Under the pieces are notes generated by a model that was not told the DNA's origin, did no database searches, and saw only the letters and a list, made by a program, of their open reading frames with translations. Both the position numbers and the translations under genes were made by a program. Shown here piece after piece: positions 1-64,000 of a stretch of 64,000 bases of DNA (within the stretch, counting starts at the first letter, position 1; each line of letters opens with the position of its first letter). This DNA is from SAR86 cluster bacterium AG-447-A08 (GTDB lineage Bacteria; Pseudomonadota; Gammaproteobacteria; Magnimaribacterales; Magnimaribacteraceae): contig QCQA01000004.1 of the NCBI GenBank assembly GCA_003212335.1, positions 1 through 64,000 of the forward strand, read 5' to 3'.

Positions 1-462
1 GATACTTATTCAATAAATGGTGAAAGAGTTAGTAGTACTAGGATTAGAAACGCTTTAATAAATGCTGATTTTGAAGGAGCTAAAGAATTACTGGGTCAAC
101 CATACACATTCTACGGAAAGGTTGTTTACGGACAACAATTAGGCACACAGCTTGGAGTGCCTACAGCAAATCTGTGGCTGCCCAAAAATAAACTTCCCAT
201 AGCTGGTGTATACATCGTGAAAGTAGATGTTGAAGGACAGAGATATGGAGGTATCGCAAACATGGGCGTAAGGCCTACAGTAGATGGACAGAATCCTGTT
301 TTAGAGGTTCATATATTTGAATTTTCTAGGAATATATATGGAAGAAAAATCAACGTAGAATTTTTGCAAAAGCTCAGAGATGAAAAAAAATTTAATGGAC
401 TAGATGAATTAAAAGAACAAATTTTTAAAGATATTTCAACAGCTAAGCAATATTTCAGTTAA
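1..462 (+). CDS. ribF: Riboflavin kinase / FAD synthetase, C-terminal part
   Basis: This gene makes FMN and FAD from riboflavin in the cytoplasm. The window opens inside it: frame 1 is open from base 1 and includes a GERVSSTRIR segment, the end of the FAD-synthetase (adenylyltransferase) domain. The riboflavin-kinase domain follows, with the family's GVPTAN segment near base 157 and the NMGVRPT segment near base 270. An ATG at 157 lies inside the kinase domain and is not the start. The N-terminal half lies outside the window. It sits 18 nt ahead of ileS, the usual ribF-ileS-lspA-ispH order of gammaproteobacteria. Confidence 0.95.
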   Translation, partial: DTYSINGERVSSTRIRNALINADFEGAKELLGQPYTFYGKVVYGQQLGTQLGVPTANLWLPKNKLPIAGVYIVKVDVEGQRYGGIANMGVRPTVDGQNPVLEVHIFEFSRNIYGRKINVEFLQKLRDEKKFNGLDELKEQIFKDISTAKQYFS

Positions 463-480
463 AGTGCCAAAAAATTTATT

Positions 481-3270
481 ATGACTGACTATAAAGATAC
501 TCTTAATCTTCCAAATACCGGCTTTGCTATGAAGGCTGGTTTACCTGCTAAAGAGCCCAAGATGATAGAGTTTTGGGAAGAAATGGAGCTTACAAAAGAG
601 ATTGCCAAGGCTCGAAAAGGAAGAGAAAAGTTTATTTTGCACGATGGCCCTCCTTATGCAAATGGCGAAATACATACAGGTCATGCTGCCCAAAAAGTAT
701 TGAAGGATATCGTCATTAAATCCCAAACGTTAGATGGCAAGTATGCTCCATTTGTTCCTGGTTGGGATTGCCATGGATTGCCTATCGAATTGAATGTAGA
801 AAAAAAAGTAGGAAAAGTTGGACACAAAGTAGATGCATCAGAATTTCGTGATGCTTGCAGGAAATATGCTAACTCCCAAATAGAACTTCAAAAGAAAGAT
901 TTTAAAAGACTTGGTGTTCTTGGAGATTGGGATAACCCTTATGTGACAATGGATTTTTCTTTTGAAGCTAATATTATCAGGGCTTTAGGAAAAATTATTG
1001 AAAAAGGACATCTGCAAAGGGGTGATAAACCTGTGCATTGGTGCGTAGATTGTGGGTCTTCCCTAGCTGAGGCTGAAGTTGAATATCAAGACAAAATTTC
1101 AACTTCTATTGATTTTATTTTTCCGATAGAAGATGAATCATTATTGAAAATATTTGAAGCAGAAAGCAACAACAAAAACTTTGTTGCTAGCTGGACTACA
1201 ACACCTTGGACAGTACCTGGAAATTTAGCTCTCACAATTAATGATTCATTTACATACCAGCTTATAGAAGTTGAATTCAATAATCAGAATATCAATATCA
1301 TCTTGGCAAAAGACTTGGTGAAGGCTACTTTAGAAAGAGTAGGCATTAGTGACTATAATATTTTGGGATCTTGCTCTGGATCTTCACTGCTTGGTTTAAA
1401 GGCCTCTCATCCTTATCTTGATCGTGATTCTTTAATAATTGCTGGAGATCATGTCACAACTGAAGCTGGTACAGGAGTGGTTCATACTGCTCCTGGGCAT
1501 GGATTAGAAGATTATGCTGTTTCCAAAGAAAATGGTCTGGAAGTATTAAGTCCCGTTAAGGGAAATGGAACATTCCATGAGGATGTTGAGCATTTTGCAG
1601 GCCAATTCGTTTTTAAAGCAAACGAAAATATCATTCAATTGTTAAAAGAAAAAAAAGCTTTACTTTCCGAGTCTTCATTTGAGCACAGCTATCCTCATTG
1701 CTGGAGACACAAAACTCCGGTTATGTTCCGTGCAACTCCTCAGTGGTTCATTTCTATGGAACAAGAGGACCTCTTGAAAGAATCCTTAGATTCTATAGAA
1801 GATGTTCGATGGGAGCCGTCTTGGGGTAAAGCAAGAATGGAATCTATGCTTGAAAGCAGACCTGATTGGTGCATTTCAAGACAAAGGTCATGGGGGGTTC
1901 CAATAGCATTATTGATACATACTGAAACTGGCAAACTGCATCCCGAAACACCTGAAGTCATAGAGAAGGTTGCGGTATTAGTTGAATCTAAAGGTATTCA
2001 GGCGTGGCACGATGTAGCCATTAAAGACTTAGTAGATGATTATCAAGGTTATGAAAAAATAACCGATTGTTTAGATGTTTGGTTTGATTCAGGAGTTACG
2101 CATGCTTGCGTATTAAGTGCTAATAATGAATTGCAATTTCCTGCTGACCTTTATTTAGAAGGTTCAGATCAACATAGAGGATGGTTCCAATCATCTCTTC
2201 TAACTAGTATGGCTATAAATGATTGTGCACCTTACAAGGCAGTACTTACCCATGGTTTTGTTGTAGATGGTGAGGGTAAAAAAATGTCCAAATCACTCGG
2301 CAATGTCATTTCTCCGCAAAAAATTTGGGAAACGATGGGTGCAGATGTTTTGAGAGCATGGATAGCTTCCACTGACTATACCAAAGAGATAGTTTTATCA
2401 GACGATATTCTTAAAAGATCAGCAGATTCCTACAGAAGAATTAGAAATACAATTAGATTTCTTCTCGGCAATCTTAATGATTATGACGGACAAATTATTC
2501 AACCTGATAAGCTTACTGAATTAGATAAGTGGATGATCTTAAGGACTAAGAAGTTACAAGAACAAATTAAAGATGATTATCTCAATTATAATTTTCATCA
2601 AGCATTCCAAAAAATTCATAACTTTTGTGCAAACGACCTTGGTGGATTCTATTTAGATATATTAAAAGATAGGCTATATACGGCTAGATTAGATTCTGAT
2701 GCTCGAAGATCTTCTCAAGTAGCACTTTCCAATATTCTTCAAGCCTTACTTAGATGGGTAAGTCCTATACTTTCTTTTACTGCAGAAGAGGCCTGGCAAT
2801 CCTTAGGAAGTGATACAAAATCTGTTCATCTACTTGAGTGGTTTCAAGATTGGACTGAAGTAGGAGAATTAAGATTCTCCGATGAGGAGTGGGAAAAGAT
2901 ATTAGAGATAAGATCTGAAGTTAATAAACATATCGAAGAGGCGAGAAATAATGAAATCATAGGGTCGTCTTTAGAAGCAGAACTAGAATTGTATTGTGAT
3001 ACAGATATCAAAACACTTTTAGATAATTTTTCTGAAGAACTTAGATTTATCTTCATTACCTCAGAAGCAAAAGTTTACCAACTTGGACAAAATGGAAATG
3101 ATACAAACATCCAAGGTTTAAAGATCAATGTTCAAAAAACTGGATATGAAAAATGTGTCCGATGCTGGCATAGTCGACCTGAAGTAGGAACCATTAAAGG
3201 TCATGAAGCTATTTGTCAAAGATGCTATGAAAATGTTGAAGGGAATGGTGAAATTAGAATTTTTGCGTAA
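481..3270 (+). CDS. ileS: Isoleucyl-tRNA synthetase
   Basis: Charges tRNA-Ile with isoleucine in the cytoplasm. At 929 residues it has the usual bacterial length. The class I signatures are present: HTGH at residues 65-68 (the HIGH motif, after GPPYANGEI) and KKMSKSLGN near residue 600. The editing-domain segment TWTTTPWT-like (SWTTTPWTVPGN) lies near residue 240. Two CxxC pairs near residues 891-914 form the C-terminal zinc finger of the ileS1 type. The stop is directly followed by lspA. The assignment is secure. Confidence 0.98.
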   Translation: MTDYKDTLNLPNTGFAMKAGLPAKEPKMIEFWEEMELTKEIAKARKGREKFILHDGPPYANGEIHTGHAAQKVLKDIVIKSQTLDGKYAPFVPGWDCHGLPIELNVEKKVGKVGHKVDASEFRDACRKYANSQIELQKKDFKRLGVLGDWDNPYVTMDFSFEANIIRALGKIIEKGHLQRGDKPVHWCVDCGSSLAEAEVEYQDKISTSIDFIFPIEDESLLKIFEAESNNKNFVASWTTTPWTVPGNLALTINDSFTYQLIEVEFNNQNINIILAKDLVKATLERVGISDYNILGSCSGSSLLGLKASHPYLDRDSLIIAGDHVTTEAGTGVVHTAPGHGLEDYAVSKENGLEVLSPVKGNGTFHEDVEHFAGQFVFKANENIIQLLKEKKALLSESSFEHSYPHCWRHKTPVMFRATPQWFISMEQEDLLKESLDSIEDVRWEPSWGKARMESMLESRPDWCISRQRSWGVPIALLIHTETGKLHPETPEVIEKVAVLVESKGIQAWHDVAIKDLVDDYQGYEKITDCLDVWFDSGVTHACVLSANNELQFPADLYLEGSDQHRGWFQSSLLTSMAINDCAPYKAVLTHGFVVDGEGKKMSKSLGNVISPQKIWETMGADVLRAWIASTDYTKEIVLSDDILKRSADSYRRIRNTIRFLLGNLNDYDGQIIQPDKLTELDKWMILRTKKLQEQIKDDYLNYNFHQAFQKIHNFCANDLGGFYLDILKDRLYTARLDSDARRSSQVALSNILQALLRWVSPILSFTAEEAWQSLGSDTKSVHLLEWFQDWTEVGELRFSDEEWEKILEIRSEVNKHIEEARNNEIIGSSLEAELELYCDTDIKTLLDNFSEELRFIFITSEAKVYQLGQNGNDTNIQGLKINVQKTGYEKCVRCWHSRPEVGTIKGHEAICQRCYENVEGNGEIRIFA

Positions 3271-3285
3271 GTGAGATATATCTCA

Positions 3286-3762
3286 ATGAAAAAAATCCTA
3301 TTTCTTCTATCTCTTATTTCAATAGACCAATTTACTAAATACCTAGTTTTAAAAAACTTTTTAATTGGTGAAAGCTTAAACTTATTACCAATATTAGATA
3401 TTTATCTTATTCTCAATACAGGGATAGCTTTTAGTCTCTTTGATGAAGGAGGAGATCTGGGTAGATGGTTGCTAGTTCTCTTAGTTCTTTTGGTGTGCTT
3501 ATATTTGCTTTATATCCTCGTCACAGAGTCGCTCAATAGGTATGAGTCATTAGCTTTATTAATGATCTTATCTGGAGGGGTTGGAAATCTATTAGACAGA
3601 GCTTTTAGAGGTCACGTAGTTGATTTTATAAGTTTTTATTATGAAAGTTATTCTTTCTATATTTTTAATTTTGCCGATACATTTATAACAATAGGAGTTT
3701 TTATTTATATTCTTGATATAGTGATTTCTAAATCTAAAACAAATGGAAATAAGGTTAGCTAA
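3286..3762 (+). CDS. lspA: Lipoprotein signal peptidase (signal peptidase II)
   Basis: An inner-membrane aspartyl protease that cleaves the signal peptide of prolipoproteins. About 158 residues with four hydrophobic segments. The two catalytic-aspartate blocks are visible: GGVGNLLDR near residue 105 and FNFADTFI near residue 130. I chose the ATG at 3286 (MKKILFLL). A GTG at 3271, adjacent to the ileS stop, is in frame but adds residues with no family match. The gene overlaps ispH by 20 nt, so the two are probably translated together. At least one likely substrate, the DsbC-like lipoprotein at 19745, is encoded in the window. Confidence 0.93.
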   Translation: MKKILFLLSLISIDQFTKYLVLKNFLIGESLNLLPILDIYLILNTGIAFSLFDEGGDLGRWLLVLLVLLVCLYLLYILVTESLNRYESLALLMILSGGVGNLLDRAFRGHVVDFISFYYESYSFYIFNFADTFITIGVFIYILDIVISKSKTNGNKVS

Positions 3763-4678
3763 TACTCGAGGGTTTTGTGCCGGAGTAGATAGAGCAATAG
3801 AGATTGTAAAAAAAGTCATAGAGCTTCACGGCGCCCCTGTATATGTAAAGCATGAAGTGGTTCACAACAAGACAGTGGTTGAAGAATTAAAAAATCTTGG
3901 AGCAATTTTTGTTGAGGATATAGAAGAGATTCCAGTAGGTGAGGTGGTTGTATATAGTGCACATGGAATTTCAAAAGCGGTAGAAGTTCAATCAGGTGTA
4001 AGAAATCTAGATGTTTTTGATGCTACATGCCCTTTGGTAAGTAAGGTCCACGCAGAAGTGCATACCTATGCAAAAATGGGTTTTGATTGTTTACTTATAG
4101 GACATAAAAATCATCCAGAGGTTGAAGGGACAATGGGACAATTTGATACATCTTATGGAGGAACAATAACGCTCGTAGAAGATATAGAAGATGCTAAAAA
4201 ATTATCCTTTAAAGACTCCTCAAATTTAGCTTACGTAACTCAAACAACATTGTCTGTAGATGATACGAAAGAAATTAAGGACTACCTGGTAAGAAATTTT
4301 CCAAATATCAAAGGTCCAAAAAAAGATGACATCTGTTATGCAACTCAGAACCGACAGGATGCAATCAAACAACTAGCACTAGAATCCGACCTAGTCATAG
4401 TAATTGGGTCTGAAAATAGCTCAAATTCCAATAGGCTTAGAGAAATAGCAGAAAGATCTGGAGTAGAAGCTTATCTCATAGATAGTATTGATGACTTATC
4501 TTTGGATTGTCTAGAAGGCAAATCTAAAATAGGTCTTACATCTGGAGCTTCTGCCCCAGAACACCTTGTCTCAGAAGTAATAGAAAAGCTCTCTTCAGTT
4601 TATGGTTTTAATTTAGTAGGTGACAAGAACCGAACAGACGAAGGAATATCCTTTAGGCTGCCTAAAGGCTTAAGATGA
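3743..4678 (+). CDS. ispH: 4-hydroxy-3-methylbut-2-enyl diphosphate reductase
   Basis: Last enzyme of the MEP pathway, making IPP and DMAPP with a 4Fe-4S cluster. 311 residues, normal length. The three cluster cysteines are in the expected contexts: GFCAGV (C12), DATCPLV near residue 97 and DDICYATQNRQ near residue 197. The EHLVSEVIEKL-like C-terminal segment is also typical. The start overlaps the lspA end. IPP and DMAPP feed quinones, undecaprenyl carriers and the retinal needed by the proteorhodopsin at 44724, but no carotenoid genes are in this window. Confidence 0.97.
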   Translation: MEIRLANTRGFCAGVDRAIEIVKKVIELHGAPVYVKHEVVHNKTVVEELKNLGAIFVEDIEEIPVGEVVVYSAHGISKAVEVQSGVRNLDVFDATCPLVSKVHAEVHTYAKMGFDCLLIGHKNHPEVEGTMGQFDTSYGGTITLVEDIEDAKKLSFKDSSNLAYVTQTTLSVDDTKEIKDYLVRNFPNIKGPKKDDICYATQNRQDAIKQLALESDLVIVIGSENSSNSNRLREIAERSGVEAYLIDSIDDLSLDCLEGKSKIGLTSGASAPEHLVSEVIEKLSSVYGFNLVGDKNRTDEGISFRLPKGLR

Positions 4679-4727
4679 TAAGAACCTTTTATTTGATTTT
4701 TTGTCTAACAAAGAAACGGAGGAAATT

Positions 4728-5087
4728 ATGAAACTAAAACTTATTATATCTACTTTTTTAATCGGTCTTGTATCTTTAAATACTTACTCAGCGCCTAGAA
4801 TGTTCGAACAAATAAAAAAAATGGATACAGATCAAGACGGAACTGTAACTCTAGAAGAATTCAATGCCAATACTCTAAGTCGATTTCAACTGATGGATAA
4901 AAATAGTGATGGGAATATTTCAGAAGATGAGTTTCTGGCCCCAATCAATAAGCGTTTTGAAAGAATGGACTTAAATTCTGATGGAATTCTTGAAAGAAAA
5001 GAGCTTAGGAAGGCTCTTAAATCTAAAAAGAGTAAAAACGGCAAGATGAAGGAAAAAAAACAGCCTAAACCATTTATTAAACAATAG
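4728..5087 (+). CDS. Small exported EF-hand protein
   Basis: A predicted 119-residue secreted calcium-binding protein of unknown role. The N terminus is a signal peptide (MKLKLIISTFLIGLVSLNTYSA). Three EF-hand loops follow: DTDQDGTVTLEEF, DKNSDGNISEDEF and DLNSDGILERKEL. The tail is very rich in lysine. The ATG at 4728 is preceded by a strong GGAGG ribosome site; a TTG upstream at 4701 is in frame but lies before that site. It stands between ispH and ampD with short gaps. Calcium binding is inferred from the loops; the partner and function are not known. Confidence 0.8.
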   Translation: MKLKLIISTFLIGLVSLNTYSAPRMFEQIKKMDTDQDGTVTLEEFNANTLSRFQLMDKNSDGNISEDEFLAPINKRFERMDLNSDGILERKELRKALKSKKSKNGKMKEKKQPKPFIKQ

Positions 5088-5095
5088 AGGTTTTC

Positions 5096-5638
5096 TTGAA
5101 GATAGATAAGACATTTCTTTTAGATGAAGCCAAGGCTTGTCTATCTCCAAATAGTTCTGAAAGGAAATCTAACGAAATATCTCTTCTCGTAATACACAAC
5201 ATTAGCTTACCACCCGGCAAGTATGGTGGAGATTATATTGAGAAGTTTTTCACTAATCAGTTAAATTCCGATGACGATCCATATTTTAAAGACATAATTG
5301 ATTTAAAAGTATCTAGTCATCTTCTGATTAAACGAGATGGATCGATTACTCAGTTTGTGCCTTTCAATAAAAAGGCATGGCACGCTGGTGTTTCTATTTT
5401 TAAAGATAGAGAAGACTGTAATGAGTTTTCAATCGGAATTGAACTTGAGGGAACAGATGAGACTCCATATGAAAAAGAACAATATAATGCCCTTATTATG
5501 GCAACCAAGGCATTAATGTCTTTTTTTCCTGATATAAAAAAGGATCGCATAGTTGGACATTCTGACATTGCTCCAGAAAGAAAAACTGACCCTGGAAGGT
5601 CCTTTGATTGGGAGTATTATCTTTCTAAAATAAATTAA
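5096..5638 (+). CDS. ampD: 1,6-anhydro-N-acetylmuramyl-L-alanine amidase
   Basis: Cytoplasmic zinc amidase of peptidoglycan recycling that removes the peptide from anhydro-muropeptides. 180 residues without a signal peptide, as in E. coli AmpD. Zinc ligands match by position: H34 (VIHNISLPPG), H155 (GHSDIAP) and D165 (KTDPG). The start is TTG at 5096, which places H34 at the family position and follows an AGAGG site. An AmpG-like muropeptide importer is encoded at 8742, so import and processing both lie in this window. The gene ends 4 nt inside the convergent adenosyltransferase gene. Confidence 0.93.
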   Translation: MKIDKTFLLDEAKACLSPNSSERKSNEISLLVIHNISLPPGKYGGDYIEKFFTNQLNSDDDPYFKDIIDLKVSSHLLIKRDGSITQFVPFNKKAWHAGVSIFKDREDCNEFSIGIELEGTDETPYEKEQYNALIMATKALMSFFPDIKKDRIVGHSDIAPERKTDPGRSFDWEYYLSKIN

Positions 5639-6177
5639 ATCTGTTTCCAAAGTGATTCTTCAACACCCTTGTTTTGATTAATACTTCTTGCAATAACGAA
5701 CATTAGGTCTGAGAGCCTATTAAGATAAACGAGTTTATTCTCTTCAACTGAATAATTTTTATCTAATATGACCAGGGATCTCTCACATCTTCTACATACT
5801 GCTCTAACATACTGAGAAAGAGCCGCTGCTTGATTTCCGCCTGGCAAAATAAAATTATCTAATGCCGGAAGTTTCTCATTTAGCTTTTGTATTTGTTCTT
5901 CAAGATACAATATTTCTTCTTTTGCAATAGAGTCTTGACTACCAACAGAAAGTGAACCGCCAATATCGAATAGACAGTTTTGTATTCTTCTTAATACATA
6001 CCTATAGTCTTCGGAATCTGGGAGAGAGTCCAAGTAACCTATTAAAGAATTTAATTCATCAATTTCTCCAATTGAGTTAATGATAGGATCTGCCTTGCTT
6101 ACTCTAGATCCATCAGCCATGCCTGTAGTTCTTTTATCTCCCGTTTTAGTCGTTACTTTAGTTATGCGCTTATTCAT
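5635..6177 (-). CDS. ATP:cob(I)alamin adenosyltransferase, PduO type
   Basis: Transfers the adenosyl group of ATP to cob(I)alamin to make adenosylcobalamin. 180 residues with the family N-terminal nucleotide motif TKTGDKRTTGMADGSR and the RAVCRRCER segment near residue 130. It starts immediately after the btuB-like gene with no gap, so it is probably cotranscribed from the riboswitch-controlled promoter. Uptake of cobalamin and its conversion to the coenzyme are therefore one regulatory unit. No B12-dependent mutase is seen in the window, and the ribonucleotide reductase here is the B12-independent class I. Confidence 0.93.
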   Translation of the reverse strand: MNKRITKVTTKTGDKRTTGMADGSRVSKADPIINSIGEIDELNSLIGYLDSLPDSEDYRYVLRRIQNCLFDIGGSLSVGSQDSIAKEEILYLEEQIQKLNEKLPALDNFILPGGNQAAALSQYVRAVCRRCERSLVILDKNYSVEENKLVYLNRLSDLMFVIARSINQNKGVEESLWKQI

Positions 6178-7980
6178 TTATCTTCCCAAATCATAATGTA
6201 ATTTAAACCAAATCGATCTACCTTGACTCATATAAAAAGCATTAGAGGTAGCTGCTGTGTAATATTCCTTATCCAACATATTTTCCAATTTAAATGAAAT
6301 TTTAGTTTTTTTATTTAATTCTTTAGTAAACGACAGGTTTACCAAACTGTAGGCTGGGAGCTCAATATCACCAAAATCTCTCCGCTTGCCAAATGAAGAA
6401 AGATTTATTGTTCCAAGAAAACCATATAAATCTCTTGAAAGGGTTAAACTTCCTGATCTCTTAGACCTCCTAAGGAGCTGATTTCCATTATTATCCTTTG
6501 GGTCTTGTGATCTTAATAAGATTGCCAAATCCCAACTTTCAGTATTCATTCTGTATCTGATTTCTATACCTTTGTTAGACGCCTCACTAATGTTTTTCAA
6601 CACATAATTTTGATAATCAAAATCTATTAAGTTTGTTAAATTGTTTCTAAATAAAGATAAATTTAAATTCGAATTTTTTTTAATTCTTTTAATATTAATC
6701 TCTGTCGATTTATTAATTTCAGGTTTTAAGTTTGTATTACCTCCAAAACCATATAACTCAGAGCTGACTGGAGATCTAAATGAAGAAGAATTTGATAAAC
6801 CAATTCTCCAGTTTTGATTAAATTCTCTCAATAATTCCAAATTCCAAGAGAGATTCGTGCCATATCTGTCGTGATCACTATTTCTCAGTGAAGTAGTTAA
6901 AGAGCCCTTAGATAAATTTAAATTCATTGCAGTAAAAAAAGATTTAGTTTTAATTATCTCTCGGTACTTTGTCCCGTAACTTGCATAGTCAACATCTTCA
7001 TTTTCCATATCAATTCCTAAAATAAATTGATTGGAATTTTTGATAAAGGAGAAGTTTGAAAGCATGAACTCTATGAAATCTCTTTCGGTATTTGTAACAT
7101 CAATTTGTCCTAAGAAGTTTAAATCGTTTTGTTGGATGAGGTCCTTCGACTTATTCAAATTCAAGTTATAAAAAAAAGCATCTTCAATAGAGTCTCTTAT
7201 CTTGATGCCATTAGCATAGTTTTTGTAGTCTTGGGAGACGGGTGTGCCAAAAACTAAATACTCTATTGTTCCTTCAGCTAACCAACTTGATACATCAAAT
7301 TCAGCAAGATCGGAGTCAACTTGAAAATTACTAATGAGCGTATTATTTGTGTATCCTAGATCAAGCGTGGAATTTGAAAGCACAGGAAAACCGTCTGTAT
7401 CAGCCCTTGAAGCTGCAATATTTAAAAACCCTACATCATCTAATTTATAATTTATCTTGAGTAGTTTTTTTTCAAAATTATCGGGGCCAACATTAATCCC
7501 AATAGCGGATTGAGTCTGATTCTCGATAGGCTTTGTTGAGATATCTATGACACCTCCAATCGCACTCGATCCATGAATAGCTGATAAGGGGCCATATCCT
7601 ATCTCTATATTAGAGATTAAATCTGTATCAAGATTATAAATTGAAGCACCTCCAGCAGTACTCGGATTAATTTTTATGCCATTAATTTTAACAAGGGTAT
7701 GGTTGCTATTACTTCCCCTAGTAAACACCGATGATAATTGTCCTAATCCTCCGTTACTGCTTGTATCAATAGCAAGAATCTCTCTGAAAAGGCTAGATAA
7801 ATTTTTAGGCTGAGTTTTATCAAGTAAGTCTTTATCAATTTTATCGACCACAATAACCGTTTCTGTATAAGCTTTAGGGACTGAAGAAACAACTGTTACT
7901 ATTTCATAGTCTTTTGATTCATTAGAAAAACCATAGGATAAGAAAAAAGTCAGTAAAAAAACTGATTTTAAACGATACAT
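6178..7980 (-). CDS. btuB: TonB-dependent outer-membrane receptor, BtuB-like (cobalamin)
   Basis: Outer-membrane beta-barrel that imports cobalamin using TonB energy. 600 residues: a signal peptide in the first 20 or so, a TonB-box-like stretch (ETVIVVDKID), a plug domain (QLSSVFTRGSNSNHTLVKIN, then GPLSAIHGSSAIGGVIDI) to about residue 150, then a barrel of alternating strands. The N-terminal half of the barrel is weakly conserved. The substrate is assigned mainly from context: a cobalamin riboswitch lies directly upstream and an adenosyltransferase directly downstream. No BtuCDF inner-membrane transporter is in the window. Confidence 0.88.
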   Translation of the reverse strand: MYRLKSVFLLTFFLSYGFSNESKDYEIVTVVSSVPKAYTETVIVVDKIDKDLLDKTQPKNLSSLFREILAIDTSSNGGLGQLSSVFTRGSNSNHTLVKINGIKINPSTAGGASIYNLDTDLISNIEIGYGPLSAIHGSSAIGGVIDISTKPIENQTQSAIGINVGPDNFEKKLLKINYKLDDVGFLNIAASRADTDGFPVLSNSTLDLGYTNNTLISNFQVDSDLAEFDVSSWLAEGTIEYLVFGTPVSQDYKNYANGIKIRDSIEDAFFYNLNLNKSKDLIQQNDLNFLGQIDVTNTERDFIEFMLSNFSFIKNSNQFILGIDMENEDVDYASYGTKYREIIKTKSFFTAMNLNLSKGSLTTSLRNSDHDRYGTNLSWNLELLREFNQNWRIGLSNSSSFRSPVSSELYGFGGNTNLKPEINKSTEINIKRIKKNSNLNLSLFRNNLTNLIDFDYQNYVLKNISEASNKGIEIRYRMNTESWDLAILLRSQDPKDNNGNQLLRRSKRSGSLTLSRDLYGFLGTINLSSFGKRRDFGDIELPAYSLVNLSFTKELNKKTKISFKLENMLDKEYYTAATSNAFYMSQGRSIWFKLHYDLGR

Positions 7981-8014
7981 AAATCACCCTTCGTAATTAA
8001 GTTAATATTTTTTT

Positions 8015-8166
8015 GGCCGGTATCCGGGCTTAAGAATTAAATGATTTTCAACGCCTTCCCATTATTACAGTGACATATGTTGAAAATCTTCTATTTACCG
8101 TTGCGAGGGCAGCACTGGATTATTTATTCACCAGTTTCCCGTTTAACCTATTAAAGGCACCTTGGG
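8015..8166 (-). promoter_or_regulatory. Cobalamin (AdoCbl) riboswitch
   Basis: Read on the minus strand, the leader of the btuB-like gene shows the conserved blocks of the cobalamin riboswitch in order. These are CCAAGGTGCC, a TAATAGG-type stretch, GGGAAACTGGTG, the B12-box-like CTGCCCTCGCAACGGTA, GGGAAGGCG, and a GCCCGGATACCGGCC stem close to the gene. The gene starts 34 nt further on. The expected effect is lower btuB and adenosyltransferase expression when cobalamin is plentiful. The edges are approximate. Confidence 0.9.
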
Positions 8167-8252
8167 CGATTATAGAGGTTTATATTATTAATTGCTTTTT
8201 TTGTTTGTAATGAGGGCTTAAACTTAAAATAAATATATGGAGGAAACTAAAC

Positions 8253-8735
8253 ATGGCTTCTTTTGACATTAAATCAGAGCTTGATCATCACGAGGTTACA
8301 AATGCTGTTGATCAGGCAAATAGAGTTTTACAAAACAGATTTGATTTTAAAGGCACAGGTGCAGAATTTATTGTAAATGAAAAACAAATCTCTTTATCAG
8401 CCAAAGAAGAATTTCAAATTCATCAAATGTCTCCCATTCTCAATGAATCTCTTGCAAAGAGAGGTATAGATTTAAAGACCTTAAAACCACATGATATAGA
8501 AGTCTCGGGTGGATCTGCTCAACAGAATATAGAGTTGCAAGAGGGCATAGATAAGGAGTTGGCAAAAAAAATAACTACCTTAGTTAAGCAATCTAAGTCA
8601 AAGACACAGGCATCAATACAGGGAGATAGTGTAAGAATAACTGGAAAGAAAAGAGATGAATTACAGACTATTATTCAATTAGTCAAAGATCAAAATTATG
8701 ACATCCCCCTTCAGTTTGTTAATTTTCGAGATTAA
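8253..8735 (+). CDS. yajQ: YajQ family nucleotide-binding protein
   Basis: A small cytoplasmic protein of the UPF0234/YajQ family; some members bind cyclic di-GMP or nucleotides. 160 residues with typical segments: SFDIKSELDHHEVTNAVDQA at the N terminus, RFDFKG, then KRDELQTIIQLVK and a terminal PLQFVNFRD. The ATG at 8253 follows a TGGAGGAA ribosome site. It is divergent from the btuB unit and its stop lies 6 nt before the AmpG-like gene. The role in this organism is unknown. Confidence 0.94.
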   Translation: MASFDIKSELDHHEVTNAVDQANRVLQNRFDFKGTGAEFIVNEKQISLSAKEEFQIHQMSPILNESLAKRGIDLKTLKPHDIEVSGGSAQQNIELQEGIDKELAKKITTLVKQSKSKTQASIQGDSVRITGKKRDELQTIIQLVKDQNYDIPLQFVNFRD

Positions 8736-8741
8736 GAGTAG

Positions 8742-9974
8742 ATGCTTAAGAATATAACTATTGGTAGCCTGGGCTTTTCATCTGGTTTACCTTATATTCT
8801 TATCTTCTCAACTCTTGGAGTTTGGTTGGCTGATATAGGCGTAGATCTATCTTTAATAGGTTTCTTTGCATGGATAGTCCTTACATACTCTTTAAAGTTT
8901 CTATGGGCTCCTATGATTGATAATTTCTCGATACCTTTTTTAAATCGTCTCGGTTTTAGAAAAAGTTGGATTCTCTTTTCTCAGATTTTAATTGTTTTAT
9001 GTCTCTTGTTGCTTTCAATAATTAATCCTCTTGATAGTTTATATTTCTTTGCATTTATAGCCTTTCTAGTAGCTTTTTCAGGTTCTATTCAAGATATCGC
9101 TATTGATGCTTTTAGGATTGAGCTAGCTGAATTAAGTCAACAAGGAAATTTAGCTGCCAGTTATCAGTTTGGTTATAGGATGGCAATTCTAGTCTCAAGT
9201 TCATTCGCTCTAATTTTTGCCTCTGATTATGGATGGTCTCTTACATACCAATTGATGGCATTTTTAATGTTGATCGGAGTGGTTGGAATCCTAATATGTC
9301 CTGAAAGAATTAATAGCAGCTTGAAGAAACTCACGCTCCAAAATTCTATTTTTTTACCTCTGAAAGATTTCATATCTCGCTTTGGCCTCTATTTTGCTTC
9401 TTTTCTTCTAATGATTATAGCTACCTATCGTTTAACGGATATTGTCATGGGACCTATGGCCAGCCCTTTCTATTTAGAAAAGGGCTATACACTGAAAGAG
9501 ATTGGTTACGTTGTTAAAGTAGTTGCTGTAATTGCCTCAATATTGGGATTCTTTTTAGGCGGAATCTTAGTAAAAAGGCTTGGTGTAAAGATAACACTAA
9601 TTATTGGAGCCTTACTTGTTTTAGTAACCAATCTTTCTTTTTCTGCAATAGCCTTGCTCGATAAGGATCTTTCTTTGTTAGGTCTTGTTGTAGGAGCAGA
9701 TAGCTTAGCTGCAGGGGTTGTCGGAACAGCAAATATTACATTCCTGACAAGTTTAGTTTCAAAACAATATACGGCTGTTCAGTATGCATTGCTTACCTCT
9801 TTTATGATGCTTCCTGGAAAAATTTTTAGTGGATTTTCTGGGTTGATAGCAAATTACTTTAAATCTATTCAGGGCACAGAATATGGATGGATGCTTTTCT
9901 TTATATTTACCTCTTTCTTAACTATACCCAGCATAATATTGCTTCTTTACTATAGAAAAAGAGAGCATCAATGA
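8742..9974 (+). CDS. AmpG-like muropeptide permease (MFS)
   Basis: An inner-membrane major-facilitator protein, best matching AmpG, which imports anhydro-muropeptides for recycling. 410 residues with about twelve hydrophobic segments. The family-like N terminus is recognisable (GFSSGLPYILIFSTLGVWLA, then LKFLWAPMIDN), as is SGSIQDIAIDAFRIEL, which carries the conserved acidic and arginine residues. It overlaps the next gene by 4 nt (ATGA). AmpD at 5096 supports a recycling role. Substrate specificity is inferred. Confidence 0.85.
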   Translation: MLKNITIGSLGFSSGLPYILIFSTLGVWLADIGVDLSLIGFFAWIVLTYSLKFLWAPMIDNFSIPFLNRLGFRKSWILFSQILIVLCLLLLSIINPLDSLYFFAFIAFLVAFSGSIQDIAIDAFRIELAELSQQGNLAASYQFGYRMAILVSSSFALIFASDYGWSLTYQLMAFLMLIGVVGILICPERINSSLKKLTLQNSIFLPLKDFISRFGLYFASFLLMIIATYRLTDIVMGPMASPFYLEKGYTLKEIGYVVKVVAVIASILGFFLGGILVKRLGVKITLIIGALLVLVTNLSFSAIALLDKDLSLLGLVVGADSLAAGVVGTANITFLTSLVSKQYTAVQYALLTSFMMLPGKIFSGFSGLIANYFKSIQGTEYGWMLFFIFTSFLTIPSIILLLYYRKREHQ

Positions 9975-10315
9975 TACAAATATATAGAGCTGTCTTTGTA
10001 TTGGCACTTTTTTTCATTAGCTATGGCGCCTTTACACCAACTGAATCAAGTCAATCTATTCTTTATCTTGATAAGGTTGTTCACTTTTTAGCCTTTTTAT
10101 TATTGACGTTTCTTTTGGACATTTCTCTGAGAGACCCTATTAACGTTCAAAAATATGCAATTTTGTTTTTAATTGCTTATGCTGGTTCTATTGAGTTAAT
10201 ACAATATTTCTTACCTTACAGATCAGCAGAAATTTTTGACTTTTTTAGCGATTTACTAGGAATACTTGTTTATTTATATTTTGCCCCAAAAATATATATA
10301 AGGCTTAAGAGATGA
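9971..10315 (+). CDS. VanZ-like small membrane protein
   Basis: A 114-residue protein with about four hydrophobic segments and the general VanZ-family pattern: a LDKVVHFLAFLLLTFLLD segment near residue 34, then a SIELIQYFLPYRSAEIFDF segment carrying acidic and arginine residues before the last helix. Related small proteins are common in bacteria and their function is not established. It overlaps both neighbours by 4 nt (ATGA at each end), so it is translated with the AmpG-like permease and FxsA. Confidence 0.75.
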   Translation: MIQIYRAVFVLALFFISYGAFTPTESSQSILYLDKVVHFLAFLLLTFLLDISLRDPINVQKYAILFLIAYAGSIELIQYFLPYRSAEIFDFFSDLLGILVYLYFAPKIYIRLKR

Positions 10316-10734
10316 GATATTTTTTATTATTTTTATTAATTTTTCCGTTTATAGAAATATACACTCTTATCGTCCTAGGTGCCTACATAGGGGCTTTTAA
10401 CGCAGTTTCTTGGATTGTCCTTTCAGGAATGATTGGCGTTTACCTTCTCAGAAATCAAGGCATCAAAACCTTATTAGAGATAAGGACTCAAAAACAATCC
10501 TTTGAGCCCTCTGCAGACAACTTTTTAAAAACTTTATTCACTCCAATAGGTGGTTTTTTTCTCTTAGTTCCAGGATTTATAACCGATTTTCTTGGAATCT
10601 TGATACTTTTACCTTTAACAAGAATATTTATTCTGGGTTTGATTTTTAATTCTATAAGCCCAATGTATCGCAGGGGAACCAGTCAAGAAAATAAAGATGA
10701 TTGGATTGAGGGAGAATTTAAGAAAGATAAATAA
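10312..10734 (+). CDS. fxsA: FxsA family inner-membrane protein
   Basis: A cytoplasmic-membrane protein of the FxsA family; E. coli FxsA overproduction relieves F-plasmid exclusion of phage T7, and its native role is unclear. 140 residues with the typical FPFIEIYTLIVLGAYIGA start, the GGFFLLVPGFITDFLGILIL segment near residue 80 and a charged tail. It is the last gene of the AmpG-VanZ-FxsA set. The groES promoters begin about 10 nt after its stop, the same fxsA-groES order seen in other gammaproteobacteria. Confidence 0.92.
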   Translation: MRYFLLFLLIFPFIEIYTLIVLGAYIGAFNAVSWIVLSGMIGVYLLRNQGIKTLLEIRTQKQSFEPSADNFLKTLFTPIGGFFLLVPGFITDFLGILILLPLTRIFILGLIFNSISPMYRRGTSQENKDDWIEGEFKKDK

Positions 10735-10744
10735 TATTAAAAAG

Positions 10745-10773
10745 CTTGAAAAAACTATAAAAATCCCAACATA
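10745..10773 (+). promoter_or_regulatory. Sigma32-like heat-shock promoter of groESL
   Basis: CTTGAAA at 10745-10751 is followed after about 13 nt by TCCCAACAT, close to the CTTGAAA / CCCCATnT pattern of RpoH promoters. It lies about 120-150 nt before groES. The match is by eye, with two or three mismatches in the -10 part. Confidence 0.65.
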
Positions 10774-10810
10774 AAAGCTGAGAGAGGTTAATTGCATATC
10801 TAAATCAGCA

Positions 10811-10838
10811 TTGACGTGTGATCTGAACTGATTAGAAT
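10811..10838 (+). promoter_or_regulatory. Sigma70-like promoter of groESL
   Basis: TTGACG at 10811-10816, a 16-nt spacer and TAGAAT at 10833-10838 make a strong housekeeping promoter. It lies downstream of the heat-shock-like promoter and 55 nt before the groES start. Basal expression of the essential chaperonin is the likely role. Confidence 0.65.
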
Positions 10839-10893
10839 GACGAGCCTTTCATAGAAACAATTTAAATTTTAATTAAATTTTTGGAGAAACCAG

Positions 10894-12859
<1,966 letters not shown>

Positions 12860-12879
12860 CAATCAGCTCCTAAAGAATA

Positions 12880-12899
12880 AAGCCCTTCGGGGCTTTTTT
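12880..12899 (+). terminator. Rho-independent terminator of groESL
   Basis: A perfect 6-bp stem AAGCCC/GGGCTT with a TTCG tetraloop is followed by a T run. It lies 20 nt after the groEL stop. Confidence 0.92.
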
Positions 12900-12969
12900 C
12901 TTTTGAGAAACAATTAATTTATTAGTGCAAATAATTTAGGTATCATTCATCTTTAATAGGGAGGGTTTT

Positions 12970-13605
12970 ATGGACGAATTGTTTAATATGTTATTTAGAT
13001 TTGGTCACATCCTTGTAGGAATTACTTGGATTGGCCTCTTATACTATTTTAACTTTGTGCAAACAGAGTATTTTAAAGAAGCAGAGGAAGATGCTAGAAA
13101 AGATGCGGTAGCTAAATTAGCTCCAAGAGCTTTATGGTGGTTTAGATGGGCTGCTTTCTTAACTTTCCTCACAGGCCTTGCGCTTCTTCATTACATCTCA
13201 GTAAAGATAACTCTAGAGATTATTCTTGGAGCAGTCATGGGCACTCTAATGATGCTTAATGTTTGGGGAATAATATGGCCTAATCAAAAAATAGTGATAG
13301 GACTCAAAGAGGGTGATGCTGCGGTTGCTGGTCCTAAAGCAGCATTGGCTTCTAGAACTAATACTTTATTCTCTGTAGGTATGCTTTATTTCATGGTAGC
13401 TTCAGCTCACTATCCTGCTTCTGGGCAGATTCTAGGGGCTAACCTTGAAATGACTGGTCTCTTAGTTGGCTTGGCAGTGATCTTCGCCATAGAAGCAAAT
13501 GCTATTTGGGGGAAAATGTTACCTGCAATCACTTCAGTGCGAAGTGTAATCGTATCAAGTTTTGTTCTTTGCATTGCTTTATCAAGTGTTGCTTATTATC
13601 TTTAA
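12970..13605 (+). CDS. Urate-oxidase-type (PuuD N-terminal) membrane protein
   Basis: A 211-residue integral membrane protein matching the N-terminal membrane domain of PuuD-type urate hydroxylases. It has about six hydrophobic segments, with LFRFGHILVGITWIGLLYYF first and the family-like NVWGIIWPNQKIV near residue 98. The full enzyme carries a C-terminal cytochrome c domain with a CxxCH motif. This protein ends after the membrane part and has no CxxCH. Urate oxidation is therefore uncertain; similar stand-alone domains are known but poorly characterised. It is a single-gene unit between two terminators. Confidence 0.7.
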   Translation: MDELFNMLFRFGHILVGITWIGLLYYFNFVQTEYFKEAEEDARKDAVAKLAPRALWWFRWAAFLTFLTGLALLHYISVKITLEIILGAVMGTLMMLNVWGIIWPNQKIVIGLKEGDAAVAGPKAALASRTNTLFSVGMLYFMVASAHYPASGQILGANLEMTGLLVGLAVIFAIEANAIWGKMLPAITSVRSVIVSSFVLCIALSSVAYYL

Positions 13606-13617
13606 GTGATCTAATAA

Positions 13618-13644
13618 AAAAAAGGGGCATAAGCCCCTTTTTTT
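13618..13644 (+). terminator. Rho-independent terminator
   Basis: AAAGGGGC and GCCCCTTT form an 8-bp stem around a short ATAA loop, followed by a run of T. It sits 13 nt after the urate-oxidase-type gene. The flanking A run makes it potentially active in both directions. Confidence 0.9.
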
Positions 13645-13663
13645 AACATTACAAATAGACTTT

Positions 13664-14155
13664 ATGAATACTAAATTTAAAGAATGCCTCTTAGAGGTTT
13701 ACCACGCTGAGCAAGCAGGAGAGGCTATATTTGAGTTGATGCTTCAATACGCAAACAATGATAGAGAAAGGTTTATTTTTGGATCTATGTTGCAGCTAGA
13801 AACGGAAGCAAAGGCTATTATGAGGCCTACATTAGTTAAACTAGAACTACCTATAGAGGAAAACCCCATTTCTAGAGAGCAAGGCATCAAAGTAGGTGCA
13901 GTATTCAGAGAAATGCCATTTAACGAGCTAATTGAAAATATATATTCTTCTGTTAAAAATATTTATTTACCGCAGTATGCTGAGCTTGAAACCCTGATAA
14001 CTGAAGACGATAAAGAGTGTTTCGAATTGGCTAAATTCATGGGAGACCATGAACGAGCACTTCTTGCGGCTTCGGATAATATAATCAAAGAAAATGAAGC
14101 TTTTATGGAGCCCGTAACTGAAATGCTACGCTTTCCAATTCCTCTTAAACACTAA
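13664..14155 (+). CDS. Possible ferritin-like (diiron-type helical) protein
   Basis: I do not recognise a named family for these 163 residues. The sequence is soluble and largely helical. It has acidic and histidine residues spaced as in ferritin-like four-helix bundles: YHAEQAGEAIFELML near residue 13, LQLETEAKAIM near residue 44, QYAELETLI near residue 108 and GDHERALLAA near residue 127. A metal site is plausible but the classical pair of ExxH motifs is not complete. The gene starts 20 nt after a terminator and is convergent with mscS. No signal peptide is visible. Confidence 0.6.
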   Translation: MNTKFKECLLEVYHAEQAGEAIFELMLQYANNDRERFIFGSMLQLETEAKAIMRPTLVKLELPIEENPISREQGIKVGAVFREMPFNELIENIYSSVKNIYLPQYAELETLITEDDKECFELAKFMGDHERALLAASDNIIKENEAFMEPVTEMLRFPIPLKH

Positions 14156-14172
14156 AGACGCCAATAATTCTT

Positions 14173-15264
14173 TTATTCGGGACCTTGATTCTCGATGTAT
14201 ATAGACCTGCTTGGAAAAGCGAATTCAGATCCATGCTTTTCTACTACACGCATAATATTGAATATCAACTCTTGTTTTACCTGAGAGAATTGTGTGTAAT
14301 CAATTACGTCCATATAACAAAGAATAGTTAGATCTATAGAGCTTGAGCCTAGTTCAGTGACTCTTACGAAATTTTCTTGACCAGGGTTTTGTACGAAGTT
14401 TTCGCTTGTATTAATGTAGTCTTCCAAATCTTTACATATACTCTCTAATTGCTCTGCTTTAGTGCTGTAGACCAGATTTACAGTCCAGAAGATTCTTCTA
14501 TAACTCATATCTTGATGATTGATAACTTGAGAATCGGATAGATCTGTATTCGGAACAAATACTGGAGATGTGTCTAGCAACCTAACTTGTGTAGACCTGA
14601 AACCTATAGATTCGACAATACCATGGAGCCCATCACCTATCCTTATTCTATCTCCAGGCTGAAACCTCTTTTCGCTTAGAATAAAAATACCTGCAATAAT
14701 ATTTTTGAACATATCCTGAGCACCTAAAGCTACTGCTACAGAGAATAGACCTAATCCTGCGATGATTGGACCAATTTCGATTCCCCAGATATCCAACATC
14801 ATGGTTATTCCAACTAACCAGATTAATACTCCTGCTACTCTACTTAGCCACGTTGTCATTGCCGGAGTTAACCAAGAAGTATCAGAAAGTAGATTCAATA
14901 AAGGTTTGGTCAAATTAGCTAATGCACTAAATATTGTATAAACAACTAGCATCTTGACTAAATTAGTAGCCAACATATCCATTGATCCGCTGAATGGTAA
15001 GTAAGTAGTTATAAGGTATAAACCAAATGCGATGGGTATAAGACCAAAAGGACCTCTTAGAGACTCAATAATTTCATCATCGAGAGTTGTTTCAGATTTT
15101 TCTGTAAAACTAGCTATCTTATCAAGAAGATAAGTATTCATAAGCGATCTCGCTATCAAAGAGCCAATGAGAATTAGTAAGCAAATAATAAGATTATCAA
15201 TGCCTATACCTCTTATTCCTTGTTCCCATGTTTCAACTACAAGGTTCCAAAAATCATTTATCAT
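14173..15264 (-). CDS. MscS-family mechanosensitive channel
   Basis: An inner-membrane channel that opens on osmotic downshock. 363 residues: several N-terminal transmembrane segments, then the pore helix and beta-domain signature GLGLFSVAVALGAQDMFKN and PGDRIRIGDGLHGIVESIGF, then the cytoplasmic alpha/beta domain ending FPSRSIYIENQ. It has more N-terminal helices than E. coli MscS and resembles the longer YbdG/YnaI-type proteins. Its ATG overlaps the end of the upstream CNNM-type gene by 4 nt, so the two are cotranslated. Confidence 0.93.
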   Translation of the reverse strand: MINDFWNLVVETWEQGIRGIGIDNLIICLLILIGSLIARSLMNTYLLDKIASFTEKSETTLDDEIIESLRGPFGLIPIAFGLYLITTYLPFSGSMDMLATNLVKMLVVYTIFSALANLTKPLLNLLSDTSWLTPAMTTWLSRVAGVLIWLVGITMMLDIWGIEIGPIIAGLGLFSVAVALGAQDMFKNIIAGIFILSEKRFQPGDRIRIGDGLHGIVESIGFRSTQVRLLDTSPVFVPNTDLSDSQVINHQDMSYRRIFWTVNLVYSTKAEQLESICKDLEDYINTSENFVQNPGQENFVRVTELGSSSIDLTILCYMDVIDYTQFSQVKQELIFNIMRVVEKHGSEFAFPSRSIYIENQGPE

Positions 15265-16538
15265 TCTTGCTCCTCTTCGGTTTCACTAATTTCTTGTATC
15301 TTTTCTAACTTTGCTAATTTGATTACGTTGTCTTTTATAAGTACTGTTTCAATTCTGTAACCTTCTATAGTTAAACCTATATTAGTATCAGGTATCGTTT
15401 GGATTTCTTCAAGAATAAGTCCGCTCAAGGTTTTAGGACCTTCTGTTGGCAGTTCCCATTCTAGTCTTTTATTGAGATCTCTTATCATCATACCGCCTTC
15501 AATAAGATAGGTCCCATCTGCTTGCGGCATTATGTCCATCTTCTCTACGGATTCTGTTGCAATCTCTCCTACAATTATTTCTAAAATAGACCTTAAAGTA
15601 ATGATTCCTTCAATGTCACCATACTCATCTACTATTAACCCAACTCTTCGACCAGAAGATTGGAAATTGGCTAATTGTTTGTACAAGGGAGTATTTTCTG
15701 GAACAAATAAAGGTTCTTGCAATCCAGCTTTTAACATTTCTTTGGACTGAATATTATTACCTAAAAAATCAGCTTTTTTGTTAAGCGATAAGAATCCTTG
15801 AATGTTATCTATAGAATCTTCGAAGCAGGGAATATAAGTAAAGTCTATCTTTTGAAGTTGTTCTAAAACTTGTTCTATATCATCATTTAGATCAATACCT
15901 ACTATTTCATTTTTGGGAATCATCACATCATTAACTGATAAATAGTCCATATCAAAAATACCCATAAGCATTTCTTCTTGTCTCTTGGGAACACCAGAAG
16001 TCTGTAACAAAGTCCTTAATTCTTCAGGTCTTAACTCGTCTTTATCGGCACTATCTAAATCTATTCCTATTAATTTTGTAACTCCATTAGATACAAAACT
16101 AACAAGTGTTATTAGAGGACTCAGTACCTTGGATAAAGGTTTCAATAAATATGACGAAGGGAATGCAATACTTTCTGGCTTAAGTGCTGCAATTGTTTTT
16201 GGCATTACTTCGGCAAAAATGATCATGATGATTGTCATAAAAACCGTTACAGCCAAAACAGCACTGTCGCTCCAAATTCTAATTGCTACTACTGTAGCTA
16301 AAGCAGTTGAAAGGGTGTGTGTAAAATTATTACCTATTAATATTACTCCCAACAGTCTATCGGTCCTTTCTATGAGTTTTGCGACTCTCTTAGCTGATTT
16401 ATTTTTCTCTTTGACTAAATGTTTTAATCGATAGCGATTTATGGCCATCATGCTTGTTTCTGAACCAGAGAAAAATGCCGACATAAGCACAAGAAACGCA
16501 ATTGCCGCCAGGAGAATCCATAGTGGTATTTCGCTCAA
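15261..16538 (-). CDS. CNNM/CorC-HlyC family membrane protein with CBS domains
   Basis: A 425-residue membrane protein of the CorB/YfjD type, linked to magnesium or cobalt efflux. Order: a DUF21 transmembrane domain (MSAFFSGSETSMMAINRYRL start, GNNFTHTLSTALATVVAI) to about residue 180, two CBS domains (MIPKNEIVGID, then RRVGLIVDEYGDIEGIITL) to about residue 335, and a C-terminal CorC/HlyC domain. The start is TTG at 16538; no ATG lies upstream of the first helix. It leads the mscS gene and is divergent from rpsP. Confidence 0.9.
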   Translation of the reverse strand: MSEIPLWILLAAIAFLVLMSAFFSGSETSMMAINRYRLKHLVKEKNKSAKRVAKLIERTDRLLGVILIGNNFTHTLSTALATVVAIRIWSDSAVLAVTVFMTIIMIIFAEVMPKTIAALKPESIAFPSSYLLKPLSKVLSPLITLVSFVSNGVTKLIGIDLDSADKDELRPEELRTLLQTSGVPKRQEEMLMGIFDMDYLSVNDVMIPKNEIVGIDLNDDIEQVLEQLQKIDFTYIPCFEDSIDNIQGFLSLNKKADFLGNNIQSKEMLKAGLQEPLFVPENTPLYKQLANFQSSGRRVGLIVDEYGDIEGIITLRSILEIIVGEIATESVEKMDIMPQADGTYLIEGGMMIRDLNKRLEWELPTEGPKTLSGLILEEIQTIPDTNIGLTIEGYRIETVLIKDNVIKLAKLEKIQEISETEEEQE

Positions 16539-16661
16539 TTTAATTTATCCTCAAGGGGATCTGAGATGTGAAAAGTATGTCCAAGTAATATAAATATAAC
16601 TTCAAAGGCTGCATTATAACCATTTGTAGCTATTTCATAGCAATAAAGATACAAATTTTCC

Positions 16662-16689
16662 TTGAAACAGGTGGCTTATGCACTAGAAT
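16662..16689 (+). promoter_or_regulatory. Sigma70-like promoter of the rpsP operon
   Basis: TTGAAA at 16662-16667, a 16-nt spacer and TAGAAT at 16684-16689 lie 38 nt before rpsP, in the 189-bp divergent gap with the CNNM-type gene. Confidence 0.6.
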
Positions 16690-16727
16690 AGGCGCCTTTT
16701 TAAAGATTACTGATTAGATATTAATAC

Positions 16728-17156
16728 ATGTTAACAATAAGATTAGCTCGATCTGGAGCAAAAAAAAGACCTTTTTATCACGTAAGTGTGGCTGATTCTC
16801 GTATGCCTAGAGACGGAAGGTTCGTAGAAAGAGTTGGATACTATAATCCTATAGCATCAGGTCAAGAAGTAAGATTAGAATTAGATCTGGAAAGAATCGA
16901 CTATTGGATCGGTCAAGGTGCACAACCTAGCGATAGAGTGTTGAACCTTCTTAAACAAAATAAAGAAACGCCCGAACAAACAGAGAAGAGACTAGCTGCC
17001 AAGGAAGTTAAACGTCAAAAAAAGCTTGCTAAAAAGTTAGCTGAAAAAGAGCCTATAGCAGAAGAAGCAGCAGCAGAGGAAGCTCCAGCAGAAGAAGCAG
17101 CAGCAGAGGAAGCTCCAGCAGAAGAGGAATCAGAGGATAAAGAAAAAGATTCTTAA
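16728..17156 (+). CDS. rpsP: 30S ribosomal protein S16 with long acidic tail
   Basis: A small-subunit ribosomal protein. The first 80 or so residues are a normal S16 ([37 protein letters not shown], then [17 protein letters not shown]-like). Most bacterial S16 proteins are about 80-90 residues; this one has 142. The extra part is first lysine-rich, then alternating Ala/Glu ending ESEDKEKDS. The tail is partly built from two identical 30-bp DNA units (17058-17117). It heads the canonical rpsP-rimM-trmD-rplS operon. Confidence 0.97.
17058..17125 (+). repeat. 30-bp perfect tandem repeat in the rpsP tail
   Basis: Two identical 30-bp units at 17058-17087 and 17088-17117 are followed by the beginning of a third. 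The unit starts GCAGAAGAAGCAGCAGC and encodes [10 protein letters not shown]. The reading frame is kept through the copies, so unit gain or loss would change tail length in steps of ten residues. Confidence 0.95.
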
Positions 17157-17172
17157 TTCTCTTTAGTTTCTT

Positions 17173-17691
17173 ATGCGGTCCAAAGACCGAAAAATCCTAA
17201 TAGGAAAAATAGGAAAGCCTCATGGCATAAAAGGTTTTGTCTATTTTCATTACTATGGGAAAGAAGTATCTAATTTACAGTTGTATGACAAACTGCATGT
17301 AGAGGACATTAGCACGTTTAAGCTAGATAAAATTCAACAAAAATCTGATCGACTAATAATAAAGCTGGTTGGATGTGATGACAGAAATTTAGTTGAAAAT
17401 CTCAGAAATAAAGACGTTTATGTTGATGAAGATGATCTTCCTCTTTTAGATGAAGGAGAATATTACTTATATCAATTAGAGGGACTAGTAGTTAAGAACT
17501 TAGAACATAAAATTCTTGGCGAAGTGAAAGGTACTTTTGGAACTAAGTCCAATGAAGTTCTTGTAGTTGAGAGTACCGAGGATAGTGTCGATAGCGAGGA
17601 AAGGCTTTTACCTTATGTGAAACCTCAAGTTATTAAGGAAATTAATCCTGATGAAGGTTTCATATTAGTTGATTGGCCCGAAAACTATTAA
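17173..17691 (+). CDS. rimM: Ribosome maturation factor RimM
   Basis: Assists assembly of the 30S head and binds S19. 172 residues with the N-terminal RimM barrel (ILIGKIGKPHGIKGFVYF) and the C-terminal PRC-barrel (EYYLYQLEGLVVKN, LLPYVKPQVIKEINPDEGFI, ending VDWPENY). The ATG is at 17173, 16 nt after rpsP. Second gene of the operon. Confidence 0.96.
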   Translation: MRSKDRKILIGKIGKPHGIKGFVYFHYYGKEVSNLQLYDKLHVEDISTFKLDKIQQKSDRLIIKLVGCDDRNLVENLRNKDVYVDEDDLPLLDEGEYYLYQLEGLVVKNLEHKILGEVKGTFGTKSNEVLVVESTEDSVDSEERLLPYVKPQVIKEINPDEGFILVDWPENY

Positions 17692-17693
17692 AA

Positions 17694-18416
17694 ATGAAAT
17701 TCAATGTAGTGACTATTTTTCCTGATCTGATTAATGACTTCATTAATCATGGTCTAGTCTCTAAAGCATTAGCTAAAAATATCTTAGAAGTTCAAACATG
17801 GAATCCAAGAAACTTTAGCGATAACCATAGTGGTAGGATAGATGATAAGCCTTTTGGTGGAGGGCAGAGCATGCTTCTACAGGCAGAACCTTTAATTAAA
17901 ACTATAGATGAAATTAAGGAACATAATGACACACATGTGGTATTTGTGGCACCTCATGGAAAAGTTTTTAATCAAAATAAAGCTCATGAACTAAAAGATA
18001 AAAAGAATATAACAATAATCTGCGGAAGATATGAGGGAATTGATAGAAGAGTAGAAGAAACTTCAGTAGATGAAGTGATCTCTATCGGGGATTTTATTCT
18101 TAACGGAGGAGAGCTTTCGGCTCTTGTAATAATAGAGACTATCGCAAGACAATTAAAGGGCTTCATCGGAAATGAAATTTCTTTACAAGATTCATTCTCT
18201 GAAGGTCTTTTGGAGCATCCACAATATACTCGTCCAGAAAAGAGTTCTTATGGAGATGTGCCTGAGGTCTTACTTAGCGGAAATCATGAACTGATTAAAA
18301 GATGGAAATTAAAAGAATCATTAAGATTAACTCTACAAAATAGACCGGAACTTCTTAAAAAGAAAGAACTTTCAGATTTAGAAATGGAATTATTAAATGA
18401 AATTAAAGATGAATAA
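17694..18416 (+). CDS. trmD: tRNA (guanine-N1-)-methyltransferase
   Basis: Methylates G37 of tRNAs that carry G36, preventing frameshifting. 240 residues with the SPOUT knot region: CGRYEGIDRRVEE near residue 105, then ISIGDFILNGGELSALVIIE. GLLEHPQYTRPE is also present. I chose the ATG at 17694 (MKFNVVTIFPD), 2 nt after the rimM stop; an in-frame TTG at 17673 would extend back into rimM without family support. Confidence 0.97.
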   Translation: MKFNVVTIFPDLINDFINHGLVSKALAKNILEVQTWNPRNFSDNHSGRIDDKPFGGGQSMLLQAEPLIKTIDEIKEHNDTHVVFVAPHGKVFNQNKAHELKDKKNITIICGRYEGIDRRVEETSVDEVISIGDFILNGGELSALVIIETIARQLKGFIGNEISLQDSFSEGLLEHPQYTRPEKSSYGDVPEVLLSGNHELIKRWKLKESLRLTLQNRPELLKKKELSDLEMELLNEIKDE

Positions 18417-18465
18417 TCGATCTTATATCTGATAGAATGCGCAACCTAATAAAGGCTATATCAAC

Positions 18466-18819
18466 GTGAATAAGAATAAATATATACAAACTGTAGAGTC
18501 TGCTCAGCTAAGAGATGACATACCTGAATTTTCTCCTGGAGACACCATTGTTGTTGATGTGAGAGTGGTAGAAGGCACTAGAGAAAGGCTTCAACCTTTT
18601 GAAGGTGTCGTGTTGTCAATCAAGAAAAGAGGACTAGGATCTTCTTTTATAGTTAGAAAAATCTCTAACGGAGTTGGTGTAGAAAGAACTTTCCAAACTC
18701 ATAGTCCCATTATAAGCTCTATAAAAGTAAAAAGACGTGGAGATGTGAGACAGGCTAAGCTTTTTTATCTAAGAGAAAGAACAGGCAGATCTGCAAGAAT
18801 CAAAGAAAAACTAAGCTAA
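18466..18819 (+). CDS. rplS: 50S ribosomal protein L19
   Basis: Large-subunit protein at the 30S-50S interface. 117 residues, normal length, with [34 protein letters not shown] and [13 protein letters not shown]. The start is GTG at 18466. The 49-nt gap after trmD contains a GATAGAAT stretch that might be an internal promoter. Fourth gene of the rpsP operon. Confidence 0.97.
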
Positions 18820-18840
18820 ACCTTTCCTGCTCATGAATTT

Positions 18841-19743
18841 ATGAGCTTAGACACTAGAAAATCAGATATCTTAATCGATAATTTTATTGATGAACTTTGG
18901 CTTGAAAGAGGATTAAGTAAGAATACTCTATCTGCTTATCGACATGATTTAAGTTCTTTTTCTTTTTGGTATAAAGGAGATTCTCTCCTAGATGTCGATA
19001 GAGTTGACCTTTTGGACTATCTTGCAGAAAGGCTCAAACAGGGATACAGCAGCCGATCTACTGCACGGTCTCTTTCAAGTTTGAGGGCTTTTTACTCTCA
19101 TCTAACTACAAAACATAATTTGAAAGAAAATCCAACTTCCCGTATTGATAGTCCTAAATTAGGTCACTCACTACCTAAAACACTTTCTGAAGAAGAGGTA
19201 GAAAAGCTTATTCAAGCTCCGGACGTAGAAGATGACATCGGTTTAAGAGATAGAGCGATGTTGGAATTAATTTATGCTTGCGGACTAAGAGTAACTGAAT
19301 TAATAAGTTTAGACATTTTAAATATTAACCTTCGTCAAGGAGTTATAAGGGTTATAGGAAAGGGCGAAAAGGAAAGATTAGTTCCAATGGGAGAAGAGGC
19401 ATTAGACTGGATTCAAAGGTATATTACTCAAAGTCGTCCTAATTTATTGAAGAATAACAACAAAGTTACCGAATTATTTCTTAGTAAAAGAGGTAAGTCT
19501 ATGACGAGACAAACATTTTGGTACAGAATTAAAGAATACGCAGTTAAAGCCTCTATTAAAAAAGAACTCTCTCCACACACTCTTAGACATGCTTTTGCAA
19601 CTCATTTAATAAATCATGGAGCAGATCTTAGAACTGTACAACTACTTTTGGGTCACTCAAGTTTATCTACCACGCAAATATATACAGAAGTAGCTAGACA
19701 TAGAATGAAAGAATTACATAATGAGCATCACCCAAGAGGTTAA
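18841..19743 (+). CDS. xerD: Tyrosine recombinase XerD
   Basis: Site-specific recombinase that resolves chromosome dimers at dif with XerC. 300 residues: an N-terminal SAM-like DNA-binding domain (LWLERGLSKNTLSAYRHDL) and a C-terminal catalytic domain. That domain has arginine in ACGLRVTELISL, lysine in GKGEKERLVP, the SPHTLRHAFATHLINHGADL box, LGHSSLSTTQIY and the tyrosine. The match is closer to XerD than XerC, and the downstream DsbC-like gene is the known xerD-dsbC order. This is housekeeping, not a phage integrase. Confidence 0.93.
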   Translation: MSLDTRKSDILIDNFIDELWLERGLSKNTLSAYRHDLSSFSFWYKGDSLLDVDRVDLLDYLAERLKQGYSSRSTARSLSSLRAFYSHLTTKHNLKENPTSRIDSPKLGHSLPKTLSEEEVEKLIQAPDVEDDIGLRDRAMLELIYACGLRVTELISLDILNINLRQGVIRVIGKGEKERLVPMGEEALDWIQRYITQSRPNLLKNNNKVTELFLSKRGKSMTRQTFWYRIKEYAVKASIKKELSPHTLRHAFATHLINHGADLRTVQLLLGHSSLSTTQIYTEVARHRMKELHNEHHPRG

Positions 19744-19744
19744 T

Positions 19745-20494
19745 ATGTTACAAACATTTAGATTTCATGCTTTTTTTATAGTTCTCTTGCTTTTAGTAAG
19801 CTGCAGTGTTGATTCTTCTGAAGATTCAACTGAGATAGAAGAAGTGAAAAATAAGCTCAATGAAATATTGCCTAAAGAGATTGAGCTTTTATCGGTTCAA
19901 GAAACTGATATTACTGGATTTTTTGAAGTGAATTTTGAAGGAATTGAACCTCTTTATGTCTCTTCAGATGGGAACTACTTAGTTTCGGGTGACATTTATC
20001 TGATCACAAAGGATGGTTTAGTTAATAAATCAGAAGCAAGAAGAGATTATCAAAGAAAAACTTTGATCAATAATTTAGATACAGCAGAGTTAATTACCTT
20101 TGAGCCAGAAGAAATTATTCATAATATATTTGTCTTCACAGACGTTGATTGCGGCTATTGTAGACAGTTTCACAATCAAATAGATTCTTACCTAGAGTTG
20201 GGAATAAAAGTTAATTATTTAGCTTATCCCAGAGCAGGAATAGGGTCAGAATCCTTTCAAAAAATAGCCTCTGCTTGGTGCAATGATGATTCCAATTATT
20301 CATTGACCTTGCTTAAACAAGGTAAAGAAATTGAAAAAAACCTATGTGCGGACAACCCCGTCGAGAAACATTTTAAATTAGGTAATGCTATAGGTGTTCA
20401 AGGAACCCCCTCTATAGTAACTGACGAAGGAAAAATGATTCCAGGCTATTTGCCACCTCAAGATTTACTTAATATTCTCTCTAGTAAGAGCTAG
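19745..20494 (+). CDS. dsbC: DsbC-like thiol:disulfide isomerase, predicted lipoprotein
   Basis: A periplasmic disulfide isomerase or reductase. About 249 residues: an N-terminal dimerisation-like region (LNEILPKEIELLSVQETDITGF), then a thioredoxin fold with the active site C136-G-Y-C139 (FTDVDCGYC) and a cis-Pro region VQGTPSIV. The signal sequence LLLLVSC fits a lipobox, so the protein is probably lipid-anchored rather than soluble like E. coli DsbC. I chose ATG 19745 after a GAGG site; an upstream in-frame ATG at 19721 lies inside xerD and would bury the signal. Confidence 0.87.
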   Translation: MLQTFRFHAFFIVLLLLVSCSVDSSEDSTEIEEVKNKLNEILPKEIELLSVQETDITGFFEVNFEGIEPLYVSSDGNYLVSGDIYLITKDGLVNKSEARRDYQRKTLINNLDTAELITFEPEEIIHNIFVFTDVDCGYCRQFHNQIDSYLELGIKVNYLAYPRAGIGSESFQKIASAWCNDDSNYSLTLLKQGKEIEKNLCADNPVEKHFKLGNAIGVQGTPSIVTDEGKMIPGYLPPQDLLNILSSKS

Positions 20495-20503
20495 AATCTA
20501 AAG

Positions 20504-21703
20504 ATGGATAGTAATTTTCCTAGGATCAATCAATTACCACCATATGTATTTGATGAGATTCAGAGCCTAAAAGCTTCTGCTAGAAAGAGGGGTGAGGATA
20601 TCATCGATTTTGGTATGGGAAATCCCGACCAACCAACTCCAGATGAGATTGTGGAGAAGATGCGAGAAGCTTCATTGGATGGCAGTACTCATAGATATTC
20701 TCAGTCTAAAGGTATACCTAGATTAAGGAAATCCATTTGCGACTGGTATGAAAGAAAATATAAAGTGGTACTGGATCCTGAAACTGAGGCAGTTGTGACA
20801 ATGGGATCTAAAGAAGGGCTAGGCCATTTGGCGCTTGCTACATTAGATAAAGGGGATGCTGTTTTAGTCCCAAATCCCTCTTACCCCATACACCCTTACG
20901 GGTTTGTAATAGCTGGGGCAGATATTAGGCATGTCCCGATAGGTGAAGATATAGATTTCTTTTCGGAGTTGGAATCTGCCATGAAAAATACTTTCCCAAA
21001 ACCTAAGATGCTAGTTTTGAATTTCCCTGGTAATCCTTCCACAGAATGTGTCGAACTAGACTTTTTTGAGAAAATTGTTTCTTTTGCTAAGGAACATGAA
21101 ATTTGGGTCATCCAAGACTTAGCTTATGCAGATATATGCTTTGACGGCTATCAAGCTCCTTCAATTCTTCAGGTACAAGGTGCTAAAGATGTAGCAGTTG
21201 AATTTTATACTTTATCAAAAAGCTATAATATGCCTGGCTGGAGAGTTGGTTTCTGCTGTGGAAATAAAGAATTATTAGCTGCTTTATCTAGAATAAAATC
21301 TTATTTTGACTATGGTCTTTTCACCCCGATTCAGGTTGCTGCAATAAAAGCCCTAGATCATGGAGACCATCATGTTGATTCTATTAGAGAAATGTACCAA
21401 TCCAGAAGGGATGTACTTATAAAAGGTCTCAATGACGCTGGATGGCGAGTGGACAGTCCCAAAGCAACAATGTTTGTTTGGGCTAAAATACCACCCTCTC
21501 ACAAACATCTTGGTTCCCTAGAATTTAGTAAGCAATTACTTTCTGAAGCAAAAGTAGCCGTTTCTCCTGGAGTAGGATTTGGCAGTTATGGTGAAGGGTA
21601 TGTAAGATTCTCTTTGATTGAGAATGAACATAGATCAAGGCAAGCTTTAAGAAATATCAAAAAATTCTTGTCTAACTCAACAAATATTCAGGCTATTAAA
21701 TAA
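20504..21703 (+). CDS. AlaC-like aminotransferase (class I PLP)
   Basis: A PLP-dependent aminotransferase of 399 residues, closest by eye to the AlaC/YfdZ group (glutamate-pyruvate). Segments: DFGMGNPDQPTPDEIVEKM near residue 37, NFPGNPSTECV near residue 173 with the PLP-binding asparagine, the Schiff-base lysine in YTLSKSYNMPGWRVGF near residue 239, and a terminal arginine in YVRFSLIENEHR. Its stop overlaps the hom start by 1 nt. Together with hom and thrC it suggests an amino-acid biosynthesis operon. The exact substrate is inferred. Confidence 0.85.
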   Translation: MDSNFPRINQLPPYVFDEIQSLKASARKRGEDIIDFGMGNPDQPTPDEIVEKMREASLDGSTHRYSQSKGIPRLRKSICDWYERKYKVVLDPETEAVVTMGSKEGLGHLALATLDKGDAVLVPNPSYPIHPYGFVIAGADIRHVPIGEDIDFFSELESAMKNTFPKPKMLVLNFPGNPSTECVELDFFEKIVSFAKEHEIWVIQDLAYADICFDGYQAPSILQVQGAKDVAVEFYTLSKSYNMPGWRVGFCCGNKELLAALSRIKSYFDYGLFTPIQVAAIKALDHGDHHVDSIREMYQSRRDVLIKGLNDAGWRVDSPKATMFVWAKIPPSHKHLGSLEFSKQLLSEAKVAVSPGVGFGSYGEGYVRFSLIENEHRSRQALRNIKKFLSNSTNIQAIK

Positions 21704-22983
21704 TGAAATCTATCAAAGTTGGCGTATGTGGCGTTGGAAATGTTGGTGGAGCAGTTCTAGAAAATTTAAGTAACTCACCCGAAATTGTAGAGAACAATGG
21801 GGGAGTAAAGATAGACGTTATCCAAGTAGGTGCTCGCAAGGGAAAATCGGCAGTATCTTTTGATCTTAATGTAACAACTGACTTATTGGATGTAGCCAAT
21901 AATCCTGAAGTTGAAGTATTAATTGAATTAATAGGAGGATGTGATCTGGCTAAAGATTTAGTAGAAACATCTATTCGAAATGGAAAACATATCGTAACTG
22001 CCAATAAAGCCTTAATAGCCACTCACGGAGACGAATTATTCGAGCTTGCTAAAGAGCACAATGTTCAAATAGGTTTTGAAGCATCTGTTGCAGGAGGCAC
22101 TCCTGTAATAAAAGCTTTGAGGGAAGGATTGGTTGCAAACAAAGTCAATTGGTTTGCTGGAATACTGAATGGAACAACAAATTTTATTCTTTCAAAAATG
22201 TCTGACGATCAATCATCTTTTGAAAGCGCTTTAAAAGAAGCACAAGATTTAGGTTTAGCTGAAGCCGATCCGACTATGGATGTAGACGGTACCGATGCTG
22301 CACAGAAAGCATCTATACTTTCTGCTCTAGCATTCAATACACCTCATAACTTTGAGCTTGTTTCTTATGGAGGTATTGAGTCAGTTTCTCAAGAGGACAT
22401 TTCCTATGCAGCAGATTTGGGTTATTCAATTAAGCATATTGCTTATGGGTCTATAGAAGCAAATGAAGTGTTTGTGAGTGCCTATCCAACATTAGTTCCA
22501 AACGATCAGCTACTTTCCCAAGTTGGAATGCAAATGAATGCATTAGAGGTTAATTGCGATGGTCTTGGCTCAACTGTTTATTATGGTCCTGGAGCAGGTC
22601 CAAAACCAACAGCATCGGCTGTGATAGCCGATATTGTTGATATATCAAATGGAGGATGGCCAGTATCCAAAAATTTTGCAAGCAAGAATCTTCTGTCCAA
22701 AGAGAGTCAGCAAGGATTCTCTCGATATTTCAATTTAACAATCAAGAATGAGGCAGGAGCTATTGCAAAAGTGTCTTCTTTGTTTGCAAGCAAAAATATA
22801 AGTATTGAGGCTTTGATTCAGAACGAATCTAAAGCTAATCAAGCTGATCATACTCATGTTCCCGTAGTTATAATTTCTGGTCCTCTTACCGATGAGAAGG
22901 CTTTTGAAATGACTAAAGACTTGCATTCTATAGATGAGATAGCTCAAAGTATTAAACAGTTTCGAATTCATAATGCGTTATAA
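21703..22983 (+). CDS. hom: Homoserine dehydrogenase
   Basis: Reduces aspartate semialdehyde to homoserine, the branch to threonine and methionine. 426 residues, monofunctional: a Rossmann start VGVCGVGNVGGAVLENL, the catalytic region GTTNFILSKM and EAQDLGLAEADPTMDVDG, and a C-terminal ACT domain from about residue 345 (NEAGAIAKVSSLFASKNISI) for feedback control, probably by threonine. It overlaps the aminotransferase by 1 nt and thrC by 11 nt. Confidence 0.97.
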   Translation: MKSIKVGVCGVGNVGGAVLENLSNSPEIVENNGGVKIDVIQVGARKGKSAVSFDLNVTTDLLDVANNPEVEVLIELIGGCDLAKDLVETSIRNGKHIVTANKALIATHGDELFELAKEHNVQIGFEASVAGGTPVIKALREGLVANKVNWFAGILNGTTNFILSKMSDDQSSFESALKEAQDLGLAEADPTMDVDGTDAAQKASILSALAFNTPHNFELVSYGGIESVSQEDISYAADLGYSIKHIAYGSIEANEVFVSAYPTLVPNDQLLSQVGMQMNALEVNCDGLGSTVYYGPGAGPKPTASAVIADIVDISNGGWPVSKNFASKNLLSKESQQGFSRYFNLTIKNEAGAIAKVSSLFASKNISIEALIQNESKANQADHTHVPVVIISGPLTDEKAFEMTKDLHSIDEIAQSIKQFRIHNAL

Positions 22984-24364
22984 AAGTACAAGAGGCGAAA
23001 GTCCTGAAGTTACTTTTTCAGAGGTATTATTAGGTGGTTTAGCTCCAGACGGCGGTTTGTATATGCCTGAAGCTTTTCCTAAATTTTCAATTCAAGAAAT
23101 ACAAAGTTGGTCTGAGCTGTCCTTCGATCAACTGGCATCAAAGATTTTATATCCATTCGTAAAAGAAGAAATAGATGAAGATACTTTTTTAGACTTATTG
23201 AAAGATGCATATAGCACTTTTGACGAAAAAGATGTAGTCAAATTAGAAAAGCTTGAAGACAATCGTTGGGTATTGGAACTGTTTCATGGGCCTACATTGG
23301 CTTTTAAAGATGTAGCCATGCAGTTACTAGGAGTCTTACTCAATCACTTTGCTAAAGAGAGAGGACAAAAAATTGTTGTTCTAGGCGCCACATCCGGTGA
23401 TACAGGAGCGGCAGCAATATCGGCTTGTTCGAGGCACGAAAATGTGGAGGTTTATATCTTATATCCTCACGGAAAGGTGACAGATTTTCAAAGAAAGCAG
23501 ATGACCACCACCCAATCCCAAAATGTTCATCCTATTGCTGTAAAAAGTGATTTTGATGGATGTCAGGACATTGTAAAAAAAATGTTTCTCGATGAGAATT
23601 TCAAAAATGATAAGGTTAGGTTCATAGCGGCAAATTCCATAAACTGGGCAAGATGTATGACACAGTCAGTTTATTTTTTTTGGTCTTATTTAAAGATGAT
23701 TGGATCGAAAGAAGATTTAACATTTTCAATTCCTTCAGGTAATTTTGGTCATGCTTACGCAGGATGGACAGCTAAACAGATGGGTTTGCCAATAAAGAGA
23801 TTATTAATTGCAACGAATAAAAACGATGTTTTACATCAAACCTTTTCTACAAATAATTATTCTAAAACAGGAGTTGTTCAAACCTTAGCTCCTAGTATGG
23901 ATATTTCAGTAGCCAGCAATTTTGAAAGACTTCTCTACAATTTATATGACGATAATTCCTCTATACTTGCAAAAAATATGCGTGCTTTTCCTGCGAAAAG
24001 TATAGATATACCCCAAGCAAAAAAGGAGTTAGTTGCTAGTTTTTTTAATAGTTTTCGAAGTGATGATGAAGAAATTATTCAAGAGATTAAAGAAACTTTT
24101 ACAAGGCATGATTATTTGCTGGATCCTCATACCGCTACAGGAGTTCGAGCTAGTAATGGGATTGTGAATAAGGAAGAACCAGTTATAACAATGGGAACAG
24201 CTCACCCTGCCAAATTTACGGAAGCTATAGAAAAAGCACTACCAAGTTATACTTCAGAACTACCTAATAAGGTTGCAAAAGCTTTTGAACAAGAAGAGAT
24301 ATTTACTATCCTTCCGGATGATTATCTTGAGATTAAACAATTTATTCTTTCTAAGGCTCTATAA
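22973..24364 (+). CDS. thrC: Threonine synthase
   Basis: Converts phosphohomoserine to threonine with PLP. 463 residues of the long bacterial type, with the N-terminal MRYKSTRGESPEVTFSEVLL, the PLP lysine in HGPTLAFKDVAMQ near residue 112 and the ATSGDTGAAAISA phosphate-binding loop. The start overlaps hom by 11 nt. Homoserine kinase, the step between hom and thrC, is not in the window. Confidence 0.97.
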   Translation: MRYKSTRGESPEVTFSEVLLGGLAPDGGLYMPEAFPKFSIQEIQSWSELSFDQLASKILYPFVKEEIDEDTFLDLLKDAYSTFDEKDVVKLEKLEDNRWVLELFHGPTLAFKDVAMQLLGVLLNHFAKERGQKIVVLGATSGDTGAAAISACSRHENVEVYILYPHGKVTDFQRKQMTTTQSQNVHPIAVKSDFDGCQDIVKKMFLDENFKNDKVRFIAANSINWARCMTQSVYFFWSYLKMIGSKEDLTFSIPSGNFGHAYAGWTAKQMGLPIKRLLIATNKNDVLHQTFSTNNYSKTGVVQTLAPSMDISVASNFERLLYNLYDDNSSILAKNMRAFPAKSIDIPQAKKELVASFFNSFRSDDEEIIQEIKETFTRHDYLLDPHTATGVRASNGIVNKEEPVITMGTAHPAKFTEAIEKALPSYTSELPNKVAKAFEQEEIFTILPDDYLEIKQFILSKAL

Positions 24365-24376
24365 TACTTACTATAA

Positions 24377-25475
24377 ATGATAGAAATTACATCTTTAAAT
24401 GAAGACCTTAAAGATCATTCAAAAAGGATAGAAGATCTTAGGGGGTATCTTTGACGTTGATAGTAAACAAGAAAAACTTGAGAAGATCATTGAAAAATTA
24501 AGCGATCCTGCAATTTGGGATGATCCAAAACAAGCTCAGGAACTAAACAAGGAAAAAGTACATATAGAGAAGGAACTTACAAAATTCAATGTTCTGGAAT
24601 CTGCAATTCAAGACTCTATTGAATTAACTGAAATTGCTATTGAAGAAGAAGATAATTCAGCTTTAGAGGAAATCTCTCACGAAATAATTAAGAATGAATC
24701 TACATTAAGGGATCTTGAATTTGTAAGAATGTTTTCTAACAAAATGGATCCAAATAATGCCTATTTAGACATTCAATCAGGTTCAGGCGGCACCGAAGCC
24801 CAAGATTGGGCAGAAATGCTTATGAGGATGTACTTGAAGTGGGGAGAGTCTAAAGGCTTTGATACAGAGGTGATAGAAGTATCTCATGGTGAAGTTGCAG
24901 GAATAAAGAGCGCTGCAATTAAGTTTAATGGAGATTATGCTTACGGTTGGTTGCGAACTGAAACAGGTGTCCACAGATTGGTAAGAAAATCTCCTTTTGA
25001 TTCTGGAAGTAGAAGACATACCTCTTTTGCTTCAATTTTCATTTCTCCAGAAGTTGATGACACGGTTGAAATAGAAATAAACCCTGCTGATTTAAGAATA
25101 GATACTTATAGAGCCAGTGGAGCCGGTGGTCAGCATGTGAACAAAACAGACTCTGCAATTAGAATTACCCATGAACCCTCTGGAGTAGTTTCACAATGCC
25201 AGTCTCAAAGATCTCAACATCAGAATAAAGATAAAGCTATGGCTCAACTAAGAGCTAAACTTTACGAAATTGAGATGAATAAACTTAATGCAGAGAAACA
25301 ATCTCTAGAAGAATCGAAGGCAGATATCGGCTGGGGCAGTCAGATTAGATCATATGTACTTGATTCCTCTAGAATAAAAGATTTAAGGACTGGAGTTGAG
25401 ACGACGAATTGCTCTGCTGTTCTTGATGGAGCTTTAGATAATTTTATTGAAGCGAGCTTAAAAGAAAATATTTAG
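24377..25475 (+). CDS. prfB: Peptide chain release factor 2 (programmed +1 frameshift)
   Basis: RF2 ends translation at UGA and UAA. The coding sequence is split: 24377-24451 in one frame, then 24453-25475 in the +1 frame, 365 residues in total. The shift site matches the classical prfB signal: an AGGGGG internal ribosome site, then TAT CTT TGA C with the in-frame TGA at 24452. The second part holds the RF2 stop-recognition region ([11 protein letters not shown]), the [12 protein letters not shown] catalytic motif and the C-terminal domain. Low RF2 slows termination at TGA and favours the shift, so the gene regulates itself. lysS follows 14 nt later, the usual prfB-lysS pair. Confidence 0.97.
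24439..24455 (+). promoter_or_regulatory. prfB: prfB +1 programmed frameshift site
   Basis: AGGGGG acts as a ribosome-pausing site a few bases before CTT TGA C. The shift from CTT to the overlapping TTT skips one T and continues with GAC. This is the widely conserved RF2 autoregulatory element, seen directly in the sequence. Confidence 0.96.
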
Positions 25476-25489
25476 TTAAAGTAACACTT

Positions 25490-26977
25490 ATGACAGAAAA
25501 TCTATCAGAAAATGAACTTCTTCAACAAAGAAGATCTAAATTAGATGAGCTAAGAAAGAAGGATAAAGCTTATCCTAACTCCTTCAGAAGGGATTCACTA
25601 TCTCAAGATCTTAAGAATCAATATGCTCAAATGTCCAAGGAGGAGCTGGAAGAAAATTCTATAGAAGTTTCTGTTGCCGGAAGAATCATGCTTCAGAGGA
25701 TAATGGGAAAGGCGAGTTTCATAACCCTGCAAGATATGAAGGGTCAAATTCAAGCCTATGTTAGATCCAATGATCTTCCAGATGGAGACTACGAAGAGTT
25801 TAAGACCTGGGATCTAGGAGATATTGTTGGTATCAAAGGAACTTTGTTCATAACAAAAACTGGTGAATTGACAGTTAATGCTAATACCATCGAAATGCTT
25901 ACAAAATCTTTGAGGCCACTTCCAGAAAAACATTCTGGATTAGTTGATACAGAGCAAAGGTATAGAAAAAGATATTTAGATTTAATTACCAATCAAGAGA
26001 GCTTAGAAGTTTTTCAAAAGAGAAGTCAAATTATAAGTTCCATCAGGGATTTCTTTATAGGTCATGAATATTTAGAAGTAGAGACTCCCATGATGCATTC
26101 TATTTTAGGAGGTGCAGCTGCCAAGCCTTTCACTACTCATCATAATGCTTTAGATATGGATTTATATTTAAGAATAGCTCCTGAACTATATTTAAAAAGG
26201 TTGGTTGTTGGAGGTATGGAAAAAGTTTTTGAAATAAATAGAAATTTCCGAAATGAAGGACTTTCAACAAAGCATAATCCTGAATTTACAATGCTGGAGT
26301 ACTATACGGCTTATGCCGATTTTAGTGATCAAATGGATTTCATAGAGAAATTATTCAAGCATATTTCAGAGCAAGTATTTGGAACTTTCAAGTTGAAGCA
26401 AGATGGCATTGAATTTGATTTTTCGCAACCATTTACCAGAATTAGGTTAAAGGATTCAGTGGCTCAAAAATTATCTGTCGACTTAAATCTCTTAGATAAT
26501 AGAGACTTTCTTCTGGAGATCGGAGAAAAATATAAGATTGAGAATCTTAAAAATTTATCAAATGGGAAAATATTATTCGAGTTGTTTGAGGAGCTTGTCG
26601 AAGATGATTTGATCGATCCAACATTTATTACAGGATATCCTAAAGATGTTTCTCCTTTATCAAGGTCTACTGATGGAGATGATTCAGAAGTTGATAGATT
26701 TGAACTTTTCATTGGAGGGAAAGAGATAGCTAATGGATTCTCAGAGTTAAATGATCCTGATGATCAAGCAGAGCGTTTTAAAGATCAAGTGGCTCAAAAG
26801 TCTGCAGGAGACGAAGAAGCTATGGAGTTCGATTCTGACTATGTTGAGGCTCTTGAGTATGGTTTACCACCTTGTGCAGGGGTAGGGATAGGAATTGATA
26901 GGTTGGTAATGCTTCTTACAGGAGCACAATCTATAAGAGATGTACTCCTGTTTCCTCAGATGAAGCCAAAAGTTTAA
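25490..26977 (+). CDS. lysS: Lysyl-tRNA synthetase, class II
   Basis: Charges tRNA-Lys. 495 residues: an N-terminal OB-fold anticodon domain (VAGRIMLQRIMGKASFITLQ), then class II motif 2 (FRNEGLSTKHNPEFTMLE) and motif 3 (GVGIGIDRLVMLLT) near the C terminus. The order prfB-lysS is the same as in E. coli. Its TAA shares bases with the stop of the convergent mdh gene (the TTAA at 26974-26977). Confidence 0.98.
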   Translation: MTENLSENELLQQRRSKLDELRKKDKAYPNSFRRDSLSQDLKNQYAQMSKEELEENSIEVSVAGRIMLQRIMGKASFITLQDMKGQIQAYVRSNDLPDGDYEEFKTWDLGDIVGIKGTLFITKTGELTVNANTIEMLTKSLRPLPEKHSGLVDTEQRYRKRYLDLITNQESLEVFQKRSQIISSIRDFFIGHEYLEVETPMMHSILGGAAAKPFTTHHNALDMDLYLRIAPELYLKRLVVGGMEKVFEINRNFRNEGLSTKHNPEFTMLEYYTAYADFSDQMDFIEKLFKHISEQVFGTFKLKQDGIEFDFSQPFTRIRLKDSVAQKLSVDLNLLDNRDFLLEIGEKYKIENLKNLSNGKILFELFEELVEDDLIDPTFITGYPKDVSPLSRSTDGDDSEVDRFELFIGGKEIANGFSELNDPDDQAERFKDQVAQKSAGDEEAMEFDSDYVEALEYGLPPCAGVGIGIDRLVMLLTGAQSIRDVLLFPQMKPKV

Positions 26978-27972
26978 TTTATCAAATCTGCTACCGCTTC
27001 CCTTTCAGATTCTAATTCCTGTGTGGTTATTGCAATTTTTGATTGAGCAAATTCATTAAGTTCGATACCTTGAATGATCTCAACTTCTCCGTTAGCAGAC
27101 GTCCTTAGTGGGAATCCAAATATTAGGCCTTGCGGTACGCCATAGCTACCATCACTCGCTATAGCTGCACTAAAACAGTCGCCATCTGGAGTAGGGTTCA
27201 TCACAGCTTTAACAGTATCGATAGCTGCATTAGCGGCTGACGCAGCCGATGATGCACCTCTTGCATCTATCACCGCCTTTCCACGTTGTTGGACCAAGGG
27301 AAGGTATTCCTCTGATAACCATTGGTGATCATTAATCGTTTCTGCTGCACTTACTCCATTAATAGTTGCGTTGTAAGGGTCTGGATACATGGTTGGACTA
27401 TGGTTTCCCCATATGATCATATTTTTTAATGAAGATATAGATGCACCTGCTTTCTCTGCTAGCTGAGCTTTGGCTCTATTGGCATCAAGAGCAGTCATAG
27501 CAAACCATTGTTGACTAGGGTTTTTAGCAGAGTTCATACCTATCAGAGCATTAGTATTTGCAGGATTACCAACTACTAGTATTTTTGCATCAGGTTTTGC
27601 TACTTGGCCAATTGCAGCTCCTTGATCTGTAAATATTCCCCCATTTATTTTAAGAAGGTCACTTCTCTCTTCAATTTTCTTTCCATCGATTACAATTCCT
27701 CTTGGTATGCTTCCTACCAGAAGCACCCAATCTGCGTCTTTTACTCCTTCGCATATGTCAGAAGTGGCAGTTAACTCTCCCGTTTGATCAAAACCACAGT
27801 CGATTAATTCCATAATCGTTCCTTGTAACTTGTCTACAACTTGAGGTATTTCTATTAGTCTCAGATTTACTTTAATATCAGGACCAAATGTTTCACCGCT
27901 TACTAGTCTTGGTAGAAGTGAATAAGCTATTTGTCCGGCTCCGCCAGTCACAGCAACATTTATTTCTTTCAT
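26974..27972 (-). CDS. mdh: Malate dehydrogenase
   Basis: Interconverts malate and oxaloacetate in the TCA cycle with NAD. About 332 residues of the longer cytosolic-like bacterial class. Segments: GGAGQIAYSLLPRL (NAD-binding), VGSIPRG, VVGNPANTNA, a DANRAKAQLAEKAG stretch and the catalytic histidine in IIWGNHSPTMYPD. I chose the ATG at 27972 (MKEINVAVTGG), which follows TGGAGAA; the frame stays open upstream into the thiolase-like gene but without family similarity. Confidence 0.95.
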   Translation of the reverse strand: MKEINVAVTGGAGQIAYSLLPRLVSGETFGPDIKVNLRLIEIPQVVDKLQGTIMELIDCGFDQTGELTATSDICEGVKDADWVLLVGSIPRGIVIDGKKIEERSDLLKINGGIFTDQGAAIGQVAKPDAKILVVGNPANTNALIGMNSAKNPSQQWFAMTALDANRAKAQLAEKAGASISSLKNMIIWGNHSPTMYPDPYNATINGVSAAETINDHQWLSEEYLPLVQQRGKAVIDARGASSAASAANAAIDTVKAVMNPTPDGDCFSAAIASDGSYGVPQGLIFGFPLRTSANGEVEIIQGIELNEFAQSKIAITTQELESEREAVADLIN

Positions 27973-27985
27973 TGATTTCTCCATT

Positions 27986-29542
27986 TTAATTTGGTTTAAA
28001 TATATTTCGCTTTCCATCATTTGAAACAAAACCAGACGCATTCAGCATGTCACGTTGACACATTTTCTCTAGAACATCAGGATCTCTTTCTGTATTTGCT
28101 AAAAATCTAGTCCCATCTGTTAGCTTTCCAATTATTATTCCTTTATCAGGGCCTTTATGAGTATGTGTAACAGTATAGGTTTCAACTGAACATTGACCTT
28201 CTGGCATTTCAGTGAATAGGGTATTTGATGCTGAATCAATACTCTTTTGCAGGTTAGATGTGTCTGCAACCTGATTCCATTCTCCCTCAAAAGGTTTTGA
28301 TGAGAATACGGCTGCACCATGTTTTGTTATATACCAACCGTTAGCCGTAGCTAAACCAAATTTTCCTGGGTGCATTCTCAATTTCTCTATTAGGGTTGCA
28401 ATTGAGTTCATCACATATGCATTACCTGGACCTCCAAAGTAAGGGAGACCACCAGTTACAGTAAAACCTCTGGGATCATTTTTATCGAGTGAGAGTTCTT
28501 CCATCGCTATCTGAACAGCTGAAGGAAAGCATGAATATAAATCAATAAAATCCATTTCACTGATAGAGACATTTGCGAGATCAAATACGCTATCTGTACA
28601 AGATTTTATTGCAGGTGAAGAATAGTAGTCAGCTCTGTTGGAAACGTTCCATACATCATTTAAACATGCTCCAGAATACATAAATATCCATTTTGATTCT
28701 GGAATACCCAGCTCCCTTGCTTTCTTAGCTGACATTACAATAATTGCGGAGGATTGATTAACCCTCATGATTGAGTTCATATATTTAGTATAAGGAAGTC
28801 CTATCATCCTATTCTCAGGTTTAACCTCAGCTATTTCTTCTGCTGACCTATATGTAGGAAACCAGGCATTTTTATTTTTTGATGCTACTTCAGAAAATCT
28901 AGAGAATAGCTCGCCGGTATCTTGCATATGCTCCTCAAGAGATTGACCCGTATTACCTCTTATTGCATTTGCAAATAGAGGGTAAACAGAAGAGGGATCA
29001 AATATTCCATGAAGTTTTTCGTGATCATTAGTTCCATCGGTAGACTTGCCTATCACTTCAGGATTACCTCCAGGATTATCTTCCCAATCAACTGGCAAAC
29101 CTTCTTTCAATCTACCAACAAATGTATCTAATGCTTCTCCTCCAGCTAAAAGCGCGCAATCAACTTGTTTGTCTTTTATTCTGTTAGCAAGTTCGTTCAA
29201 AGCTATTTGAGGCGAGTTACCACCAGTAGTGGTATAAATTTCATTTGAGATAGATAAGCCTAGGGAATTAGATAAACTCCTTGGCATATTAGGGTAACCC
29301 CAAAGATTGGATGTAGCCGAATCTCTATGGGGTGTATCCGCTACGAATCTAATCACCGCTACAGTATCAATGTGCTCACTTAAATTTGCAGAAGCTTCAC
29401 AATCCGCAATCGCTTGTTTAGAGACTTCTTTGAGTATATCCAGATAATTAAATCCATCTACGCCTCTTTTATCAGTTAATTGACTACAACCTACCAAGAC
29501 CGGAGTGTCATCATTAACATTTGAGTAAGAGAATTCTGTCAT
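27986..29542 (-). CDS. Thiolase-superfamily protein lacking the nucleophilic cysteine
   Basis: A 518-residue protein of the thiolase fold, usually labelled acetyl-CoA acetyltransferase. Typical pieces are PVLVGCSQLTD at the start, DCALLAGGEALDT near residue 130, DLYSCFPSAVQIAMEEL near residue 330 and VTGGLPYFGGPGNAYVMNS near residue 360. Where a thiolase carries its acylated cysteine (GC-S-G), this protein reads TTGGNSPQ. The usual C-terminal CxG is absent too (TANGWYITKHG). It may therefore act on acyl-CoA by another route or be structural, as in SCP2-thiolase-like proteins. It runs into mdh with a 13-nt gap. Confidence 0.8.
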   Translation of the reverse strand: MTEFSYSNVNDDTPVLVGCSQLTDKRGVDGFNYLDILKEVSKQAIADCEASANLSEHIDTVAVIRFVADTPHRDSATSNLWGYPNMPRSLSNSLGLSISNEIYTTTGGNSPQIALNELANRIKDKQVDCALLAGGEALDTFVGRLKEGLPVDWEDNPGGNPEVIGKSTDGTNDHEKLHGIFDPSSVYPLFANAIRGNTGQSLEEHMQDTGELFSRFSEVASKNKNAWFPTYRSAEEIAEVKPENRMIGLPYTKYMNSIMRVNQSSAIIVMSAKKARELGIPESKWIFMYSGACLNDVWNVSNRADYYSSPAIKSCTDSVFDLANVSISEMDFIDLYSCFPSAVQIAMEELSLDKNDPRGFTVTGGLPYFGGPGNAYVMNSIATLIEKLRMHPGKFGLATANGWYITKHGAAVFSSKPFEGEWNQVADTSNLQKSIDSASNTLFTEMPEGQCSVETYTVTHTHKGPDKGIIIGKLTDGTRFLANTERDPDVLEKMCQRDMLNASGFVSNDGKRNIFKPN

Positions 29543-29633
29543 AAATATTATTGCTAGGGAGCGCAGTCTAACTACTCAATCTTTGCTGAGCAATAGGTAT
29601 CATTTAAATTTTAGAGTAAGATGAATTTATCCA

Positions 29634-30782
29634 ATGAAATATAATTTTGATCAAATAATTTCAAGAAGAGAAACTCATAGCACGAAGTGGTTGAAGTTTT
29701 CAGATGCAGAAGTCATTCCTATGTGGATTGCTGATATGGATTTTCTTTGCCCGTCTGAAATAACGAAGCCGATGATTCAAAGGATTGATGAAGGTGTATT
29801 TGGCTACACAGATACACCTCAAAGTTTAACTGATACATTCATAGAAAAAACAAAGAGCAATACTGGTTGGCAGATAGATAAAGATTGGGTGGTATGGGTT
29901 CCAGGTGGAGTAGTAGGGTTGAATGTTGCTTGCAAAACAGTCCTAGCTCCCGGTGACATGGCTATGATTCCATCACCAATATATGCCCCTTTTACAGAAG
30001 CTCCAGAAAACATGGAGAGAGGCTTTGTAAAAACATATTTGAAAGATTCAAATGGCAGGCTAGAGTTTGACTTTGATGAAATTGGAACTTTGTTGTCTGA
30101 AGATACAAAATTACTCTTTCTTTGTAATCCTCATAATCCAGGCGGATCTGTATTCAGCCAAGAAGAACTTACTGAGCTATCAAGACTTTGTGAAGAAAAT
30201 GGAGTGATAGTTTGTAGTGACGAAATTCATTCTGATCTAGTTTTAGATGAAGGACTAAAACACATACCCTTTGCAACAATTAATGAACATAATCAAGAAA
30301 ACTCCATAACGATTATGGGTCCTTGCAAAACATACAATCTTGCAGGTTTTCCTATTGCAGCTGCTATTATCCCTAATAAAGAAATAAGAGAGGATTTTGT
30401 CAGAAACACAAAAGGCATTGTTTCACATATAGATAACTTAGCCTTCGTAGCAGCCGAAAGGGCATATTCCGATGCTGATGAGTGGCGTGCTCAACTTATT
30501 CAATACCTCCAAGCTAATAAAAATTTACTCCTCGAAAGAGTAAATAAAGTAGAGGGCTTATCTCTCAAAGGACCCGAAGCAGGATTCTTGGCCTGGATAG
30601 ACTGCAGAAATACTGGTCTTAATAGTCCTGCTGATTTTTTTATACAAGAAGCTAAAGTGGGTGTGCACGATGGAGCTTGGTTTGGAGATAAGAACTACGT
30701 ACGTTTAAATTTTGGTTGTCCTAGATCTGTATTAGAAGAAGCCTTAAATAGAATAGAAAAAGCTTTTTCACAAAAAAACTAG
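29634..30782 (+). CDS. PatB/MalY-type PLP C-S lyase or aminotransferase
   Basis: A 382-residue fold-type I PLP enzyme resembling MalY/PatB cystathionine beta-lyases. Segments: VIPMWIADMDFLCPSEI near residue 28, LFLCNPHNPGGSVFSQEEL near residue 160, SDEIHSDLVLDE near residue 195 and the PLP lysine in GPCKTYNLAGFPIA near residue 231. These enzymes cleave cystathionine or cysteine-type substrates, and some act as aminotransferases. The start is divergent from the thiolase-like gene with 91 nt between. The substrate is not determined by the sequence. Confidence 0.87.
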   Translation: MKYNFDQIISRRETHSTKWLKFSDAEVIPMWIADMDFLCPSEITKPMIQRIDEGVFGYTDTPQSLTDTFIEKTKSNTGWQIDKDWVVWVPGGVVGLNVACKTVLAPGDMAMIPSPIYAPFTEAPENMERGFVKTYLKDSNGRLEFDFDEIGTLLSEDTKLLFLCNPHNPGGSVFSQEELTELSRLCEENGVIVCSDEIHSDLVLDEGLKHIPFATINEHNQENSITIMGPCKTYNLAGFPIAAAIIPNKEIREDFVRNTKGIVSHIDNLAFVAAERAYSDADEWRAQLIQYLQANKNLLLERVNKVEGLSLKGPEAGFLAWIDCRNTGLNSPADFFIQEAKVGVHDGAWFGDKNYVRLNFGCPRSVLEEALNRIEKAFSQKN

Positions 30783-30825
30783 CATACGGTAAGATGTGCG
30801 CCTAACTTTTTAAATAGGAGAAATT

Positions 30826-31740
30826 ATGTCTATAACTTTTAACGATCAAGTTGCAATTGTTACTGGTGCCGGTGGAGGTCTAGGTAGATGCCATGCGCTA
30901 GATTTAGCTAAAAGAGGCGCTAAAGTTGTTGTAAATGACCTAGGTGGTAATGTTGATGGTTCTGATGATGGTTCGTTATCTGCTGCTGAAATGGTTGTAG
31001 AAGAAATCAAAGCTGCCGGAGGAGAAGCAATGGCCAATGGAGCTAGCGTAACTGATGCTGATCAGGTCAAAGCTATGGTTGATGAGGTCATGGAAAAATA
31101 TGGCCGTATAGACATATTAGTCAACAATGCTGGTATTCTGAGAGATAAAAGCTTTTCAAAAGTTGAAGATCAAGACTTTAGAATGGTCGTTGAAGTCCAT
31201 TTGATGGGAAGCGTCAATTGCACGAAAGCAGTTTGGGAAATCATGAAGGAGCAAAACTATGGAAGAATCGTAATGACTTCTTCATCAAGCGGATTGTATG
31301 GAAACTTTGGTCAAACTAATTACGGGTCAGCAAAAATGGGGGTCGTAGGACTTATGAACACCTTGAAGTTAGAAGGTGCTAAATATAATGTTAAATGCAA
31401 TACCTTGGCACCATTGGCTGGTACAAGAATGACTGAAAGCTTAATGCCCGGAGAAGTAATTGAACAAATAAAACCTGAATATGTTACTCCTGCTGTAACT
31501 TATATGGTCTCAGAAGACGCTCCTACTGGAGTAATTATAGCTGCGGGAGCGGGTGTATTTACAAGAGTTATGATACATGAAACTAAAGGTGTTTATTTAG
31601 GAACCGGTGACGATATGACAGCTGAAAATATTGAAGCTAACTGGGAACAGATTTCTGATATGACTGATGCCACACTTTGTTATCAGGGTGGAGATCAATC
31701 AATGAAAGCCTTCACTTTAATCCAAGAAAGTAAGAAATAA
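30826..31740 (+). CDS. SDR-family dehydrogenase, MFE-2 (3-hydroxyacyl-CoA) type
   Basis: A short-chain dehydrogenase of 304 residues. The NAD site is TGAGGGLGRCHALDLAKRGA, followed by VVVNDLGG and NNAGILRDKSF. The catalytic serine is in TSSSSGLYG and the tyrosine-lysine pair in YGSAKMG. The N terminus and the NDLGG segment resemble the dehydrogenase unit of peroxisomal multifunctional enzyme 2 and the bacterial proteins related to it. With the thiolase-like protein nearby it suggests acyl-CoA chemistry, which is inference. A GGAG site precedes the ATG. Confidence 0.88.
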   Translation: MSITFNDQVAIVTGAGGGLGRCHALDLAKRGAKVVVNDLGGNVDGSDDGSLSAAEMVVEEIKAAGGEAMANGASVTDADQVKAMVDEVMEKYGRIDILVNNAGILRDKSFSKVEDQDFRMVVEVHLMGSVNCTKAVWEIMKEQNYGRIVMTSSSSGLYGNFGQTNYGSAKMGVVGLMNTLKLEGAKYNVKCNTLAPLAGTRMTESLMPGEVIEQIKPEYVTPAVTYMVSEDAPTGVIIAAGAGVFTRVMIHETKGVYLGTGDDMTAENIEANWEQISDMTDATLCYQGGDQSMKAFTLIQESKK

Positions 31741-31788
31741 CTCTACATAATTCTTATTTCTCATCGCGGGCTGAAATCTTAAAAACAA

Positions 31789-32934
31789 ATGCGTTTAAAG
31801 GACTGCCATAGTTTCAGCGACTTTAGAGAGTTGGCCCGTAGAAGATTGCCAAGTCCAATCTTCAATTACATTGATGGTGCAGCTGACGATGAAAGCACCT
31901 ATGATAGAAATACCAAGAGTTTTGAAGATTGTGATCTCGTTCCAAACGTATTGAGAGGGGTTGAGAACATCGATATGTCTGTTGAAATTTTAGGCCAAAA
32001 GCTTGAAATGCCAATTTACTGTTCTCCTACGGCCTTACAGAGAGTTTTTCATCATGAGGGTGAAAATGCAGTTGCTGCTGCTGCAGATAAATATGGGACT
32101 TTATTTGGAGTGTCTTCTCTAGGAACGGTAAGTTTATCTGAAGTAAGACAACAGTATTCTGGACCTCAGTGCTATCAATTCTACTTCCATAAAGATAGAG
32201 AGCTAAATCAAGTCATGCTCGAGAATGCCAAAAATGCCAATGTGGATATAATGATGCTCACTGTAGATACCATTACAGGAGGTAATAGAGAAAGAGATCT
32301 AAAGACAGGTTTCTCAATTCCCTTTAAATTAAGCTTTAGTGGCATAACACAATTTGCAATCAAACCGATGTGGGCATTAAATTATCTAACTCATAAGAAA
32401 TTCTCTCTTCCTCAGCTGGATGATCATGTCGATATGTCAGATGGACCAATATCTATAGGTAGATATTTTACGGAGATGTTAGATCCTTGTTTGAACTGGG
32501 ATGACGTGGCAAAAATGGTTGAATACTGGGATGGCCAATTTTGCCTTAAAGGAGTGATGAGTGCAGAAGATGCTAAAAAAGCTGTTGATATTGGATGTAC
32601 CGGTATTGTTATATCAAACCATGGAGGAAGACAGTTAGATGGCAGTCGATCCCCATTTGATCAGCTATCGGAGATTGTTGACGCAGTCGGAGACGATATT
32701 GATGTAATCATGGATAGTGGCATACAGAGAGGTACTCATGTTCTTAAGGCTCTCTCTATGGGCGCCAAAGCTGTAGGGGGAGGTAGATTCTATTTATTCG
32801 CTCTTGCTGCAGCCGGACAGCATGGAGTAGAAAGAGCCTTAGAACTAATGAAGTCAGAAATAGAAAGAGATATGAGACTAATGGGAGTTAGTTCTATATC
32901 TGAACTTAATAGAGAGAATCTCAGGTTTAGATAA
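31789..32934 (+). CDS. FMN-dependent alpha-hydroxyacid oxidase/dehydrogenase
   Basis: A flavoenzyme of the LldD / glycolate oxidase family, 381 residues. Segments: RRRLPSPIFNYIDGAADDES near residue 18, a TVDTITGGNRERDLKTGF stretch near residue 160, KGVMSAEDAKKAVDIG with the catalytic-region lysine near residue 254, and VISNHGGRQLDGS near residue 276, where the histidine is the catalytic base. It oxidises a 2-hydroxyacid such as lactate, but the substrate cannot be read from sequence. Its 3' end overlaps the convergent arsC by 8 nt. Confidence 0.9.
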   Translation: MRLKDCHSFSDFRELARRRLPSPIFNYIDGAADDESTYDRNTKSFEDCDLVPNVLRGVENIDMSVEILGQKLEMPIYCSPTALQRVFHHEGENAVAAAADKYGTLFGVSSLGTVSLSEVRQQYSGPQCYQFYFHKDRELNQVMLENAKNANVDIMMLTVDTITGGNRERDLKTGFSIPFKLSFSGITQFAIKPMWALNYLTHKKFSLPQLDDHVDMSDGPISIGRYFTEMLDPCLNWDDVAKMVEYWDGQFCLKGVMSAEDAKKAVDIGCTGIVISNHGGRQLDGSRSPFDQLSEIVDAVGDDIDVIMDSGIQRGTHVLKALSMGAKAVGGGRFYLFALAAAGQHGVERALELMKSEIERDMRLMGVSSISELNRENLRFR

Positions 32935-33313
32935 TATTTTTTATCAAGTTTTGAACCTGTTTGTCTATTAATGCTATAACTTCTTTGAATTCTTTATCAT
33001 TCATATCTTTTGGGTCAGGTATATCCCAATCTATTCTGTCTTTTGCGCTGACATTTGGACAAGAGTCTCCACAACCCATAGAGATTAAATAATCTACATT
33101 CTGCGCAACTGTATCAACCGATTTGGAATATTGACCTGCCATTTTATGTCCCAATTCAGACATTAATTTCATAGCTGTAGGATTGATACTACCTGATGGA
33201 TTAGAACCGGCACTTATGACTTTATATTTGCTATTTGAATACAAGTTTGCATAAGCTTCTGCAATTTGGCTTCTACAAGAATTTTCTATGCACACGAACA
33301 GAATAGTTTTCAT
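32927..33313 (-). CDS. arsC: Arsenate reductase, low-molecular-weight phosphatase type
   Basis: Reduces arsenate to arsenite using a cascade of three cysteines. 128 residues with the CX5R loop (C8-IENSC-R14) at the N terminus and C81 plus C85 in ISMGCGDSCPN. This fits the thioredoxin-coupled ArsC rather than a plain tyrosine phosphatase. The DWDIPDPK segment follows. No arsR or arsB gene is near; arsenite export must be elsewhere. In phosphate-poor surface sea water arsenate enters by phosphate transporters, which is a plausible reason to keep a lone arsC. Confidence 0.87.
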   Translation of the reverse strand: MKTILFVCIENSCRSQIAEAYANLYSNSKYKVISAGSNPSGSINPTAMKLMSELGHKMAGQYSKSVDTVAQNVDYLISMGCGDSCPNVSAKDRIDWDIPDPKDMNDKEFKEVIALIDKQVQNLIKNII

Positions 33314-33359
33314 AACTTAGGGTTAATTTACTATAATTATTGAATAATAAATGTGACAA

Positions 33360-34583
33360 ATGGGGAAAATGAAAAACTTATTATTAATAACCTTATTGGT
33401 ATTATCAAGCTTCTCAATATCAGCTAAGCAAATTCTTTTGGGACCTAACTCAAACTCTCAAGAGGAAATACAAGAAGCACTGATTGATCTCGAACCTGGA
33501 GATGTTCTTACCTTGGAGCCAGGAGAATACTTTTTTGAAGATGGCATTTCACTAGATGTAGATGACGTAATCTTTGAAGGATCCGGTATAGACGACACTA
33601 TATTACATTTTGGAGATCAGGTTTCTGGAGCTCAAGGGCTTTTGGTCACTTCAGATGGAGTAACGTTGAGAGATTTTGCTGTGTTGGATGCAAAAGGAGA
33701 TGCTATTAAGGTTATAGGTGCTGATGGAATTAGCATGATCCGTCTCAGAACAGAATGGACAGGAGGACCTAAAGAGACTAACGGAGCCTATGGGTTTTAT
33801 CCTGTAGAGTCTAAGGATGTTTTGATAGATGGCTGTGTAGCAATAGGAGCTTCAGATGCAGGTATATATGTCGGACAGTCACAAAATATAATCGTTAAGA
33901 ATAGCATTGCTCAATATAATGTGGCGGGGATTGAGATAGAAAATTCTTATTATGCTGATGTCTTTGATAATTTGGCTTCTCATAATACCGGGGGAATTCT
34001 AGTTTTTGATCTACCTGATTTACCTCAGCAAGGCGGTCATCATGTTAGAGTTTTCAGAAATAAAGCCATCAATAACGATACTGATAACTTTGCCCCAGAA
34101 GGAAACATAGTTGGAGAAGTGCCTAGAGGAACAGGGATAATAATTCAGGCTAATTCTGACGTTGAAGTATTTGATAATGACATATACGGCAATGGTACTG
34201 TGAACCTCTCAATTGTTACTTATGGTTACGAAACTGATGATGAAAATTACAACCCTCACCCTAAGTCTATACAGATACATAATAATAGATTTGGTGATGG
34301 AGGATTTGATCCAGATATAGGTACTGGGGAGCTAGCGGCAATTCTATTTGAACTTTCAGGTGGAGATATGCCTGACATATTTTGGGATGGTATTTTGCCT
34401 ACGAATCAAATACTTTTTGGTCAACCAGATGAAGAAAAGCTTGTCATTTCTAATAATGGTGATGCTACATTTTTAACACTTAATCCAATTAAGTATCTAC
34501 TGCCTTTTTTCGATCCAGTAGAAAGAAATATTAAGGAATATGATGGAGAGGTAAGACCTTTGCCGGAGGTTGTCTTAAACTGA
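33360..34583 (+). CDS. Exported right-handed parallel beta-helix protein
   Basis: A 407-residue secreted protein. A signal peptide (KNLLLITLLVLSSFSISAK) is followed by DVLTLEPGEYFFEDG and a chain of beta-helix turns with regular D/N and V/I spacing from about residue 55 to 290 (GLLVTSDGVTLRDFAV, SKDVLIDGCVAIGASDAGIY, SQNIIVKNSIAQYNVAGIEI). The start is ATG 33360 or 33369. Proteins of this type recur as the first of a two-gene pair with a diheme-type partner, which is the next gene. No catalytic residues of known polysaccharide lyases stand out; the role is unknown. Confidence 0.85.
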   Translation: MGKMKNLLLITLLVLSSFSISAKQILLGPNSNSQEEIQEALIDLEPGDVLTLEPGEYFFEDGISLDVDDVIFEGSGIDDTILHFGDQVSGAQGLLVTSDGVTLRDFAVLDAKGDAIKVIGADGISMIRLRTEWTGGPKETNGAYGFYPVESKDVLIDGCVAIGASDAGIYVGQSQNIIVKNSIAQYNVAGIEIENSYYADVFDNLASHNTGGILVFDLPDLPQQGGHHVRVFRNKAINNDTDNFAPEGNIVGEVPRGTGIIIQANSDVEVFDNDIYGNGTVNLSIVTYGYETDDENYNPHPKSIQIHNNRFGDGGFDPDIGTGELAAILFELSGGDMPDIFWDGILPTNQILFGQPDEEKLVISNNGDATFLTLNPIKYLLPFFDPVERNIKEYDGEVRPLPEVVLN

Positions 34584-34588
34584 TAATA

Positions 34589-35620
34589 ATGAAAAAAACT
34601 TCGTTATTATTATTAATAGTTTTTTCAATAACATCTGTCTATGCTGTTGATAATGAATTAATTTTAGAGGAAAAATTTCCAAAACAACTTTCGGATTTTC
34701 ATTTCTTTAAAGATACTCATGCTCAAATCCCTTCTAATGGAGTTGTGCCTTATGAATTAATTTCTTCTTTATTTTCTGATTATTCATATAAGCAAAGATG
34801 GGTGTATATACCAGAAGGTAAAAAAGCTTCTTTTAGAAAAGATAAGGTGTTTGATTTTCCAGTTGGTTCAGCACTAATTAAAACTTTTTATTATCCAATT
34901 GATGAAAGAAACTTGTCTCTAGGTAAGAAACTAATGGAGACTAGATTACTTTTAAGGAAGCAGAAAGGTTGGGAAGCAGTTTCTTATGCCTGGAATGAAA
35001 ATCAAGACGAAGCAATAATAAAAAAAGCTGGTAAAACAATAATAGCTGATTGGATAGACTTTAAAGGGGAAAGCCGTTCAGTACGTTATAGGGTTCCTAA
35101 TAAAAATCAATGCAAAGAATGTCATTCAAATAATGATGCTGTAATGCCTATCGGACCTAAGGCCAGAAATTTGAATAAAGTTTATGACTATCAAGATGAA
35201 TCTATTAATCAATTAACTAAATGGATGAAGCTAGACTATATAGATAATATCCAGACAGATCTTAATACACCCGTTGATTGGGAGGATGATAACCATTCTC
35301 TAGAAGAAAGAGTTAGATCCTATTTGGATATAAATTGTGGACACTGTCATATTTCGACTGGGGGAGCTAATTCAACAGGACTTTATCTAGATTTAACTGA
35401 GAGCCGACCAACTCACTTAGGGATTAATAAAAAACCAGTAGCGACTGGTAGGGGAAGCGGAGGTCATGAATTTTCTATCTCACCCGGAAAGGCGGAAGAA
35501 TCTATTCTTCTTTATAGGATGATTTCTACTGATCCAGGAGTTATGATGCCAGAGTCTGGGAGATCTTTAACTCATACTGAAGCTATTGAGATGATAGACG
35601 ATTGGATAAGTTCAATGTGA
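34589..35620 (+). CDS. Exported diheme cytochrome c-like protein, partner of the beta-helix protein
   Basis: A 343-residue exported protein with a signal peptide (KKTSLLLLIVFSITSVYA) and two CxxCH heme c motifs: CKECH near residue 175 and CGHCH near residue 250. A SVRYRVPNKNQ stretch precedes the first, and a PGKAEESILLYRM..PGVMMPESG region follows the second, as in cytochrome-type proteins with a methionine ligand. It starts 5 nt after the beta-helix gene. The pair is recurrent in bacteria (the families I know as TIGR03805 and TIGR03806) and its function is undescribed as far as I know. Confidence 0.85.
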   Translation: MKKTSLLLLIVFSITSVYAVDNELILEEKFPKQLSDFHFFKDTHAQIPSNGVVPYELISSLFSDYSYKQRWVYIPEGKKASFRKDKVFDFPVGSALIKTFYYPIDERNLSLGKKLMETRLLLRKQKGWEAVSYAWNENQDEAIIKKAGKTIIADWIDFKGESRSVRYRVPNKNQCKECHSNNDAVMPIGPKARNLNKVYDYQDESINQLTKWMKLDYIDNIQTDLNTPVDWEDDNHSLEERVRSYLDINCGHCHISTGGANSTGLYLDLTESRPTHLGINKKPVATGRGSGGHEFSISPGKAEESILLYRMISTDPGVMMPESGRSLTHTEAIEMIDDWISSM

Positions 35621-35702
35621 TTTGTTTACAAAAAATTGATAAACATAATGTAACCTATACTTCTCTTAACGATAACTATAAAATTAATTAACAGATAAAG
35701 AA

Positions 35703-36848
35703 ATGAGTGATAGAGAAAACCTACTTAATAATCTGAAGATAGACAGATCTGCTGCACCTTCAGAAGAAAACTTACCTTCAAATAGGCTTTATCTGCTTGG
35801 AGCTGCTGTTTTATTAGTAAGTTTTTTTTGGTGGTTTTTTTTGTCAGATGACGAGCTTAAAGAAGTAACTACTTTTACAGTTAAATCTCTCCAAATGTCT
35901 GATTCCTCAGCCACGAGTATCCTTGATGCCTCTGGCTATGTAGTTGCCAGAAGAAGGGCTACCGTGTCTTCTAAGATGACTGGAAAAGTTATGAAGGTAT
36001 TCATAGAGGAAGGAATGCAGGTAGAAGAGGGCCAAATCCTGGCTCAATTAGATGACAGTACTATGGTGGCAGATCTTAATTACTCGCAGTCTCAGCTTAA
36101 TGAGGCTAAGCGTATTTTCAATAGAACTAGAGAACTTGCAAAAGAAGAGTTGGCAAGTCAAGCCTCTCTAGATTCAGCTAGAGCAGCTGTGGAAGGATTA
36201 GAGGCTCTCAATGCCGTTAGAAAGCAGGTTGTACAGGATATGAAGATATTGGCTCCTTTTAGTGGTGTTGTGGTCTACAAAGCAGCACAACCCGGTGAAA
36301 TGATATCGCCTGTTTCAGCTGGAGGTGGTTTTACAAATACTGGTATCTGTACAATTGTCGATATGGACTCTTTAGAAGTGGAAGTAGATGTAAATGAAGC
36401 TTTTATAAACAGAGTTAAACCAGGGCAGCCCGTCATCACCAATCTAAATGCATATCCCAAATGGGATATTCCATCAGAAGTCATAGCAATTATTCCTACA
36501 GCTGACAGGAATAAAGCTACTGTTAAAGTTAGAATCGCACTCTTAGAAAAAGATGAAAGAGTTCTTCCTGATATGGGAAGCAGGGTTTCCTTTTTGAAAA
36601 AAGTAGAGACTCAAAACCGTGAAGAGGTAAAAGAGGGAGTCATGATTCCTTTGGCAGCTTTAGCCATTTTGGATGATCAGTCTACCGTTCAAGTAATTGA
36701 TGGATCTCAGATTAAACTTACAAGAGTTAAAGTTGCTGAAGAAACGGCTAACTATGCAAGAATAATAGAGGGCCTGTCTTCTGGCATGACTGTAGTAGCA
36801 AAGTTCGATAAAGAATTAGAAAATAATCAAAAAGTAATAATTAAATAA
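35703..36848 (+). CDS. MacA/HlyD-type periplasmic adaptor
   Basis: A membrane-fusion protein of 381 residues. One transmembrane helix (LYLLGAAVLLVSFFWWFFL) near residue 28, then a lipoyl half-motif (VSSKMTGKVMKVFIEEGMQV), a coiled-coil hairpin around residues 115-180, the second lipoyl half (MKILAPFSGVVVYKAAQPGE), and a beta-barrel and membrane-proximal region. It is the first gene of a five-gene ABC set with a 12-nt gap to the ATPase. No TolC-like outer-membrane gene is present. Confidence 0.9.
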   Translation: MSDRENLLNNLKIDRSAAPSEENLPSNRLYLLGAAVLLVSFFWWFFLSDDELKEVTTFTVKSLQMSDSSATSILDASGYVVARRRATVSSKMTGKVMKVFIEEGMQVEEGQILAQLDDSTMVADLNYSQSQLNEAKRIFNRTRELAKEELASQASLDSARAAVEGLEALNAVRKQVVQDMKILAPFSGVVVYKAAQPGEMISPVSAGGGFTNTGICTIVDMDSLEVEVDVNEAFINRVKPGQPVITNLNAYPKWDIPSEVIAIIPTADRNKATVKVRIALLEKDERVLPDMGSRVSFLKKVETQNREEVKEGVMIPLAALAILDDQSTVQVIDGSQIKLTRVKVAEETANYARIIEGLSSGMTVVAKFDKELENNQKVIIK

Positions 36849-36860
36849 AAAGAGGTAACT

Positions 36861-37535
36861 ATGTCCAACTTAATTGAAGTTCAATCCGTTAATAAAACAT
36901 ATAAAAGAGGAGGAGAGACTCTAGTTGTATTGGATGATCTAAGCTTAGAAGTTCCCAAGGGAGACTACCTTGCCCTTATGGGACCATCTGGATCTGGAAA
37001 ATCTACACTCTTAAATTTGATTGGAGGGCTTGATTCCCCAACATCTGGGCAAGTAGTTATCAATGGAGAACACCTAGAGAAGATGGGCGCATCTGCCCTA
37101 AGTGATTGGAGGGCTAGCAATGTTGGTTTTATATTTCAGTTCTATAATCTTCTTCCTGTACTTACAGCGAATAAGAATGTCGAGATACCTCTTCTTTTAA
37201 CTAATCTATCAGGCTCCCAAAGAAAAACGCATGTAGAAACTGCACTGAATGTGGTTGGTTTATCTGATAGAGGTGGCCACAAACCAAATGAATTGTCTGG
37301 TGGGCAACAACAAAGAGTAGCAATAGCTAGAGCTTTAGTTTCTGATCCCGATATATTAGTTTGTGATGAACCAACAGGTGACTTAGACAGAGATACAGCT
37401 ACAGAAATTTTGGAACTTCTTCAAATTTTAAATCGCGACCATGGCAAAACGATTTTGATGGTGACTCATGACCCCGTAGCCGCTGAATCAGCAAAAAGAA
37501 CCTTGCACCTAGATAAAGGAAAACTTACTAATTAA
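36861..37535 (+). CDS. ABC transporter ATPase, MacB/LolD type
   Basis: The ATP-hydrolysing subunit, 224 residues. Walker A is GPSGSGKST near residue 41, the Q-loop is FIFQFYNLLP, the signature is LSGGQQQRVAIARAL near residue 140 and Walker B is ILVCDEPTGDLD, followed by MVTHDP. The pattern is that of MacB/LolD/FtsE-like proteins, which drive mechanotransmission rather than substrate channels. A GAGG site precedes the start and the next permease begins at the next base after its stop. Confidence 0.95.
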   Translation: MSNLIEVQSVNKTYKRGGETLVVLDDLSLEVPKGDYLALMGPSGSGKSTLLNLIGGLDSPTSGQVVINGEHLEKMGASALSDWRASNVGFIFQFYNLLPVLTANKNVEIPLLLTNLSGSQRKTHVETALNVVGLSDRGGHKPNELSGGQQQRVAIARALVSDPDILVCDEPTGDLDRDTATEILELLQILNRDHGKTILMVTHDPVAAESAKRTLHLDKGKLTN

Positions 37536-38687
37536 ATGTATTGGACTTTAGTCAAGATTGGATTAATTAGGAAAAGGTTAAGAACTTTTTTAACAATTAT
37601 GTCGATGTTTATTGCCTTCGTGCTCTACGGATCCTTAAACACGCTTTCAGGCTTATTTACGGGTTCTATAGAGGGCCTTTCTGCAGATAACATTATGGTT
37701 ATGCCTAGGTATGATATGTTTGGAAAGCTTCCTTATTCGCATGTTAATTATATCGAAACACTAGAGGGTGTAGAGGAAGTGATGTACATGGATTTTCTTA
37801 TATCCGATAGTATTGAAAGCATGATGGAGGGTGTAGCTTATGCTGTCAGTCCAAATTTTTTTGAAGTATACGATAGATTTGAAACAACAGAACAAGCTGA
37901 ACTTGCTTTAAGAAATAATCCAAACGCCACAATTGTTGGACAACTCATGGCAGATCAGAAAGGTTTAAGAATTGGAGATCGATTAAACACAGAATCATCA
38001 TCATTAAATATAGATGGAACTAATAATTGGTCATTTGAGGTTGTAGGCTTCTATACAGCGAAACAAATTAAAGGAGATGAACTAGGGGCAATAATTAATT
38101 GGTCTGCCTTTGATGAGGCAAGAATGAGCCAAAAAGGATCATTGGGCATGATCATGGTCAAGGCTTCATCTGCTGAAGCGGGTGAGAAAATATCGAAACA
38201 GATAGATGAGCGCTTTATGAATTCCTCTTACGCAACAAGATCAGGCCCTGAATCAATGGTTGCAGTGGAAATGGCTGGAGAAATTGCAGATGTTGAATTA
38301 ATTGTTAACTCAATACTTTTATCTGTTTTTTTTACTATTTTATTGGTCTCATCAAATACGCTTGCCCAATCGATCAGAGAAAGAACAAGTGATATAGGCG
38401 TCTTGAAATGTCTGGGTTATAAAGATTTAACAATTTTTTCTTCTGTTATATTGGAAGCTATCACCATATGCCTTACGGCAGTTATAGCTGGGCTCGCGTT
38501 GACGTTATTGCTTGTCCCGTTGATGGAGTCAATGAGTGGTGGAATGCTGGAAGATACAGTTTCAGTAACACCAAGTATTATTATTGGGGGTTTTTTGATA
38601 GGTATAGTTATTGCGTTTATGTCAGCTGCCGTACCGGCTTATCAGGCCTTACGATTAAAAGTAGTTGATGCACTGAGAGAAGGCTAA
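37536..38687 (+). CDS. FtsX/MacB-type ABC permease 1
   Basis: A 383-residue permease with one N-terminal transmembrane helix (RTFLTIMSMFIAFVLYGSL), a periplasmic MacB-like domain to about residue 250, and three C-terminal helices of the FtsX domain (SILLSVFFTILLVSSNTLAQ, then RTSDIGVLKCLGYKD). The end PAYQALRLKVVDALREG is typical. It overlaps the second permease by 1 nt. Confidence 0.9.
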   Translation: MYWTLVKIGLIRKRLRTFLTIMSMFIAFVLYGSLNTLSGLFTGSIEGLSADNIMVMPRYDMFGKLPYSHVNYIETLEGVEEVMYMDFLISDSIESMMEGVAYAVSPNFFEVYDRFETTEQAELALRNNPNATIVGQLMADQKGLRIGDRLNTESSSLNIDGTNNWSFEVVGFYTAKQIKGDELGAIINWSAFDEARMSQKGSLGMIMVKASSAEAGEKISKQIDERFMNSSYATRSGPESMVAVEMAGEIADVELIVNSILLSVFFTILLVSSNTLAQSIRERTSDIGVLKCLGYKDLTIFSSVILEAITICLTAVIAGLALTLLLVPLMESMSGGMLEDTVSVTPSIIIGGFLIGIVIAFMSAAVPAYQALRLKVVDALREG

Positions 38688-39835
38688 TGAAATATTGGAT
38701 GATAGTTAAATCAGGTATTAATCGTAAAAAGATTAGAACCTTTATGACAGTTTTTTCGATAGCTACTGCTTTCTTACTATTTTCTCTAGGAAGATCAGTT
38801 GCTGTTGCCTTTAATAGTGAAGTTGATTTCGCAGGCAAAGATAGGCTGATAGTTGTCTCTCGTTTAGCATTTACAGAATCATTACCCATGGCACATAAAA
38901 ACAGAATAGAAGCTGTAGAAGGTGTGGATACTGTGGTATGGCGTCAATGGTTTGGGGGCACTTACAAAGAAAGGCAAAACTTTTTCCCAAAGTGGCCTGT
39001 TCCAGACAATTATTTTGATGTTTATCCTGAATGGGAGCTCAGTGAAGGAGCACAAGAAGCTTTCTCACGAAATATAACTGGAATGATTGTAGGGAAAGAC
39101 TTAGCCGATCAGTTCGGATGGAAGATTGGAGATAGAATTCCTATTATTGCTGATATATGGCCTAAGAAGGGTGGAGGAGTTTGGGAATTCGATTTGGTAG
39201 GTACGTATATAAACAGTGTAAGTGATGAGCAAGATGAAGCTTTCATAAATTGGAAATATTTTGATGAAGCTAGGCTTTATGAAACTGGACGACCTGGAAA
39301 TTATATAGTTAAGATAAAGAATCCGGATCAGGCTGAATCTATAGCAAAAGAGATAGATGAGCTTTTTAAGAATTCTTTAGATGAAACAAAAACCTCAACA
39401 GAAGAGGCTTTTAGCAGAATGTTCGCGGAACAAATTGGCAATATCGGTTTAATAATCAATTCAGTTTTGGCTGCTTCTTTTTTCACTATTCTTTTGCTAA
39501 CAGGTAATACTATGAGTCAGGCAGTACGAGAGAGAACACCTGAGCTTGGAGCACTGAAGGCAGTTGGTTTTGCAGATCGACTTATTATGCTTTTTGTTTT
39601 AGCTGAATCTTTCTTTCTATGCGTTACCGGAGCCTTGATTGGAGTTCTTATAGCTTATCTATTGTTCCCACTTTTTTCTGGCGTGGCTATAGGCTTTTCA
39701 GGAGAGATAGAATTTTCAATTTCTATAGTAATAAGTGCAATTTTAGTAGCTTTTATAACTGCTGTTATCTCCGGTGTATTGCCTGCGTACTCTGCGATGC
39801 GACTGAATGTAGTAGATGCTTTGAGGAAAAATTAA
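38687..39835 (+). CDS. FtsX/MacB-type ABC permease 2
   Basis: 382 residues with the same layout as permease 1: N-terminal helix (RTFMTVFSIATAFLLFSLGR), a periplasmic domain, then three helices with RTPELGALKAVGFADR and PAYSAMRLNVVDALRKN at the end. The periplasmic domain differs from permease 1 in the middle (YKERQNFFPKWPVPDNYFDVY). The shared plan suggests an old duplication. Its stop is 1 nt before the third permease. Confidence 0.9.
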   Translation: MKYWMIVKSGINRKKIRTFMTVFSIATAFLLFSLGRSVAVAFNSEVDFAGKDRLIVVSRLAFTESLPMAHKNRIEAVEGVDTVVWRQWFGGTYKERQNFFPKWPVPDNYFDVYPEWELSEGAQEAFSRNITGMIVGKDLADQFGWKIGDRIPIIADIWPKKGGGVWEFDLVGTYINSVSDEQDEAFINWKYFDEARLYETGRPGNYIVKIKNPDQAESIAKEIDELFKNSLDETKTSTEEAFSRMFAEQIGNIGLIINSVLAASFFTILLLTGNTMSQAVRERTPELGALKAVGFADRLIMLFVLAESFFLCVTGALIGVLIAYLLFPLFSGVAIGFSGEIEFSISIVISAILVAFITAVISGVLPAYSAMRLNVVDALRKN

Positions 39836-39836
39836 T

Positions 39837-41021
39837 ATGAGTTTTATAAGACAAGTTTTATCCGTAACCAACATGAATCTTAGATCTATCCTTGAGAGAT
39901 CTGGGTCTTCACTTGTAATTATAATTGGAATAGCAGGTTCAGTTGCTGTCATGGTGTCTCTTCTAGCTATGGCTGAAGGTCTTAGTTCAACTATTTCTAA
40001 TACTGGTCAGGACGATAGGGTAATAATATTGAGAGACGGTTCAAGTTCCGAATTAAGTAGTGGAGTGGCAATGACAGAGGTGGACACTGTATCTAGTTCC
40101 CCCGGAATTAAGAGCCTTGATGGGGATCCAATGATCGCTGGAGAATTGTTCGCGATCATAGACTTAACAAAAAAAGGTGCTGATTCGACTTCAAATCTTC
40201 CATTTAGAGGTGTTGAGCCAATGAGCTTTACAATTAGACCAGAACTAAAAATTGTAGAAGGTAGAAACTTCACGAGCGGAACAGCTGAAATAATCGTTGG
40301 TAAAGGCGCTAATAATCAATATCAAGGTCTTGATATAGGGGATCAAATAAAAGTAAGAGACAGTTTCGCAACTGTTGTAGGTATATTTACTAGTAATGGT
40401 GATGTTCATGAGTCTGAAATATGGTCTGATCTAGCAGCAGCTCAAGGAATATTCCGAAGAGGTGCTATAGCTTCTAGTATGATTTTAAAATTAGAAACTA
40501 AAGAATCGTTCGACGAAGTGGGTCTTTATGTCGAAAGTTATCCCAATTTAGAATTAAAAGTTCAAAGAGAGATTGAATTTTATGATGATCAATCCTCGGG
40601 TGCTGACCTAATCAAAATATTTGGCCAAGTCGTTGGTTATATTATGGCAATTGGTGCAGTCTTTGCTGCCTTAAACACCATGTATAGCGCCGTATCAACT
40701 AGACTTGTCGAAATAGGTACCCTTAGAGCATTGGGTTTTAAAGGTGTTACAGTTCTTGCGGCACTAATGATTGAGGCTCTTATATTAGCTATGGCTGGAG
40801 GACTGCTTGGCGCAGCTATTGCTTATCTATTATTCAATGGATATACGGTTTCTACACTTGCTGGTGGCTCTTTCTCTCAAACAGCATTTGCTTTTGCAGT
40901 GACTGGTGAAGTTGTACAGCAGGGATTAACTTTAGCTCTATTTGTAGGATTTATCGGTGGAGTTTTCCCTGCATGGAATGCAGCCAGACGTGATATTACT
41001 GAAGCCTTAAGATCAATCTAG
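39837..41021 (+). CDS. FtsX/MacB-type ABC permease 3
   Basis: 394 residues, again one N-terminal helix (SGSSLVIIIGIAGSVAVMVS), a MacB-like periplasmic domain and three C-terminal helices (GYIMAIGAVFAALNTMYSAV, TRLVEIGTLRALGFKG), ending PAWNAARRDITEALRSI. It is more divergent from permeases 1 and 2 than they are from each other. The 3' end overlaps the convergent RraA-like gene by 4 nt. Confidence 0.9.
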   Translation: MSFIRQVLSVTNMNLRSILERSGSSLVIIIGIAGSVAVMVSLLAMAEGLSSTISNTGQDDRVIILRDGSSSELSSGVAMTEVDTVSSSPGIKSLDGDPMIAGELFAIIDLTKKGADSTSNLPFRGVEPMSFTIRPELKIVEGRNFTSGTAEIIVGKGANNQYQGLDIGDQIKVRDSFATVVGIFTSNGDVHESEIWSDLAAAQGIFRRGAIASSMILKLETKESFDEVGLYVESYPNLELKVQREIEFYDDQSSGADLIKIFGQVVGYIMAIGAVFAALNTMYSAVSTRLVEIGTLRALGFKGVTVLAALMIEALILAMAGGLLGAAIAYLLFNGYTVSTLAGGSFSQTAFAFAVTGEVVQQGLTLALFVGFIGGVFPAWNAARRDITEALRSI

Positions 41022-41500
41022 GAAAGGATAAGTTCATTTCTACTAAGTAAAAGTCCGTTATTGTCAGCATAGACATAATCTCCACTGCAAAAGGTTAAAC
41101 CGCCAAAAGATACATCTATTCCTACTTGCCCTTGGTTTTTCTTTTCACTTCTTACAGGCATTGTACCTATGGCCTGAACGCCAATATGCAACTTGCTTAG
41201 TATATCTATATCTCTTACGTAGCCGTTTATTACTATCCCACTCCAATTATTTCTAACCCCGGCTTCAGCAATCATGTCTCCTAGTAATGCAACTGTAGAT
41301 ATACCATCTGCATCAACAACTAAAACTCTTCCATCACCATCTGAATTTAAGAGCTCTTTTACATAAGAGTTATCATCAGGGCATTTAAGTGTTTCAATTT
41401 TTCCCCAGAAGACTTTTTTTCCTCCTAGGTTTTTAAGTATGGGTGCAAGAGCCTGAGCATCTGGATTCTCATCAGACAAGTCAGGAGTGCTAAATGACAT
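41018..41500 (-). CDS. RraA family protein
   Basis: A 160-residue protein of the RraA / HMG-aldolase-like family. Segments: DGDGRVLVVDADGISTVALLGDMIAE near residue 53, WSGIVINGYVRDID near residue 85 with the conserved arginine and aspartate, and GIDVSFGGLTFCSGDYVYAD. E. coli RraA inhibits RNase E; other members are aldolases or decarboxylases. Sequence alone does not separate these. It lies 12 nt downstream of the amidohydrolase gene, which may favour a metabolic role. Confidence 0.85.
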   Translation of the reverse strand: MSFSTPDLSDENPDAQALAPILKNLGGKKVFWGKIETLKCPDDNSYVKELLNSDGDGRVLVVDADGISTVALLGDMIAEAGVRNNWSGIVINGYVRDIDILSKLHIGVQAIGTMPVRSEKKNQGQVGIDVSFGGLTFCSGDYVYADNNGLLLSRNELILS

Positions 41501-41512
41501 AGAGAGCGATTT

Positions 41513-43228
41513 TTATGCGCTTATAGCTTCAGCGGTTCTTTCACCCCTTAAAACAGTACCGGGAAGCTCGCCAGTAGCTTCATCGTCTTTAAAGGTCACA
41601 ACACCACTTTTAATCGTAGCTATATAACCCCCAGCCTTTTGAATAATTCTTCTGCTGCCAGTTGGTAGATCATGAACCATCTCAGGTTTGTAAACACATA
41701 GATTTTCGTGATCAATTATATTTATATCAGCCATATAACCTTCTTTAATTTGTCCTCTATCCATCAAACCAAAAGTTTCAGCTGTTTCTTTTGTTTGTTT
41801 TCTTACTAGAAATTCTAATGGTATTTTTTCTCCTTTTACTCTATCTCTAGTGTAATGGGCTATATTCCAAGTTGGCATACTGGCATCACATATAAGACCG
41901 CAATGCGCACCACCATCACTAAGCCCTGCAACTGAGCTATTAAACTCCATCATCATTTTATATGTATCTAAATTGTGATCAGGATAAGGAGAAAAGGGAG
42001 CCCATACGAAGGTTTTTCCATCATTTCTCAAAAGCTCTTCGTACATCACTTCCATGATTGACTTGTTTGAACTTTCAGCAATACCTGCAATGCTGGCTTC
42101 ATAAGAAGGTTCATAGTCAGGTATTTCATCCATGGGGAATTGTTTATCAAATGCAGTCATCAGAGTATAAATCATATGATTTTTATCTACTGCCGGTTCT
42201 TCCGAAAGTATCTTTTGTTTGAAAGATTCGTCTTTCATAGTTTCAACTTTTTCTTCTAGTGTTTTGTCAGCTATTTCTGCATAACTAGGATGAGCAATAA
42301 AAGGATGCACAGTAGATTCAAGACTAAAGAGCATGCCAGTAGGTCTGCCTGGAAATTGAGGTCTTATTTTTACGCCTTTAGAAAAATTTTCTTCGCAATA
42401 TTTCCAAGTTTCAACAGGATTACCTCCTGTTTGGGCATAAGTAAGTGTTCTGTCAGACTTCTCTACAAATTCTTTTACCCAATCTAATTCAATATCTTGA
42501 TCCATCCAGTCAGAAACTATTTCTAAAGTACCCTGTCCTAGATCGGCAATAGTATTAGCAATCGTTCTCATTTCTTTTGCAGTTGCCTCTGTTCCAGGAA
42601 CATATTCTCCAAATTTATCTCTATGAAGATATGTCCTAGAAGTACTAAACCCTAGAGCACCAGCTTCGATGGCCTCCTTAGTAATCTGTGCCATTTCAGC
42701 TATTTCGCTATCTGAGGCTTCTTCTTTGCCCTGGCATCTATCCATACCCATAACATAGGATCTAATTGGTCCGTGTCCAATCATTGCGCCAATATCCATG
42801 GCGTAATTATTTTTTCCAATTGAATCAAGATATTCTGGAAAGCTCTCCCAATCCCAGCTAACACCCTCATTTAATGCAACGCCAGGTATATCTTCCACTC
42901 CTTCCATAAGTTGAACTAAAAACTCCTCAGTCCCTGGCCTTACTGGAGCAAAACCTACTCCGCAATTACCCATAACAACAGTTGTGACTCCATGCCAACA
43001 TGACGGAGTTAAATATTCATCCCAACAGACCTGTCCATCATAGTGAGTGTGTATATCTACCCATCCTGGAGTGACTAAATTCCCTTCAGCATCTATCTCT
43101 TTAGTGCCGGACTCTTCAACCAGACCTATCTTTACAATGCGGTCTCCCTGAATTGCAATATCACCCATGAAAGAGGGTTGTCCACTGCCATCTACAATTT
43201 TTCCATTTCTAATCACTAAGTCGTACAT
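41513..43228 (-). CDS. N-acyl-D-amino-acid deacylase family amidohydrolase
   Basis: A 571-residue amidohydrolase of the D-aminoacylase group. Segments: LVIRNGKIVDGSGQPSFMGD at the start, the metal site VDIHTHYDGQVCWDEYLTPS near residue 58, and GVTTVVMGNCGVGFAPVRP near residue 83 with the cysteine seen in D-aminoacylases. It ends AGGYIATIKSGVVTFKDDEA. It would release D-amino acids from N-acyl derivatives; the exact substrate is unknown. Start ATG 43228, divergent from the serine hydrolase gene, 117 nt apart. Confidence 0.88.
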   Translation of the reverse strand: MYDLVIRNGKIVDGSGQPSFMGDIAIQGDRIVKIGLVEESGTKEIDAEGNLVTPGWVDIHTHYDGQVCWDEYLTPSCWHGVTTVVMGNCGVGFAPVRPGTEEFLVQLMEGVEDIPGVALNEGVSWDWESFPEYLDSIGKNNYAMDIGAMIGHGPIRSYVMGMDRCQGKEEASDSEIAEMAQITKEAIEAGALGFSTSRTYLHRDKFGEYVPGTEATAKEMRTIANTIADLGQGTLEIVSDWMDQDIELDWVKEFVEKSDRTLTYAQTGGNPVETWKYCEENFSKGVKIRPQFPGRPTGMLFSLESTVHPFIAHPSYAEIADKTLEEKVETMKDESFKQKILSEEPAVDKNHMIYTLMTAFDKQFPMDEIPDYEPSYEASIAGIAESSNKSIMEVMYEELLRNDGKTFVWAPFSPYPDHNLDTYKMMMEFNSSVAGLSDGGAHCGLICDASMPTWNIAHYTRDRVKGEKIPLEFLVRKQTKETAETFGLMDRGQIKEGYMADINIIDHENLCVYKPEMVHDLPTGSRRIIQKAGGYIATIKSGVVTFKDDEATGELPGTVLRGERTAEAISA

Positions 43229-43345
43229 AATTGATCTCTTATTAAAATTATTTATTCATATTAATATTTTTTTTGTACACTTCAAATTAAATAATAAATA
43301 TAAAAGTAACCTATTTACTTAAAGTTAAATCATCTTGGAGGATTT

Positions 43346-44548
43346 ATGAAAGTTGTTAAACCAGAATCAGTTGGATTGGACTCTAATGTCCTTGAAAATA
43401 TTAGGGAATATTTAGATAACACCTATGTCAAAGACGGTAAATATGTTGGCACTATGACTCTTGTATCCCGAAAAGGAAAGATTGCCTATTTAGATTCGCT
43501 GGGATTCATGGATCGTGAAAATGAAAAGCCTATGCAAGAGGATTCTATCTTTAGGATTTATTCCATGTCTAAGGCAATAACTAGCATTGCCATAATGCAA
43601 TTGTATGAAAAAAGCGCATTCAGATTAGACGACCCAGTATTTTGGTACATTCCTTCATGGGAAAAATTAAGAGTTTATCAATCAGGCATCTATCCTAATT
43701 TCCTAACTTCAAGACCTAAGAGACATATGACCATAAGAGATCTCTTAACTCATATGTCAGGATTGACCTATGATTTTATGTATAGGACTAATGTTGATGC
43801 TGCTTATCGTAAAACAAAGGTTCAGCAAGCAGAAAGCCTCGAAGAATTTGTAGAAATACTTTCAACTTTACCCTTAGAGTTTTCTCCTGGTGATAAGTGG
43901 AATTATTCAGTTTCTACTGATGTGCTTGGATATCTAGTAGAAGTCCTTTCAGGAATGAAGCTTGAGGAATACTTTAAAAAATTTATTTTTGAACCCCTTG
44001 AAATGGAAGATACAAGTTTTTCTTGCCCAAAAGAAAAGCTCGATCGTCTCTGTGCGTTGTATGAACACAACCCAAAAGGAGAGCCAAGGTTACTTGAAAT
44101 TCCTTTTCTTAATACAAAAATGGAATCTGGTGGAGGAGGTCTTTTTTCAACCATGAATGATTATCATAATTTTTGTTCTATGTTGCTGAATCAAGGTGAG
44201 TTCAATGGTAAGCGCTTGATCGGTCGAAAAACTTTGGAGCTGATGACTGTTAACCATTTACCAGATAATCAAGATCTAACAGAGATGAGTGAATCTGCAT
44301 TTAGCGAAACACCATATGCTGGAGTCGGGTTTGGTCTAGGGTTCTCAGTTATGCTTGATCCGGCAAAATCACAATCTGTTAGTGATATTGGAGAGTATGG
44401 TTGGGGTGGTGCGGCAAGTACTGTTTTTATGTTAAATCCAAAAGAAGACATGTTCATTATTTTCCTTACTCAACTTTTACCTTCTTCCACGTATCAAGTA
44501 AGAAGAGAGCTGAGATCTCTTATTTACTCTTCTTTGAAGCCAGAATAA
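43346..44548 (+). CDS. Serine hydrolase, class C beta-lactamase fold
   Basis: A 400-residue protein of the beta-lactamase/PBP family. It has the SxxK motif (FRIYSMSKAITSIAI, near residue 73), MTIRDLLTHMSGLTYDF and the second-motif region WNYSVSTDVLGYLVE with tyrosine and serine, near residue 190. GGAASTVFMLNP takes the place of the KTG box. No signal peptide is visible, so it is probably cytoplasmic: an esterase or D-amino-acid-type peptidase rather than a resistance enzyme. A GGAGG site precedes the ATG. Its pairing with the deacylase across the gap suggests related chemistry, which is inference. Confidence 0.85.
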   Translation: MKVVKPESVGLDSNVLENIREYLDNTYVKDGKYVGTMTLVSRKGKIAYLDSLGFMDRENEKPMQEDSIFRIYSMSKAITSIAIMQLYEKSAFRLDDPVFWYIPSWEKLRVYQSGIYPNFLTSRPKRHMTIRDLLTHMSGLTYDFMYRTNVDAAYRKTKVQQAESLEEFVEILSTLPLEFSPGDKWNYSVSTDVLGYLVEVLSGMKLEEYFKKFIFEPLEMEDTSFSCPKEKLDRLCALYEHNPKGEPRLLEIPFLNTKMESGGGGLFSTMNDYHNFCSMLLNQGEFNGKRLIGRKTLELMTVNHLPDNQDLTEMSESAFSETPYAGVGFGLGFSVMLDPAKSQSVSDIGEYGWGGAASTVFMLNPKEDMFIIFLTQLLPSSTYQVRRELRSLIYSSLKPE

Positions 44549-44607
44549 TCAATATTTATGTCATTAATTGAAGATTTGACATTACAAATTTATATGCTAG
44601 TTGAAAA

Positions 44608-44636
44608 TTGAAAATATTTTGTTTGGATAGTATATT
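44608..44636 (+). promoter_or_regulatory. Sigma70-like promoter of proteorhodopsin
   Basis: TTGAAA at 44608-44613, a 17-nt spacer and TATATT at 44631-44636 make a near-consensus promoter with optimal spacing. The implied leader is about 80 nt long. Confidence 0.7.
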
Positions 44637-44655
44637 GAGAATGGTTCTTGTTTAG

Positions 44656-44678
44656 AAAGGCCTTCTAATGGCCCCTTT
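44656..44678 (+). other. Hairpin in the proteorhodopsin leader
   Basis: AAAGG and CCTTT pair around an inner CC/GG pair with two unpaired C on the 3' side and a TTCTAAT loop, then TTA. It lies about 13-20 nt after the inferred transcription start. It could be an attenuator, an mRNA-stabilising 5' hairpin, or a weak terminator of the preceding gene. Confidence 0.5.
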
Positions 44679-44723
44679 TAGACTTGAATCTTAAGATCTT
44701 AATTATTTAACGGGAGAATAAAT

Positions 44724-45470
44724 ATGAAATCAATTTTAGTTCTTTCTAGTTTCCTAGCTGCACCTTTATTTGCAGCAAGCGGAGGAGACTTAGATGCTAA
44801 TGATTACGTTGGTGTTTCCTTTTGGCTAGTAACAGCGGCAATGGCTGCTGCAACTGTCTTTTTCTTCGCTGAAAGAGGTAGTGTTGAAGGCAAATGGAAA
44901 ACTTCACTCACTGTTGCTGGTTTAATCTGTGGTATCGCTTTTTGGCACTATCTCTACATGAGAGGTGTTTGGGTTGATACTGGAGAGACTCCAACAGTCT
45001 TTAGATACATAGATTGGTTGCTAACAGTACCTTTACAGATGGTAGAATTTTACCTAATTCTAGCTGCTGTTACTGTTGTAGCTGGTTCTTTGTTCTGGCA
45101 ATTGCTTTTAGGTTCTTTAGTCATGTTAATTTTTGGTTACATGGGTGAAGCCGGACTTATGGCTGCAATGCCTGCTTTTGTAATTGGAATGCTAGCTTGG
45201 CTTTACATGATCTATGTACTTTACATGGGTGCTGGTAAAGCTGCTGTTTCCTCAACAAGCGCGTCAGTTCAAACTGCATATAATTCAATGCTATTGATTA
45301 TTGTTGTTGGTTGGGCCATCTATCCACTAGGTTACGTTTTTGGTTACCTAATGGGTGCTGTTGACTCTGCAACATTAAACTTAATCTATAACTTAGCAGA
45401 TTTTGTTAACAAGATTCTATTCGGTCTAGTTATTTGGAAAGCTGCAATGGATGATAGACAGACTGCTTAG
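44724..45470 (+). CDS. Proteorhodopsin, blue-absorbing, proton pump
   Basis: A light-driven proton pump in the inner membrane, 248 residues with a signal peptide (MKSILVLSSFLAAPLFAA) and seven helices. Numbering equals that of the first described proteorhodopsin through helix C: H75, proton acceptor D97, T101, proton donor E108. Position 105 is glutamine (TVPLQMVEF), the known blue-tuning residue; green types have leucine or methionine. The retinal lysine is K230 in LADFVNKILFG. It is a single-gene unit with its own promoter and terminator. Retinal synthesis genes are not in this window. Confidence 0.98.
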   Translation: MKSILVLSSFLAAPLFAASGGDLDANDYVGVSFWLVTAAMAAATVFFFAERGSVEGKWKTSLTVAGLICGIAFWHYLYMRGVWVDTGETPTVFRYIDWLLTVPLQMVEFYLILAAVTVVAGSLFWQLLLGSLVMLIFGYMGEAGLMAAMPAFVIGMLAWLYMIYVLYMGAGKAAVSSTSASVQTAYNSMLLIIVVGWAIYPLGYVFGYLMGAVDSATLNLIYNLADFVNKILFGLVIWKAAMDDRQTA

Positions 45471-45485
45471 TAAAACAAGCAAAAG

Positions 45486-45513
45486 AAAAGGGGCTTTTTG
45501 GCCCCTTTTTTTT
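45486..45513 (+). terminator. Rho-independent terminator of proteorhodopsin
   Basis: AAAAGGGGC pairs with GCCCCTTTT around a short T-rich loop, followed by more T, starting 15 nt after the stop. Because of the A run on the other side it may also stop transcripts from the opposite strand. Confidence 0.92.
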
Positions 45514-45557
45514 ACTTGCATTTAACCTTTTAAATAAAGAGTAAGTTCTTTAATTAG

Positions 45558-47003
45558 TTAAGTTCCACAGAATGTCCTTTTTACTTTTTGATCTTCAGTT
45601 GGTGCATTCATGTAAGAGGAATATTTGTCCTTTTCTTTAAAAGGATCTTGAACAACTTCTATCATCTCTAACATTTTCGAAAAATTATTTTCGTAGGCCA
45701 GATCAATAACATCTTGTATTTGATGATTCCTAGGAATGTATGCCGGATTGATTTCATTTAAATCATTCACTAATAAATTTACATCTTCATTTTCAGCACG
45801 AACAGTTTGCTGCCAGTCTTCTAACCATGAATGCAATTCTGCTCTTTCTTTGAACTGATCAAATAAGTCATCTGAGTCTCCAAGAAGAACTTGTGGCAGG
45901 GCTCTGAAAGTAATTGTGTAGTCAGATTGATTTTTCAGCATTATTTTTAGAAAGTTTCTAAGTAATGTATGGTTTTCTTCCTTAGAACCATTAATTCCTA
46001 TCTTTCTGCACATTTGATCTAGAATTCTCTGATTTGTATCCACAGAGAAATTATCCAGGACTTCAGTCGCAAGTTCATTGGCTTTATCAGAGTCTTTGTT
46101 TATGAATGCAATAAGACAACCTGCCAATGAAGCTAAATTCCAGGATGCAATACTAGGTTGATTACCAAAAGCATACCTTCCATTTTGGTCTATGGAGCTA
46201 AAGACCTTTCCAGGATCATATTCATCTAAAAATGCACATGGACCATAGTCAATAGTTTCTCCGGAGATAGTAAAGTTATCTGTATTCATGACTCCATGTA
46301 TAAAACCTACACTCATCCACTTAGAGACTAGTTCTGACTGCTTATCGGCTACTTTTTTAAGAAGTTCAAGGTAATGATTGTCTGATTCTCTTATTTCTGG
46401 AAAATGTCTTTGTATTGCGAAATCAGCTAGAAGCTTTACGTCTTCCCACTGTTGTCTAGAAGCAAAGTATTCAAAAGTACCAACCCTTAAGTGGCTTTTA
46501 GCAACACGAGTAAGAATACCTCCAGGTTCAAAAGAATCTCTAGCTACATATTCACCTGTAGCAACTGCAGCCAAAGCTCTTGATGTAGGAATGCCTAAAT
46601 GATGCATTGCTTCACTCAATATGTATTCTCTTATAACCGGACCCAAAGCAGATCTACCATCTCCTTGCCTTGAAAACATAGTTTGACCTGAGCCTTTAAG
46701 CTGAAGGTCATAACTTCCTGAATTCGTACTCACTTCTCCAAGTAAAATTGCGCGTCCATCTCCTAATTGGTGAACGAAATTGCCAAATTGATGGCCTGCA
46801 TAGTTTAAGGCTATCGGAGTAGAGCCTCGTGGCACTTTGTTACCAGAAAAGTATTCAAGTAAACTGCTATTTTCTGCATCTAAACCTAGTGATATGGCTA
46901 AATCTTCATTGAATGCTATCAATGAAGGATTTTTAACAGGGGAAGGTTTTATCAATTGATAAAATTCCTCGGGTAATCCGATATAAGAATTTGAAAGCTT
47001 CAT
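45558..47003 (-). CDS. selO: Protein adenylyltransferase SelO
   Basis: A pseudokinase-fold enzyme (YdiU/SelO) that transfers AMP to protein Ser/Thr/Tyr residues and is linked to redox stress. 481 residues with NYAGHQFGNFVHQLGDGRAI near residue 70, QLKGSGQTMFSRQGDGRSAL near residue 103, REYILSEAMHHLGIPTSRAL, and GVMNTDNFTISGETIDYGPC near residue 240 with the metal-binding DYGP motif. It ends TFCGT, the bacterial form with cysteine where animal SelO has selenocysteine. It overlaps the amidohydrolase start region by 1 nt, downstream of it. Confidence 0.95.
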   Translation of the reverse strand: MKLSNSYIGLPEEFYQLIKPSPVKNPSLIAFNEDLAISLGLDAENSSLLEYFSGNKVPRGSTPIALNYAGHQFGNFVHQLGDGRAILLGEVSTNSGSYDLQLKGSGQTMFSRQGDGRSALGPVIREYILSEAMHHLGIPTSRALAAVATGEYVARDSFEPGGILTRVAKSHLRVGTFEYFASRQQWEDVKLLADFAIQRHFPEIRESDNHYLELLKKVADKQSELVSKWMSVGFIHGVMNTDNFTISGETIDYGPCAFLDEYDPGKVFSSIDQNGRYAFGNQPSIASWNLASLAGCLIAFINKDSDKANELATEVLDNFSVDTNQRILDQMCRKIGINGSKEENHTLLRNFLKIMLKNQSDYTITFRALPQVLLGDSDDLFDQFKERAELHSWLEDWQQTVRAENEDVNLLVNDLNEINPAYIPRNHQIQDVIDLAYENNFSKMLEMIEVVQDPFKEKDKYSSYMNAPTEDQKVKRTFCGT

Positions 47004-48160
47004 TATTTGAGGGCTGATCCCATTAAGGTCTCAAAATTCGCTCTAAAAAATTTATCTTGTGCTTCAGAACTTATATCTTTTATCGATTTTTCAAATCGAG
47101 CAAGAGGATTTCTTCCACCTTCTACATGTGGATAGTCAGATGAGAACATGAATATATCTGGGCCTGCTTCTTTAATTACCCATCCAGTAGGTTCTGTAGG
47201 ATAAGGAGTAACTCTGACCTGCCTTTCAACATATTCGCTTGGTTTTAAAGTTAAATCTTGTAAGCGGTCTTCATGCCTAGAAAAAGCTTCAAATGCTGAA
47301 TCTAATTGCCTCATAAAGCCTGGTACCCAAACTGAACCTAATTCAATAACTCCAAACATTAGTTTTGGATGTCTTTCTAAAACACCATCCAGAATAAGTA
47401 ATGAAAGTGCTTGCATTGGACCAGATGAAATAGCCATATAAGATATAGATCTAAAGTTCTCTTCTCCTCCATGAAAATCTTTAACTTTTGGCATACCATT
47501 CAAAGAATGAGCCTTTGGAAGAACAAAGTCTGCACTGCCTACATGAAATAAAATTGGTATTCCAGCCTCTTCAGCCAAGGACCATATTGGATCAAAACCT
47601 ATATGGCTTGTAGCATGATTTTTAGGGCAAGCCCAAGGTATAAGAAGGGCACTTGAGCCTGAATCAATTGCAGATTTGGCTGTGATAATACTCTTATCAA
47701 TATCTGCTAGTGGTATATATGTGACTGGTAAAAGTCTAGAGTCCTTAGAGCAAAAGTCTATTTGAGCCCTATTAGTCGCTTCTGCAACTTCATAGAGCAT
47801 TTCAATGTCTTCTCCATGTTCAAGGCTCTCTAGCCAAACATTTGGCGAGGTAGGGAAGACTAGTTGACTCTTTACCCCTAATAAATCCAAGGCTTTAGAA
47901 CGATCTTCTTTATTGAAAGAGCCTAGAGCATCGTAATTCTTTCTTATCATCAGCTCTTCATCATTTTTTTCCTGATAAGATTTATCCTGATGAACCTTAT
48001 CTATATTTTCAAAGTAGGTTTGAGCGAGTCCTTTATTACCTTGAAATCTATCTCTAAAAGCTTTCTGTACTTTATTGCTTGCGTATCCATCAAACCAATT
48101 CGGTAACTCCATTGTATGAGCATCTGCATCATGAACTATTCTGTTTTCTATGTAAGGCAT
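47003..48160 (-). CDS. Amidohydrolase-2 (ACMSD-like) family protein
   Basis: A 385-residue metal-dependent hydrolase or decarboxylase of the amidohydrolase-2 family. The N-terminal metal motif reads HDADAHTMELP, with IPILFHVGSADF near residue 200 (metal histidine) and FMFSSDYPHVEGG near residue 335 (catalytic aspartate). The substrate is unknown; family members include ACMS decarboxylase and aromatic-acid decarboxylases. It is divergent from the dioxygenase gene (66-nt gap) and overlaps selO by 1 nt. Confidence 0.82.
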   Translation of the reverse strand: MPYIENRIVHDADAHTMELPNWFDGYASNKVQKAFRDRFQGNKGLAQTYFENIDKVHQDKSYQEKNDEELMIRKNYDALGSFNKEDRSKALDLLGVKSQLVFPTSPNVWLESLEHGEDIEMLYEVAEATNRAQIDFCSKDSRLLPVTYIPLADIDKSIITAKSAIDSGSSALLIPWACPKNHATSHIGFDPIWSLAEEAGIPILFHVGSADFVLPKAHSLNGMPKVKDFHGGEENFRSISYMAISSGPMQALSLLILDGVLERHPKLMFGVIELGSVWVPGFMRQLDSAFEAFSRHEDRLQDLTLKPSEYVERQVRVTPYPTEPTGWVIKEAGPDIFMFSSDYPHVEGGRNPLARFEKSIKDISSEAQDKFFRANFETLMGSALK

Positions 48161-48226
48161 ATCTTTGTAAAATACTAATACTGTTTTATATTAGATTAAC
48201 AAATATATATAAAAAGAGAAGCGCAA

Positions 48227-49081
48227 GTGAGAGTAGAGCCATTAGACAGATCATTCGGAGCAAAAGTTTATGATTTAACTTTAGCTGACTTAGATCAAAT
48301 TGAAGCTTCAGAAATATATGAGCTATGGTTAAAGTATGCCTTGCTTATTTTTCCTGCTCAGAATCTATCTAATGATCAGCAGATTAAATTTGCGAAAAAC
48401 TTTGGAGCATTAGAGTTTGACCTTTCTCCCATTAGCAATGTAAGGAATGATGGTTCTATTAGAGATGCCAATGACGATGATATCGTCAAATCTCTAAGAG
48501 GTAACATGGAGTGGCATCACGATAGCACTTATATGCCTATTCAAGCTAAGGGTGCGGTATTCACAGCACATAAAGTTCCTTCCAAGGGAGGAGAGACTGG
48601 TTGGGCTGATATGCGAGCCGCTTACGATGGTTTGAGCCAGGGCATGAAAGAAAAGATAAATGATTTATCTGCTTATCATTCTTATGAATGGAGTCAAAAA
48701 GAAAGATTTGGTCATAAAGACCCTAAGGTAAGCGAGTTTAATAGTTACGGATTCGATATTGATCCCAAGCCCCTAAGACCTTTAGTAAAAACTCATAATG
48801 AGACTGGGCAGAAATGCCTAACCATAGGCAGACATATTAATAAAATTCCTGGAATGAGTGATCAAGAAGCGCAAAACCTTGCCCGTGAACTCGAGGAATT
48901 TGCTTGTAGTAATGAAGACTGGGTTTATCACCATTCTTGGGAAGTAGGAGATGCGGTAATTTGGGACAATAGATGCTTGATGCACCAAGCTTGTATGTGG
49001 GATCTAAGTGAAGGCAGGATAATGTACCATTCAAGAATTGAAGGTGACCCAATATCTGAGGCTGCTTCTAACTACTTATAA
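48227..49081 (+). CDS. TauD/TfdA-type alpha-ketoglutarate-dependent dioxygenase
   Basis: A non-heme iron dioxygenase, 284 residues. The iron ligands are visible as HxD in MEWHHDSTYMP near residue 98 and the distal histidine in WDNRCLMHQACM near residue 250, followed by YHSRIEGDP with the arginine that binds ketoglutarate. TauD uses taurine and TfdA uses 2,4-D; the substrate here cannot be told. The start is GTG at 48227. A taurine-type role would fit a marine bacterium but no sulfonate transporter is adjacent. Confidence 0.88.
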   Translation: MRVEPLDRSFGAKVYDLTLADLDQIEASEIYELWLKYALLIFPAQNLSNDQQIKFAKNFGALEFDLSPISNVRNDGSIRDANDDDIVKSLRGNMEWHHDSTYMPIQAKGAVFTAHKVPSKGGETGWADMRAAYDGLSQGMKEKINDLSAYHSYEWSQKERFGHKDPKVSEFNSYGFDIDPKPLRPLVKTHNETGQKCLTIGRHINKIPGMSDQEAQNLARELEEFACSNEDWVYHHSWEVGDAVIWDNRCLMHQACMWDLSEGRIMYHSRIEGDPISEAASNYL

Positions 49082-50437
49082 TCAAATATCTAACTGTTTA
49101 AAAAACGACAAAGCGATATTGGGGAACATAATGTAAGTGAGAAGCATTTCAATGTTTTCACTCAAGTCAGGTAAACCATTATTTGCACAAAGTTCTTTAA
49201 GCTCCTTAGACATCTTTTCTATTTCATCTTCATCTAAATCAGCTTCTTCAATACCAATTGATTGAGCCTTCTTAAACAAGTCAGTTTGGATATCACCTGG
49301 CAGTTTTCCATATTTTCCTAAAATTAAATTCAAAGACTCATTAGAAAGATTTTCGTATCTCCTAGAGCTCATAACATTGAGTAATGCCTGGGCACCAACG
49401 ATCTGAGAAGCTGGAGTTACAAGTGGAGGGAAACCAAAATCCTCCCTAACTTTAGGTATTTCATCCTTAACCAAGTCTATTTTATCTTCTTGTTTATTAG
49501 CTCTTAGTTGAGATTCTAAATTTGAGAGCATGCCCCCAGGAACTTGCTTCACAAGCATTGTTGAATCTACTCCCTTAAGACTACCTTCAAACTCTGAGTA
49601 CTTTTCCCTAATCTCTTTAAAGAAATTTGAAACTTCTTCAAGAGAATCTAAATCTAGATTAATCTCTCTATCTTGTCCTTCAAATATCGCTAGCATTGTC
49701 TCGGTAGCGGTATGTCCGTAAGTCATGCTTAGTGAAGATATTGAAGTATCTATATTATCTATGCCAGCTTCAATGGCTTTCATGTTTGTAGCAGTTGACA
49801 TGCCTGTTGTTGCATGAGTTTGCATGTGTATTGGTATAGAGAGGTTTTCTTTGAGGCTACTTACTAGATCATATGCATCAAAAGGTCTCAATAAACCTGC
49901 CATGTCCTTAATTGCCAGGGAGTCTGCCCCTGAATCTTCAATTTTCCTTGCTAGATCAAGCCATGTGTCAAGGTTATGAACCGGACTGGTTGTATAAGCT
50001 ATAGTTCCTTGGGCGTGTTTTCCAATTCTTTTTACTTCTTTAATAGAGAATTCAATATTATCAAAATCATTTAAAGCATCAAAAGTTCTAAAGATTTCAA
50101 TCCCATTTTCTGCTGATTTTTCCAGAAATCTAGAAACCACTTCATTAGAATAATGCTTATAACCTACTAAATTTTGTCCCCTTATAAGCATTTGCTGAGG
50201 AGTATTTTTTAAAAGTGAATTAAAAGTTCTAAGTCTTTCCCAAGGGTCTTCATTAAGGTATCTAATACATGAGTCGTAAGTGGCACCACCCCAAGTTTCT
50301 AGTGACCAATAACCCACTTTATCTAGAGCCGGCAATATTGATACAAGGTCCCGTAAAGGGACTCTTGTTGCTAGTAGAGACTGTATTCCATCTCTAACTA
50401 CAACTTCAGTTATCCCAACTTGTTTTGAAGATTCCAT
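49082..50437 (-). CDS. Pyruvate/oxaloacetate carboxyltransferase subunit without biotin domain
   Basis: A 451-residue protein like the carboxyltransferase domain of OadA or pyruvate carboxylase. Segments: TEVVVRDGIQSLLATRVPLRD near residue 9, DKVGYWSLETWGGATYDSCI near residue 37, LLRGQNLVGY-like (MLIRGQNLVGYKHY) and AIKDMAGLLRPFDAYDLV near residue 175. IHMQTHATTGMSTA near residue 207 holds the metal histidines. The OadA family usually ends in a biotinyl domain with an MKM motif; this one stops after the conserved helical region. A partner biotin protein must be elsewhere. Last gene of the nrdAB-GDPD-rhodanese set. Confidence 0.87.
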   Translation of the reverse strand: MESSKQVGITEVVVRDGIQSLLATRVPLRDLVSILPALDKVGYWSLETWGGATYDSCIRYLNEDPWERLRTFNSLLKNTPQQMLIRGQNLVGYKHYSNEVVSRFLEKSAENGIEIFRTFDALNDFDNIEFSIKEVKRIGKHAQGTIAYTTSPVHNLDTWLDLARKIEDSGADSLAIKDMAGLLRPFDAYDLVSSLKENLSIPIHMQTHATTGMSTATNMKAIEAGIDNIDTSISSLSMTYGHTATETMLAIFEGQDREINLDLDSLEEVSNFFKEIREKYSEFEGSLKGVDSTMLVKQVPGGMLSNLESQLRANKQEDKIDLVKDEIPKVREDFGFPPLVTPASQIVGAQALLNVMSSRRYENLSNESLNLILGKYGKLPGDIQTDLFKKAQSIGIEEADLDEDEIEKMSKELKELCANNGLPDLSENIEMLLTYIMFPNIALSFFKQLDI

Positions 50438-50466
50438 ATTACCCCAGTGGGATATTTTATCTCTTA

Positions 50467-50841
50467 TTAAGGTTTATCGATAGGAAAGTTGTTAAGCATC
50501 CAATCACTCAATCCACCACTCATAGAGAGCACATTTTTATAACCCATTTTTTGTATATTTTCCCCTGCAAGGGCAGATCTATATCCGCCCTGACAATATA
50601 AAACAATTAATGATTCTTTGTTGTTAATAAGATTACCAATATCTCTCTCTATTATTCCTTTTCCTAGATGATGGGCTCCTAGAATATGGCCTTGTATCCA
50701 TTCTCTGTCTTCTCTTACATCAATAAGAAAAAAATCTTCATCTTTCTCTAGCAAATCTTTGACTTGATGAATATCGCATTCTTTGACTTCTTTGAGTGAT
50801 GATTCAACAAGCTCTAAAAAGTTTAAATTGTGATTCTTCAT
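50467..50841 (-). CDS. Rhodanese-domain protein
   Basis: A single rhodanese domain, 124 residues, cytoplasmic. The active site is LYCQGGYRSALAGENIQKMG with the persulfide cysteine near residue 91, after DVREDREWIQGHILGAHHLG. It transfers sulfur, but its acceptor is unknown. It lies 16 nt after the phosphodiesterase gene and 29 nt before the carboxyltransferase gene, all on the minus strand. Confidence 0.9.
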   Translation of the reverse strand: MKNHNLNFLELVESSLKEVKECDIHQVKDLLEKDEDFFLIDVREDREWIQGHILGAHHLGKGIIERDIGNLINNKESLIVLYCQGGYRSALAGENIQKMGYKNVLSMSGGLSDWMLNNFPIDKP

Positions 50842-50857
50842 ATCTCCTCCTTTTACT

Positions 50858-51583
50858 TTATTCTAAAGCTTCTAGATAGTTTCTTATAGACAGAGGTTTA
50901 TTTGTTGTTATGGAGTCAATACCATTTCTATAATAACTTTCAGCTTCTTCATTAGAATTAACGGTCCAAACATGTATCGTTTTTTCAATATCCCTAACTG
51001 CTTGAATGAACTTTTCATCAAGTCTTTCATGATTCTGTGCTCCAATTCCGTCAGCTTTTGTTGCCATGGCCAGATTTAAAATATCTTGTGTATGCATTTC
51101 TTTATAATCAAATGCAATTAGCAGGTTACATTTTATTTGCGATTCTTTTCTTTTTATTGCCTTGATAACTTCAGGAAAAAAAGAAATAACGGTTAATTTG
51201 TCTAAGTCTTTGTGATTTTTTTGAATTACTTCTAACAGAATAGGAACAATCTCTTCATTAGTTTTAACCTCTATGAATATATCTTTTTCTTCTGGCAAAA
51301 GTTCAAAGACTTCATTTAATTTAGGTATTTTTTCTTTGTTCCAAGACTCGCCAAACCAACTACCGCATTCCAAGCTCTTTACCTCTTGCAAGGACATATC
51401 CTTTATCTTTTTATCCACTCCTGTTGTTCGAAGGCCAGTCTTGTCATGATGGCAGATGATCTCATTATCTGATGTCAATCTTATATCTACTTCAACCCCA
51501 TCCGACTTCTGAATAAAAGCCTCTTGGACAGAAGAAAGGGAATTCTCAGGTGCATCTTCAGATGCACCACGATGAGCAATAAT
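50858..51583 (-). CDS. Glycerophosphodiester phosphodiesterase with non-standard start
   Basis: Releases glycerol-3-phosphate from glycerophosphodiesters. About 241 residues. The catalytic start KIIAHRGASEDAPENSL, then VEVDIRLTSDNEIICHHD and FIEVKTNEEIVP carry the family's His, Glu and Asp residues. The frame upstream of HRGA contains no ATG, GTG or TTG back to the preceding stop inside nrdB. The first TTG in frame is at 51478, past the catalytic motif, so it cannot be the true start. ATT at 51583 or 51580 (giving MIAHRGA-like proteins) or CTG at 51601 are the candidates. No signal peptide; nrdB ends 8 nt upstream. Confidence 0.85.
   Translation of the reverse strand: MIAHRGASEDAPENSLSSVQEAFIQKSDGVEVDIRLTSDNEIICHHDKTGLRTTGVDKKIKDMSLQEVKSLECGSWFGESWNKEKIPKLNEVFELLPEEKDIFIEVKTNEEIVPILLEVIQKNHKDLDKLTVISFFPEVIKAIKRKESQIKCNLLIAFDYKEMHTQDILNLAMATKADGIGAQNHERLDEKFIQAVRDIEKTIHVWTVNSNEEAESYYRNGIDSITTNKPLSIRNYLEALE
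51549..51568 (-). other. Perfect 8-bp hairpin just after the phosphodiesterase start
   Basis: On the minus strand GGTGCATC and GATGCACC pair perfectly around a TGAA loop. It begins 15 nt after the candidate ATT start codon, inside the sequence coding for GASEDAP. Confidence 0.85.
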
Positions 51584-51591
51584 TTTAGTAT

Positions 51592-52827
51592 TTAGTCCCA
51601 GGTTAGAGCGCCACCAGTCTGGTATTCAATAACTCTAGTTTCGAAGAAGTTTTTCTCTTTTCTGAGGTCCATTATTTCCGACATCCAAGGGAAAGGATTT
51701 GTTGCACCTTCAAACTCTTCTTCTAGACCTATTTGAACTAGTCTTCTATTGGCAATGAATTGGAGGTACTCTTCCATCATGCCCGCATTCATACCAAGTA
51801 TTCCTCTCGGCATTGTGTCTCTTGCATATTGTATCTCTAGCTCTGTTCCTTCTAATATCATTTGTGCAGCTTCATGGCGCATTTGGTCATCCCATAGATG
51901 AGGATTTTCTATCTTAATTTGATTGATCATATCTATTCCAAAATTTAAGTGCATAGATTCATCTCTGAGTATGTATTGAAATTGCTCAGCCGTTCCTGTC
52001 ATCTTATTCCTTCTACCCATAGAAAGAATTTGCGTGAATCCACAGTAAAAGAAGATACCTTCTAAAACGCAATAGAAGGCTATTAAGTTTTTCAAAAGCA
52101 ATTTGTCTGTTTCATCGGTACCAGTTGTAAACCCTGGATCAGATATTTCTTTTGTATATTTCAGGCCCCAAGAAGCTTTTTTAGCTACGCTTGGTATTTC
52201 ACGGTACATATTAAAGATTTCTCCTTCATCCATACCCAATGACTCAATGCAATATTGGTAGGCATGTGTATGGATTGCTTCTTCAAAGCTTTGTCTTAAA
52301 ATATATTGTCTACACTCTGGATTTGTTATGAGTCTATAAATAGCCAGAACAAGATTATTTGCTACTAGAGAATCTGCAGTAGAGAAAAAGCCGAGATTTC
52401 TCATTACTATCATTCTTTCATCAGCCGTGAGTCCATCCTGTGATTTCCAAAGAGCAACATCTGCCGTCATATTAATTTCTTGAGGCATCCAATGATTTGC
52501 ACTTCCATCCAAATATTTTTGCCATGCCCAATCATATTTAAAAGGAACAAGTTGATTCAAATCTGCTCTGCAGTTGATCATTGCCTTATCATCTACTTGA
52601 ACTCTTCCAGCTAATCCTTCTAATTCTTCTTCACCTTGTCTCGTGTCTAATTTGTCGATCGCTTCTTGAGCTTGTTTGGCTCTATCTCCTGCCTCTACAG
52701 GGCTATATTCAGATATATTTTCTTCGACAGCTTCAACCTTTTCTTCAGCTATTACTGGCTGAGTTTCTTGGATTTTTTGAGGTTTTTGGACCTTGTCTGA
52801 TTCGTTGTAATCATCCCAATTTAACAT
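51592..52827 (-). CDS. nrdB: Ribonucleotide reductase class Ia, beta subunit
   Basis: Carries the diiron-tyrosyl radical for class Ia ribonucleotide reductase. 411 residues with a longer, acidic N-terminal region (to about 75). The metal ligands are in [12 protein letters not shown] (Glu, His and the radical tyrosine four residues on) and [13 protein letters not shown]. The C terminus ends TGGALTWD; the tail normally binds the alpha subunit. It starts 14 nt after nrdA. Oxygen dependence fits an aerobic surface-water organism. Confidence 0.97.
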
Positions 52828-52841
52828 TTTTACTCCTTAGA

Positions 52842-55709
52842 TTATTGACATGCCTCACAGTCTGGATCAAGTATTGAACAGGCTGATGGGGCTGTTGTGT
52901 TTGTTTGAGGTTGGACTTCAGGTTGAGCTGTTGCCGCAACGGCGTTGAGCTCTCCTGTTGATATAGTTGATTTCTCTGCGGTAGTAGCAGATCTTGAACG
53001 TAGATAATAGGTTGTTTTAAGACCTCTTAACCAGGCCATTCTGTACATGATGTCCAGCTTTTTCCCGTTTGGTTCATCTATATACAAGTTTAATGATTGA
53101 CTTTGATCTATCCACTTCTGTCTTCTGCTTGCTGCGTCTATCAACCACCTCGGTTCAATATCAAATGCGGTAGCAAAAAGGTCTTTAATTTCTTCAGGTA
53201 TTCTTGAGATTCCTTTTACACTGCCATCATAGTATTTAAGATCATTTATCATCACCGAATCCCATAACCCCAGCTCTTTTAACTTTTCTACCATCGGAAT
53301 ATTGGTTACAGTAAATTCACCTGAAAGATTCGATTTTACATATAAGTTTTGATAAGTAGGTTCTATTGACTGAGAGACTCCCGTTATATTTGCTATTGTG
53401 GCTGTTGGTGCAATTGCCATAACATTTGAGTTTCTCATACCTTGTTTTCTTACAACTTCTCTTAAGCTATCCCAATCCATTGAGGAGCTTTCATCAACAT
53501 CAAGATAATCATTACCTCTACTTTCTTTAAGTAATTTTATGGAATCTATTGGCAGAATCCCTTGGCTCCACAGAGAGCCTTCATATGATTGATACTTTCC
53601 TCTTTCAGCAGCAAGATCACTTGATGCTTTTATCGCATAATAGCTGACCATTTCCATTGACCTATCTGCAAAGTCCACTGCTTCTTGTGAAGCATACGGT
53701 GTATTCAACATATAGAGAGCATCATGGAATCCCATAATGCCGAGACCTATTGGCCTATGTTTCATATTTGATGTTTCGGCTGCTTGGACTGCATAAAAAT
53801 TAATATCTATGACGTTATCAAGCATTCTTATAGCTGTATTTATTGTTTTTTCTAGCTTGGTTTCATCCATCTCACCATCTTTTATATGGTGAGTTAAATT
53901 AACAGAGCCTAGATTGCAGACAGCTATCTCGTCTTGGCTTGTATTCAAGGTTATCTCTGTGCATAGGTTAGATGAGTGAACAACCCCTGTGTGTTGTTGT
54001 GGTGAACGTAGATTGCATACATCTTTAAAGGTTATCCAAGGATGTCCAGTTTCAAAGACCATAGAGAGCATCTTTTTCCAAAGCTCCTTTGCATCAACTT
54101 CTTTATAAAACTCTATTTCCCCTGTTAGAGTTTGTGCTTCGTATTCTTCATATCTTTTTTCGAAATCGAGACCGTAGAGATCATGTAAATCTGGTGTGTC
54201 GCTTGGTGTAAATAAAGTCCATTTTTTATCTTCTGATACTCTCTTAAGGAATAAATCTGGTACCCAGTTAGCCGTATTCATATCGTGAGTGCGTCTTCTG
54301 TCATCTCCTGTATTTTTTCTTAGTTCTACAAACTCTTCTATATCCATATGCCAAGTTTCTAGATAAGAACATACTGCTCCTTTCCTTTTTCCTCCTTGAT
54401 TTACAGCCACAGCTGTATCGTTAACAACTTTCAAGAATGGAACTACTCCTTGTGATTTGCCATTTGTACCTTTGATCTGCGACCCTAGACCTCTTACTGG
54501 CGTCCAGTCATTTCCTAATCCGCCTGCCCATTTAGATAGCATTGCATTATCTTGAATAGCCCCATAAATTCCGTGTAAATCATCTGGGACAGTAGTCAAG
54601 TAACAAGAAGATAACTGTGAATGCTTCGTCCCTGAATTGAAGAGAGTAGGAGTGGAGCTCATATAGTCAAAACTTGAAAGAAGGTTATAAAATTCTATTG
54701 CTCTTTCTTCTCTGTTCTCTTCACGTAAGGCAAGTCCCATAGATACTCTCATAAAAAACACTTGAGGCAATTCATATCTTATTTCTGTATCGTGAATAAA
54801 ATACCTGTCGTAGAGTGTTTGGAGTCCTAAATATGTAAATAAATTATCTCTGGATGGGTCTATTGCTTGGCCCAGTTTTTCTATATCCATCTCCAAAAGC
54901 TCTGGATTTAAGATTTCATTCTCTACTCCCTTTGCTAGGAAATTTCTAAAAGCTTGTGGGTAGAGCTCTTGCATTTCTGTTTGTGTTGCTTGTTTTTGCA
55001 TACCCAAGTATGTAAGAGATTCTGTTCTTATGTTATCGAGTAATATTCTTGCTGTTACATAAGTATAGTTAGGCTCTTGTTCTACTAACGTTCTTGCTGT
55101 CATCACAAGAGACGTTCTAGCATCTTCTTCAGTTACACCGTCATATAGATTTTTGTTGGCTTCTTCTATAATTAAATTGGAATCTGTGCCTTCGAGTTCT
55201 TCGCAGGCTTCTGCCACCATTTTTTCTAGGCGATTTAGATCCAGAGTATCTTCTTCTCCATTTTCTAAAGTTATTTTGATTCCTTCTTTTTCTTCTTTTT
55301 GAGGAGATTCTTGTTGCCTCAATTGTTTCCTTTCTTCTCTGTATAGAACGTAGGCTCTGGCAACTTTTTGTTCTCCTGACCTCATCAATTCTAACTCTAC
55401 TTGGTCTTGTATTTCTTCAATGTGTAGAGTGCCCCCAGATGGCATTCTTCTGTTAAAAGTATTTGTTACAGCGTTTGCTAGCTCATTTACTTCGTTGTGT
55501 ATTCTTGTTGATGCTGCGGCAGCTCCTCCTTCAACCGCAAGGAATGCTTTGGTTATAGCTATAGCAATTTTCTCTGCGTCGTATGAAACAACCGATCCAT
55601 TTCTTTTGATGACCCTCATCTGCCCAGGAGCTATTGCTGGTTTTTGTTGTTCTTGCGCTGTTTGGGTTGTTTTTTCTGTTTTTTCTGCTGTTTGAGTCGA
55701 TGATTCCAT
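52842..55709 (-). CDS. nrdA: Ribonucleotide reductase class Ia, alpha subunit, two ATP-cones
   Basis: Catalytic subunit making dNDPs. 955 residues. After a Gln/Thr-rich lead there are two ATP-cone-like regulatory domains: residues about 30-130 (MRVIKRNGSVVSYDAEKI) and about 147-235 (IKITLENGEEDTLDLNRL). The barrel follows with SSCYLTTVPDD, the N-C-E site HSSNLCTEITLN and the CNLGSVNL segment. It ends with the redox pair CEAC (DPDCEACQ). Two cones indicate allosteric control by dATP/ATP, though one may be degenerate. The promoter region holds NrdR boxes. Confidence 0.97.
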   Translation of the reverse strand: MESSTQTAEKTEKTTQTAQEQQKPAIAPGQMRVIKRNGSVVSYDAEKIAIAITKAFLAVEGGAAAASTRIHNEVNELANAVTNTFNRRMPSGGTLHIEEIQDQVELELMRSGEQKVARAYVLYREERKQLRQQESPQKEEKEGIKITLENGEEDTLDLNRLEKMVAEACEELEGTDSNLIIEEANKNLYDGVTEEDARTSLVMTARTLVEQEPNYTYVTARILLDNIRTESLTYLGMQKQATQTEMQELYPQAFRNFLAKGVENEILNPELLEMDIEKLGQAIDPSRDNLFTYLGLQTLYDRYFIHDTEIRYELPQVFFMRVSMGLALREENREERAIEFYNLLSSFDYMSSTPTLFNSGTKHSQLSSCYLTTVPDDLHGIYGAIQDNAMLSKWAGGLGNDWTPVRGLGSQIKGTNGKSQGVVPFLKVVNDTAVAVNQGGKRKGAVCSYLETWHMDIEEFVELRKNTGDDRRRTHDMNTANWVPDLFLKRVSEDKKWTLFTPSDTPDLHDLYGLDFEKRYEEYEAQTLTGEIEFYKEVDAKELWKKMLSMVFETGHPWITFKDVCNLRSPQQHTGVVHSSNLCTEITLNTSQDEIAVCNLGSVNLTHHIKDGEMDETKLEKTINTAIRMLDNVIDINFYAVQAAETSNMKHRPIGLGIMGFHDALYMLNTPYASQEAVDFADRSMEMVSYYAIKASSDLAAERGKYQSYEGSLWSQGILPIDSIKLLKESRGNDYLDVDESSSMDWDSLREVVRKQGMRNSNVMAIAPTATIANITGVSQSIEPTYQNLYVKSNLSGEFTVTNIPMVEKLKELGLWDSVMINDLKYYDGSVKGISRIPEEIKDLFATAFDIEPRWLIDAASRRQKWIDQSQSLNLYIDEPNGKKLDIMYRMAWLRGLKTTYYLRSRSATTAEKSTISTGELNAVAATAQPEVQPQTNTTAPSACSILDPDCEACQ

Positions 55710-55751
55710 CTTTTTCCTTCCCCTTTTTCTTTTTTTCTTCTTTTTTATATA

Positions 55752-55767
55752 TCCCTATATATTGTGT
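55752..55767 (-). promoter_or_regulatory. NrdR-like box 1 upstream of nrdA
   Basis: A 16-bp palindrome ending CTATATATTGTGT, matching the NrdR box pattern acaCwAtATaTwGtgt at about 13 of 16 positions. It lies 43 nt upstream of the nrdA start. Confidence 0.75.
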
Positions 55768-55783
55768 CTAGTTTTAATAACAG

Positions 55784-55799
55784 ACACAAGATACTGTGT
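55784..55799 (-). promoter_or_regulatory. NrdR-like box 2 upstream of nrdA
   Basis: ACACAAGATACTGTGT, about 14 of 16 matches to the NrdR box and nearly palindromic. It starts 32 bp from box 1, i.e. three helical turns, the spacing typical of paired NrdR boxes. Confidence 0.78.
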
Positions 55800-55849
55800 T
55801 TTTAACAAAAACACAATACTATAAACATACAAATTTTCTGTTAATTTTC

Positions 55850-55858
55850 TGTGGATAA
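55850..55858 (-). promoter_or_regulatory. Perfect DnaA box upstream of nrdA
   Basis: TTATCCACA on the minus strand, an exact consensus DnaA box, 141 nt from nrdA and 47 nt from glpK. DnaA is known to act on the nrdAB promoter in E. coli; here the role is inferred. Confidence 0.7.
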
Positions 55859-55904
55859 GTTTTTAGTAACTTAGTTTTTTGTATACTGCGTTTGTGGAGA
55901 CAAT

Positions 55905-57371
55905 ATGAAAGAAAAAATCATCTCAATTGATCAGGGTACTTCAAGCACACGTTCCGTCTTATATGATAAAAAAGGACAATATATTGATTCAGTTCAACAA
56001 GAATTTGACCAACTTTTTCCCAGTGAAGGATGGGTGGAGCACAATCCAGATCAAATTTGGAAAACAGTTATTGATACTCTTTCTTCCCTTGTTCAAAGAA
56101 ATGGACTAGCAAGTGAAGAGATAGCTTCTATAGGTATAACAAACCAGAGAGAAACAACTATTGTATGGAATAAAAAAACAGGAAAACCAATTTACAATGC
56201 CATAGTCTGGCAAGATCGACGCACGGCAAGTTTTTGCGAAGAGCTAGTTTCTTATGAAAAAGAAATTCAGAAGAAAACAGGCTTAACAATAGATCCCTAT
56301 TTTTCTGCTACTAAAGTTAATTGGATATTAAGTAACGTTGATGGGGCTGCAGAATTAGCACAAAAGGGCGACTTATTATTCGGTACAGTAGATACTTTCT
56401 TGATATGGAAAATGACTGAAGGACAGCAGCATTTAACTGATGTAACAAATGCTTCTAGAACCATGCTATTTAATATAGTTGATCAGGTATGGGATGAAGA
56501 ATTATTGGAGTTATTTAAGATTCCAAGAAATATGCTTCCTGACGTTTGTGACAATGTTCATAATTTCGGTATAACAAATATATTAGGTGGTGATGTCAGT
56601 ATAGGAGGGGTAGCAGGAGATCAACAAGCTGCACTGATAGGACAATGCTGCTTTTCCCCCGGAGAAATCAAAAGTACTTACGGTACTGGTTGCTTTATGA
56701 TTGTTAATACAGGCAATAAAGCATTGTTTTCCAAGAATAAATTACTTACAACAATTGGTTACAGGCTCAACGGGGAAACTTCTTATGCGCTGGAAGGGAG
56801 TATTTTTGTAGCTGGCTCTGCAATACAGTGGTTAAGAGACGGTTTAGATTTTTTTGAGAATTCTTCAGAGACTGAAGCACTCGCTCAAAAAGGCTCGCCT
56901 GAATCAAATGTGCTAGTCGTACCCGCACTTACCGGTTTAGGGGCGCCATATTGGGATGCTGAAGCTAGGGGAGCTATTTTTGGACTAACAAGAGATACAG
57001 GCAGAGAGGACATAATTAAGGCAACCCTAGAATCTGTAGCCTATCAAACTAAAGATCTAGTTGAGGCAATGAAAAAAGACAAAGCTAGTCTGGACAAACT
57101 TATGATAGATGGAGGAATGGTTGCAAATAATTGGTTTTGCCAAAAACTTGCTAATACTCTTCGTGTTGATGTTTCTCGACCAAAAATTATTGAAACAACA
57201 TCATTAGGAGCTGCCTTCCTTGCGGGAATGAATGCTGGACTATTTGAAGATCTTAAATCACTACGAAAATTAAAGGTGATAGATAGATCATTTACTCCTG
57301 TGGAGGAGGTAGATAGTTACCTCGATTGGAAAGAGGCAGTTTCGAAAGTTCTGACAAATAAATTAGTTTAA
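55905..57371 (+). CDS. glpK: Glycerol kinase
   Basis: Phosphorylates glycerol to glycerol-3-phosphate. 488 residues of the FGGY family: ISIDQGTSSTRSVLYDKKG at the start (phosphate loop), GITNQRETTIVWNKKTGKP near residue 82, NAIVWQDRRTA near residue 103, YGTGCFMIVNTG near residue 265, and the C-terminal LMIDGGMVANNWFCQKLAN. No glpF or glpD is near, but the phosphodiesterase at 50858 also yields glycerol phosphate. The gene is divergent from nrdA and shares its regulatory gap. Its end overlaps argF by 9 nt. Confidence 0.96.
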   Translation: MKEKIISIDQGTSSTRSVLYDKKGQYIDSVQQEFDQLFPSEGWVEHNPDQIWKTVIDTLSSLVQRNGLASEEIASIGITNQRETTIVWNKKTGKPIYNAIVWQDRRTASFCEELVSYEKEIQKKTGLTIDPYFSATKVNWILSNVDGAAELAQKGDLLFGTVDTFLIWKMTEGQQHLTDVTNASRTMLFNIVDQVWDEELLELFKIPRNMLPDVCDNVHNFGITNILGGDVSIGGVAGDQQAALIGQCCFSPGEIKSTYGTGCFMIVNTGNKALFSKNKLLTTIGYRLNGETSYALEGSIFVAGSAIQWLRDGLDFFENSSETEALAQKGSPESNVLVVPALTGLGAPYWDAEARGAIFGLTRDTGREDIIKATLESVAYQTKDLVEAMKKDKASLDKLMIDGGMVANNWFCQKLANTLRVDVSRPKIIETTSLGAAFLAGMNAGLFEDLKSLRKLKVIDRSFTPVEEVDSYLDWKEAVSKVLTNKLV

Positions 57372-58244
57372 GAGTTCTAAAAGAAGTCCTTTTTGGGCGT
57401 GTAATCGATTTTCGGCTTGCCTCCATACTCTGCTTCTTTGATCATCCAATAGAGTAGTCGAAATCTCCTGACCTTTGACAGCGGGTAAACAATGCAAGAA
57501 CATAACATCTGATCTAGCTTGATCTAAAACTTTTTCATTAACTTGGTAGTTTTTAAAAGCCTCTATTCTTTCTTTTGATTCAGTTTCATCTCCCATTGAA
57601 ATCCAAACATCTGTTGATATAAGCTCGCTATCTTTAACTGCTTCAGATACAGATTGAGTATATGTAACATTTTTAAATTTGTAGTCTTCAACAGATAAGA
57701 ACTCTTTGGGGCATGCAACCCAAAGTTCGAAATCAAATAGCTCAGCAGCTTGAGCGTAAGAAAAGCAGACATTATTGAAGTCACCGCACCAAGCTACCTT
57801 TTTCCCTTTTATAGATCCTTTTTCTTCGTAGAAAGTTAGTAAGTCTGCAAGTAGTTGGCAAGGATGAGATTTATTACTTAAACCATTTATAACGGGAACA
57901 GAAGAATTTTCTGAAAACTTTAGTTGTGTCTCGTGATCAATTGTCCTTAAGACAAGTCCATCAACCATAGAGCTTAAAACTATTGCTGTGTCTTCAATTG
58001 GTTCACCTCTACCAAGCTGCAAGTCATTAACCGATAGAAAGCTTGCCTTGCCTCCAAGTTGTGTCATGGCAACTTCAAAAGATACCCTTGTTCTGGTAGA
58101 AGATTTTTCAAAAATTAAACCCAAAAACTTACCTTCCAGAGCATCAGAAACCTTATTTTTGGATTTGAGTTCAAGAGAATTTTTAATAATCCTCTCGAGG
58201 TCTTCAACCCCATAGTTATTTAAATCTAAAAAATGATTATTCAT
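57363..58244 (-). CDS. argF: Ornithine carbamoyltransferase
   Basis: Makes citrulline from ornithine and carbamoyl phosphate in arginine synthesis. 293 residues with the carbamoyl-phosphate loop KSSTRTRVSFEVAM near residue 51, LSNKSHPCQLLADLLTF near residue 121, and the ornithine/catalytic HCLPAVKGQE segment near residue 250. No other arginine gene is adjacent. Its 3' end overlaps the convergent glpK. Confidence 0.95.
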   Translation of the reverse strand: MNNHFLDLNNYGVEDLERIIKNSLELKSKNKVSDALEGKFLGLIFEKSSTRTRVSFEVAMTQLGGKASFLSVNDLQLGRGEPIEDTAIVLSSMVDGLVLRTIDHETQLKFSENSSVPVINGLSNKSHPCQLLADLLTFYEEKGSIKGKKVAWCGDFNNVCFSYAQAAELFDFELWVACPKEFLSVEDYKFKNVTYTQSVSEAVKDSELISTDVWISMGDETESKERIEAFKNYQVNEKVLDQARSDVMFLHCLPAVKGQEISTTLLDDQRSRVWRQAENRLHAQKGLLLELLN

Positions 58245-58334
58245 ATAATAAAAAAGGGGCGTGACTATATAGATTATCGATCATTTAAGCAATTAATGGT
58301 AAGCTTCGCGGCCTTAAAAATAAAGCTTATTAAA

Positions 58335-59522
58335 ATGCATCAATATAAAGTTAAGCCTCTAAGCAATATAGCAAAGATAGGACTAGATAAATTAGAAGGA
58401 ACAGACTGTTCCTTAGAAGAGAGTATTGATAATCCAGACGGAGTCTTAGTAAGGAGTACTAAGATTACACTTGAGGATTTAAATTCCGAACTGAAGGCCA
58501 TTTCAAGGGCTGGGGCAGGGGTGAACAATATTCCAGTCGATACTTGCACTGATCAAGGAATAGTAGTTTTTAACACCCCAGGCGCTAATGCCAATGCTGT
58601 TAAAGAATTAGTCTTGGCTGGTTTAATGCTTTCCTCTCGAAATGTTTATGCAAGTATTGATTTTGTTAATGAACTCACTGATATGGATCAAATGAGCGAT
58701 CTAGAACCTTTTCTTGAGAGTAATAAAAAGCAATTTAAAGGAAGTGAACTTGCTGGCTCATCGCTTGGAGTAGTGGGTCTAGGAGCAATAGGATCGAAAG
58801 TAGCGCGAATGGGAGTTTCTCTTGATATGGAAGTTGTCGGTTATGATCCAGCCCTTTCAGTAGAAGCAGCATGGAGACTTCCAAGCCAAGTTCAACCTGC
58901 AAACACAATAGAGGAATTATTTAAGGTTAGTGACTACATTTCTATTCATATACCCGCTCTTCCTTCTACCAAAGGAATCATAAACGGTGATTTATTTAGA
59001 GAAGCTTCTAATCTTTCACTGCTTAATTTCGCAAGACATGAAGTAGTAAACACTGATGATGTTTTAAAATATCTCGATAAAGGATGTTTAAGAAATTTTA
59101 TAACCGATTTCCCAACTCCTGATCTTATTAAAAGGGCAAATAATAATAAAGATGTGGTTTTATTGCCTCATATAGGAGCTAGTACAGCGCAAGCTGAAGA
59201 AAATTGTGCAGTTATGGCTGTAAACCAAGTAGTTGAATTTCTTGAGACTGGAAATATCAAAAATTCAGTAAATTTTCCTAATGTTCAACTCAAAAGAACT
59301 ACAGATTACAGGATAAGTATTATTAATAAAAATGTACCTGCAATGATAGGTCAAATTGCAACCGCATTGGGCGAGCTCAACTTAAATATCGCTGAGATGA
59401 CCAATGTCAGTAAAGGCGACATTGCCTATAACCTTATAGATGTAGAGAACCCAGTCGATGAAGCATCTATTGCAAAACTTAAAGAGATAGAAAACGTAAT
59501 AAATGTTAGATTAATCAGTTAA
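58335..59522 (+). CDS. serA: D-3-phosphoglycerate dehydrogenase
   Basis: First step of serine synthesis from 3-phosphoglycerate. About 395 residues: substrate domain start, NAD domain with LGVVGLGAIGSKVARMG near residue 150, the arginine in LLNFARHEVV near residue 230, the catalytic histidine in LLPHIGAST near residue 275, and a C-terminal ACT domain from about residue 322 (VPAMIGQIATALGELNLNIA) for serine feedback. I chose ATG 58335 (MHQYKVKPLSN); the open frame upstream reaches into argF and has no family match. It is divergent from argF. Confidence 0.92.
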   Translation: MHQYKVKPLSNIAKIGLDKLEGTDCSLEESIDNPDGVLVRSTKITLEDLNSELKAISRAGAGVNNIPVDTCTDQGIVVFNTPGANANAVKELVLAGLMLSSRNVYASIDFVNELTDMDQMSDLEPFLESNKKQFKGSELAGSSLGVVGLGAIGSKVARMGVSLDMEVVGYDPALSVEAAWRLPSQVQPANTIEELFKVSDYISIHIPALPSTKGIINGDLFREASNLSLLNFARHEVVNTDDVLKYLDKGCLRNFITDFPTPDLIKRANNNKDVVLLPHIGASTAQAEENCAVMAVNQVVEFLETGNIKNSVNFPNVQLKRTTDYRISIINKNVPAMIGQIATALGELNLNIAEMTNVSKGDIAYNLIDVENPVDEASIAKLKEIENVINVRLIS

Positions 59523-59880
59523 TCTTTTAAGTTATTGTTTTATTTATAGATTTATTTTTAATGATCTAAAACCCACAAGCAAAAGGTTTTTCACTAAAAT
59601 TACGCACAGTTTCTTGCTCAAGACTGAAAAAAGCATCAATAGTCAATATATTTATAATTTATAAACAAAAATAATCAATATTTCTTTTAAAGTATTGATT
59701 TTGTTAACTTTATTAAAATATGTTTGAAATTTGATCAATTCGCTGAAACTCGCTTATTTTTTCTAACAAAGAAAAAACATCTAAGTTATCCAAAGAGTTA
59801 TCCACAGAAAATGTGGATAAAAAAAAGCGTACTTAACAAAGAAGTTTTTAATCTTTTATTTATTCTTCATAATTGAAATT
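59523..59880. other. A+T-rich gap with DnaA-box cluster (candidate DnaA-binding locus or origin)
   Basis: The longest gene-free stretch of the window. It is very A+T-rich, most strongly at 59640-59730, where an inverted repeat AATCAATA/TATTGATT occurs (59673-59680 and 59693-59700). At its right end are three DnaA boxes within 35 bp: TTATCCAAA at 59786, TTATCCACA at 59798 and its inverted copy at 59812-59820. A weaker TTACGCACA lies near 59600. This is the make-up of an origin or DnaA-titration site, but no dnaA, mnmG or parAB genes are near. I see no RNA gene. Confidence 0.5.
59786..59820. promoter_or_regulatory. Cluster of three DnaA boxes, two forming a palindrome
   Basis: Box 1 TTATCCAAA (59786-59794, one mismatch) and box 2 TTATCCACA (59798-59806) are in the same direction. 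Box 3 TGTGGATAA (59812-59820) is the exact inverse of box 2 with a GAAAA spacer. They sit 61 nt before ung. Confidence 0.75.
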
Positions 59881-60576
59881 ATGACTGCTAGAAAAATGCC
59901 GAATATGGATATATCTTGGTTAGTAGCCCTTGAAGATGAATTCAAAAAACCCTATATGTTGAATCTAAGGCAATTTTTAATTCAAGAAAAATCTAAGAAC
60001 AAAATAATTTTTCCTCCTAATGAAAAAACATTTTCTTCCTTCCAATTAACCTCTTTAAACGAAGTAAAGTTAGTCATCATTGGTCAAGATCCTTACCATG
60101 GAGTGGGACAGGCTAATGGCCTTGCGTTTTCTGTAGAAAAAGATACTAAAATCCCACCTTCTCTGATTAACATCTACAAAGAATTAGAAGAAGATATAAA
60201 TCTGCAACCACCCAATCATGGAGATTTAACATTTTGGGCTAAGCAAGGCGTATTACTTTTAAATTCTGTACTGACTGTTGTAAAAGGTGAGCCTGCTTCT
60301 CACTCTGGTAAAGGATGGGAGATATTTACAGACAAAGTAATTGAAATATTGAACCAAAAAGAAAATATAGTTTTTATGTTATGGGGTAGCTATGCTCAAA
60401 AGAAAGGATCAATAATAGATGCCTCCAAGCATTGTGTATTGAAAGCTCCTCATCCTTCTCCTTTATCAGCTCATAGAGGATTTTTTGGTTCAAAGCATTT
60501 TTCAAAAGCGAACCAATATCTTATAACGAAAGGGAAGACTCCCATAAAGTGGACTCAAGAAGAGATTAATTACTAA
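59881..60576 (+). CDS. ung: Uracil-DNA glycosylase
   Basis: Removes uracil from DNA after cytosine deamination or dUTP incorporation. 231 residues, full length, with the catalytic water-activating motif GQDPYHGVGQANGLAFSV near residue 68, GVLLLNSVLTV near residue 122, and the leucine loop HPSPLSAHRGFFGSKHF near residue 190. The start is ATG 59881. The 3' end overlaps the convergent ygfZ by 11 nt. Confidence 0.98.
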   Translation: MTARKMPNMDISWLVALEDEFKKPYMLNLRQFLIQEKSKNKIIFPPNEKTFSSFQLTSLNEVKLVIIGQDPYHGVGQANGLAFSVEKDTKIPPSLINIYKELEEDINLQPPNHGDLTFWAKQGVLLLNSVLTVVKGEPASHSGKGWEIFTDKVIEILNQKENIVFMLWGSYAQKKGSIIDASKHCVLKAPHPSPLSAHRGFFGSKHFSKANQYLITKGKTPIKWTQEEINY

Positions 60577-61405
60577 AAATTATCTCCTGCTCTTTATAAT
60601 TTTTATTCATTGATAGTAGGCAAAGATTTTTTCCTTCTTTTGCAGATGACATCAACACTAAACCAATAGATTTTTGGTTATCATCAAAAACTTTAGACAA
60701 TGGTTTTACTTCCTTGTCTGTCGTTTTGATTATGATGTTAGGTAAATTTTTAGCCCTGTAATGCATTCTTGCAACTATTTCTTGACCTGTGTAGCAACCT
60801 TTCTCAAAATCAATCCTCGATGTAAGGTGGTAGCCAAGTTCGTGAGGTGTGAATTTATTGCTTGCTTCAGAGGTTATTTCGTAATTTAGATTCAATATTT
60901 CATCTTGTTTCCAAGCACTTTCGTCAAGAGAAACCTCAAAAGCTTCGAATAATTTAGGATTTGTCGAATATACTATGTGAAACTCTTTTTCTAAGTAGTG
61001 AACTCTTGAGAATAAACCATTATCTTCAAAAGATTTATCTAAATTTGATTTAGGAAACATATCTTTAAGGAGGTCGTTCTTTATACCAAAAAATTGATAC
61101 TGGTCCTCAATCGACATTTTTGTATCGTAAAAAGGTTGGTATTTTTCTAAAACAGCCATAGTCAATTCTAGAACTTTTTTATCTCCAATTAGATGATAGG
61201 AGTCATCTCTTTCAGCATTTATCGCAGTTACAAAAGAACCTATCGTCCTTCCTTTTACATCGCAAATTGCGCCCAATGCACAATTTCTTTCCGATACTTT
61301 CTCCATATCTGAGGTTATTTGACCTTGAAGAAGTTCAAATGAGCCTTTGCCATTTAATTCAAGTATGCTCAAATACTCGAGTTTTATAAGACGCTTTTCT
61401 TCCAC
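60566..61405 (-). CDS. ygfZ: YgfZ folate-binding Fe-S assembly protein
   Basis: A tetrahydrofolate-dependent factor for maturation of certain Fe-S enzymes. 279 residues related to the glycine-cleavage T protein. The diagnostic motif KGCYTGQEIVARMHYR occurs near residue 209, with ILNLNYEI and FTPHELGYHL before it. It is divergent from sdhE by 23 nt, the usual ygfZ/sdhE arrangement. Confidence 0.93.
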   Translation of the reverse strand: MEEKRLIKLEYLSILELNGKGSFELLQGQITSDMEKVSERNCALGAICDVKGRTIGSFVTAINAERDDSYHLIGDKKVLELTMAVLEKYQPFYDTKMSIEDQYQFFGIKNDLLKDMFPKSNLDKSFEDNGLFSRVHYLEKEFHIVYSTNPKLFEAFEVSLDESAWKQDEILNLNYEITSEASNKFTPHELGYHLTSRIDFEKGCYTGQEIVARMHYRAKNLPNIIIKTTDKEVKPLSKVFDDNQKSIGLVLMSSAKEGKNLCLLSMNKNYKEQEIIFSN

Positions 61406-61428
61406 AACAACTATTATAAGGCAATACT

Positions 61429-61692
61429 TTGAATGAATTAGAGAAAAAAATACTATGGCAATGCAGGCGAGGGTTATGGGAGCTAGATGCCATCTTAATC
61501 CCTTTTGTCGAAAAAAACTTTTCTAATCTAGAAGAAATAGAAATAGAAAATTTCAAAAAATTATTGGCATATGAGGATATAGAAATCTTTGATATTTTAG
61601 TTAACAAAAAACCATTTGAAGATGCTGAGATAAGTGCCATTGTTTCAAAGATACTTGAGTCTCATATTTCAAACTTGGGAGAATCCTTTTGA
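61429..61692 (+). CDS. sdhE: Succinate dehydrogenase assembly factor SdhE
   Basis: Promotes covalent FAD attachment to SdhA. 87 residues, normal size, with the RGxxE motif in CRRGLWELDAILIPF near residue 12. The start is TTG at 61429, which gives the usual N-terminal length; an ATG four bases later is out of frame and stops at once. Its stop overlaps the glk start (TTGA). Confidence 0.92.
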   Translation: MNELEKKILWQCRRGLWELDAILIPFVEKNFSNLEEIEIENFKKLLAYEDIEIFDILVNKKPFEDAEISAIVSKILESHISNLGESF

Positions 61693-62609
61693 TACTGATC
61701 GCTGACCTGGGAGCAACTAATGCTAGATTTTGCGTAACGGAAGATGGCAAAACTTATTTCTGCGAATCGATTTATAAGATTAATGACTTTGATTCATTAG
61801 AAGAACTCTGTTCCAACTATATTTCTGACAATAATTTAGACAAATTAGATAAAGGTATAATTGGAGTAGCGGCTCCAATCCTCGGGGATAAAGTCGTTTT
61901 TGTAAATGCTGATCTTGAATTTAGTATTTCAGAACTCAAAAGCAAAATTTTTTCAGGAGGATTGCTCGTTGTAAATGATTTAGAACTTCAGGCTTATGCA
62001 GTTTTAAATCTTCAGCACTCTGATTTAACTTATATAGGCAAAGAGACTTGTTCTGAAGGTCCAAAAATCCTTGTAGCTCCTGGGACTGGACTTGGACTAG
62101 CTGGACTGGCTGGTAATCAAGTTGTTTCCACAGAAGCAGGGCATATAAACATATCAGACAAGATCTTGAGACCAGATTTAAAAAAAATAATAGATAGATT
62201 TATTTTAGACAACAAAAGAGTGCCTACTTACGAAGATTTGCTTTCCGGAAAAGGAATAACTTACTTCTATTCAACTTTGTCTGGTGACCTTGATAGTAAA
62301 CTTACTAGCGAAAGAATATTGTCCGAAAGGTCGGACCCACATTGCTTAAGCACTATAAACTTATTAAATTATCTTTTAGCTTCATATCTTAGATATATGG
62401 CTTTAGTTTGGGGAGCAAATGGAGGAGTCTTACTATCCGGTTCTATAGTAAACTCTCTGTTACTTGAAGAAGACTTTACAGAGTTCAGAAAAACCTTTGA
62501 AGACAGCGAAACTATGAAAGATTTTATGCAATCAGTCCCCTTAGCAATAGTTAGAGTTGAAGATATTGGCTTTGCAGGTGGTTTAGAATTGTCTAAAAAA
62601 TTATTATAA
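61689..62609 (+). CDS. glk: Glucokinase
   Basis: Phosphorylates glucose to glucose-6-phosphate. 306 residues of the Glk/ROK-like proteobacterial type: ILIADLGATNARFCV at the start, VNDLELQAYAVL near residue 97 with the catalytic aspartate, VAPGTGLGLAGL near residue 131, EAGHINIS near residue 152, and GGVLLSGSIVNSLL near residue 244. The start is TTG at 61689, overlapping the sdhE stop by 4 nt, so translation is coupled. Confidence 0.92.
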   Translation: MILIADLGATNARFCVTEDGKTYFCESIYKINDFDSLEELCSNYISDNNLDKLDKGIIGVAAPILGDKVVFVNADLEFSISELKSKIFSGGLLVVNDLELQAYAVLNLQHSDLTYIGKETCSEGPKILVAPGTGLGLAGLAGNQVVSTEAGHINISDKILRPDLKKIIDRFILDNKRVPTYEDLLSGKGITYFYSTLSGDLDSKLTSERILSERSDPHCLSTINLLNYLLASYLRYMALVWGANGGVLLSGSIVNSLLLEEDFTEFRKTFEDSETMKDFMQSVPLAIVRVEDIGFAGGLELSKKLL

Positions 62610-62613
62610 ATAA

Positions 62614-62640
62614 GAACTTAACCTTATATTAGCTGTCTAT
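62614..62640 (+). promoter_or_regulatory. SigmaE-like promoter of rpoE
   Basis: GAACTT at 62614-62619, a 15-nt spacer and GTCTAT at 62635-62640, against the RpoE consensus GGAACTT-N15-GTCTAA. It ends 9 nt before the rpoE ATG, so the leader would be only a few nucleotides long. Confidence 0.7.
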
Positions 62641-62649
62641 AAAATAGTA

Positions 62650-63258
62650 ATGAAAGTTTCCAACAAAGAATTAGATCTTGTGCTCGTCAAAAGAGCAAAA
62701 TCTGGAGATTATCAAGCCTTTGACTTGCTTGTATTGAAATATCAATCCCGATTGATATCTACGGCTTTCAAATTTGTGAAAGATGTACAAATTGCAGAAG
62801 ATATTGTTCAAGATTCTTTCATAAAAGCTTTTAATGCACTTGAATCTTTTAGAGAAGATAGTTCCTTCTATACCTGGATATATAGGATCACGGTTAATAC
62901 TTCAAAAAATTTCCTTGTTTCTAAAAAAAGAAAGAGCGAGTTATTGAACTCAGATCTTTCTGAAGAGGCATCTTATGAAATTGAGCCTGTAGAAACCTAT
63001 TCTCCTGAAGACTTATTACAGGCCACCCAGCTACAAAAAGTCATCACAGAGACTTTTGATCAGCTAGGAGAAGACACTAGGACAGCCCTAACTTTAAGAG
63101 AGCTGGATGGCCTGAGTTATGAACAAATAGCTGACGTTGTAAATTGCCCTGTGGGAACTGTTCGGTCAAGAATATTTAGAGGTAGAGAAGTGATTGATGA
63201 GGCCATATCTCAATATAAACAAGATAATAAGACAAAATATTTAGAGGTTAAGAAATGA
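62650..63258 (+). CDS. rpoE: RNA polymerase sigma-E factor (ECF)
   Basis: Extracytoplasmic stress sigma factor that responds to misfolded outer-membrane proteins. 202 residues: sigma region 2 (LVLKYQSRLISTAFKFV, AEDIVQDSFIKAFNAL, YTWIYRITVNTSKNFL) and region 4 (RTALTLRELDGLSYEQIADV, VGTVRSRIFRGREVI). A sigmaE-like promoter lies right upstream, fitting autoregulation. It overlaps rseA by 4 nt (ATGA), so sigma and anti-sigma are cotranslated. Confidence 0.95.
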   Translation: MKVSNKELDLVLVKRAKSGDYQAFDLLVLKYQSRLISTAFKFVKDVQIAEDIVQDSFIKAFNALESFREDSSFYTWIYRITVNTSKNFLVSKKRKSELLNSDLSEEASYEIEPVETYSPEDLLQATQLQKVITETFDQLGEDTRTALTLRELDGLSYEQIADVVNCPVGTVRSRIFRGREVIDEAISQYKQDNKTKYLEVKK

Positions 63259-63947
63259 GCGATAATAAAAACATGAAAGAAAAGATATCTGCTTTAGCAG
63301 ATGGAGAGCTTTCTGATTTTGAGACCAGAAGAATATTGACTGAAATATCGTCAAATCCTCAATATAGAGATTTCTGGCGCAGTATTCAGCAAACTAAACT
63401 TTCACTCGAAGAATCAGATGCCGAATTTCTAGATTCCGATATATCTGAACAACTCTATTCCAAGCTTGGAAAAAGAAGACCTATCAAGAGAAAGCAATTA
63501 AATAAACCTTCTCTATCTAAGTTCCAGTTTTATGCAGCTTCTTTGGTGGGTTGTTTTGGAGTAATAATTTATTCTTTGATTCCTCAATCCACTGAAACTT
63601 TTTCTGATTTTGCCTCTCAAAAGATTAATCAAGCCATCGATAGTCCTCAAGCTATGGAGGTGTTAAATAATTCTGTATCAGGAATGAATGTAATTCTGCA
63701 AGACTTTGAATCTAACAACTTAGGCACTTTAGCCAATTACAAGGTCACCAACTCAGGAGAAACATTCAAAGTAAGTTTGTATCCAATCCAAGAAATTAAT
63801 AAAATAGGCATAAACGAAGCTGCCAAGATTTCATACATAAAATCAAAAACAGGAGTTTATGTTGTATCAGTGAGTGGAAATATTTCAACTGACAAAAAGA
63901 ATCAAATTCTTCAGAAAGCAAATTTTTTTGCTGAGAAATTAAAATAA
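63255..63947 (+). CDS. rseA: RseA-like anti-sigma-E factor
   Basis: Inner-membrane protein that holds RpoE inactive until cleaved. 230 residues: N-terminal sigma-binding region (KEKISALADGELSDFETRRI, then SSNPQYRDFWR), one transmembrane helix near residue 90 (FYAASLVGCFGVIIYSL), and a periplasmic tail. Assigned from the N-terminal family motif and position after rpoE; the periplasmic part is poorly conserved. Confidence 0.88.
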   Translation: MSDNKNMKEKISALADGELSDFETRRILTEISSNPQYRDFWRSIQQTKLSLEESDAEFLDSDISEQLYSKLGKRRPIKRKQLNKPSLSKFQFYAASLVGCFGVIIYSLIPQSTETFSDFASQKINQAIDSPQAMEVLNNSVSGMNVILQDFESNNLGTLANYKVTNSGETFKVSLYPIQEINKIGINEAAKISYIKSKTGVYVVSVSGNISTDKKNQILQKANFFAEKLK

Positions 63948-63954
63948 ATTACAT

Positions 63955-64000
63955 ATGACAAAAAATAAATTATTTTTGCTAACCTTTCTCGTGTCTTTTT
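63955..64000 (+). CDS. Start of an exported protein, truncated by the window end
   Basis: An ATG at 63955, 7 nt after the rseA stop, opens a frame of 15 codons (MTKNKLFLLTFLVSF) that looks like a signal peptide. Position suggests rseB or a DegP-type protease, the usual followers of rseA. Only the first residues are visible, so the identity is open. Confidence 0.5.
   Translation, partial: MTKNKLFLLTFLVSF

Follow-up and report, generated by a model that had tools for sequence, protein, structure and literature searches.

NrdR-like boxes and a position-conserved DnaA box at the nrdAB promoter of a SAR86 genome

Expression of nrdAB in Escherichia coli is regulated by DnaA both positively and negatively (PMC8203912; PMC11853086). 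DnaA binds E. coli double boxes in which the two sites are 2-3 bp apart, nrdA included, and this form is preferred in vivo (PMC11317965). NrdR, in turn, requires an integer number of helical turns between its boxes, with spacers of 14-17 bp binding well (PMC12051234). The E. coli nrdA promoter carries three NrdR boxes, of which box 0 and box 1 together bind NrdR very weakly (KD > 6000 nM), the true pair being box 1 and box 2 with a KD of about 100 nM (PMC12176259). The two DARS of E. coli share the same spacing between their DnaA boxes, with box I in the opposed orientation (PMC5742627), and two papers (PMC4245941; PMC8682772) describe conservation of the DARS2 core for E. coli-related species only.

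The DNA analysed here (hereafter the window) is a 64,000-nt stretch of a SAR86-group genome of 1.54 Mb that is 88% complete. SAR86 is an abundant ocean lineage. The window carries an nrdA gene whose product has SAR86 single-cell genomes as its nearest named relatives, and close relatives of this NrdA were found in 55 of 61 related genomes. No other gene in the genome matches PF02867, so nrdA is the single gene for a ribonucleotide reductase (RNR) large subunit. The divergently transcribed glpK begins at 55905 on the plus strand and nrdA at 55709 on the minus strand, leaving a gap of 195 bp. A preliminary description of the window had placed paired NrdR-like palindromes and an exact DnaA box within this gap, and both are real and correctly located. 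The genes and sites are as follows.

51592..52827, minus strand: nrdB, small subunit, directly downstream of nrdA; an open reading frame named by its position and recognisable sequence
52842..55709, minus strand: nrdA, class Ia ribonucleotide reductase large subunit, 955 aa (PF02867, 655 bits)
55752..55767, minus strand: NrdR-like box at the position of E. coli box 1 (+26 from the -10), forward TCCCTATATATTGTGT, coding strand ACACAATATATAGGGA, 14/16
55784..55799, minus strand: NrdR-like box at the position of E. coli box 0 (-6 from the -10), lying over the -10, forward ACACAAGATACTGTGT, coding strand ACACAGTATCTTGTGT, 14/16
55788..55793, minus strand: predicted -10, TATCTT
55811..55816, minus strand: predicted -35, TTGTGT, with a 17-bp spacer to the -10
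55839..55847, minus strand: weak second DnaA slot, AAATTAACA, 5/9, 2 bp after the first box
55850..55858, minus strand: exact DnaA box, TTATCCACA, 56 bp upstream of the nrdA -10
55905..57371, plus strand: glpK, glycerol kinase, divergent neighbour of nrdA

Read along the coding strand towards nrdA, the order is DnaA box, weak slot, -35, -10 inside the palindrome ACACAGTATCTTGTGT, and then the palindrome ACACAATATATAGGGA. The promoter elements and the weak slot, together with a DARS-like element about 4 kb away that is described below, were missing from the preliminary description. Comparisons within the family were made across 29 loci, comprising the members of the window's SAR86 family with sequence available, whose NrdA proteins are 67-100% identical at the N-terminus. 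The predicted -10 is invariant in all 29, and the -35 reads TTGTGT in 19, TTGTAA in nine and TTGATT in one. An alternative nrdA promoter candidate, TTAACA-17-TAGTAT, is also possible.

By frequency alone the exact DnaA 9-mer is not beyond chance, with three occurrences in the window against 0.67 expected, and ten genome-wide against 17 for the reversed pattern. A chance match at nrdA, which these frequencies would fit, was nevertheless rejected on conservation. The box is exact in 27 of the 29 family loci and carries one mismatch in the other two, and its distance to TATCTT is 56 bp in every one of them while the flanking sequence drifts. The NrdR-like boxes likewise hold exact positions at all 29 loci. 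Loss of the boxes in close relatives had been named as a refutation of the preliminary description, and it was not seen. At seven loci of a second SAR86 family the DnaA box lies 54-55 bp from the -10, and the positions of the NrdR and DnaA sites persist through the order and elsewhere in Gammaproteobacteria. The second slot would complete a double box with the two sites 2-3 bp apart, and its match rises from 5/9 in the window to as much as 7/9 in sister genera (AAATCCACA). At an offset of +11 from the DnaA box, the mean match in other genera of the family is 6.1/9 (z 3.4). A different layout is seen in SAR86 family f2 (nine loci), where a pair of exact DnaA boxes separated by about 110 bp stands upstream of nrdA in most members, along with a nearly perfect NrdR box, TCACAATATATTGTGT, at another NrdR spacing.

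The glpK start is 46 bp away from the DnaA box, and glpK remains the divergent neighbour of nrdA through three SAR86 families, so that the box could in principle serve glpK, or both divergent genes. The spacing argues otherwise. Across families the box stands anywhere from 18 to 61 bp from the glpK start, whereas its distance to the nrdA -10 holds constant at 54-56 bp. Where glpK is not the neighbour, the DnaA box and NrdR-like sites still stand upstream of nrdA: in SAR86 family f4 the box has at most one mismatch, and in many Pseudomonas and Zhongshania relatives it is exact at nrdA. A constant interval to the nrdA -10, a variable one to glpK, and retention where glpK is not the neighbour together assign the predicted DnaA site to nrdA. 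DnaA control of glpK was rejected as there is no fixed distance between box and gene, and a role for the box at glpK, alone or shared, is very improbable. The earlier suggestion that the box may also affect glpK is thus unsupported, and glpK is probably not a DnaA target.

The two NrdR-like boxes each differ from the consensus ACACWATATATWGTGT at two positions, and they are the only sites within two mismatches of it in a scan of the 64-kb window. They lie 32 bp apart from start to start, with a 16-bp linker that gives an integer number of helical turns. At the position of E. coli box 2 no third NrdR box is present in SAR86 (best match 9/16). Upstream, 32 bp before box 0, a third NrdR-like site reaches just 11/16 in some relatives. 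With box 2 absent, repression would depend on the better box 0 of SAR86. The weakly binding pair of E. coli, boxes 0 and 1, occupies the very positions of the SAR86 pair, which counts against this arrangement. We infer that the functional NrdR pair of SAR86 sits one step upstream of that of E. coli and covers the -10, since the downstream box is absent and box 0 is much better. A rival reading has the +26 box as the sole functional one. The palindrome covering the -10 would then be conserved only because the promoter is, which is largely the case for E. coli box 0. Box 0 barely affects binding in E. coli (PMC12176259), and TATCTTGT is widely conserved, even in sequences whose palindrome has a degraded left arm. 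However, both outer arms of box 0, ACAC and GTGT, are retained in nearly all members of the window's family, SAR86 has no box 2 to stand in for box 0, and a single box is unlikely to be enough for a tetramer that bridges two. A single functional box is considered unlikely, and the pair covering the -10 is the reading carried forward.

The genes for both candidate regulators were found. An nrdR gene is present next to glyA and ribD (C8:856-981, 79 bits), so that the second refutation named in the preliminary description, a genome lacking nrdR, does not apply. Within the order, 38 of 40 near-complete genomes carry nrdR, as do 175 of the full set of 203, in which many are incomplete. The genome also contains dnaA and a second protein with an Hda-type lid, about 250 aa long and consistent with Hda. 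Just upstream of dnaA lie two opposed exact DnaA boxes (C18:13804-13841), facing the rpmH/rnpA side. As in Pseudomonas, these paired boxes probably mark oriC or a region of dnaA autoregulation.

To place the position of the DnaA box in a broader context, nrdA upstream regions were collected across Gammaproteobacteria, mostly from one genome per family. Extraction was anchored on NrdA, in place of a class-wide search with the exact pattern, to avoid selecting on the DnaA box, and the promoter calls took no account of DnaA boxes. Of 36 promoters with good scores, 16 have an exact DnaA box at a distance of 20-70 bp upstream from the -10, and all 16 boxes share one orientation. Their distances to the -10 are 33, 34, 43, 44 (seven promoters), 45, 54, 55 (three promoters) and 56 bp, falling into classes of 33-34, 43-45 and 54-56 bp only, with none out of phase. 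The best-fitting period is 10.9 bp with a vector length of 0.95, a value to be read with the period having been fitted, the sample not fully independent and the uniform null taking no account of ancestry; none of 5000 uniform simulations exceeded 0.76. Mean similarity to the DnaA box, calculated over 32 promoters, has its maxima 22, 33, 44 and 55 bp upstream of the -10. Among named genomes forming an independent set, Pseudomonas species have the box at either 32-34 or 43-44 bp. Some DnaA boxes at low-scoring promoter calls are out of phase, at 37, 58, 59, 68, 82 and 116 bp, and these are probably mis-called promoters.

Because the exact boxes occupy just three spacings in one orientation, the register suggests an array of DnaA sites at nrdA promoters in steps of 11 bp. 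The pattern is consistent with DnaA sites repeated in tandem at a 2-bp separation, the strong box taking different slots from one lineage to the next. The box could also be held in place by common descent of the nrdA promoter and not by selection on helical phase; most members of the class are in the 44-bp state, so that the cases are not independent. Ancestry is nonetheless improbable as the explanation, given that there are three discrete states about 11 bp apart, that the 33- and 44-bp states are both present within Pseudomonas, that no exact box at a good promoter departs from the phase, and that the mean match peaks at the same intervals. A literature search made largely outside subscription journals found no description of an 11-bp register. 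A register rule of this form (33-34, 43-45 or 54-56 bp, one orientation) makes the poorly understood action of DnaA at promoters directly testable. In six genomes of the class-wide sample NrdA is interrupted in frame by about 400 inserted residues, mostly near query residue 435, in open reading frames of about 1320-1400 aa. These insertions, found in several gammaproteobacteria, are possibly inteins.

Close to the nrdA-glpK region, and separate from the nrdA promoter, lies a further cluster of DnaA boxes.

59786..59820, no strand assigned: DARS-core-like triple DnaA box, TTATCCAAA, 3 bp (gag), TTATCCACA, 5 bp (gaaaa), TGTGGATAA; 60 bp upstream of ung

The ung gene starts at 59881, and the element is about 4 kb from the nrdA promoter. 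Reverse-complemented, it reads box I, 5 bp, inverted box II, 3 bp and box III, where box III corresponds to TTATCCAAA with one mismatch. The cores of E. coli DARS1 and DARS2 are built in the same way, with box I inverted relative to boxes II and III and spacers of 5 and 3 bp. The surroundings differ, the E. coli DARS lying near uvrB or mutH and the SAR86 element upstream of ung. An inverted pair with the 5-bp spacer was found in 27 of 35 family genomes, and pairs with any other spacer from 3 to 8 bp were found in none of the 35. At all 20 family loci examined the element stands 48-120 bp before ung, and in family genomes with nrdA on the same contig it is about 4 kb from the nrdA promoter. In another SAR86 family a DARS-like core lies 4.7 kb from nrdA (G036, C1:310147).

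Across the class, a DARS-core pattern with seven spacer lengths allowed was found in 156 of 369 gammaproteobacterial genomes, against one for a reversed control. The spacer is 5 bp in every match listed, and 30 of 30 loci examined lie outside long open reading frames. If the cores in these sampled genomes are functional, DnaA recharging sites would extend far beyond the E. coli-related species covered by the papers cited above. At ten loci, from several families, the DARS-like core adjoins a gene that, named by eye, resembles priA, encoding the replication restart helicase. Two genomes from other gammaproteobacterial families have a DARS-like core upstream of nrdA itself, in one case about 430 bp from its DnaA box (G336, C36:29233) and in the other about 450 bp upstream of the start of the NrdA match (G257, C6:193201).

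Taken together, it is very likely that the nrdAB promoter is under joint control by NrdR and DnaA, with DnaA anchored upstream and glpK probably not a target. The proposal that dNTP supply is tied to both regulators is supported by the conservation and position of the sites, the presence of nrdR and of an Hda-like gene, and the precedent of E. coli, although binding, the direction of each effect and any cooperation of NrdR and DnaA at nrdA are inferred from sequence. In the proposed mechanism, the TTGTGT-17-TATCTT promoter would read into nrdA, and NrdR, sensing dATP, would repress by covering the -10. With the consensus box as its anchor, on a constant helical face, DnaA would extend along a row of weaker sites in 11-bp register towards the -35. 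At low occupancy DnaA may help RNA polymerase, and at high levels of DnaA-ATP it would reach towards the -35 and repress, as described for E. coli. The outcome would be a supply of dNTPs linked to both nucleotide level and the state of the initiator. A broader proposal is put forward tentatively and is somewhat less likely to hold than to fail: that Gammaproteobacteria share a phase-locked row of DnaA slots 22, 33, 44 and 55 bp from the nrdA -10, with the slot of the strong box specific to lineage; that SAR86 uses the farthest slot, its NrdR pair having shifted upstream by one box onto the -10; and that a DARS-type DnaA-reactivation element at a distance of about 4 kb would place dNTP supply and the recharging of DnaA under control from one neighbourhood.

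Compared with E. coli, much of the arrangement is held in common. The E. coli nrdA promoter, TTGCAA-17-TATCTTG, has the same TATCTT -10 and 17-bp spacer as SAR86, its NrdR boxes at -6 and +26 from the -10 are at positions identical to those of SAR86, and the upstream consensus DnaA box has the same orientation in both. The box at +26 (box 1) scores 14/16 in each, whereas that at -6 (box 0) scores 14/16 in SAR86 and 10/16 in E. coli, and E. coli has box 2 at +57 from the -10, which SAR86 is without. The DnaA box lies 56 bp from the -10 in SAR86 and 34 bp in E. coli, placing it two helical turns further upstream in SAR86, and the second DnaA slot is weaker than in the E. coli double box. Compared with NrdR box pairs in general, from operons for class I, II and III RNRs, SAR86 shares two palindromes about three helical turns apart before the RNR operon and differs in having the upstream box exactly over the -10. 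The layout is no peculiarity of streamlined genomes and proves to be general in Gammaproteobacteria. Its presence in SAR86 suggests that the coupling of dNTP synthesis to both nucleotide level and the initiator is ancient in the class and survives genome reduction. The predicted control of SAR86 nrdAB by NrdR and DnaA is of a kind already known from E. coli, to which the present comparison would add the strict register of the DnaA box, the shifted NrdR pair and the DARS-like neighbour.
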